From Desulfobulbaceae bacterium (GTDB lineage: Bacteria > Desulfobacterota > Desulfobulbia > Desulfobulbales > SURF-16), in NCBI GenBank assembly GCA_020444175.1, contig JAHLLM010000054.1:1-32513 (forward strand): 32,513 nucleotides of DNA, read 5' to 3'. This document shows, piece by piece, positions 1-32,513 of the stretch; the first letter of the stretch is position 1, and every line of letters starts with the position of its first letter. The position numbers were made by a program, and so were the translations under genes. Below the pieces are notes generated by a model. The model had not been told where the DNA came from, did not search any database, and was given only the letters and a program-made list of their open reading frames with translations.

Positions 1-9
1 ACCTGCCTC

Positions 10-79
10 GCAGGCCTGCTTGTCCAAATCTAAGGCACATCTGAATAGTTACGCCCTGGAGTTGAGGCCCATTTCGAGC
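10..79 (+). repeat. Dispersed repeat, copy A
   Basis: This intergenic stretch is related to two other places in the window. Positions 10-52 match the reverse complement of 32460-32502 without gaps (34 of 43 identical by eye), including the shared ends GCAGGCCTG and CTGAATAGTTAC. Positions 36-79 match 6076-6119 in the same orientation (32 of 44). It contains the palindrome GCAGGCCTGC. No coding potential is evident. Function is unknown; it could be an old mobile-element end or a REP-like family. Confidence 0.55.
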
Positions 80-149
80 CCTCGCTGAATAGATACTCTA
101 CAATAAAGATAAAATAATTGAACCCGGCAGAGGAAAAGGGGGGAGGGGA

Positions 150-941
150 ATGATCAGGAACAGGAAAAGCAAAAAAAAATTCATTGGCAGCAGGCCGCTA
201 TTCAGGGTCGTCATAAGTTGCTTGATTGCCGCCTGTCTTTTTTTTCCACCTTTAAGCAGTGCCGTAGAATTAACTGCCGCTATTTTTGAAATTGCTCCCT
301 GGGGGTATCGTGATGACAATGGCAAGGTCGCTGGTATTGAGTATGAAATTATCTCAGCTATTGCCAAAGAGTTGGGCCAACCCATTGATATCCAACTGCT
401 TCCCTATAATCGTATGATACGACACCTGGAAACCGGAGCGGCAGATTTTGCCATTTTTTATCGAAGCGAAAAAAGTGAAAAGGCGGGGGAGCCCCTTGTT
501 AAATGGGGGGATTTGGACATAATTGTCATTGGTCGTTCCGGTACGGACATCAAAACTTACGACGATTTAAAAGCATTGAGTATTGCCGTGCGGCTCGGAG
601 GATATTTTGACCCTCAATTTGACAGTGATACGACCCTGAGGAAGCATATGGTGGACAACTATGCTGATGGAATTCGCATGCTCAAGTCCGGTCGGATTGA
701 TGCTATCGTCGGTACCGCCGCAACCCTTTACTGGGAGCTGCAGAAACAGGGGCTTGTCTCCCAGGATTTTGGCAGGCCCTTTTTTTTAAGTACGGCTGCT
801 GACTGGCTGCATTTTTCTAGAAAATCAGCCAACCAGGACGCGAAAAAGAAAATCGTCCAAACAGTGGAAACGTTGATCAAGCGCGGGGAATTTGCTCGTA
901 TTTTTGCCAGGTATTTGCCAGCGGAGTGGCACCACCATTAA
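150..941 (+). CDS. Periplasmic solute-binding protein, SBP_bac_3 type (orphan)
   Basis: A 263-residue protein of the amino-acid-type (family 3) periplasmic binding fold. Residues 1-38 form a signal peptide: basic start, hydrophobic core around 18-34, likely cleavage after SSA. The mature part begins ELTAAIFEIAPWGY, typical of the first strand of this fold, followed by GKVAGIEYEIISAIAKELG and later a VRLGGYFD segment and a DGIRMLKSGRIDAIVG segment, both standard for the family. A purine-rich ribosome binding site (GGGGGGAGGGGA) precedes the ATG. No permease or ATPase gene is near. The stop is only 19 bases before the start of a membrane histidine kinase, so the protein probably presents a ligand to that kinase rather than to a transporter. 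The ligand cannot be read from the sequence. Confidence 0.88.
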   Translation: MIRNRKSKKKFIGSRPLFRVVISCLIAACLFFPPLSSAVELTAAIFEIAPWGYRDDNGKVAGIEYEIISAIAKELGQPIDIQLLPYNRMIRHLETGAADFAIFYRSEKSEKAGEPLVKWGDLDIIVIGRSGTDIKTYDDLKALSIAVRLGGYFDPQFDSDTTLRKHMVDNYADGIRMLKSGRIDAIVGTAATLYWELQKQGLVSQDFGRPFFLSTAADWLHFSRKSANQDAKKKIVQTVETLIKRGEFARIFARYLPAEWHHH

Positions 942-960
942 CAATGTCCGAGATGTGATA

Positions 961-3186
961 ATGAAGCTCAGGCTCCAGGACAGCCTGCATTACAGGCAGG
1001 CCGGAAACACCTTGTTTGCTGCCCTTTTATTGGGGCTTCTGTCCAGTTTGCTGCAAATTGGGGTGGATTTTTTTCACGAGAGGAGCAGAATTGAAAGTTC
1101 AGTCATACAGGTTCTGAAAACGGTACAGGAACCTGCTGCCCGTGCAGCTTATGGACTGCATCCTGATCTTGCCCAGACCGTTATTAACGGTCTGTTTGAG
1201 TATCAGTCTATTCATCAGGCCGTGCTCTATGATGATTTCGGCGGTGTTCTGGCGCAAGCAAAACGACAATTAAGCGAAGGGCATTTTGAATTTCTCTCAA
1301 TTAGAATCTGGGGCAAAACTTCATCGTACGAAATTCCACTTTTCGTTGATGGAGGGAAAAAATATGTCGGAAAAATTGCCGTCAACGTTGATAATTATCT
1401 GATTGCCCATAATTTCTTTCACCGAAGCCAGCTCATTATTTTTTCGGCCTTCAGCTTTTCAATTATTCTTTCACTTCTCCTGCTTTTTATTTTCTCCAGG
1501 CATCTCACCAGACCCTTACTCAAAACAGCGCGTTCGATTTCTGAAATTTCTCCCGCGGATCCGAAAGGAAAGTTGCTCCGTCTTCCCAAGGGACATGAAA
1601 AGGACGAACTGGGATTCCTGGTGACAACGGTTAATGAAATACTTGGCCGTTTTCAGGAAAATAAAATGCAGTTATCAGAGAGTGAGAATCGCTACCGGGG
1701 CCTTGTGGATAACATTGGTATTGGAGTGGCGCTCATCAGTCCGGATTTGGAAATCTTGTCAATGAATAAGCTGATGCGTGAACGATATCCCCATTTTGAC
1801 TGCAGCCGGAAGACTCGGTGTTATGAAGCTTTTTATGATCCTCCTCTGGGAAAAGCGTGTGTATACTGCCCTGTCGTTGAAACATTGAAAGACGGAGAGA
1901 GGCATGAAGTAGAAAAGGATATACCGTTGGGACAGAAGACGCTGAAGGCCTGGATTGTCACAACCCCGTTGAAAAATGAAAAAGGGGAGATAAACGGGGT
2001 TATTTATCTTATAAACGATATTACTGAGCGCAAAAAAAATGAGCTGGAACTCACGAAATACCGAGAGCACCTTGAAGACCTTGTTAAGGAACGTACAGAA
2101 AAATTAAGAGAATCCCATGAACGGCTGACCACCATTCTCAACAGTCTTGATGCCATTGTCTACCTTGCTGATATGGATACGGGTGAGCTTCTGTTCGTAA
2201 ATTCCTATGCAGAAAAACTTTTTGGCCAGGTTGCCGGAAAAACATGCTGGCAGGTCCTCCAAAATGGGCAGGATGGTCCCTGCTCATTTTGCACCAACAA
2301 GTACCTGCTTGATGAAAATAAAAATCCTAAAAAACCCTATGTCTGGGAATTCCAAAACACCATCAACGGCAGATGGTTTCATATTATAGACAGGGCAATA
2401 AAGTGGTTTGACGGTCGTATGGTTCGCCTGGAGATTGCAACTGATATTACAGACAGGAAAAAAATAGAGGAAGAGCTTGTCAAACGGGAGAAAATGGAGG
2501 CAACGGCTGTTCTTGCCGGCGGTATTGCCCATGATTTTAACAACCTCCTGGCGGCTATCATTGGATACGTTGATTTAACTCTGGATGATATCGGCAAACA
2601 TCACCCAGGTGCCTATACGCTTCAGGAAGCACTGAAGGCAAGTAGAAAAGCCCAGGATTTGACGAATAAATTCGTGACCTTTTCTTCAGGCGGCAGTCCG
2701 GTTAAAAAATTATCCTCTGTAAGGGATCTTTTGGAAAAAACAATTGAATCCACCCTTGAAAAAGACAGTTGTACAAGGGAGATAACCTTTGCAAATGACC
2801 TCTGGCAGGTAGATATGGATAGACGCCAGATGAGTCAGGTTTTTAAAAATGTTCTGCAGAATGCCATGGAATCCATGGCCGAGGATGGAGCGCTTCGAAT
2901 TCATGCTGAAAACATTTCCTTTCCGAATGGGGAAGAAATTCCTGATGAATCAGCCTGGGACAGAAAATTTGTCAAAATTACGATTCGTGACAATGGCAAA
3001 GGAATACCGGAAAAAATCATGCCGAATATTTTTGATCCTTACTTTTCCACAAAGGAAATGGGGGCGCAGAAGGGAATGGGACTTGGCCTGACCGTTGCCC
3101 TTTCCATTGTAAAACAGCATGACGGCTACCTTGTTGTACGTTCCGAAAAAAGAGGGACAGCTGTATCAATCTACCTGCCGGCTTAA
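961..3186 (+). CDS. Membrane sensor histidine kinase, HAMP-PAS-PAS-HisKA-HATPase
   Basis: A 741-residue inner-membrane kinase from the ATG at 961. The frame is open from 892, but that would overlap the upstream gene; 955 (GTG) is a near alternative. Transmembrane segments lie near residues 16-36 and 158-179, enclosing a periplasmic sensor of about 120 residues. HAMP is near 180-232, PAS1 about 243-357, a short coiled coil, PAS2 about 388-500. The phospho-acceptor motif GIAHDFNN has H524. ATPase motifs are NVLQNAMESM (630-639), DNGKGIP (677-683) and GMGLGLT (705-711). There is no receiver domain, so a separate response regulator is needed; none adjoins. Both PAS domains carry cysteine sets: C281/C287/C300/C303, and C429/C441/C444. 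This suggests redox or metal sensing. Its stop codon overlaps the convergent PilZ gene. Confidence 0.93.
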   Translation: MKLRLQDSLHYRQAGNTLFAALLLGLLSSLLQIGVDFFHERSRIESSVIQVLKTVQEPAARAAYGLHPDLAQTVINGLFEYQSIHQAVLYDDFGGVLAQAKRQLSEGHFEFLSIRIWGKTSSYEIPLFVDGGKKYVGKIAVNVDNYLIAHNFFHRSQLIIFSAFSFSIILSLLLLFIFSRHLTRPLLKTARSISEISPADPKGKLLRLPKGHEKDELGFLVTTVNEILGRFQENKMQLSESENRYRGLVDNIGIGVALISPDLEILSMNKLMRERYPHFDCSRKTRCYEAFYDPPLGKACVYCPVVETLKDGERHEVEKDIPLGQKTLKAWIVTTPLKNEKGEINGVIYLINDITERKKNELELTKYREHLEDLVKERTEKLRESHERLTTILNSLDAIVYLADMDTGELLFVNSYAEKLFGQVAGKTCWQVLQNGQDGPCSFCTNKYLLDENKNPKKPYVWEFQNTINGRWFHIIDRAIKWFDGRMVRLEIATDITDRKKIEEELVKREKMEATAVLAGGIAHDFNNLLAAIIGYVDLTLDDIGKHHPGAYTLQEALKASRKAQDLTNKFVTFSSGGSPVKKLSSVRDLLEKTIESTLEKDSCTREITFANDLWQVDMDRRQMSQVFKNVLQNAMESMAEDGALRIHAENISFPNGEEIPDESAWDRKFVKITIRDNGKGIPEKIMPNIFDPYFSTKEMGAQKGMGLGLTVALSIVKQHDGYLVVRSEKRGTAVSIYLPA

Positions 3187-3893
3187 TTTGTTTCTTCGAT
3201 TGTGCGGATATCGATATAATGCATGAGGGATTTATGCTCTCTGTCCTGCAGAGTAAAATGGATGGCAATTTCACTTGTCGTCTCGGCATCAGCCGAAACC
3301 CTGACCACTTCCGCTTCCGGGATATGTATTTCGGTTTCTTCGTCTTTCATGCGTTTCTGGAAAAGGCGTAAGGTTATTGGGGTTACCGTGTCGCCCTTGG
3401 CAATGATGACCGGAAAATTTCCACTTATCCTGGCTCCCTGCAGGGAAATATCCTCGACCCTGCCAACAAAGAATTTTTGACGGTTGAGCAGGGCAAAATT
3501 TGCTGTTGAGTTTTTGGTGGCAGGGAGGCGGGGGTATTTTCTGCGTTGAATCTCAAAAATTTCGTCCGGATAATGTAATCCGAGCAAGGTGCCCACATGT
3601 TTTTCCTGCCTGCACAGAAAACCTCGTAATGGCTGTCCTTGAAGGTGATAATAAAAAAGGCAGTTATTGCCGCAGGCTGGTTTAAATGGATGGTTCAAAA
3701 TAAAGAGAGGGCCATTTTTTGTCTGGGTTTTTCCTTTTGCAAAAAAAATTTTTGATTTTTTGTTCTCACGGAGACAAAATAAGCCAATTTTTTGATTGAT
3801 CAGCTTGTCGATCTCTGCGCTGATATCTTCGATAGTTGTTAAGCAGGTTTTTTTCATGGAGCGCATTAAAACGAAAAAATGAGAAGGTTGCAA
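3183..3893 (-). CDS. PilZ domain protein with YcgR-like N-terminal region
   Basis: A protein of up to 236 residues, predicted to bind c-di-GMP. The C-terminal half has both PilZ signatures: RRKYPR (117-122, the RxxxR arm) and DISLQG (148-153, the D/NxSxxG motif). The N-terminal 110 residues look like the YcgR-type accessory domain that comes before PilZ in flagellar or envelope regulators. The start is uncertain. The listed TTG has AGGAG only 3 bases upstream; in-frame ATGs at 3866 and 3857 lack a good ribosome binding site. No signal peptide or membrane segment is seen, so it is cytoplasmic. It is convergent with the kinase gene, the two stop codons overlapping by four bases. The output target cannot be told from the neighbours. 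Confidence 0.85.
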   Translation of the reverse strand: MQPSHFFVLMRSMKKTCLTTIEDISAEIDKLINQKIGLFCLRENKKSKIFFAKGKTQTKNGPLFILNHPFKPACGNNCLFYYHLQGQPLRGFLCRQEKHVGTLLGLHYPDEIFEIQRRKYPRLPATKNSTANFALLNRQKFFVGRVEDISLQGARISGNFPVIIAKGDTVTPITLRLFQKRMKDEETEIHIPEAEVVRVSADAETTSEIAIHFTLQDREHKSLMHYIDIRTIEETN

Positions 3894-3990
3894 AAACTCC
3901 TGAAGCTGCCCGTCCGTCCACGTACTATGAACACATTGAACACCTGTCGGCGGTTGGGTACGCAGGTTTTTCGCAAGACCGTCAAAAAAA

Positions 3991-4428
3991 TTACTCTTTA
4001 TCTACAATCTTAATAAGATCGCCTCGATGAAGAGTTCCCGGGGTAATTACTTTTGCAAATATTCCTTCTCTTGGCATGATACAGTCGCCGACCTGTTTGA
4101 AAATGGCGCAGCCTTTGTGACATTTTTTGCCGATCTGGGTGACTTCCAATAGCGTTTCGCCAACAGAAAGGAGTGTTCCCACAGGAAGATTGGGCAGATC
4201 AATACCTTCGGTCGTGATGTTCTCAGCAAAAGCACCAGGCTCAAGATCAAGACCCTTGGCCTGCATTATGTCGATTGACTCCTGTGCAAGAAGACTGATT
4301 TGCCTATGCCATTTGCCGGCATGGGCGTCACCTACAATGCCATGGTCAACCTGGAGTTTGACTTCCTCCACAGGTTCCTTATTAACGCCTTTACTCATGC
4401 TTATGTTCAGAGAGAGAATTTTTGCCAT
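3991..4428 (-). CDS. Stand-alone MOSC domain protein
   Basis: A 145-residue single-domain MOSC protein. MOSC domains occur in molybdenum-cofactor sulfurases and in YiiM-like proteins, and are thought to carry sulfur or metal-sulfur groups using a conserved cysteine. Here the core is visible as GDAHAGKWHRQISLLAQES, then PGAFAENITTEG (the conserved FxEN-type segment), and a cysteine-rich GKKCHKGCAIF...DCIMPREGIF segment near residues 100-125. The length is normal for stand-alone MOSC proteins in anaerobic deltaproteobacteria. The ATG at 4428 has an AAGGT ribosome binding site. No molybdopterin biosynthesis genes are next to it. The exact substrate is unknown. Confidence 0.88.
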   Translation of the reverse strand: MAKILSLNISMSKGVNKEPVEEVKLQVDHGIVGDAHAGKWHRQISLLAQESIDIMQAKGLDLEPGAFAENITTEGIDLPNLPVGTLLSVGETLLEVTQIGKKCHKGCAIFKQVGDCIMPREGIFAKVITPGTLHRGDLIKIVDKE

Positions 4429-4692
4429 TACGTTTACCTTTAAATTAGAAATTTAAATTTTACGGGGTTCCCCCTGATGCCGTCAAACAATTATTGAAAT
4501 TTTGACGTGTTTTTCAGGGGATAGTGGGAAATAGCGTCTGTTTTGTATTACGTTGTGGTATTGCGTGCCTTTTAGAAAAAAATTTTTGCTGTGATTTTTC
4601 TTGCCAAGGCATGAGCAAGTCGTTAGCGTCCACTAGAATTTGACAGTAAAATAATATGGCGGGTTCCCTTAAAAATGATACAGCAGGAAAAA
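4429..4692. promoter_or_regulatory. Divergent intergenic region with three inverted repeats
   Basis: This 264-base region separates the divergent MOSC and trmJ genes, so it should hold both promoters. Three inverted repeats cluster beside the MOSC start: TTTAAAT/ATTTAAA (4439-4445 and 4451-4457), GGGGTTCCCC (4464-4473), and CGTCAAA/TTTGACG (4481-4487 and 4501-4507). On the trmJ side a TAAAAT box at 4647-4652 could be a -10 element but has no convincing -35. The assignment of any repeat to a specific regulator is unknown. Confidence 0.35.
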
Positions 4693-5421
4693 ATGCTTCA
4701 AAATGTTGCCATCGTCCTGGTGCGCCCAAAGCGTGCTGAAAACGTTGGGGCTGCAGTCAGAGCTGCGGTGAATATGGGGATAGGTGAGATCTGGCTTGTT
4801 GGCGATGAACTGCCGGACAAAGCGACAATGCTTCGTGTTGCCACCCATCACGCAGGACATCTTGTCGAAAAGATGAAACTTTCTCCTTCCCTTGCCACCT
4901 GTCTTGCCCCTTTTAGCTGGGTGGTTGGAACCAGTGCAAGAAAGGGAAGACAGCGCCATTCTCTCGCCAGACCCAGGCGGATGGTTACGGAAATACTGCC
5001 TAAAATGGCGCATAACAGAGTGGCTTTGGTCTTTGGTCCGGAAGATTCCGGCCTGACAAATGATGATTTGCGCCTCTGTAACATGGTGACTTCGATTCCC
5101 ACTGCTGATTTTTCTTCACTCAACCTGGCCCAGGCTGTGGCAATAATTTCCTACGAACTTTTTTACGGCGTTGTAGAAAGTCGGAGTGCGGAAATCAAAC
5201 CCACTGCAAAACTTGCCTGCTCCGAAGAGCTTGAATGGATGTATGGTCATATTGAAGAGGCCTTGAAAAGTATGGGGCATTTGAAGGAAACGGATTACCC
5301 CTACTGGATGCATAACATAAGGCATTTTTTCGGCAGAATCGGTGTGCGGGCAAGGGAAGCCAAGTTTATTCGCGGGTTTTGCAGCCAGCTCATCAGTATC
5401 ACGGGTGAAAAAAAGAAATAG
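4693..5421 (+). CDS. trmJ: tRNA (cytidine/uridine-2'-O-)-methyltransferase TrmJ
   Basis: A 242-residue SPOUT-class RNA 2'-O-methyltransferase. In this family TrmJ methylates the ribose at position 32 of the tRNA anticodon loop using S-adenosylmethionine. All three SPOUT motifs are clear: VRPKRAENVGAAVRAAVNMG near the N-terminus, ALVFGPEDSGLTNDDL in the middle, and SIPTADFSSLNLAQAVAIISYELF forming the knotted cofactor site. A C-terminal helical extension of about 75 residues matches TrmJ rather than the shorter TrmL. The ATG at 4693 is preceded by AGGA with 5-base spacing; the in-frame ATG at 4675 has none, so 4693 is preferred. It lies 10 bases before the folate gene and is probably co-transcribed with it. 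Confidence 0.9.
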   Translation: MLQNVAIVLVRPKRAENVGAAVRAAVNMGIGEIWLVGDELPDKATMLRVATHHAGHLVEKMKLSPSLATCLAPFSWVVGTSARKGRQRHSLARPRRMVTEILPKMAHNRVALVFGPEDSGLTNDDLRLCNMVTSIPTADFSSLNLAQAVAIISYELFYGVVESRSAEIKPTAKLACSEELEWMYGHIEEALKSMGHLKETDYPYWMHNIRHFFGRIGVRAREAKFIRGFCSQLISITGEKKK

Positions 5422-5431
5422 AAAGGATAAA

Positions 5432-6010
5432 ATGCCAGAAGAAAGAAAGAGACTACGAACCCTTAAATTAAAAGAGCGAGATGGGATAGATCCGGCTTTG
5501 CGGCGTGAAAAAAGTGTATTAATTTGTGAAAAATTACTCAAAATAGAAGACGTTGCAAGGGCACGAACCGTCATGATTTATGTCGATTTCCGCAGTGAAG
5601 TGGAAACGCGTCCTCTTTTTGACGTTTTTTATAAAAGAAAGATTCAGGTTGTTGTGCCGCTGACTGTTACCAAACCACCAAAGCTTATTCCGTATAGTAT
5701 ACGCAATCCTGAAAAAGAGCTGCATCCCGGATATTGCGGCATCCCTGAACCGGATGTCACTTTAGCTGAAGCAGTCGACCCGGCCCAAATTAATGTGGTT
5801 CTGGTTCCTGGTTCAGTTTTTGATCCTCAGGGAGGGCGCCTGGGATATGGAGGGGGATACTATGACAGGTTCCTTTCTATGAAGGCACCTCAAGCATTGC
5901 GCGTCGGTCTTGCCTATGAAGCGCAGGTTGTTGACACTGTTCCGGTAATGGAGCATGATGAGAGGATGCACTACCTGATAACCGAAAAAAGACTGTATAA
6001 AATAAAGTAA
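5432..6010 (+). CDS. 5-formyltetrahydrofolate cyclo-ligase
   Basis: A 192-residue enzyme of the 5-formyl-THF cyclo-ligase (MTHFS) family, which converts 5-formyl-THF to 5,10-methenyl-THF with ATP and so recycles an inhibitory folate. The basic N-terminal helix (ERKRLRTLKLKERDGI) and the C-terminal signature PGSVFDPQGGRLGYGGGYYDRFL are diagnostic; the latter forms the nucleotide-binding loop. The length is typical. The start is placed at the ATG at 5432, which has AGAAAGGA four bases upstream; the open frame extends back to 5342 only by running into the end of trmJ. The gene lies 10 bases after trmJ, on the same strand. No other folate genes adjoin. Confidence 0.93.
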   Translation: MPEERKRLRTLKLKERDGIDPALRREKSVLICEKLLKIEDVARARTVMIYVDFRSEVETRPLFDVFYKRKIQVVVPLTVTKPPKLIPYSIRNPEKELHPGYCGIPEPDVTLAEAVDPAQINVVLVPGSVFDPQGGRLGYGGGYYDRFLSMKAPQALRVGLAYEAQVVDTVPVMEHDERMHYLITEKRLYKIK

Positions 6011-6056
6011 ATGTTCCGCTGCAGCAACCCACTGTGTCCCCATTTTCTTTCAATTG

Positions 6057-6119
6057 GCTGTCCATAGATTTGGCTCACATCTGGGCAGTTACGGTCTGGA
6101 GTGTGGACTCATTTCGTAC
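6057..6119 (+). repeat. Dispersed repeat, copy B
   Basis: An intergenic sequence downstream of the folate gene that resembles copy A at the window start: 6076-6119 against 36-79 is 32 of 44 identical by eye, including CACATCTG, AGTTACG, CTGGAGT and CATTTCG blocks. The 5' part (TGTCCA then CACATC) also aligns if one gap is allowed. It is in the same orientation as copy A. The rest of the 6011-6253 gap shows no convincing gene. Confidence 0.5.
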
Positions 6120-6253
6120 ATTTACTGATTACTGAAAAATATACAAAATAATTTAGCTTTAGAAGCAGGGATGTGATTTTTTACCTTTTCAGGTCGATAG
6201 TGTCTGAGGAACTTAAGGCCGAGTAAGAAGCCATCTTGCCAAAAGGAAATGCC

Positions 6254-7297
6254 ATGCGAAAAACTGCAGTGATGCGAGACGACCTTTTTATGGAGCATGA
6301 TCCGGGCTTTGACCATGTAGAATCACCGGATCGGTTACGGGTAATTTATGAACAGCTGAATCGACCGGAAATTGGACAAAATTTTCTTTTCCCGTCCTTT
6401 GAACCTGCAAGCCATGAGATTATCGGTTTAAATCATACGGAACCTCTCATTCGGAGGATAGCCGGCACGGCAGGCAAAACCTTTGATATGCTTGATCCTG
6501 ACACTACAACTTCTTCCCGTTCGTATGATGCGGCCTGCCTGGCGGCAGGGGCAGTTGTTCAAGGGACAAGGCTGGTCGCAGAGGGAGAAGTGGACAACTG
6601 TTTCGCCCTTGTTCGTCCTCCTGGGCATCATGCTGAAAAAGACAGAAGTATGGGGTTTTGTCTTTTTAATAATGTGGCTGTTGCGGCTTATTATGCCCTC
6701 AATCATCTGAAGCTAAAGAGAGTGCTTATTGTAGACTGGGACCTGCACCATGGCAATGGCACGCAGCACAGCTTTTATGATACAGACAAAGTGCTTTATT
6801 TTTCCACCCATCAGTATCCCCATTATCCGGGAAGCGGTTCATTTGCGCAGCAAGGCAAAGGGGCAGGAGAGGGGTTTACCGTCAATGTCCCCCTGCCTGG
6901 CGGGCAGGGAGATAGTGCGTATGCCCAGATTTTCAATACGGTTCTTTCACCAATCGCCCGTCATTATAAACCTGACATCATCTTGCTTTCTGCAGGATTT
7001 GATATCTTCATGGGTGACCCGCTGGGGGCAATGAATGTAACCAGCGAAGGCTTTGCCTATATGACCCGGATTCTCCTTGAACTGGCTGATGAACTCTGCC
7101 AAGGGAGGCTGGTCGCAACCCTGGAAGGCGGCTATAACATATCCGGGCAACGGGACGGCGTGCTGGCCGTGCTTTCCGAGATGGTGGGCAAGAGTTTTTT
7201 AAAAAAAGAGACAATTGACAAGCTAAGCACGGTCGACTTGCCCTTCCCCGCACTGGACCAAGCACAAAGAATTGCAAAAAACTTCTCGACCCTGTAA
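6254..7297 (+). CDS. Histone-deacetylase-like zinc amidohydrolase
   Basis: A 347-residue member of the HDAC/acetylpolyamine amidohydrolase/AcuC superfamily. Bacterial members remove acetyl groups from polyamines, proteins such as acetyl-CoA synthetase, or small amides. The active site is intact: RPPGHHAE (catalytic H125 and H126), DWDLHHGNG (zinc ligands D163 and H165), SAGFDIFMGDPLG (zinc ligand D250), and LEGGYN with the transition-state tyrosine. The architecture resembles class II-like bacterial HDACs. The ATG at 6254 has AAGGA seven bases upstream; an upstream in-frame TTG at 6236 is less likely. No acetyltransferase or acs gene is adjacent, so the substrate is unknown. An HD-GYP regulator follows after 68 bases. 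Confidence 0.92.
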   Translation: MRKTAVMRDDLFMEHDPGFDHVESPDRLRVIYEQLNRPEIGQNFLFPSFEPASHEIIGLNHTEPLIRRIAGTAGKTFDMLDPDTTTSSRSYDAACLAAGAVVQGTRLVAEGEVDNCFALVRPPGHHAEKDRSMGFCLFNNVAVAAYYALNHLKLKRVLIVDWDLHHGNGTQHSFYDTDKVLYFSTHQYPHYPGSGSFAQQGKGAGEGFTVNVPLPGGQGDSAYAQIFNTVLSPIARHYKPDIILLSAGFDIFMGDPLGAMNVTSEGFAYMTRILLELADELCQGRLVATLEGGYNISGQRDGVLAVLSEMVGKSFLKKETIDKLSTVDLPFPALDQAQRIAKNFSTL

Positions 7298-7365
7298 AGT
7301 ATGACGCGCTTGATTGGCGGGATCAAATCACCCTTTTTTCTGAAGAATCATTTTAAGGATATTAC

Positions 7366-8436
7366 GTGTCATTTCCAGGTTATCTAAAATCCCCGGAGCA
7401 ATCCAACGTTCTTATCGCTGATGATGACCCCCTGGTTCGGGATGCGGTTGTTAAAATCCTTGAGCTTTTCGGGCATAACGTCGTTGCTGTAAGTGACGGC
7501 AACGAAGCTCTGAAAAAAGCTTCAGACGATATAGATGCGATTATTCTGGATATCAATATGCCGGGGTTGAGTGGCTTTGACACCATCAAAATCCTCAATG
7601 AAGGCGAGTTTGATATTCCGGTTATTTTTCTGACCGGGGCCGGAACAATGGAGTATGCTGTCAAGGCAATCAACCTCGGTGCTTATGATTTTATTGCCAA
7701 ACCCATTGAAGATCTTGATCTTTTTGAGGTCAAAATCAGGCGGGCCATTGAAAAACGGACTTTTATCCGACGAGAAAAATCCTACAAGGAGAATCTTGAG
7801 AGAGAGGTTCGCAAGAAAACCAGGCAGCTCGCTGAAAAAAATATTCTGCTGGAAAAATACAGCCATCATCTGGAAGTTTCATCCGTAAATACCATAATTA
7901 CCCTCAACACTGCCCTTGAGGAAAAAGACCAATATACTGCCGGTCATACCAAACGGGTGACGGAATATTCCCAGATGATCGGCAAATGTATGAATCTTCC
8001 CAAAGAAGAGATTGATGTGGTGACACGGGCCTGCCAGCTGCACGACATCGGCAAACTCGTTATTGATGTCAGCTGTATTCAGAAACCCGGCCCGTTAACG
8101 GACGAGGAGTGGATACTGGTTAAAAAACATCCGGAGATAGGGGAGAATATAATTAAACCTCTCAACTTTCTCGAAAGGGAAGGGGAGATCGTCCGGCATC
8201 ATCATGAGCGGCTTGATGGCAAAGGTTACCCCGATGGGCTGGGGGGCTCAGAGATAAATCTGCTCACCAAGATTATTACCGTTGCCGACAGCTTTGATGC
8301 AATGACTTCAAAGCGCAGTTATAAAATTAATATGAGTAAAGATGAGGCGTTGGCTGAGCTGTACGCATGCAGAAATACCCAGTTTGATCCTGTAGTCGTG
8401 GAAGCCTTTGCTGAAATTCTTGCCAAGCGGAAATAG
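7366..8436 (+). CDS. Response regulator with HD-GYP c-di-GMP phosphodiesterase domain
   Basis: A 356-residue cytoplasmic regulator of the RpfG type. Residues 14-130 are a receiver domain with acidic pocket DDD (19-21), phospho-acceptor D62 (ILDINMPG) and K112. A coiled-coil linker (about 133-170) leads to an HD-GYP domain (about 172-356), with HD at 226-227 and HHHERLDGKGYPDGL at 278-292. These are the metal-binding and GYP motifs of active c-di-GMP phosphodiesterases. The start is a GTG with AAGGA seven bases upstream. It lies only 5 bases before gatC and may be co-transcribed with it. The cognate kinase is not adjacent; the receiver-less kinase at 961-3186 is one candidate in the window, with no direct evidence. 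Confidence 0.93.
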   Translation: MSFPGYLKSPEQSNVLIADDDPLVRDAVVKILELFGHNVVAVSDGNEALKKASDDIDAIILDINMPGLSGFDTIKILNEGEFDIPVIFLTGAGTMEYAVKAINLGAYDFIAKPIEDLDLFEVKIRRAIEKRTFIRREKSYKENLEREVRKKTRQLAEKNILLEKYSHHLEVSSVNTIITLNTALEEKDQYTAGHTKRVTEYSQMIGKCMNLPKEEIDVVTRACQLHDIGKLVIDVSCIQKPGPLTDEEWILVKKHPEIGENIIKPLNFLEREGEIVRHHHERLDGKGYPDGLGGSEINLLTKIITVADSFDAMTSKRSYKINMSKDEALAELYACRNTQFDPVVVEAFAEILAKRK

Positions 8437-8441
8437 AACCA

Positions 8442-8726
8442 ATGAATATTTCGAAAGAAGAAGTTGTTAAAGTAGCGCATCTTGCCCGCCTTGACCTTTC
8501 TGAGGGGGAGGTTGCGGAAATAACCGAACAGCTGGACCGGATTCTTGGGTACGTTGCCAAGCTCAACGAAATTAATACAGAAAACATAGAGCCCACCACC
8601 CATGCCCTGGCACTGCAGAATGCGTTTCGGGAGGATGAGGTGAAGCCTTCTCTGCCCCAGAATGAGTCTTTGGCAAATGCACCAAGGCAGAATGGCGAGG
8701 CCTTTGTTGTGCCGCGCATCATTTGA
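8442..8726 (+). CDS. gatC: Aspartyl/glutamyl-tRNA amidotransferase subunit C
   Basis: A 94-residue GatC, the small subunit that stabilises GatA and GatB in the GatCAB complex. That complex converts misacylated Glu-tRNA(Gln) or Asp-tRNA(Asn) to the correct amide. The N-terminal helix motif EVVKVAHLARLDLSEGEV and the C-terminal LRxDE-like stretch (FREDEVKPSL...NAPRQNGEAFVVPRII) are characteristic, and the length is normal. It begins 5 bases after the HD-GYP gene. gatA follows, but with a 140-base gap containing a long hairpin repeat. gatB is not in the window. Confidence 0.95.
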   Translation: MNISKEEVVKVAHLARLDLSEGEVAEITEQLDRILGYVAKLNEINTENIEPTTHALALQNAFREDEVKPSLPQNESLANAPRQNGEAFVVPRII

Positions 8727-8748
8727 AATAACGGGAGCCTCTTTTGAT

Positions 8749-8802
8749 CACAAAGGCACAGGGACAGGAGTTTGATGATTTTTGTGTCTTTGTGCCTTTG
8801 TG
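8749..8802. repeat. Long imperfect hairpin between gatC and gatA
   Basis: Inverted arms CACAAAGGCACA (8749-8760) and TGTGCCTTTGTG (8791-8802) are perfect over 12 bp and extend inward to 18 bp with two G-T pairs, leaving a loop of about 18 bases. The right arm is followed by GTTTTT, so on the plus strand it resembles a terminator or attenuator inside the gat operon. The right arm sits in a repetitive TTTGTGTCTTTGTGCCTTTGTG run that resembles a short repeat I remember seeing between genes in other genomes. Confidence 0.5.
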
Positions 8803-8866
8803 GTTTTTAAGTAAGGTGCCTAGACAATAAGCGATTTATGCGATCAGATCTCAAATCGAGGAAGAT

Positions 8867-10327
8867 ATGGATTTAAATGCGTTATCAATTCATGAATTAA
8901 ATGAGCTGCTCAAAAAGAAGGAAACCACGCCTTCGGCATTGACCGAGGCTGTTTTCAAGCGCATTGATGCCGTCGAAGAGCAGATTGGTGCTTTTATAAC
9001 CCTGAACAAGGACGAGGCATTTCGTCGGGCCGGGGAAGCAGATAAAAAAAGAGCAAGTGGCGATGGAGGCCCTCTGTGCGGCATTCCCCTTTCCATTAAG
9101 GATGTCCTCTGTACCAAAGGGCTGCGGACAACGGCCGGTTCTAAAATTCTTGAGCCGTTTGTGCCGCCTTATACAGCCACTGTGGTAGAAAAACTTGAAG
9201 ATGCAGGAGCGATTATTGTTGGAAAAGCGACCATGGATGAATTTGCCATGGGATCATCCAATGAGAACTGCGCCTATGGCGTGCCAAGAAACCCCTGGCA
9301 GCTTGACTCTATCTGCGGCGGATCGAGCGGCGGTTCCGCTGCTTCGGTGGCGGCGGACGAATGCATCGCCTCTCTTGGCTCTGATACGGGAGGATCGATT
9401 CGGCAGCCGGCATCGCACTGCGGTATAGTTGGGCTCAAGCCCACCTATGGCCGAGTTTCGCGTTTTGGGCTTCTGGCTTATGCCTCATCCCTTGATCAGG
9501 TCGGGCCGCTTACCAAGGATATTACCGACTGCGCCCTGATGCTGAATGTGATCAGCGGCTATGATTCAAAAGATTCCACTTCCGTTAACCGGGATGTGCC
9601 GGATTACTGCGACGCATTAGTCGATGGCCTGAATGGCATGACCATTGGTATTCCAAAGGAGTATTTCGGTGAAGGACTCGACTCCGAGGTGGAGGCGGCA
9701 GTCAGAAACGGCATAGAGAAATTAAAAGAAGCGGGAGCCCAGGTTCGAGAGGTCTCGCTGCCCCATACGGAATATGGCGTTGCCGCCTATTATCTCATTG
9801 CTCCTGCAGAGGCAAGTTCCAACCTGGCCCGTTACGACGGGGTAAAATACGGTATGCGGGATATGGAAGCGGAATTTCTTCAGGATATGTATAACCAGAC
9901 ACGCTCCAAGGGCTTTGGGGATGAGGTAAAAAGGCGTATTATCATGGGAACCTACGCCCTTTCATCCGGTTACTATGACGCCTATTACAAAAAGGCTTCA
10001 CAGGTGCGGACACTTATCGTCGAGGACTACAAGAAAGCTTTTGCCGAGTGCGATGTGCTGGTGTCCCCGGTTACGCCTTCGCCCGCCTGGAAGATCGGGG
10101 AAAAATGCAATGATCCGCTCAGTATGTACCTCTCCGATGTGCTGACTATTCCCGCTAATCTGGCAGGAATTCCCGGGCTTTCAGTGCCCTGTGGCATGAG
10201 TGATGAGGGGTTGCCCATCGGCTTGCAGATTCAGGCATCCCATTTTGATGAGGAAAAACTGCTCAGAGTGGGCTTTAATCTGGAAACCAGGCTTGACCTT
10301 GCAGGCAGTAAACCTCCTTTAAGTTAA
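8867..10327 (+). CDS. gatA: Aspartyl/glutamyl-tRNA amidotransferase subunit A
   Basis: A 486-residue amidase-signature protein, the glutaminase subunit of GatCAB, which releases ammonia for transamidation of misacylated tRNA. The Ser-cisSer-Lys triad is intact: K78 in [10 protein letters not shown]153 in [11 protein letters not shown], and nucleophile S177 in [12 protein letters not shown]. These positions are one residue off those of the well-studied S. aureus GatA. GAGGAAGAT gives a strong ribosome binding site, suggesting independent translation despite the hairpin upstream. hisC follows after 19 bases. No deviation from the family is seen. Confidence 0.97.
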
Positions 10328-10346
10328 ATGATATTCGAAATAAACC

Positions 10347-11432
10347 ATGAAACTTTCAGTAAGCAAAAATATTGAAACCCTTATTCCGTATCCGCCGGGA
10401 AAGCCTTTAAAGGAGCTTGAGCGTGAATACGGTGTTACCGGCTCCATCAAAATGGCCTCAAACGAAAACTCCTGGGGGCCTTCTCCAAAGGCATTGCAGG
10501 CTATTGAGGACTCATTGACAAACCTGCATCGCTATCCTGACGGTAGCTGCTACTATCTTGGCCAGGCCTTGGCGAAAAAACTTGCGGTTCAGGAGCGGGA
10601 GCTCGTTTTTGGCAACGGTTCAAACGAAGTGATTGACCTTCTGGTCCGGGCCTTTATTTCATCAGGCGATGAAGTTATAACCAGCCATCCGTCATTTCTT
10701 GTCTATCAAACCATGGTTCAGGCTCGCGAGGGCGTCAACAGGGTTGTACCTTTAAAAAATATGCATCATGATCTTGAGTCGATTCTGGCTCAGGTTACAC
10801 CGCTTACCCGTCTTATTTTCCTTGATAACCCCAATAATCCAACGGGCACTATCTTTGGAAAGCAGGAGTTCGAAGGATTCCTGGAGTCACTTCCCGAGTC
10901 CGTGATTGTCGTTCTTGATGAGGCCTATGTCGATTTTGTCGATCCTGCCGTTCGCCTTGACGTGCGCAAGTATCTCCATAACCGTGTGCCGGTTGTGGGG
11001 CTACGTACCTTTTCAAAGGCCTATGGACTTGCAGGACTACGGGTCGGATTCGGCATTATGGCCGAGGAGATAGCGGGCTATCTGCACCGTGTGCGGCAGC
11101 CATTCAACGTCAATGAACTGGCTCAGGTTGCTGCTCTTGCCTGCCTTGAAGATGAAGAGCATTACCAGAAGACGCTTTCCGGAACCAGGAATGGAATCAA
11201 GTGGTTGACTGCTGAGATTGAAAAACTCGGTTGCCGTGTTTTTCCGACCCAGACGAATTTTTTTCTCGTTGACGTGGCTGGAGACTGCAAGGCACTTTAT
11301 GAAAAAATGCTGCACAAGGGAGTCATTATCCGGCCCATGAGTGCCTATGGCTACCCCACTTTTATACGGATCACTGCTGGTACAGAGGCCGAGAATGACC
11401 GGCTTGTAAAAACTCTTGCCGAGTGTTTGTGA
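10347..11432 (+). CDS. hisC: Histidinol-phosphate aminotransferase
   Basis: A 361-residue class I/II aminotransferase that makes histidinol phosphate from imidazole-acetol phosphate and glutamate in histidine synthesis. Family motifs are MASNENSWGPSP (37-48), HRYPDGSCYYLGQALA, FGNGSNEVIDLL (cofactor phosphate contact), DNPNNPTGT (160-168), DEAYVDF (191-197), and RTFSKAYGLAGLRVGFG with the PLP lysine at K224. No other his genes are adjacent; hisC followed by cmk is also found outside his operons elsewhere. The stop is 7 bases before cmk, implying co-transcription. Confidence 0.93.
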   Translation: MKLSVSKNIETLIPYPPGKPLKELEREYGVTGSIKMASNENSWGPSPKALQAIEDSLTNLHRYPDGSCYYLGQALAKKLAVQERELVFGNGSNEVIDLLVRAFISSGDEVITSHPSFLVYQTMVQAREGVNRVVPLKNMHHDLESILAQVTPLTRLIFLDNPNNPTGTIFGKQEFEGFLESLPESVIVVLDEAYVDFVDPAVRLDVRKYLHNRVPVVGLRTFSKAYGLAGLRVGFGIMAEEIAGYLHRVRQPFNVNELAQVAALACLEDEEHYQKTLSGTRNGIKWLTAEIEKLGCRVFPTQTNFFLVDVAGDCKALYEKMLHKGVIIRPMSAYGYPTFIRITAGTEAENDRLVKTLAECL

Positions 11433-11439
11433 GAAGAAA

Positions 11440-12117
11440 ATGGCTGCTTTGCCCAAAAATGAAATAATTACTATAGACGGCCCATCCGGCAGCGGCAAGA
11501 GTACGCTGAGCCGTTTGATTGCGTCCAGGCTGGGTTACACGTATCTTGATACAGGGGCCATGTACCGGGCCGTCGGATTTAAAGCCCGAAAAATGGGGAT
11601 AGATCTTGATGATGTGCAGGGGCTGGAAGGAGTGCTCGCAAATTTAGACCTGCAACTTGCTCCCGGACAGGGCGATACCAGAGTCCTCCTTGACCAGGAA
11701 GACATCAGCGATGCAATTCGCACGGCAGAGATGGGACTTGTTGCCTCCCAGGTATCGGCTCAACCTGTCGTACGGCGTAAACTTACCCAAATGCAGCAGG
11801 CAATGGGGGCAAAGGGAATGGTCGTTGCCGAGGGAAGGGATACCGGCACCGTGGTTTTTCCTGAAGCAAGACATAAGTTTTATCTTGATGCAACTCCAGC
11901 GGAAAGAGCAAGGCGACGCTGTGAGCAGTTGCGTGAGAAGGGCCAGCAGGCCGATGAGGAGGAAATACTGCAGCAGATTATAGAACGTGATGACAATGAT
12001 TCATCTCGGACAGTTGCCCCTTTAAAGGCCGCAGAGGATGCCTGTATAATAGATTCTTCCAAGATGACTGTTGATCAAGTTTTGGTATTTATTCTGGAAA
12101 AGGTTGAAAATTTATAA
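11440..12117 (+). CDS. cmk: Cytidylate kinase
   Basis: A 225-residue P-loop kinase phosphorylating CMP and dCMP with ATP. The nucleotide loop GPSGSGKS is at 14-21, TYLDTGAMYRAVG is the CMP-side substrate motif, and VVAEGRDTGTVVFP plus RARRRCEQL form the substrate and lid regions, all canonical. The start is the ATG at 11440, just after hisC, with GAGAAGA upstream; the frame opens earlier inside hisC. In many bacteria cmk is followed by rpsA; here a PilZ gene follows instead. Confidence 0.96.
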   Translation: MAALPKNEIITIDGPSGSGKSTLSRLIASRLGYTYLDTGAMYRAVGFKARKMGIDLDDVQGLEGVLANLDLQLAPGQGDTRVLLDQEDISDAIRTAEMGLVASQVSAQPVVRRKLTQMQQAMGAKGMVVAEGRDTGTVVFPEARHKFYLDATPAERARRRCEQLREKGQQADEEEILQQIIERDDNDSSRTVAPLKAAEDACIIDSSKMTVDQVLVFILEKVENL

Positions 12118-12214
12118 AAAAACATCCAGAATAAGTCAAGGCAGCACATGTAACATCCATCAATTCGAGTCAGGATGTGATAGATTCCTCTTAAGATTGC
12201 CAGGGTGAAAAGCA

Positions 12215-12559
12215 ATGACGAAGTCACGAGTTTTAAAACGCCATCATCTGATATATTACCTGGAAGTACATGATCACGAAACGGAAAAGCTATTGGGCCA
12301 TCTGGTTGACATAACAACCCGCGGTATAAAACTGATCAGCAAAGAAAAGATTGAGCTTAACAGGACCTTTATTCTGAAATTAATTCTGCCGGAGGGATAT
12401 TTCAATCAGAGAGAAATTCATTTTGAAGGGAAAAGTCTCTGGTCTTCTAATGATGTTAATCCGGATTTTTTCGATACCGGTTTTGAAGTAACAAGTCTTT
12501 CAACGGAAGAGAGAAAAATTATCCGTAAAATGATTGAGCAGATTGGTTTCAATTATTAA
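12215..12559 (+). CDS. Small PilZ domain protein
   Basis: A 114-residue single-domain PilZ protein, predicted to bind c-di-GMP. The RxxxR arm is at R5-R9 (RVLKR) and the second motif is DITTRG, with threonine where serine is usual. Strands and a C-terminal helix (TEERKIIRKMIEQI) complete a minimal PilZ fold. There is no membrane segment or extra domain, so it probably acts as a diffusible adaptor. The ribosome binding site is weak (AGGGTGAAAA). It lies 97 bases after cmk. The gap holds an inverted repeat, ACATCC/GGATGT, that could affect transcription between the genes. Confidence 0.85.
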   Translation: MTKSRVLKRHHLIYYLEVHDHETEKLLGHLVDITTRGIKLISKEKIELNRTFILKLILPEGYFNQREIHFEGKSLWSSNDVNPDFFDTGFEVTSLSTEERKIIRKMIEQIGFNY

Positions 12560-12561
12560 GG

Positions 12562-12622
12562 GGCTGCTGAAAAACGTAACGACCGCCGCAGAGACTTCGA
12601 GCGCAGTACTTTTTCAACAGCC
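12562..12622. repeat. MITE/REP-like element with terminal inverted repeats
   Basis: A 61-base element directly after the PilZ stop. Its ends GGCTGCTGAAAAA and TTTTTCAACAGCC are inverted repeats matching at 12 of 13 positions. The middle is GC-richer (GACCGCCGCAGAGACTTCGAGCGCAG). Part of it, TTCGAGCGCAGT..TTTTTCAAC, recurs with changes at 19891-19912. No transposase is present. It may also fold as a transcript hairpin between the PilZ gene and the convergent yedF. Confidence 0.5.
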
Positions 12623-12719
12623 TGTGAGTGGCTTAGGGTTATTTTCCTGTATAAGGTGGCAGGGCTCTTCAAAGAGGCTTATAAAAAAACAGGCCGTATC
12701 TTTTATAAAACCCTCCTCT

Positions 12720-13328
12720 TTACGGGGTGAGCACCTTTGGCGCCTTGGCGAGAATATCAAGAATTGTAAACATGTTGGAGACCGACCCCACCTGTAATTT
12801 GTCTTTAATCTTGAAAAAATCCAGGCAAGTGCCACAGGCCAGGACTTCGATATTCATTTTTTCCAGCTCCTGAAGATGATCTAATACGGAAGCCCCTTCC
12901 ACTGCCAGTTTCACTGCTGAGTTCACAAGAACAATGTGTGAAATATCATTGGCAAAATGACTGAGTGTCTCAACGTAGGCCCCCATCAGAATTGCACCAA
13001 GTTCATCATCGCCTTTTCCAAGAAATTCCGACGAGAGGTAAAGTGCGATTCCTTTTTTAGACGGTAGATCGCACTCAATGATAGGTTCTTCGCTTACAGC
13101 GCCACCTTCTCCCCTGGAGATGTGCAGGTTGTAAAATCCATTTTTCCCAGAAATTGTCACCTCATGCCCCTGGCTTTCAGCAAATCTCTGTACATTTGAA
13201 CATGACGCTTCATTGTCAACGGTAACCAGCAATTCAGACTCCGTCATTTCCGCTAAGGCATCTTTTGTCAGTATAACCGGTTGCGGACAGTTCAGTCCGG
13301 TGCAATCCAGCTTTTTCATATGTTCCAT
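12720..13328 (-). CDS. yedF: Sulfurtransferase-like selenium metabolism protein YedF
   Basis: A 202-residue two-domain protein. Residues 1-75 are a TusA-like domain with the CPxP motif (C14-P-Q-P17 in LDCTGLNCPQPVILTK). Residues 90-202 are a DsrE-like domain with C165 and C168 in LACGTCLDFF. This fusion is the YedF family, found mainly in selenium-using bacteria and thought to handle sulfur or selenium persulfides. The ATG at 13328 has GGAG eight bases upstream; the frame opens further up at a TTG. It is divergent from a LysR regulator that is a usual partner. No selD, selA or selenoprotein was found in the window. Confidence 0.88.
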   Translation of the reverse strand: MEHMKKLDCTGLNCPQPVILTKDALAEMTESELLVTVDNEASCSNVQRFAESQGHEVTISGKNGFYNLHISRGEGGAVSEEPIIECDLPSKKGIALYLSSEFLGKGDDELGAILMGAYVETLSHFANDISHIVLVNSAVKLAVEGASVLDHLQELEKMNIEVLACGTCLDFFKIKDKLQVGSVSNMFTILDILAKAPKVLTP

Positions 13329-13405
13329 AAGAGTATCTCCAGATAAATTGTTCATAGCTAATGACAATTTATGGAAAATAGTCTAATATTTCAAATAGGA
13401 AATAA

Positions 13406-13429
13406 CTATAAAAATGGGAATACTTATAG
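13406..13429. promoter_or_regulatory. Candidate LysR operator between yedF and its regulator
   Basis: A perfect inverted repeat CTATAA-N12-TTATAG lies 16 bases before the LysR start and 78 bases from the yedF start. LysR regulators usually bind interrupted dyads of this size in divergent promoters, often with autoregulation. The assignment is from position and symmetry only. Confidence 0.4.
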
Positions 13430-13444
13430 GCGGAGCGTGACACA

Positions 13445-14320
13445 ATGGATATCCACCAATTACGAATTTTCACATCAGTCTACCGGAACAGAAGTTTTTC
13501 AAAGGCATCTGAGCAGCTGTTTATCAGTCAACCGACCATCAGTGAACATATCAAAAATCTGGAAAAAGGCCTGGGGTGCACACTTTTCGATAGGCTGGGC
13601 AGGCGAATAGAACCGACAAACGAGGCACACCTTATTTTCCCGAAAGCAATGCAGCTTATCGAGGATATGGCGAAAATAAGAAATATACTGGATGAAAGAA
13701 AGAGAAAAATTAAAGGAAAACTTCTCATAGGGGCAAGTACAATTCCTGGTAATTATATGCTGCCGCTTCTTGCCACACAGTTTCGCGAACTATATCCGGA
13801 TGTTTTTTTTGAAATTGTCATAGCGGACACCCGAAAAATCACAGATATGCTCGTGAACCATGACTTTTTCATGGGGGTGGTTGGGGCCGACATGGAACCA
13901 AAGGTGCTTCATTATGAGTCATTTCAGAATGATGAACTGGTTTTTGCAGGGGCGCCGAAGTTTTTCAGCAATCTGAAGTCTATTGAGGAAAAGATGTATA
14001 CAATACCTTTTCTGCTTCGGGAAGAGGGGTCTGGAACACGCAAGACAATGGAAGATTTTCTGCGTAAAATGAGTATCAAGTTAAAAAAGATGAATGTGGT
14101 TGCTGTATTGGGCTCCACAGACTCTGTTAAACAGGCTTTGAAGGCGGGTCTTGGCACTTCAATTCTGTCGAGGCGTGCAATAAAGGAAGAACTTGAGAAT
14201 GGGACGCTGACTGAAGTGAGACTGGGAGAATCCATGCAGCGTTCATTTTATATCGCGACCCATAAAAAGCGGACTCTGCCGAGTCACTATTCTGCATTTC
14301 TTGAATTTCTCAAAAATTGA
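13445..14320 (+). CDS. LysR family regulator, selenium-metabolism associated
   Basis: A 291-residue LysR-type transcription factor. Residues 1-60 form the winged HTH (MDIHQLRIFTSVYRNRSFSKASEQLFISQPTISEHIKNLE, shown here as start and fold only). A linker helix leads to a periplasmic-binding-like effector domain from about residue 90 (KLLIGASTIPGNYMLP) with a REEGSGTRKTMEDFL segment as expected in the family. It is divergent from yedF with 116 bases between starts, which holds a dyad. This LysR/yedF pairing is known from selenium-using bacteria. The effector is unknown. Confidence 0.9.
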   Translation: MDIHQLRIFTSVYRNRSFSKASEQLFISQPTISEHIKNLEKGLGCTLFDRLGRRIEPTNEAHLIFPKAMQLIEDMAKIRNILDERKRKIKGKLLIGASTIPGNYMLPLLATQFRELYPDVFFEIVIADTRKITDMLVNHDFFMGVVGADMEPKVLHYESFQNDELVFAGAPKFFSNLKSIEEKMYTIPFLLREEGSGTRKTMEDFLRKMSIKLKKMNVVAVLGSTDSVKQALKAGLGTSILSRRAIKEELENGTLTEVRLGESMQRSFYIATHKKRTLPSHYSAFLEFLKN

Positions 14321-14427
14321 TGGAGTCGGGAAAAGTCCTGAAGCTGACCAGTCGTTAACTCAATATCAACAAGAGCGAGGTGTACCGCCGGGAGACAACC
14401 GGTTTTTTTGAGCGGGAACGTCCAAAA

Positions 14428-16377
14428 TTAATACTCTTCCCTGTTCCACATTTCGGGGCTGAAACTGACCACCTTGTTCCTGCCGGAATCCTTGGCCTGA
14501 TAAAGGGCAACATCGGCAAACTTGATAGCCTCCCAGAACCCATCGGTATCGCCTGGGAATTCACTTACACCTATACTCACCGTTTTCTTCAGTGTTCCGT
14601 CAGGGACGTTTATTGTGGTTGACTCCATGGTTCTACGGATTTTTTCAGCCAAATCAACAATATCCTTCTTGGCTTTTACGTCAATGAGCAGCACGATAAA
14701 TTCTTCACCGCCATAGCGAATAACCATATCGGATTCCCGGACGCAGCTCTTGAGGACTTCTGCTGTCTTAATCAGAACAATATCGCCTGTTTCATGACCA
14801 TAGTTGTCATTGACTTCCTTAAAGAAATCCATATCGCACATGAGGATGCCAACACTGCTTTCACGACGCAGTGTGCTGGCCACAAGTGTATTTGTGTACG
14901 ATTCAAGGAAACGCCTGTTGTAGAGATCTGTCATTGGATCCCTGAGGGTGGTTTCCTGCAGAGCGGATGCGAAACGTTTTGCCTCAATAACCGGAGTTGC
15001 CTCCTTGATATATCGAGTGGCTCTCTTAACCCTGTTTTCAAAAAGTTCGCGGCTTTCAGCAGGGTTCCTCTTGTCGTAAAGGAATTGTACAATCCCGACC
15101 ACTCGCCCGTTGGCAATCATCGGAATACAGTGGTGCTCCATGCGGTCTGAATGCGGGAATTGTTTGCAAATATATGGAAATTCAAGGGAAGAGATTGGGT
15201 GCCCGGTTCGTTTGGCCCGGCAAAAGTTGGAATCATCAAGAATCTCAGGGCTGCAGACGTCTTCATAATTAGTTGCATAGGCGACGGACATATTATTCTT
15301 GCTGCCGGTAAGCTCATAGATGAACAATTTGCTCATGCGATACCGTTCAAGCAACAGGTTTGCCAGCCGTTGGTTGACTTCGGTGGTGGATTCTTCTTCT
15401 TCGATAACCGCCTTAAAGGAGTTAAGGCTAAAAATATTATCGACGACCGTATTGAGTTGATGGGCAAGTTGACCAACTTCATCATTACTTTTCACCTCAA
15501 TTCGCTGAGCAAGATCACCTTCTCCCTTGGCGATAATTTTTATTTTTTCCAGTATATTACGCAAGGGGATAACGATAATCATTATGTAAAGTATGGTGGC
15601 GACGGTGAGCACTGCGGCAATTATAAAGCCAATCCAGATGGAACGGCTTCTTGAGGTGCTGATGATATTGGCCAGTTCCTTAAACTCCTCATTGTTTTGA
15701 CTGTTGATCTGGACGGTCAGAGCAATGACCAGTTCGTAGACTTCATTGAGGCTGTCAAGCAGGTCCTCAAGCCGTTCGGCTTTTTCAGTCTCCGGGCCGT
15801 TTTCCAGCATAAAATCGATAAATTTCTGGTTGGACTGGTTAAGCAGGTCGTATTCATCTTTAATATCAGCTATCAATTCCTTTATCTGGGGATCTTGCGC
15901 AGCTTCAACGGTAAAAACATCAAGGGTCTGCTTGGACACCTTGGCCACATCGAGCACAGGCCCTCCTTCCTGCAGAGCAAGGATCATCCTCCGCATATCG
16001 GCGAGTCTCTGCTGATTGGCAACGACATTCGTGTCGTTGCGTTCAAGTTCGTCGGCGTTCAGGATATGTAACAGGGAGATTTTAAAACCGTTGATACAGC
16101 GGAGGATATATTGACTTATCTTATACTCGGGAATGGAGACAGCTTTAATCACATGGTTACGGTTGTCGATCTTTTTCAAAGCGACTGTATTGAGCACAAT
16201 CACCAGGGTAAATCCGAGCAAAGAAACTACAAGCATGCCTATTAATTTGCCTGTAATACTGGTGTTTAAGCATTTTTGAATAAAACAGCCCGGAAAGCTT
16301 TCAGCGGAACAATGGAAAAGTCCGAGAATGTTAAATTTTCCGCCAGATGCGTGTGTTTTGTTGTCGGGTGTGCTCAT
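14428..16377 (-). CDS. Membrane diguanylate cyclase with HAMP, Cys-GAF and GGDEF domains
   Basis: A 649-residue inner-membrane enzyme making c-di-GMP from two GTP. Transmembrane segments near 42-66 and 246-270 enclose a mostly helical periplasmic sensor of about 180 residues. HAMP (271-320) is followed by a GAF-like domain (about 322-466) and GGDEF (about 475-645). The active site is GGEEF (556-560), an active variant. RESD (547-550) lies exactly five residues upstream, so the inhibitory I-site is present. The GAF domain has C375, C386, C404 and C417, a cysteine pattern recurring in GAF domains of other signalling proteins, perhaps redox or metal related. The N-terminal 41 residues before the first membrane helix have three further cysteines. 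It stands alone, its 3' end facing the LysR gene. Confidence 0.93.
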   Translation of the reverse strand: MSTPDNKTHASGGKFNILGLFHCSAESFPGCFIQKCLNTSITGKLIGMLVVSLLGFTLVIVLNTVALKKIDNRNHVIKAVSIPEYKISQYILRCINGFKISLLHILNADELERNDTNVVANQQRLADMRRMILALQEGGPVLDVAKVSKQTLDVFTVEAAQDPQIKELIADIKDEYDLLNQSNQKFIDFMLENGPETEKAERLEDLLDSLNEVYELVIALTVQINSQNNEEFKELANIISTSRSRSIWIGFIIAAVLTVATILYIMIIVIPLRNILEKIKIIAKGEGDLAQRIEVKSNDEVGQLAHQLNTVVDNIFSLNSFKAVIEEEESTTEVNQRLANLLLERYRMSKLFIYELTGSKNNMSVAYATNYEDVCSPEILDDSNFCRAKRTGHPISSLEFPYICKQFPHSDRMEHHCIPMIANGRVVGIVQFLYDKRNPAESRELFENRVKRATRYIKEATPVIEAKRFASALQETTLRDPMTDLYNRRFLESYTNTLVASTLRRESSVGILMCDMDFFKEVNDNYGHETGDIVLIKTAEVLKSCVRESDMVIRYGGEEFIVLLIDVKAKKDIVDLAEKIRRTMESTTINVPDGTLKKTVSIGVSEFPGDTDGFWEAIKFADVALYQAKDSGRNKVVSFSPEMWNREEY

Positions 16378-17128
16378 GTGCTTCTCAGTGTATATTTTTA
16401 TTAATATATTCGATAGGTTTATTCTAATTTTTTTATTATCTAAATTTTTTTTTGGAGTGTCAAGGACTGATTCCCCTCAGCATTTAATCGTTTGTTCAGT
16501 ATGGTATACGCATGGGAATGGGAAAAAGGGCGGATTGTTTTGAGGGCACTCTGTAAAACATGCATTTTGGTTATATTTTTTTGAACGAAATCTATTAATA
16601 AAGAGCGGTTTTGATGTTGCAATTTCGTGTTATGATTTTTTCTTAAATCATGAGCATGGAAAGAGAAGAGCATTAAAAAGAATATCTTTCAGCCTGACTC
16701 CTTATATGTCCATATTGTGTCAATCATTGCAGTTTCCTGGAGTTATATATCTTTAAAGCGTACGGTTTTAAAGGGCGATGCGTAATATATTATGTTTTAT
16801 TTTGGGAATTTTAAAAAAGATAAACCCGTCTTTATGTGTTAGGGGGATTTACGTTTTCAAACCAAGGTTAATGGGTGTTTATTCATTTCATATAAAGAGG
16901 TTGAAATGGGAATAAGGGATGTTGCTTTTGATTATGGTGATAATTCTGTGTTAGGTGTGGTTAATTGCCGCATTTTGTTTGTTGATTAATTACTTCTTTA
17001 TAAGCTTGGAAATATCTGCATATAATAAATAAACTATTTACCTTCACTGAGGTGATTTGCAGTAAATAGAGTATGATAATATTGAATTGAATTATTAATC
17101 AGTGACTAACAATCGCAAGGAGAGATTT
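16378..17128. promoter_or_regulatory. Long AT-rich divergent intergenic region
   Basis: About 750 AT-rich bases between the diguanylate cyclase and the PstS-like gene. No convincing full-length gene is seen. Contents: an inverted repeat CTATTTAC/GTAAATAG (17034-17041 and 17062-17069) enclosing TCAC-TGAG-GTGA, about 60 bases before the PstS-like start; and a 27-codon open frame at 16906-16989 with a good ribosome binding site (AAGAGG, 5-base spacing) that could be a leader peptide or chance. The length suggests complex regulation or a decayed gene. Confidence 0.4.
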
Positions 17129-17944
17129 ATGAGCAGAAAAACTGTAGCCATTTTAACAATTTTTGCAATTGTGTGTTGGCATACTTTGGCGCAGGCCCAA
17201 GATGCAATCAGATATAACGGTTCATCAACAATATTAAAGGCGGTTATGTATGACGCTGCCAAAATTTTTAAAGAAGAAAAAGGTGTGGTTTTTGATCTCA
17301 AAGGCAAGAGCACTGGTTTTGGCATCAAAAAATTATTGGCCGGTGAGTGTGATGTGGCTGGCGGTGGTCGCCCACTAAGCACGGAGGAGCAAGGGAAAGG
17401 CCTGGTTGAGACAAAGGCCTTTCTTGATGCATATGCTTTTATCGTCAATAATTCAAACCCTGTTAATAGTATTACCTCCGAACAATTAACCGGTATCTTG
17501 AAAGGGCAAATAGTCAAATGGGATGACCTCAATGGGCCGGCCGGGAAAAAAATTGTTATATTATCACCCCCGGAAAAATCCGCACATTATAAAAACACAA
17601 AGAAAATTATCGGGTTTGATGCGCTTCCTGCTAACTCCATGATGGTTGACATGACCCCTAACGTATTAAAAAAGGTTCAATCCTTCCCCGTGGCTATTGG
17701 CTGGCTTTCTGCTGCTAATGTGAACGGAAATAAAGACGTCAAGCTGTTGCAGGTAATCCATAACGCTGAAGAAGTTGCCATCAATCAGTCAAATGTTTTG
17801 TCGGGGAAATATCCCTATCAGCAAACAATGTATTTTTATACTAAGGGAGAGCCAACAGGATCAGTGAAAGAGTTTATTGATTTCATGAAAGGTCCAAAGG
17901 GACAAACAATTATCACCAGTGCCGGATTTTTTCTAGCTGAATAA
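17129..17944 (+). CDS. PstS-like periplasmic substrate-binding protein (orphan)
   Basis: A 271-residue phosphate-type periplasmic binding protein. The signal peptide is residues 1-23, with cleavage after AQA. The mature start has the oxyanion-binding type motif YNGSSTI (29-35), followed by KGKSTGFGIKKLLAGECDVAGGGRPLS, as in PstS-like proteins, and a C-terminal YPYQQTMYFYTKGEPTGSVKEFIDFM segment typical of the family. AAGGAGAG six bases before the ATG at 17129 fixes the start. No pstCAB or phoU genes are near. The next gene, 87 bases on, is a chemoreceptor with a periplasmic domain, so this protein may be its ligand-binding partner. The ligand could be phosphate or another anion. Confidence 0.88.
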   Translation: MSRKTVAILTIFAIVCWHTLAQAQDAIRYNGSSTILKAVMYDAAKIFKEEKGVVFDLKGKSTGFGIKKLLAGECDVAGGGRPLSTEEQGKGLVETKAFLDAYAFIVNNSNPVNSITSEQLTGILKGQIVKWDDLNGPAGKKIVILSPPEKSAHYKNTKKIIGFDALPANSMMVDMTPNVLKKVQSFPVAIGWLSAANVNGNKDVKLLQVIHNAEEVAINQSNVLSGKYPYQQTMYFYTKGEPTGSVKEFIDFMKGPKGQTIITSAGFFLAE

Positions 17945-18031
17945 AATGTGCTGGAAGAAAGTATCGAAAACTGAAGCAAATCAGAGTTGTTTTTGAAGTG
18001 TTTTTTTAACCTTTCTGGGAGGAAAGTACGA

Positions 18032-19852
18032 ATGGGTGGTAAGAAAATCAGGTGCAACATGACCTTGAGGTCTAAGTTGATTCTTCTCATAATTCCATTG
18101 GTATTGTTGCCTGCCGCCTTCTTGACAGTTGTTTTTTATCGGAATGCCAAGGCGGACTTGAAAGTCAAAATTGAGGAATCCTTGGAAACAACAAGGAAAG
18201 CCTATAACAATGCCATAGAATCGACCAAGACTAAAGGGCTGAATTATGCATCTTTTCTCGCCCATGATAATTCCATAAAAGAAGCTGTTGCGTATGCTGC
18301 CATGACAGATGATAACCAGAGTATTTTGGATATTTTGGTTGAATACTACAAAGCACTTGATTTGAATAATATCGAATTCACCAACAAAGAGGGAGTCGTG
18401 CTGGCACGGGGTCATAAACCTGATAAGCATGGTGACAGTAAAAAGGATTTCCCATTTACAAAAAAAATGATGACCGAGCACGTCAAGACCTGGAATTATG
18501 AAGTTGGTAAAAACGGCATTACCCTCAAATTTGGCAGTCCGGTTTTTGAGGAGGATCAGTATACAGGCTTTGTGGGCTACGGCTACTACATCAATAACAG
18601 TTTTCTTGAGTCGATTGGGGAAGTTGCCAATGCTGAACTGGTATTTATTCTTAAAAAGAATAAAAGTCTCATTGCTGCAACCGTTGAAGGAATAGGCTTG
18701 CAGGATTTTAATGGGGATTTTTTGGAGCAAAGCTTTAAAGGCAAAGAAAATGTTGAACTGCAAAGAGATATTGGCGGCCAGATTTATGCGGCGATGTATC
18801 TTCCAATTATTGATGGAAATAAGCAGGTTTTTGGATCCATGGGTATTTTTAAAAATATTACCCGTGAGCTGAAAAGTGAAAAACGTAATTTGATTTTTTC
18901 TGTAATTTTAATAAGCACGGCGGTTCTTGTGGCCTTAGTTATTGCCCTGTATGTCATTCGTACTATTGTTGCGCCTTTTAACCAGGCAATTGAGCGTATC
19001 AGCGATTCCTCAGGCAATGTTTCTCTTGCATCGAACCAGATAGCCGGCGGCAGCCATGAGCTGGCCGAAGGCTCTTCGGAGCAAGCGGCAGCTTTAGAGG
19101 AGACGGCATCTGCCATGGAAGAGATGGCTTCAATGTCAAGACAAAATGCTGAAAATTCCGCACAGGGTGACAGGCTTATGCAGGAAACACATTCGTCAGT
19201 CAATTCGGCCAACGAATCCATGGCCGAATTGACTGTGTCCATGGAAGATATATCAAAGTCCAGCCAAGAAGCTTCAAAAATTGTCAAGACTATAGATGAA
19301 ATTGCCTTTCAGACAAATCTCCTCGCATTAAATGCTGCAGTGGAAGCTGCTCGAGCCGGAGAGGCTGGAGCTGGTTTTGCGGTTGTCGCGGATGAGGTGC
19401 GTAATCTGGCTATGCGTGCGGCGGAAGCGGCGAAGAATACCGCAGATTTGATTGATGGAATAGTCGGCAAGATTAATAATGGTTCAGCATTGGTTAATAA
19501 AGCAAACAAAAATTTCTCACACGTATCCGGCAGTACGAAGAATGTTGTTGACTTGATAGGGGAAATTTCCACCGCGTCAAATTCCCAGGCTGAAGGCATT
19601 GCTCAGGTAAATAAAGCCTTATCCGAAATGGATAGCGTTGTTCAGCGGATTGCGGCAAATGCTGAGGAATTCTCAGGTGCTTCTGAGGAAATGAATCTCC
19701 AGGTTGAGGAGATGGGGAAAGCTATCGGTGAAATGAAAATGTTGTTGGTAGGAGGAGGCAAAAATGATCATGATGCCGCTCATAGCAACTTCAGTGAAAA
19801 TGACGGATTTCAATCAGGAAGAGACAATCATTTAACACTGCCAGAAAAATAA
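18032..19852 (+). CDS. Methyl-accepting chemotaxis protein with double-Cache-like sensor
   Basis: A 606-residue chemoreceptor. Transmembrane segments near 15-36 and 286-308 enclose a 250-residue periplasmic domain of Cache type ([22 protein letters not shown], then a [20 protein letters not shown] end). The cytoplasmic part has a methylation-helix segment ([16 protein letters not shown], 350-365) and the hairpin tip [20 protein letters not shown]...[10 protein letters not shown] (422-460) that contacts CheA and CheW. The C-terminus has no CheR-tethering pentapeptide. The start at 18032 has GGAGGA eight bases upstream. It is probably co-transcribed with the PstS-like gene. No che genes are in the window. 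Confidence 0.94.
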
Positions 19853-19892
19853 CTCTTCTGAGACACGGGAAAGAGGGACAAAAAAATGTTTC

Positions 19893-19922
19893 GAGCCGCA
19901 GTCGTTTTTCAACTGCGTGCTC
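19893..19922. repeat. Hairpin related to the 12562-12622 element
   Basis: GAGCCGCAGT pairs with ACTGCG-T-GCTC (one bulged T), with a nine-base loop. The surrounding TTCGAGC(C)GCAGT..TTTTTCAAC text matches the right half of the repeat at 12596-12618, so this may be a decayed copy. It lies in the 304-base convergent gap 19853-20156, which otherwise holds a terminator-like hairpin and no gene. Confidence 0.4.
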
Positions 19923-20065
19923 AAGAATATGGATGGTATTGTTCCCCTTGTCTCATCCTCGTACGGAAACCAGTGGCAGAATAATCATTCTTCGCTTGAC
20001 CAGTGAAAATTGATAATGAAACAGGGTTCCTTGCCTGTAAATTTCAACCCTTTGCCAAATGATAC

Positions 20066-20094
20066 ATGTTTTACCCCATATCGGGGGAAAACAT
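20066..20094. terminator. Bidirectional terminator-like hairpin between convergent chemoreceptor genes
   Basis: ATGTTTTACCCC (20066-20077) pairs with GGGGGAAAACAT (20083-20094), 12 bp with one A-G mismatch and a five-base loop. T-rich sequence follows on the plus strand and flanks the arms on both sides. It sits between two convergent chemoreceptor genes, where a shared terminator is expected. Confidence 0.5.
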
Positions 20095-20156
20095 TTTCGT
20101 GTGACTAAAAAAACAGCAATTTTCATACGGGCATTTCCGGTATACAGGCATCTCTT

Positions 20157-21827
20157 TTAAAGTGCCTTAGATGACCGGATCTGCTTCAGGAAAACCTCTA
20201 CCTCGTCATGGAGCATACGGACTTTTTGGGAGAGATCGGATGCGGCTTCAAACACATGGGCTGCTGCATTTCCAGTATTTACTGCCTCCTCGGCTACAAC
20301 CGAAATGTTTGTTGACACGTCTTTGGTGGCTGAGGCCGCCTGTTGGGTGTTTATGGCAATTTTTTCGGTTACCTCCTCCTGATTATCAACAGCACCTGAA
20401 ATAGTCTCGGCAATATCGTTTAAGTCACCTATTGTTGCGCCAATATCCTTGATCGCTTCGACTGCATCATAAGTCGCTTTCTGGATTCCACTGATCTGAT
20501 CACTGATTTCAGTTGTAGCAGACGTGGTTTGCTTTGCCAGTTCTTTTACTTCATTGGCCACGACCGCAAACCCTTTTCCCGCTTCTCCGGCTCTGGCAGC
20601 TTCGATGGTGGCGTTAAGCGCCAGCAGATTGGTCTGGGCAGCTACATCTGTAATTAATTGCACCACCTCGCCTATCTTTTGAGATGAGTGAACAAGACTG
20701 CTGACGAGTTCATTGGAATGCTCAGCCTTTTCCACGGCTTTACTTGAAATTTCAAACGATTTACTTGCCTGCTGGTGAATTTCGCCCACAGAATCTGACA
20801 ATTGTTCCGTTGATAGAGCAACGCTTGAAACATTTGCAGATGTATCCTGTGCTGATATCGAGGCTGCATTGGATTTTTCCTTGGTCTGCTCAGCAGTGCC
20901 GGACATTGATCTGGCTGTTTCTTCCATCTCCCGGACCGCTTCTGAAACACTGGTAATCAGGCTGCCGATAGTTGTTTCAAAATCATCAGCCATTTGGTTC
21001 ATGAGTTTAATTTTTTCCTGTTCGGCATGCTTTTTATCAGATTCTTTTTCCTCTTCCAAACGTTGTCTTTCAATGGCGTTTTCTTTGAAAATCTGAACAG
21101 CATCAGCCATTTTACCGATTTCATCAGATCTGTCCTGGGCAGGAATATTCACATTTATATTTCCGTCAGCAAGCTGCGCCATGGCATGGGTCATCTTGAT
21201 AACAGGCTGGGTGATGGAGCGTGCCAGCAGGAAAATAATAGTACTTATCAACAGAAGGAGAACTGTATTCACGGCTGAGAGCATCATTTTCTGTTTTGCC
21301 AGCGAAGCATTGAGTGTGGCCAGATCGAAAGTAAGGGCAATAATTCCACCATGCTCATCTAGTTTCCATGCGGGATGGCAGCGCAGACAATCAGGTGTCA
21401 CAACTTGCGGCAGAAAAATTCGCACTTCAGATGTGCCAATTTTCCAGACCGGCTTGTCGGAGGCGTTCACTTCTGATATCATTTCCGTCTCCAGCGAATT
21501 ACCCTTCATTTCATCTCCAGATGATGAAAGGTTTACCTTGAGCTCTCTGTCATAAAGAGAAACGTCCAAAACCCCCTTTATTTTTTTCTGGTTGACCAAA
21601 AGTTTCTGGAAATTTTTCATCTGTCCCCTTTCCAGAGAATCCTTAACACCCTGCTGAAGAGATATAGCAAGGGTTTCAACGGAATCAATGTAGGCACTGG
21701 TCATTTTTTGTTTCACATAGGAATTTATCAGAAATGTGCCGGCCAGAAGTGATGCAAAAAGCACTATAACAACTGCAATCATCAGTTTCATTGATATCGA
21801 TAAACCAGAAAAGCTCACCTTCGCCAT
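20157..21827 (-). CDS. Chemotaxis protein with periplasmic c-heme (CxxCH) sensor
   Basis: A 556-residue chemoreceptor. Transmembrane segments near 14-35 and 183-203 enclose a 145-residue periplasmic domain containing CLRCH (147-151) within [11 protein letters not shown], a c-type heme attachment motif. Such single-heme periplasmic sensor domains are known in chemoreceptors of Geobacter and relatives; the fold here resembles Tll0287-like (DUF3365) domains. HAMP is about 203-256. The hairpin tip is [20 protein letters not shown]...[12 protein letters not shown] (393-433). GAGGAGAT eight bases before the ATG is a strong ribosome binding site. It starts 18 bases after the hydrogenase small-subunit stop on the same strand, so the three genes very likely form one operon. 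That ties the sensor to H2 or to periplasmic redox state. No pentapeptide tether is present. Confidence 0.93.
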
Positions 21828-21845
21828 TACAGTATCTCCTCGCGG

Positions 21846-22754
21846 TTATCCTTTTTTGTTAATCCTGTAGAAAGAAAAATCTTTTTTGCGGGCAAATGTG
21901 GGGGATGCACAACCGATGCAAGGTGCGTTGGCATCGATACACCATGTACATCCTCCATTCCACCAGCGAGTCGAACAGTCTGCTTTCGTCTGGGGGCCAA
22001 GACATCCCAGTTTAAACAGGCACCCTCTGTCACCCAGTTTTTTTGCAAAAATTTCTTGCTGAAAGTCGTGATAGCGGGGACAGGTTTCATGGATTGTGCG
22101 TGAATAGAAAAGATTGGGCGATCCTTCTTCTGTCAATTGCGGGAGTCCTATTTTGACAAGCTGCACGATTGTATGCCAGACCCAGTCAGGATGGACAGAA
22201 CAGCCTCTGATATTGACAACAATTTTTTCAATATTTCGTTTGGAGTAAAAATCCTGCAGTCCAACAGCGCCGGTTTGATTTCCTTCTGCCGCGGGTATAC
22301 CACCGTCACAGGCGCAGGACCCTATTGCCACTGCAGCAGTCATGGTGTGAGCTGCTTCTTCAAGATACGAGGCAAAAGTTCTTTCTCCGATAACGCAGGC
22401 CTCGGGCATATCTTCTGGAATAGCGCCCTCAACTGCCAAAATGTAATCACCGGCATTGCCGGAAATAAACTTTTCAATAAGCTCAAGGGACTGTTTCCCG
22501 GAAGTCGCTGAGAGATCGGCATGGAATGAAAGCTGGGAATAGTCGGTAATCATGGTAAGCGGAGAAGGGGATTCCGCCTGCAGCAGGGAAATGGAGCAGC
22601 CTGTGCACGATTGCCCCTGCAAGTAGATGAGCTTGGGAATCGTAGCAGGGTCAATTTTTTTCAAGGCAGCTCGAACCGGTTCCGGCAGGTTGCTTATACC
22701 AAAGGCCGTACTGAGTGTCGCAGCCACTTTAACAAATTCCCGTCTATCAAGCAT
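21846..22754 (-). CDS. Periplasmic NiFe hydrogenase small subunit, NiFeSe-like cluster set, Tat exported
   Basis: A 302-residue electron-transfer subunit of a group 1-type hydrogenase. The N-terminus has a twin-arginine signal (DRREFVK at 3-9, then a hydrophobic stretch). Proximal cluster ligands are C50 and C53 (GQSCTGC), C147 (GSCACDGG) and C185 (RGCSVHPDW). Distal ligands are H222 and C225 (HETCPRYH), C245 and C251 (GCLFKLGC). Medial ligands are C260, C279 and C282. C272, in TWC, replaces the usual proline of SWP, as in NiFeSe hydrogenases with a 4Fe4S medial cluster. C149 and C269 are extra cysteines. The ribosome binding site is AAGGAG. The protein lacks the C-terminal membrane anchor, so it should be soluble in the periplasm. 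It follows the large-subunit gene by 56 bases, the reverse of the usual order. Confidence 0.94.
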   Translation of the reverse strand: MLDRREFVKVAATLSTAFGISNLPEPVRAALKKIDPATIPKLIYLQGQSCTGCSISLLQAESPSPLTMITDYSQLSFHADLSATSGKQSLELIEKFISGNAGDYILAVEGAIPEDMPEACVIGERTFASYLEEAAHTMTAAVAIGSCACDGGIPAAEGNQTGAVGLQDFYSKRNIEKIVVNIRGCSVHPDWVWHTIVQLVKIGLPQLTEEGSPNLFYSRTIHETCPRYHDFQQEIFAKKLGDRGCLFKLGCLGPQTKADCSTRWWNGGCTWCIDANAPCIGCASPTFARKKDFSFYRINKKG

Positions 22755-22810
22755 GTTCTCTACTCCTTGAATGAATAATGCTCATACAACTGTCTCTTCA
22801 CCTTGGCTCG

Positions 22811-24322
22811 TTAATGAACCGCACAGGCCAGGCAGGGATCAAAAGAATGGACAATCCTGACTGATTCAATTTGTTCCTCTGGATTTTCTACCTGTGTGCC
22901 GATAAGTGCTGATTCAAGGGCTCCTTCATTGCCCCTGTCATCCCGTGGGGAACAGTTCCAGGTAGTGGGAACCACACACTCGTATTTTTCCACCTTATGG
23001 TTTTTCACTCGGATATAGTGCAGGAGAGCTCCCCGGGAGGCTTCTGTCGTACCATACCCCTCGCCGCTTTCCGGAATTTCAATCTCAGTGCCCCCGGGTT
23101 TGTCCGGATCAATTCTTTCGCATTCATCCAGAACAAAATCTGCAATAACAGCGGCGCATATGGCCCGACTGAGATGCCGTCCAAGAACGGAATTGAGTTT
23201 GTCAGGAGTAATGCCTGCAATGCCGGCAAAATGATTAACAAGCTCTGTGATACGGGAATTATTGCCTTGATGATAATCCACTAAAACTCGTGCCGCAGGT
23301 CCAACCTCTACCATCTGTCCATTGTAACGAGGCGCTTTCACCCAGGAATATGCCGTATCCTTTTTAGGCTCAGGGACAAGTTCTCCATCTTTGACAGCAA
23401 GACCGCTGGCAGATGAATATTTTGAATATTTGACATCCTCTGTAATCGCGCTCAATTGGACAGGGGACACATTGTTTCCAAAGAGAATACCCGGCGCAAT
23501 AAGGCGTTTGCTGTCACTCTGGGGTCCAAGGGGCAACAGGCCGTAGGACATGAATCCCCCCTTACTCTGTCCAATGTCCCAATATTCCGGAAAAGTTTGA
23601 GCGACTGCGACTAAATCGGGAATGTATTTTTGATGGATAAAATTACGAACTTCATGGATAAGAGCCTGGTATGAAGCTATATGATCAATGGTTGGTGTCT
23701 GGGAGCAGCCCCCGGGGAAAATAGCTGTTGCATGGGGAAATTTTCCTCCAAAAATGGCGGAGGCACGATTGGCTTTTTTCTGGATTTCCATGGACTCAAT
23801 ATAATGCTTTAAGGCACCGATATTTACCTCAGCATCTGTGATATATTTGCCGGACAAACGCGGCAGGAAGGGCGCGGCAGGATAGGTTTTTCCTGAAGCA
23901 AGTTCTGCTTTCACCCATTCCCTGACTTTAACAAGATCCGGGTCCTTGCCGCCATATTGAAGAATGGCTGTGATATCGACGAAATCCAGAGCGGAGAGTT
24001 GATAAAAATGAAGAAGGTAGTCGTAGAGGTGATTGGCACCTTGAATCAAATTGTGCAGGATGCGTCCGTTTGAGGTGACATCGAGATTATAGGCATTTTC
24101 CTGGGCATAAGAGGAGGCAATGGCATGTGCATAAGGACAGACTCCGCAGATGCGCTGGGTAATTTGTTGGGCGTCCAGAGGGTCGCGCCCCCGCAGAATA
24201 ACTTCAAACCCTCTGAACATCTCCCCGACGCATTGAGCATCCTCAATGATATTGTTGTTTATTGTTGTCTTTACATTGAGGTGACCCTCAAGTCTGGTAA
24301 CAGGACCAAGATCAATTTTCAT
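22811..24322 (-). CDS. NiFe hydrogenase large subunit without C-terminal maturation peptide
   Basis: A 503-residue catalytic subunit. The N-terminal nickel-binding motif is RICGVCPYAH (C59, C62, H66) and the C-terminal motif is DPCLACAVH (C497, C500, H503). The fourth nickel-ligand position that is selenocysteine in NiFeSe enzymes is an ordinary cysteine here (codon TGC). The stop follows H503 directly, so the peptide normally cut off by an endopeptidase after nickel insertion is absent. This is known for H2-sensing hydrogenases (HupV/HoxC) and a few others. The start at 24322 has GGAG eight bases upstream; the in-frame ATG at 24355 has none. It is the first gene of a probable three-gene operon with the small subunit and a heme chemoreceptor. 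No hyp genes, protease or cytochrome subunit adjoins. Confidence 0.95.
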   Translation of the reverse strand: MKIDLGPVTRLEGHLNVKTTINNNIIEDAQCVGEMFRGFEVILRGRDPLDAQQITQRICGVCPYAHAIASSYAQENAYNLDVTSNGRILHNLIQGANHLYDYLLHFYQLSALDFVDITAILQYGGKDPDLVKVREWVKAELASGKTYPAAPFLPRLSGKYITDAEVNIGALKHYIESMEIQKKANRASAIFGGKFPHATAIFPGGCSQTPTIDHIASYQALIHEVRNFIHQKYIPDLVAVAQTFPEYWDIGQSKGGFMSYGLLPLGPQSDSKRLIAPGILFGNNVSPVQLSAITEDVKYSKYSSASGLAVKDGELVPEPKKDTAYSWVKAPRYNGQMVEVGPAARVLVDYHQGNNSRITELVNHFAGIAGITPDKLNSVLGRHLSRAICAAVIADFVLDECERIDPDKPGGTEIEIPESGEGYGTTEASRGALLHYIRVKNHKVEKYECVVPTTWNCSPRDDRGNEGALESALIGTQVENPEEQIESVRIVHSFDPCLACAVH

Positions 24323-24798
24323 AAATAATTCTCCACTGTTAGGATAATTTTGCATACTTAAAGATTATTTCACGGGCGAATTGCCGAAGTCAATTGATTT
24401 ATTGACAATATTGTCGGAAAGCCAAAAAAATGTGAATAAACAGCAGGTTGTGGAGGGGGAAAAGAGCGGTGTCCCCCTTTGAAGGGCACAAACAATGAGA
24501 GCAAGTGATGTTTGTAAGACATTGTCATTAATAAAGACTGTGGAATGGCAGAGCATGAGACTCAGGTATCGATTCTGCCCAGAGTCACGTACGCCTCGGG
24601 CAGGAAGGACATCGACGTCTTTGAAAAAAGCAAAAATGAAATATGCTTAAAAAGCATCATATACAAGAGCAATGAGGTAAAACTCTCCAGGAACTTGCAA
24701 AAGACCATAAATTAGCAGTTCGACAATGAATAATTACAATTTTCACATGTACCTGCGGGGAGGCTTGGGGAGTGTTTCTCCAGAAACCGGCAAAGAGT
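24323..24798. promoter_or_regulatory. Intergenic region upstream of the hydrogenase operon
   Basis: This 476-base gap should contain the hydrogenase promoter (minus strand). A perfect 12-bp palindrome GACAATATTGTC lies at 24404-24415, about 80 bases upstream of the start, and could be an operator. ATGCTT-AAA-AAGCAT (near 24641-24655) is a further small dyad. A 56-codon plus-strand frame at 24545-24715 is listed separately. No other gene is seen. Confidence 0.4.
24545..24715 (+). CDS. Possible small protein or gene remnant
   Basis: A 56-residue frame, starting MAEHETQVSILPRV and ending LSRNLQKTIN. It is hydrophilic and without a signal peptide, membrane segment or recognised motif. The first half uses G- and C-ending codons (TAC GCC TCG GGC AGG AAG GAC ATC GAC GTC) unlike the AT-rich surroundings, which is the main reason to list it. 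There is no convincing ribosome binding site, so it may be a fragment of an older gene or chance. Confidence 0.2.
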   Translation: MAEHETQVSILPRVTYASGRKDIDVFEKSKNEICLKSIIYKSNEVKLSRNLQKTIN

Positions 24799-27435
24799 CT
24801 ACTCTGCAAGAATTTCTTTCATGGTTTTTGTCAGATTTTCCATTGTGTAGGGCTTTTGCAGAAAACCGTTAACGCCGAGCTGCATGACGTCGTCAACCCT
24901 TTCGTCATGCCGGAAGCCGGATGAAAGAAGCACTTTCGCATCCGGGTTGATTTTTTTTATTTCTAAATATGTCTCTTTGCCTGACATGATGGGCATTACC
25001 AGGTCAAGAAGGATTGCGGAAAGAGAGCTTTGTTTTTCACGATATATGTCGACACCTTCCTGTCCGTTTCGTGCCGCCAGGACGTCATAACCCGCTGATT
25101 TCAGAATGGCGCAAGCTGTTTCGAGCATGATGTCGTCGTCATCAACGACAAGAATGCATCCCTGGCCGGGATATATCAAGGGATCTTTCAGCAAGTCTTG
25201 TTCCCTGATCTGACGTTCTAGAAAGGGGAGATAAATATTGAAGGTGGAGCCCATATTCTTTTTTGAAGAGACGTCAATAAAGCCATTCAGTTGCTTGATA
25301 ATACTGTAGGCCATGGACAGGCCGAGCCCTGTTCCTTTGCCTTTTTCTTTTGTCGTAAAAAAAGGATCAAAGATTTTAGCAAGAACTGTACTGTCCATGC
25401 CAACACCAGTATCGGAGATAGAAACTACCCAGTAAAGGCCTTCTTTGGCGTCTGGATGTGATTGGCAGAAAATTCTATCAGACGTCATTTTTTTTAGACT
25501 GACCGTAAGATCTCCTCCCCAAGTGGTTTCACCTCGCATAATCGTCATGGAGTGTGCGGCATTGATGCAGATATTAAGGATAACCTGTTCGATTTGGGAA
25601 GGATCAGCAAGGCAATAAGCAGGTGCCGGCAACATCTGTATATTTATTTTGACAGACCTGTCAAAGGTGTTTTCACTGATTTTGCGGACATGCTTGATTG
25701 AGAGATTGAGATCAACGGGCACAAGTTCAATTTTCTGTTTGCGTGACAGGGTAAGTAACTGACGAACGAGGTCGGCGGCGCGGTATCCCCCAGTTGACAT
25801 GCTTTTGACATATTCCCGCAACTCCTCTTCGGAAATAAGTTCATGTTGATCAAGCCGGAACTGAATAAGGGACAGGTTGCCCAAAATGCCTCCCAATACA
25901 TTGTTGAAATCATGGGCTAGCCCGCCAGCAAGAGTGCCAAGGGATTCCATTTTTTGGGCCTGCTGAAGCTGTTTTTCCTTTGTTTCAAGTTCAGTTATAT
26001 CGTCAAGGCGAATGGCAATACCTGAGGTTCCGTTTGTGACCAGTGGGAAAATCGTCATATTGAACAGCCGTTCTTTGTCGCTGCCCATATGCTCCCGTTG
26101 AAGCTTGATCGTTTCAGGATAGAGGCTGATACGATCAACATGATCAATGTATTTGCGGAAAAAAGGTGCAATATTCCATATTTTCTCTCCAATTGCTTTT
26201 GTGGAAGGGATACCGGTAATGTGACTGGCGGCGCTGTTCCATTGAGTCACAATCAAATCTTTATCTATGGTAATCAGCATGGAAGGCATGGATTCGATGA
26301 TACTGTGGAGGTAGTTTCGCATCTGGGCAATTTCCTCAGATGCTTTTTTCTGTTGGGTAATATCTCGAATCAAACCTTCGTATCTTATGATTTGTCCTTC
26401 ACTGTTTCTTTCTGCATGGCAGGAGAGAGATGCCGTGATTGAACTGCCATCTTTTTTTAAAAGATTCAGTTCATATCCCTTGACAAAGTTTTGCTGGGTG
26501 ATTTGCTGCTTAAAAGCAGCAATGGCATCATGGTCAGCTAAAATGTCTGTGAAAAAATTACGAGGAAGCAAATTGTCAGAAGAGTCATAGCCCAGGATAG
26601 CAAGCATTGCCGGGTTAACGGCCTCGAAAATTCCGCTGCTGTCACATGCAAAAATGCCCTCCATGGCCCGTTCAAAAAGATGACGGAATTTTTTTTCCGA
26701 TGCTATCAGGTCATTCTCCCGTGCCTCGATGGCATGTACCATGACTTCAAGGGCTGACGAGAACCTTTGAAGTTCCCAGATGCGCTTGGATGAGGGCAGG
26801 GTAACGTTGAAGTCTCCCTGGCTGATACTTTCCGTGGCCTGCATGAACCTTGAAACTGGTTTTGTCAGCATGCGCGAAGCGCCAATCCCAACCAGGACGG
26901 CAATCATCCAGAAGAAAATGCCGGACAGGATGCCTTTGTTCTGGATATCGTGAATATGCGCCAGGATTTCATGCATGGACAAAAATATTCTGGCGTGCCC
27001 CATAAGTGAGTCACCTATGTAGATCGGGACCGTAACAGTAAGCTTATGAACTTGGCGATCGATATGTACTGAGATGTGATCTTCATTCTTCAAAGATTCT
27101 CCTGAAGGGGTATGTGGCATTATCGTGCCGAGCATGTTCAGGTCGGTGGCTGCGAGCATTGTCCAGTCGCTGTCGCTTATTTCAATAGTGTCTATGTTGG
27201 AAAGGGTCGCGAATTTCAGAATAGTATTCTGCAAAAGTGCGTAATCCTCGTTGATAATGTGATCTGCAACGGCATAAGCGGTATCAAAGGCAATGGTTTC
27301 TCCATATTCAGAAAGTTTGCTGAATGCATGTTCTTTTGCTCGCACTGTGTAAAGAGAGACTATGACGGACGTCAGCAGCAGGGTAATCAGGGAAACAGAA
27401 AGGATAAGATGAGTGCGGATTTTAAAAGCAATCAT
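24799..27435 (-). CDS. Hybrid sensor histidine kinase, HAMP-PAS-PAS-HisKA-HATPase-REC
   Basis: An 878-residue membrane kinase. Transmembrane segments near 9-31 and 168-187 enclose a periplasmic sensor of about 135 residues. HAMP follows (188-240), then PAS1 (245-362), PAS2 (373-482), a coiled coil, HisKA with H508 (GGLAHDFNN), ATPase motifs NICINAAHSM, DTGVGM and GTGLGLS (701-707), and a receiver domain (759-878) with D811 (LLDLVMP) and K861. It starts 6 bases after the PhnD-like binding-protein stop, with a weak ribosome binding site, so translation is probably coupled and the binding protein likely presents a ligand to it. No phosphotransfer protein or DNA-binding regulator adjoins, so the output is unknown. 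Confidence 0.94.
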   Translation of the reverse strand: MIAFKIRTHLILSVSLITLLLTSVIVSLYTVRAKEHAFSKLSEYGETIAFDTAYAVADHIINEDYALLQNTILKFATLSNIDTIEISDSDWTMLAATDLNMLGTIMPHTPSGESLKNEDHISVHIDRQVHKLTVTVPIYIGDSLMGHARIFLSMHEILAHIHDIQNKGILSGIFFWMIAVLVGIGASRMLTKPVSRFMQATESISQGDFNVTLPSSKRIWELQRFSSALEVMVHAIEARENDLIASEKKFRHLFERAMEGIFACDSSGIFEAVNPAMLAILGYDSSDNLLPRNFFTDILADHDAIAAFKQQITQQNFVKGYELNLLKKDGSSITASLSCHAERNSEGQIIRYEGLIRDITQQKKASEEIAQMRNYLHSIIESMPSMLITIDKDLIVTQWNSAASHITGIPSTKAIGEKIWNIAPFFRKYIDHVDRISLYPETIKLQREHMGSDKERLFNMTIFPLVTNGTSGIAIRLDDITELETKEKQLQQAQKMESLGTLAGGLAHDFNNVLGGILGNLSLIQFRLDQHELISEEELREYVKSMSTGGYRAADLVRQLLTLSRKQKIELVPVDLNLSIKHVRKISENTFDRSVKINIQMLPAPAYCLADPSQIEQVILNICINAAHSMTIMRGETTWGGDLTVSLKKMTSDRIFCQSHPDAKEGLYWVVSISDTGVGMDSTVLAKIFDPFFTTKEKGKGTGLGLSMAYSIIKQLNGFIDVSSKKNMGSTFNIYLPFLERQIREQDLLKDPLIYPGQGCILVVDDDDIMLETACAILKSAGYDVLAARNGQEGVDIYREKQSSLSAILLDLVMPIMSGKETYLEIKKINPDAKVLLSSGFRHDERVDDVMQLGVNGFLQKPYTMENLTKTMKEILAE

Positions 27436-27441
27436 AAGTTA

Positions 27442-28305
27442 TTAGAGCTCAGAACTACTTTTAAGGATCTTGCCAAAGGTGTCGTAATCCGAGTCTTGTG
27501 CCGGTACTATTTTTTGAAGACCCAGGCTGCGCAGTACTTTCTTATCCTCTTCATTGCCCGGATTGAGGCCAGTTAAGATATCGAGCACAGCCGAGATAAT
27601 TTCAGGGTCAATTCCATCTTTAACAACAAATGGAAATTGTGGAATTTGAGGAGATTTATTGATAATTGTCACTGTGTCCCTGATTGCTTCAAACATTGGT
27701 GAGTTCAAAGAGTCAAGCCTGATGACGCCTGCATCGTATTTCTTATTGAGTACTCCAAAAATGATAGAATCATTTTTTTTCAGAAAGTGGAAGTGCATGT
27801 CTTCTTCTGTGGACAAACCTCGCTCATGCATGGGCAATTTAAGGAACATGAAGCCTGCAAAGGAGTGCCTGCCTATGGCAGCTATCTTTTTTCCTTTGAG
27901 TTGCTCAAGAGAGGTGATGCCACTGTCTTTTCTCGTTATAACACCGCCGTGGAAAAATGGTTCTCCGCGAGCTATTACGTGGTAGCCGGCAGGCTGCATC
28001 ATGAAAAAGCATGTGACACAGGGAAGGGCCAGGTCGTACTCGCCTTTGATCCCTCTTTCAACAAAAGTATCAAAATCCGGAGCTGAGACAACATTCACCT
28101 TTTTTCCTGTTTTTTCCTGGATGCGTTTGGCAATGGGAGAAAAAAGTCTGAAAATGGTTTGTGGAGATTTATATGGAAAAATAGAGAATTTAATTGCATT
28201 TGGATAATCATGCGCATGAGCCAGTGCCTGGTCTATTAAGGATAACGCCGCAAAAAAGAGGACAAAAAGTGTTCCGAAAATAAGACTGCCTTTGCGTAGA
28301 TTCAT
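27442..28305 (-). CDS. PhnD-like periplasmic binding protein (orphan, kinase-linked)
   Basis: A 287-residue binding protein of the phosphate/phosphite/phosphonate (PhnD, PF12974-type) family. A signal peptide covers residues 1-29 (hydrophobic core 8-27, cleavage near ALA). The fold is recognised from FSIFPYKSPQTIFRLFSPIAKRIQEKTG, GEYDLALPCVTCFF, ITSLEQLKGKKIAAIGRHSFAGFMF, and KKYDAGVIRLDSL. C-C in PCVTCF is unusual and could be redox active. There is no phn/ptx permease or ATPase. Because its stop is 6 bases before the hybrid kinase start, it most likely works as an extracytoplasmic sensor subunit, as known for other PhnD-like and TctC-like proteins paired with kinases. The ligand is unknown. 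Confidence 0.88.
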   Translation of the reverse strand: MNLRKGSLIFGTLFVLFFAALSLIDQALAHAHDYPNAIKFSIFPYKSPQTIFRLFSPIAKRIQEKTGKKVNVVSAPDFDTFVERGIKGEYDLALPCVTCFFMMQPAGYHVIARGEPFFHGGVITRKDSGITSLEQLKGKKIAAIGRHSFAGFMFLKLPMHERGLSTEEDMHFHFLKKNDSIIFGVLNKKYDAGVIRLDSLNSPMFEAIRDTVTIINKSPQIPQFPFVVKDGIDPEIISAVLDILTGLNPGNEEDKKVLRSLGLQKIVPAQDSDYDTFGKILKSSSEL

Positions 28306-28699
28306 AATGCGAGCACCTGTTCAGTTGCCTTGAAGTATTTCTTCAAAGAGTATTGTTTTGGGTGTCCAAAAGTCAAGGAATAAGCCTCTTCTTTCCTTTT
28401 TGTTGATTTTGGAAAAAATCATGTGAAAAGAGTATGTTAGGCGGGGTGAGGCTCAGATTCTGAGGTAAGAAGCTCTTTGCTTGAGATCAAGGAGTTGCGG
28501 TGTACGGATAAAACGCTTAACCGCCGCTGACTCCAAGGTAAATCAATTAATATTGCCTGGAGAATGGGAAGCTTCAGCTTTTGGTTTTTGTGACTTTGTC
28601 ATCTATGGGTCCTGCAGAAGCGCGGAGGGTTATTGTAGTCATAGAGGGCATCTTTATAGAAAACTGCTTGAGGAGAGTCAACTTCAAGAAGAACTCCTG
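28306..28699. promoter_or_regulatory. Intergenic region upstream of the PhnD-like/kinase operon
   Basis: This gap of about 390 bases between two minus-strand units should hold the promoter of the PhnD-like gene. TTGAAG-TATTT-CTTCAA (28330-28346), 25 bases before the start codon, is a perfect dyad of operator size. The plus-strand open frame that crosses from here into the next kinase is antisense and looks spurious. No small gene or RNA was recognised. Confidence 0.35.
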
Positions 28700-30994
28700 T
28701 CAGGGCAATACATTTTTAATGGCGCAAATGAGACTCTGAAGTGTTATCGGTTTTTTGATAAACGCATCAATTCCCTGTTCTTTGATGTTTTTTTCGTTCA
28801 CCATGTCACTGTAACCTGTTGTAATAATTACAGGTATATTGGGGCGGATTTCCTTTATTTTTTGAGCAAGATCAAGTCCAGACATGGCCGGCATGCTCTG
28901 ATCCGTGACGACTACATCATAGGAATCCGGATTTTTTTTGAATTTTTCTAGGGCCTTTATGCTGCTGTTGCAAGCTGTAACATTGCACCCTGCCTGTTCC
29001 AGGTACATTTCTCCGAGCTGGGCAATCATTATTTCATCATCAACAAACAAAACTGTTTTACAGAGTTGCATCAACTTGTGTTGGCCGTTTGTGTCTGCGT
29101 TGGAAACGTGTTGTGGAGGATGCTCGGCAATAGGAAGAAATACTTCAAACCGACTGCCCTGATTAACTTCACTTTGCACACGGAGCCCTCCCTTATGCGA
29201 TTTCACTATCCCTTGAACAGTGGCAAGTCCGAGGCCGGTGCCTTCGTCTAAATTTTTCGTAGTAAAATAAGGGTCGAAAATTCGTAAAAGCGTGGTTTCA
29301 TCCATGCCGGAACCGCTGTCTTGAACCGCAAAAACCGCATATTCTCCAGGTTGAATGGCAAGAGAGTCAGCCAGGGTTTCAGATATTTCTTCCGTGTAAA
29401 CATAAATTTCCATGATCCCGCCTGTTGCTTGCATGGAGTGGGAGGCATTGGTGCAGAGGTTGAAGATAATCTGCTGCACCTGGGTAAAATTTGCCAGCAC
29501 TGGCGGACATGTCGGTTCAAAATTGTATTTGAATGCAATTGTGGACGGAATGGTGCTGCGTAGAAGCTTTAAGGCATCTCGGACAGATTCCTGCAGCAGG
29601 ATACTTTTTCTGCCTTCTTCTCCAAAAGGGAACCTGCTGAATGACAGTATCTGGCTGACAAGATCTCTTGCCCTGTAACAGGCCAGCATGACTTTCTTTA
29701 AATTGTTTGTGGCAGAACTCTCACTGGGCAGTTGAAGCAGCGTTATTTCTGAAAAGCCGAGAATTGCTGTAAGAATATTATTGAAATCATGGGCAATTCC
29801 GCCGGCGAGTCTGCCTACGGCCTCAAGTTTCTGGGCCTGGCAGAGATCTCTTTCCATTTTCTTTCGTTTCGTAATATCTCTGAAAATGCCCTGCACAACT
29901 TCCCGGTCACTCCACTTGGCAATACTGACACCAATTTCAACAGGAATATGGAAATTTTCTCGGTGGCGAACCAAAAGTCCGCTTAACACTCCTTGGCCTT
30001 GAAGGTAATGCGCGCGAAATTTATCATGAAATTCTTTCTGTTGTTCCGGGGGATAAAGAAGTGAGCTCAATTTTTTGCCGATGATTTGTTCGGCAGGAAT
30101 GCCAAGCAATGTTTCTGCGCTTTTATTGGCCTGTAAAATTTCTTCTGTTTCAATATCGGAGACAAATATGGCGTCATTGGCTGTCTCAATAAGTTTGCGA
30201 TAACGTTCTTCTGAAACAGATAATTTTTTATTGCTGAGCTGCAGGGACTTTGTCCGTTCATACACCATCTCCTCAAGATGGTCGTGCTGTTTTTGCATCT
30301 GCTTATCATGTGCTTTGCGGGTATTTGCAGCTTTAAGGCCCTGTTTGACAATATACAAGCAGAGCAGGCTGACCAGCAGAAGAATGACTGTTGAATGGGA
30401 AACAAGTTTTTTTACGAAAACTGCGATTTCCAGCTCAACATCGCGTGTATAGACGCCGGTACCGATAATCCAGTTCCAGGGGGCAAAAGATCTGACAAAC
30501 GACTGTTTATGGACAATGAGGTCCGGGTTGTCTTTCCATTGCCACAAATATTCAACATAGCCGCTTTGACTTGCTTCAACAGTTTTGACAAATTCGATAA
30601 AAAGATGCGTTCCGTTCGGATCGGCAAATTGCGACAGGTCCTGGCCATCTAATTCAGGTCGATAGGGATGCATCACCATTCTGGGGGTCGTGTCGTTGAT
30701 CCAGAAGTAATCTTTCAGGTCTTTACCGTATCGGAGTGATTTTATCTGCTGAATGGCTCTGTGCTGTGCCTCTTGGCGAGTGAAAATACCATTTTTTTCG
30801 AGAAGATGGTGATAGCTTAGAATGTCGAAAGCTATCTGGGTTACTTCACTGATGGTTTCTTTCTTTTTAGCAATGAGATTGTTTTTAAAAGAGGGAAGAG
30901 TCACGAAAAACTGGCTGATCACAAAAAGTAGAACTGCAAACATTGAAGGAAGAAGCACTTTTATAACCTCTTCTTCTTGAAACATTTTGACCAT
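28700..30994 (-). CDS. Hybrid sensor histidine kinase with single-Cache sensor, PAS and receiver
   Basis: A 764-residue membrane kinase. Transmembrane segments near 12-32 and 199-217 enclose an sCache_2-type periplasmic domain, with the diagnostic YFWIND...MVMHPYRPELDGQDLS (96-121), a DPNGTHLF segment, GYVEYLWQW (145-153), and FAPWNWIIGTGVY (170-182). A coiled coil (about 225-262), PAS (263-376), HisKA with H402 (GGIAHDFNN), ATPase motifs NLCTNASHSM, DSGSGM and GTGLGLA, and a receiver domain (about 645-764) with D698 (VTDQSMP) follow. sCache_2 domains generally bind small organic acids. It is upstream of, but separated from, the PhnD-like/kinase operon. No output regulator adjoins. Confidence 0.94.
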   Translation of the reverse strand: MVKMFQEEEVIKVLLPSMFAVLLFVISQFFVTLPSFKNNLIAKKKETISEVTQIAFDILSYHHLLEKNGIFTRQEAQHRAIQQIKSLRYGKDLKDYFWINDTTPRMVMHPYRPELDGQDLSQFADPNGTHLFIEFVKTVEASQSGYVEYLWQWKDNPDLIVHKQSFVRSFAPWNWIIGTGVYTRDVELEIAVFVKKLVSHSTVILLLVSLLCLYIVKQGLKAANTRKAHDKQMQKQHDHLEEMVYERTKSLQLSNKKLSVSEERYRKLIETANDAIFVSDIETEEILQANKSAETLLGIPAEQIIGKKLSSLLYPPEQQKEFHDKFRAHYLQGQGVLSGLLVRHRENFHIPVEIGVSIAKWSDREVVQGIFRDITKRKKMERDLCQAQKLEAVGRLAGGIAHDFNNILTAILGFSEITLLQLPSESSATNNLKKVMLACYRARDLVSQILSFSRFPFGEEGRKSILLQESVRDALKLLRSTIPSTIAFKYNFEPTCPPVLANFTQVQQIIFNLCTNASHSMQATGGIMEIYVYTEEISETLADSLAIQPGEYAVFAVQDSGSGMDETTLLRIFDPYFTTKNLDEGTGLGLATVQGIVKSHKGGLRVQSEVNQGSRFEVFLPIAEHPPQHVSNADTNGQHKLMQLCKTVLFVDDEIMIAQLGEMYLEQAGCNVTACNSSIKALEKFKKNPDSYDVVVTDQSMPAMSGLDLAQKIKEIRPNIPVIITTGYSDMVNEKNIKEQGIDAFIKKPITLQSLICAIKNVLP

Positions 30995-31249
30995 ATTTTT
31001 TTGGATATCCTTTAAAAAGTCTCATTCCGCATAACACCGAGCCTGGCTCTTTTTTCGTTGCCAGAGCAATTCCGGCAACTGGAAATGAACGAAAGCACGG
31101 TATTGCTGTGCGTTAAGTAATTTTAATCACCACTTGGGAAGAACTCGCTTTCTGTCACTCAAACGTAGAGAAAACAGGCCTGGGTGAAAAAAATGAGTAT
31201 GAAAAAACGTAAAGTAACAGAGCGTACAAAAAAATTATAAACAAATAAT

Positions 31250-31429
31250 GTGCGTATATCTACCTATATTTTTGGAGATCTGTTATATGTAATCCGGCAG
31301 GCGTTATGGCGCAAAGGCGAGCTCAGCAAGCATCGGAAAGGTATTTCCCTGAAAGAGCTGCTTGTTTGTGTCATTTTTGGTTTTTTATGGGTTGTATTTT
31401 TTTTATTTCCGCCACATTTTGAAAAATAA
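31250..31429 (+). CDS. Possible small membrane protein
   Basis: A 59-codon frame from a GTG at 31250 to TAA at 31427-31429. It encodes a basic N-terminal half (VIRQALWRKGELSKHRKG) and a strongly hydrophobic C-terminal helix (ELLVCVIFGFLWVVFFLF) ending PPHFEK. The positively charged then hydrophobic layout resembles a single-pass small protein with the N-terminus inside. No ribosome binding site precedes the GTG, and no other start fits, so it may be a remnant. The stop lies immediately before a TTGACA box and the 19-bp inverted repeat. It is not recognised as a known family. Confidence 0.35.
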   Translation: MRISTYIFGDLLYVIRQALWRKGELSKHRKGISLKELLVCVIFGFLWVVFFLFPPHFEK

Positions 31430-31487
31430 TTGACAGGAAATTACTTGAATGACATACATTAGTTTTAAAATGTATGTCATTCAAGTA
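31430..31487 (+). promoter_or_regulatory. Promoter with perfect 19-bp inverted repeat operator
   Basis: TACTTGAATGACATACATT (31442-31460) and AATGTATGTCATTCAAGTA (31469-31487) are perfect inverted repeats around an eight-base spacer. A TTGACA box (31430-31435) lies just upstream, and a CATACA/TACATT -10-like sequence falls inside the left arm at 17-19 base spacing. The repeat therefore covers the promoter of the downstream regulator, whose start is 13 bases beyond it. This layout fits tight autoregulation by a dimer or tetramer of that regulator. Confidence 0.6.
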
Positions 31488-31500
31488 TCTGGAGAAAGAG

Positions 31501-32415
31501 ATGAGCGGGAAGTTGCTTAATACACGTGAAGTTGCGGAATTTCTGAATGTAAATGAAAAAATGGTCTATTCCCTGGTGGCTGATAAAGGGCTGCCAGCCA
31601 CCAAGGTTACAGGAAAGTGGCTTTTTCCAAAGCACCTTGTTGAGCAATGGATCGAAAATAATATCAGCCAGTTGCCCCAGAGGATTGATGGACTCTCTTC
31701 TTATAATGACCTCATTATTCTTGCCGGCAGCAACGACATTCTTCTTGATAAGCTGATTTCTATTTACAACAAGAACTCAGGCCGTCTGGCCGTATTCGGC
31801 AATCTCGGTTCCATGGGAGGGATACATGCCTTGCGGCGGAATCTCTGTCATGTTGCCGCCAGTCATTTGATGCAGGATGATGAAGAGGAATACAATTTCG
31901 ATATTGCGCGTCGTGAGTTGGACACAATGCCTGTTGTCGTCAATTTCTGCCGACGCCAACAGGGGCTGCTCATCAAAAAGGGGAACCCGAAAGGTTTGAC
32001 CGGGGTGGCTGACCTGGAACGAAAAGATATTACTATTGTCAATCGGGCACTTGGCACCGGCACCCGTTTATTACTCGATACAGAGCTGGCAAAAGTCGGC
32101 ATAAATTGCAAACAGATAGATGGGTATGGCAGGGAGGTAAACAAACATCTTGATGTGGGGCTTGAAATTCTTTCGGGGCGGGCAGATGCAGGGCCAGGTA
32201 TTGAGGCTGTGGCTTACCTTCTTGATTTGGATTTCATTCCCCTTCGCTGGGAACGGTTTGATCTGTTGGTGAACAAAGAACGATTTTTTGACAAATCCAT
32301 ACAACAATTTCTGGGACTGCTGCATGATCGTGAATTCACTGCCCTGGTCGATGAGACCGGCGGCTACGACCATAGTCTGTCCGGAAGGATGATTTTCCCT
32401 GAGCAGAAAAGCTGA
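31501..32415 (+). CDS. Excisionase-type HTH regulator with periplasmic-binding-like effector domain
   Basis: A 304-residue cytoplasmic regulator. Residues 4-52 form a MerR/excisionase-like winged HTH (LNTREVAEFLNVNEKMVYSLVADKGLPATKVTGKWLFP, as start and fold). Residues about 70-290 are a PBP-like domain (PF12727 type) with GSNDILLDKL, GNLGSMGGIHALRRN, NRALGTGTRLLLDTEL and ILSGRADAGPGIEAVAYLL. That domain is related to molybdate- and tungstate-type binding proteins and is also found fused to MoeA, so an oxyanion or cofactor effector is plausible but not shown. The ATG at 31501 follows GGAGAAAGAG; the in-frame ATG at 31474 lies inside the inverted repeat and has no ribosome binding site. The regulated genes, other than probably itself, lie outside the window. 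Confidence 0.88.
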   Translation: MSGKLLNTREVAEFLNVNEKMVYSLVADKGLPATKVTGKWLFPKHLVEQWIENNISQLPQRIDGLSSYNDLIILAGSNDILLDKLISIYNKNSGRLAVFGNLGSMGGIHALRRNLCHVAASHLMQDDEEEYNFDIARRELDTMPVVVNFCRRQQGLLIKKGNPKGLTGVADLERKDITIVNRALGTGTRLLLDTELAKVGINCKQIDGYGREVNKHLDVGLEILSGRADAGPGIEAVAYLLDLDFIPLRWERFDLLVNKERFFDKSIQQFLGLLHDREFTALVDETGGYDHSLSGRMIFPEQKS

Positions 32416-32459
32416 TGTGCCTTGTTCTCCAGCTTGAGGGCAACGGTGTAAATTTATTA

Positions 32460-32502
32460 GTAACTATTCAGCTGCACCTCATCTTTGAACGATCAGGCCT
32501 GC
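32460..32502 (-). repeat. Dispersed repeat, copy C (inverted)
   Basis: On the minus strand this sequence aligns without gaps to 10-52 of the window, 34 of 43 positions identical by eye, with identical ends GCAGGCCTG and CTGAATAGTTAC. The next bases do not match, so only the 5' part of the repeat is shared. It lies in the 98-base tail after the HTH/PBP regulator, which shows no gene before the window ends. Confidence 0.5.
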
Positions 32503-32513
32503 TCACATAGACG

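Follow-up and report, generated by a model that had tools for sequence, protein, structure and literature searches.

A probable hydrogen-sensing device pairing an exported [NiFe] hydrogenase with a heme chemoreceptor in a Desulfobulbaceae bacterium and its relatives

H2 is a central currency in anoxic sediments, yet little is settled about the way bacteria locate it. A stretch of DNA from a Desulfobulbaceae bacterium (contig JAHLLM010000054.1 of assembly GCA_020444175.1; 32,513 nucleotides, hereafter the window) raises the question of whether a hydrogenase can serve a chemotaxis system as its H2 sensor. A trio of genes on its minus strand encodes a hydrogenase large subunit (LSU), a Tat-type small subunit (SSU) and a chemoreceptor with one CxxCH motif (Table 1). 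This order and its coordinates, with a junction of exactly 18 bp before the receptor gene, agree with a sequence-only reading of the locus that had proposed an H2-taxis module. The gene set is common to many relatives of sulfate-reducing bacteria, and is probably a so far undescribed H2-sensing and steering device.

Table 1. Features of the hydrogenase–chemoreceptor locus in window coordinates.
Feature	Positions	Strand	Basis
LSU, [NiFe] hydrogenase large subunit, 503 aa	22811..24322	-	Pfam, NCBIfam
LSU C-terminal DPCLACAVH, stop codon adjoining	22814..22840	-	sequence
SSU, hydrogenase small subunit, 302 aa	21846..22754	-	Pfam Oxidored_q6 and NiFe_hyd_SSU_C; alignment
SSU–receptor junction, 18 bp, GAGGAG Shine-Dalgarno-like	21828..21845	-	sequence
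Chemoreceptor, 556 aa	20157..21827	-	Pfam HAMP and MCPsignal; AlphaFold model; Foldseek
CxxCH heme c motif CLRCH (putative), residues 147–151	21375..21389	-	receptor alignment
Met70, candidate distal heme ligand	21618..21620	-	receptor alignment; spacing relative to GSU0935 Met60

The LSU matched the Pfam family NiFeSe_Hases with 507.9 bits and the NCBIfam model NF033181 with 579.7 bits, the latter below its cut-off of 600. Its start agrees with those of homologues, in an ORF that is extendable to 24355. The lack of a maturation peptide, claimed in the sequence-only reading, was borne out, as the protein ends like HoxC of Cupriavidus and Afipia; an extra C-terminal peptide is present in HybC, HyaB, HoxG and the other group-1 LSU of the same genome. 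The peptide-less terminus DPCxxCxxH was found in 68 of 70 relatives, with one of the other two cut by a contig end and one frameshifted, and this is the unbiased figure for the peptide since these relatives were chosen by LSU identity. In the motif RxCGxC, the position that precedes the second Cys is a gas-channel position; of 71 readable LSUs, 68 have Val there and three have Ile, the residue that HoxC carries. The ordinary Val at this position counts against a role as H2 sensor.

The SSU begins with MLDRREFVK, which contains a Tat-type RR motif. The pattern RRx[FLM] was present in 69 of 74 relatives, with RR followed by different residues in three and ORF starts probably mis-set in two. When compared with HybO and HoxK, the SSU has no C-terminal hydrophobic tail or anchor, while its cluster-ligand cysteines are retained in an alignment to HybO, HyaA, HoxK and HoxB. 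A further Cys occupies a position that is Pro in HybO, HyaA and HoxK, and presumably implies a [4Fe4S] medial cluster. The SSU is hence predicted from its motifs to be Tat-exported and to hold Fe-S cluster ligands, as in group 1.

The receptor consists of an N-terminal helix, a single-Cache domain with the heme c motif, a second helix, a HAMP domain and an MCP signalling domain, the last scoring 102.2 bits against a curated MCPsignal cut-off of 34.6. Two long helices flank the CxxCH region in the AlphaFold model (pLDDT 86.7 for residues 1–200) and were taken for membrane helices, which would place the motif in the periplasmic part, as had been claimed. The CxxCH helix (147–150) sits between strands 134–142 and 159–168 of this model, immediately before the last Cache strand. 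A Foldseek search matched the receptor model to a WalK Cache model (E = 3e-8) and to the heme domains GSU0935 (7e-5), GSU0582 (7e-4) and Tll0287 (4e-3), the heme-domain structures among the matches being 3b42, 3b47 and 5b82. A second structural search (VIA) was led by WalK and other Cache domains, and the absence of heme domains among its 50 matches listed counts against H2 sensing. The Pfam family Tll0287-like gave a weak match (E = 0.0069; 17.3 bits against a cut-off of 24.1). Sensor-domain sequence searches against the PDB gave chance matches only; kinship to the known heme domains is argued here from fold and motif.

The CxxCH motif suggests a putative covalent heme c, and all 63 receptors aligned share C147, C150 and H151. 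Position 70 was Met in 54 of them and Arg in nine (loci L080–L088). By its spacing, Met70 may be the counterpart of Met60 in GSU0935, and is a candidate distal ligand. The available text of PMC8396549 gives Met60/His144 as the heme ligands of GSU0935, potentials of −156 mV for GSU0582 and −251 mV for GSU0935, and a redox-linked ligation by Met60. By our own Nernst estimate, the H2/H+ couple lies near −270 mV at pH 7 and about 10 nM H2. A second receptor of the same kind is encoded in the window genome away from the hydrogenase, which counts against H2 sensing.

The sequence-only reading had named placement of the LSU among ordinary uptake enzymes, combined with a lack of heme reduction by the hydrogenase, as a point against it. 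In quick trees, evaluated by SH-aLRT only and with partial LSUs and near duplicates excluded, the LSU did not nest among the 61 uptake-type sequences sampled; it lay outside yet next to them, with peptide-bearing group-1 enzymes as its nearest relatives. The HoxC sequences, for which two references only were included, lay apart from the heme-linked LSUs. The 38 heme-linked sequences did not form one clade in the free quick tree, where long branches were flagged, and this counts against H2 sensing; a tree keeping all 38 together had a log-likelihood higher by 15.96 and a p-AU of 0.724.

The same LSU–SSU–receptor order was then sought in relatives, and was recovered almost throughout. A receptor not conserved beside this hydrogenase in relatives had been named as a refuting outcome, and the proposal passed that check strongly. 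The census comprised 74 distinct peptide-less LSUs, each preceding its SSU and together forming 57 clusters at 90% identity, and a CxxCH sensory gene followed LSU and SSU in 72 of these loci, the remaining two running off their contigs. Peptide absence and the downstream SSU are not counted as support from the census, as both were selection criteria. Locus L054, cut by a contig end, and L072, with a frameshifted LSU end, were left out of the 74, and L188 and L189, which lack the peptide and have the SSU upstream, were kept apart. The SSU end and the receptor of the L072 genome were found on another contig. As a contrast, 45 entries for other group-1 LSUs gave 43 distinct loci, in 35 of which the peptide could be read, whereas seven had an in-frame TGA and one an odd tail. 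The seven TGA-ended LSUs are of selenocysteine type, their profile match running on past the TGA. The SSU was upstream in 38 of the contrast loci, downstream in one and out of view in four. No CxxCH sensory gene was found in any of the 43, most of which have short flanks (more than 1.2 kb downstream in 32 and more than 3 kb in only three).

A profile of this sensor type was searched against 257 genomes of the order and detected 50 loci in 44 genomes, of which 48 adjoin this hydrogenase, as matched by eye from coordinates and with a profile derived from hydrogenase-linked receptors. A class-level genome search repeated the order-level one, and the two were counted once. Chance adjacency of receptor and hydrogenase is excluded by these 48 of 50 sensor loci and by the 72 of 74 census loci. 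Genome searches covered the window's phylum, and one wider scan, limited to close relatives, yielded 24 records; their titles name Deltaproteobacteria, Thermodesulfobacteriota or groups within these, or nothing narrower than Proteobacteria/Pseudomonadota. A flagellin was matched in 44 of 47 LSU-bearing genomes, the other three giving no match, and in 125 of 210 others, in raw counts uncorrected for kinship and completeness. Flagellar structural proteins are lacking in one Desulfotignum species according to the available text of PMC4046663, the species being cited here for its flagella and not as a carrier of the module. Not every member has to respond by swimming, as some may not swim; such members would count against H2 taxis.

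The outputs of these sensors link the hydrogenase genetically to chemosensing. Nine of the 72 loci have cut or split receptors and were kept out of the Pfam scan. Among 63 receptors with intact ends, 54 carry MCPsignal and eight HATPase_c (with Hpt in seven of these); the 63rd, the frameshifted L085, is CheA-like in its second part. Receptors of roughly 470 aa had been considered to have a histidine-kinase output, which was wrong, since those scanned are MCPs by Pfam. CheA follows the receptor directly in 11 of the 72 loci, in addition to one CheA cut by a contig end, and some CheA-bearing loci also contain CheW, CheB and CheR. In a branch with two CxxCH motifs, a CheA-like kinase stands in place of the MCP, with CheX next in 9/9 loci and CheY in 8/9.

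Genes for maturation and electron transfer had been said to be absent nearby. Neither a hyp gene nor a protease or cytochrome subunit could be discerned among the 16 window proteins (Pfam) or the other ORFs of at least 150 aa (by eye), so that the claim stands for these; a small hypA or hypC outside 17000–28000 could escape notice because ORFs of 80–149 aa were inspected for that interval. HypD and the single HycI-type protease match of the genome lie on another contig (C78) together with its other hydrogenase. In sulfate reducers, uptake hydrogenases that are soluble in the periplasm likewise have no membrane subunit and pass electrons to c-type cytochromes, an observation that counts against H2 sensing. 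Sigma-28 and sigma-54 promoter patterns 5' of the LSU showed no clear excess over shuffled sequence, and the kinase and PhnD-like genes found upstream in the window were not conserved beside the module among the relatives listed. In a plasmid search, the best 25 of 129 records were all below 60% identity, with 34.9% at the top.

Among known systems, the H2 sensors HupUV/HoxBC (group 2b in HydDB) share an LSU without C-terminal peptide, a Cys replacing Pro at the medial-cluster position and a signalling protein as partner. They differ in that HoxB has no Tat motif and precedes HoxC, HoxC carries Ile at the channel position, and the partner is a histidine kinase of HupT/HoxJ type instead of an MCP or CheA-like kinase. 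Membership in group 2b is excluded by the tree (two references), the Tat motif and the partner type. The periplasmic [NiFe]/[NiFeSe] enzymes of group 1 (HynAB/HysAB-type) are likewise exported heterodimers and supply the nearest LSU relatives, but the window LSU lacks their C-terminal maturation peptide, precedes the SSU and shares its operon with a receptor. The [FeFe] hydrogenases of group C2 are cytoplasmic and unrelated in fold to [NiFe] enzymes, and we know of neither Tat export nor a heme receptor for them. They are listed as "chemotactic (putative)" in the HydDB table, and are proposed there to sense H2 and signal via methyl-accepting chemotaxis proteins (PMC5037454). The receptor itself resembles the c-heme Cache/PAS chemoreceptors GSU0935, GSU0582 and DcrA and the Tll0287 family (sCache_heme) in having a Cache fold whose final strand is preceded by CxxCH, a Met at distal-ligand spacing and an MCP output. 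It differs by its hydrogenase partner, as the word "hydrogenase" is absent from the available text of PMC12889525 and PMC2577667 and "hydrogen" from that of PMC8396549. The claim of novelty hence holds in part: no description of a hydrogenase–heme chemoreceptor pairing appeared among the literature matches listed, whereas H2 sensing through MCPs had already been proposed for group C2.

What the pairing does can be read in several ways. Conserved pairing is compatible with any physical partnership, and the hydrogenase might bind the receptor and reshape it upon H2 turnover, the heme being left for NO or redox so that two inputs are integrated. A signalling heme-Cache domain binds NO and has NO-sensor properties in the available text of a 2026 preprint (PMC12889525), which counts against H2 sensing, and CO and NO are ligands of each of the two GSU domains in that of PMC8396549. 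Such signalling without electron transfer is nevertheless unlikely, as the invariant C147, C150 and H151, together with a Met70 kept in all 54 receptors outside the two-CxxCH branch, suit a redox heme, and the SSU retains its cluster ligands. The NO binding, and the oxygen or redox-potential sensing reported for DcrA, another c-heme receptor (PMC8396549, available text), would also suit a sensor of oxidants or NO whose heme is merely re-reduced by the hydrogenase, H2 being fuel and not signal. We regard this as highly improbable, since a dedicated hydrogenase would be a costly source of reductant and the available texts on the GSU receptors make no mention of one (PMC12889525, PMC2577667, PMC8396549).

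The Tat motif, the cluster-bearing SSU, the ordinary channel Val and the peptide-bearing nearest relatives could also belong to a periplasmic uptake hydrogenase feeding cytochromes, co-transcribed with a receptor for redox or energy taxis because both are useful near H2. This appears quite unlikely in view of the peptide missing from every readable LSU of the identity-chosen relatives, a sensory gene in all 72 census loci whose contigs reach far enough, and a sensor type nearly confined to hydrogenase loci; the organism also has another group-1 hydrogenase with peptide. On balance, the three genes are likely to supply the chemotaxis system with a periplasmic sensor dedicated to H2, the receptor heme being reduced by the hydrogenase. 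We infer complex formation, H2-to-heme electron transfer, the sign of the response and taxis. The hydrogenase would be assembled in the cytoplasm by the general Hyp machinery, with no peptide needing to be clipped, and would then leave through the Tat system as a soluble heterodimer that oxidises H2 in the periplasm. Electrons would pass through the SSU Fe-S relay to the c-type heme of the receptor Cache domain, whose reduction, probably with Met70 binding, would alter the receptor dimer and hence CheA activity, so that cell movement is tuned to H2. In one branch, the two-CxxCH CheA-like kinase would substitute for the MCP, with CheX and usually CheY next to it.

With moderate confidence, we further propose that exported sensory hydrogenases of [NiFe] type that belong to neither group 2b nor group 2c form a new family, widespread in at least one bacterial phylum. 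Its members would pass electrons from H2 to the heme c of a chemoreceptor or of a CheA-type kinase bound to the membrane, and so wire periplasmic H2 to CheA/CheY. If this is true, it would provide a molecular basis for H2-seeking by sulfate reducers and their kin, and extend H2 sensing by a periplasmic branch, with a chemoreceptor that is fed electrons by a partner enzyme instead of binding a ligand. Genome surveys should then not take such hydrogenases as a sign of H2 respiration.

Three minus-strand genes, each recognized by Pfam, encode a [NiFe] hydrogenase large subunit (LSU), a small subunit (SSU) and a chemoreceptor. Their coordinates bear out the gene order and the 18-bp SSU–receptor spacing of the sequence-only reading; the LSU–SSU gap is 56 bp. 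The SSU begins with a Tat-type RR motif. The receptor runs from an N-terminal helix through a periplasmic domain that carries one CxxCH and a further helix to HAMP and an MCP signalling domain. The window is rich in periplasmic sensing. Solute-binding-protein genes adjoin histidine kinase or chemoreceptor genes at three of its sites, the pairs being SBP_bac_3 with a kinase, PBP_like_2 with a dCache_3 MCP, and a phosphonate-type binding protein with a PAS kinase.

Coordinates of the hydrogenase–receptor genes and of further sensory genes in the window and in loci of relatives (L016, L021) or of the window genome (L202)
Feature	Location	Strand	Basis
[NiFe] hydrogenase large subunit	24322-22811	minus	Pfam
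Hydrogenase small subunit	22754-21846	minus	Pfam
Chemoreceptor	21827-20157	minus	Pfam
Solute-binding-protein gene with kinase or chemoreceptor gene	150-3186		
Solute-binding-protein gene with kinase or chemoreceptor gene	17102-19852		
Solute-binding-protein gene with kinase or chemoreceptor gene	24799-28305		
HTH response regulator	L021:9394-9972		
Extra MCP lacking a heme motif	L021:12570-13967		
Second heme MCP	L016:5676-7097	minus	
Second heme chemoreceptor, contig C49	L202:5001-6467		

The LSU terminates at DPCLACAVH with the stop codon directly after, which confirms the earlier claim that the C-terminal maturation peptide is missing. It is also missing from the regulatory HoxC of Cupriavidus and of Afipia, whereas HybC, HyaB, HoxG and the other group-1 enzyme of the window genome retain it. 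A regulatory hydrogenase without this peptide has been described (PMC8229454, in part). The SSU ends without the C-terminal tail seen in HybO and HoxK, and near the medial cluster it carries a cysteine, as does HoxB, in place of the proline of HybO, HyaA and HoxK.

Relatives were gathered by LSU alone from five overlapping search sets: 24 loci from a one-genome-per-species collection, 58 relatives, 395 genomes across the phylum, 257 genomes of the order, and 297 genomes screened in a family search. The peptide was absent in 68 of 70 distinct LSUs picked by identity (>39%); the other two were contig-cut (L054) or frameshifted (L072). A wider census, for which a missing peptide and a downstream SSU were the selection criteria, took in 74 distinct LSUs; they fall into 57 clusters when grouped at 90% identity and into 34 when grouped at 80%. 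A gene encoding the heme sensor domain with CxxCH follows in 72 of these loci, and in the other two (L025 and L170) the contig ends first. No such gene was found in 43 distinct contrast loci of other group-1 LSUs, of which 38 have the SSU upstream, 1 has it downstream and 4 leave it out of view. Downstream sequence exceeds 1.2 kb in 32 of them and 3 kb in only 3, so the contrast is valid for the next gene only. The receptor is thus conserved beside the hydrogenase in relatives, and the pairing is a family trait.

The same association was seen from the receptor. A profile of 20 sensor domains (threshold E 1e-10) found 50 loci in 44 of the 257 genomes of the order, and hydrogenase genes adjoined 48 of the 50 (coordinates matched by eye), a count that leaves distant heme receptors outside because the profile was made from hydrogenase-linked ones. 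One exception, in the incomplete genome G605, is a broken fragment; the other, a second receptor of this subtype, is the 488-aa MCP on contig C49 of the window genome, which has no hydrogenase beside it and may share the hydrogenase in trans. At locus L016 a second heme MCP is divergent from a hydrogenase operon that itself ends in another heme MCP. At the Desulfotignum locus L021, an HTH response regulator precedes the operon and the extra MCP lies between SSU and heme MCP.

In a quick 103-row LSU tree, which drew flags for long branches and unusual composition and whose root position is inexact, peptide presence changed only once. The 38 heme-linked rows did not form one clade (two changes); constraining them together raised the log-likelihood by 15.96 (p-AU 0.724), and the data therefore allow a single origin. 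These rows adjoin 61 uptake-type rows and stand apart from two HoxC proteins and from L188/L189, whose LSU also lacks the peptide. In these last two loci the LSU carries DPCMSCTVH and the SSU lies upstream; L189 also encodes a 782-aa protein downstream. They possibly represent a 2b-like (HupUV/HoxBC-type) sensor in the same order. Six order-level relatives (L114, L115, L123, L130, L131 and L133) encode a different group-1 LSU with the peptide present. In all six, an in-frame TGA stands in place of the second Cys codon of the N-terminal RxCGxC (RICGV or RFCGV, then TGA), which we take to be the bridging ligand position. This suggests selenocysteine there, not at the C-terminal position where NiFeSe enzymes carry it.

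Among the 63 receptors longer than 380 aa whose 3' ends are intact, MCPsignal was detected in 54 and HATPase_c in 8, seven of these also having Hpt; L085, the one left over, is frameshifted, its second part being CheA-like. All nine receptors of the L080–L088 branch (42–46% identity) have two CxxCH motifs. Scanned singly, L080 and L087 both showed HATPase_c, L087 also Hpt, and CheX and a CheY-like regulator adjoin. By similarity, CheX follows in 9/9 of these loci and CheY in 8/9. The receptor of this branch is a CheA-like kinase. Four genomes (G006, G020, G024 and G046) hold both this kinase form and the MCP form. CheA directly follows the heme MCP in 11 of the 72 loci and also in a further one that is cut by its contig end; CheW, CheB and CheR also follow in Desulfotignum and Desulfobacula loci, CheB and CheR being cut off in L013. 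Within the order, flagellin turned up in 44 of the 47 genomes with the LSU and in 125 of the remaining 210 (Fisher p = 2e-6, kinship ignored). The outputs of the module are chemosensory.

With an AlphaFold model of the sensor (pLDDT 86.7) as query, Foldseek ranked the WalK Cache domain first (E 3e-8) and also matched heme domains from GSU0935, GSU0582 and Tll0287; a second look with VIA-align gave WalK and other Cache domains, and no heme domain, among the 50 rows listed. C147, C150 and H151 are invariant in 63/63 receptors. Met70, the candidate distal ligand, occurs in 54/63, with Arg instead in the nine two-CxxCH members. Its counterpart by spacing, Met60 of GSU0935, binds the reduced heme and is released upon oxidation, and midpoint potentials of −251 mV (GSU0935) and −156 mV (GSU0582) are given in the same source (PMC8396549, in part). 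A GSU-like heme could switch within the natural H2 range, because the H2/H+ couple lies at about −270 mV at pH 7 and ~10 nM H2 by our own Nernst estimate.

Electrons from H2 would accordingly pass from the NiFe site through the Fe-S relay to the receptor heme, and the signal on to CheA. Such wiring, presumably within a complex of hydrogenase and receptor, is plausible. The coupling could instead be allosteric, with the heme reading another signal; a signalling heme-Cache domain binds NO (PMC12889525, in part). The receptor might also sense an oxidant, its heme being re-reduced by H2. The enzyme could further be an ordinary uptake hydrogenase with a receptor gene as its neighbour: its rows adjoin uptake-type rows in the tree. 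The pairing in 72 of 74 census loci and the missing peptide count against this reading. The Desulfotignum phosphitoxidans genome paper assigns the periplasmic hydrogenases of that bacterium to the electron-transfer machinery and describes it as lacking flagellar structural proteins, yet having one CheA (PMC4046663).

An MCP-linked hydrogenase is already known as an idea, because the HydDB table includes sensory [NiFe] groups 2b and 2c plus a putative chemotactic [FeFe] group C2; none of the table rows examined combines an exported [NiFe] enzyme with a heme receptor (PMC5037454). No description of such a module was found, by title or abstract start, among the literature matches listed. The three-gene observation is confirmed, and it is far stronger than the sequence-only reading could know. 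The interpretation as a signalling module is well supported; the proposal that H2 reduces the receptor heme is plausible only.
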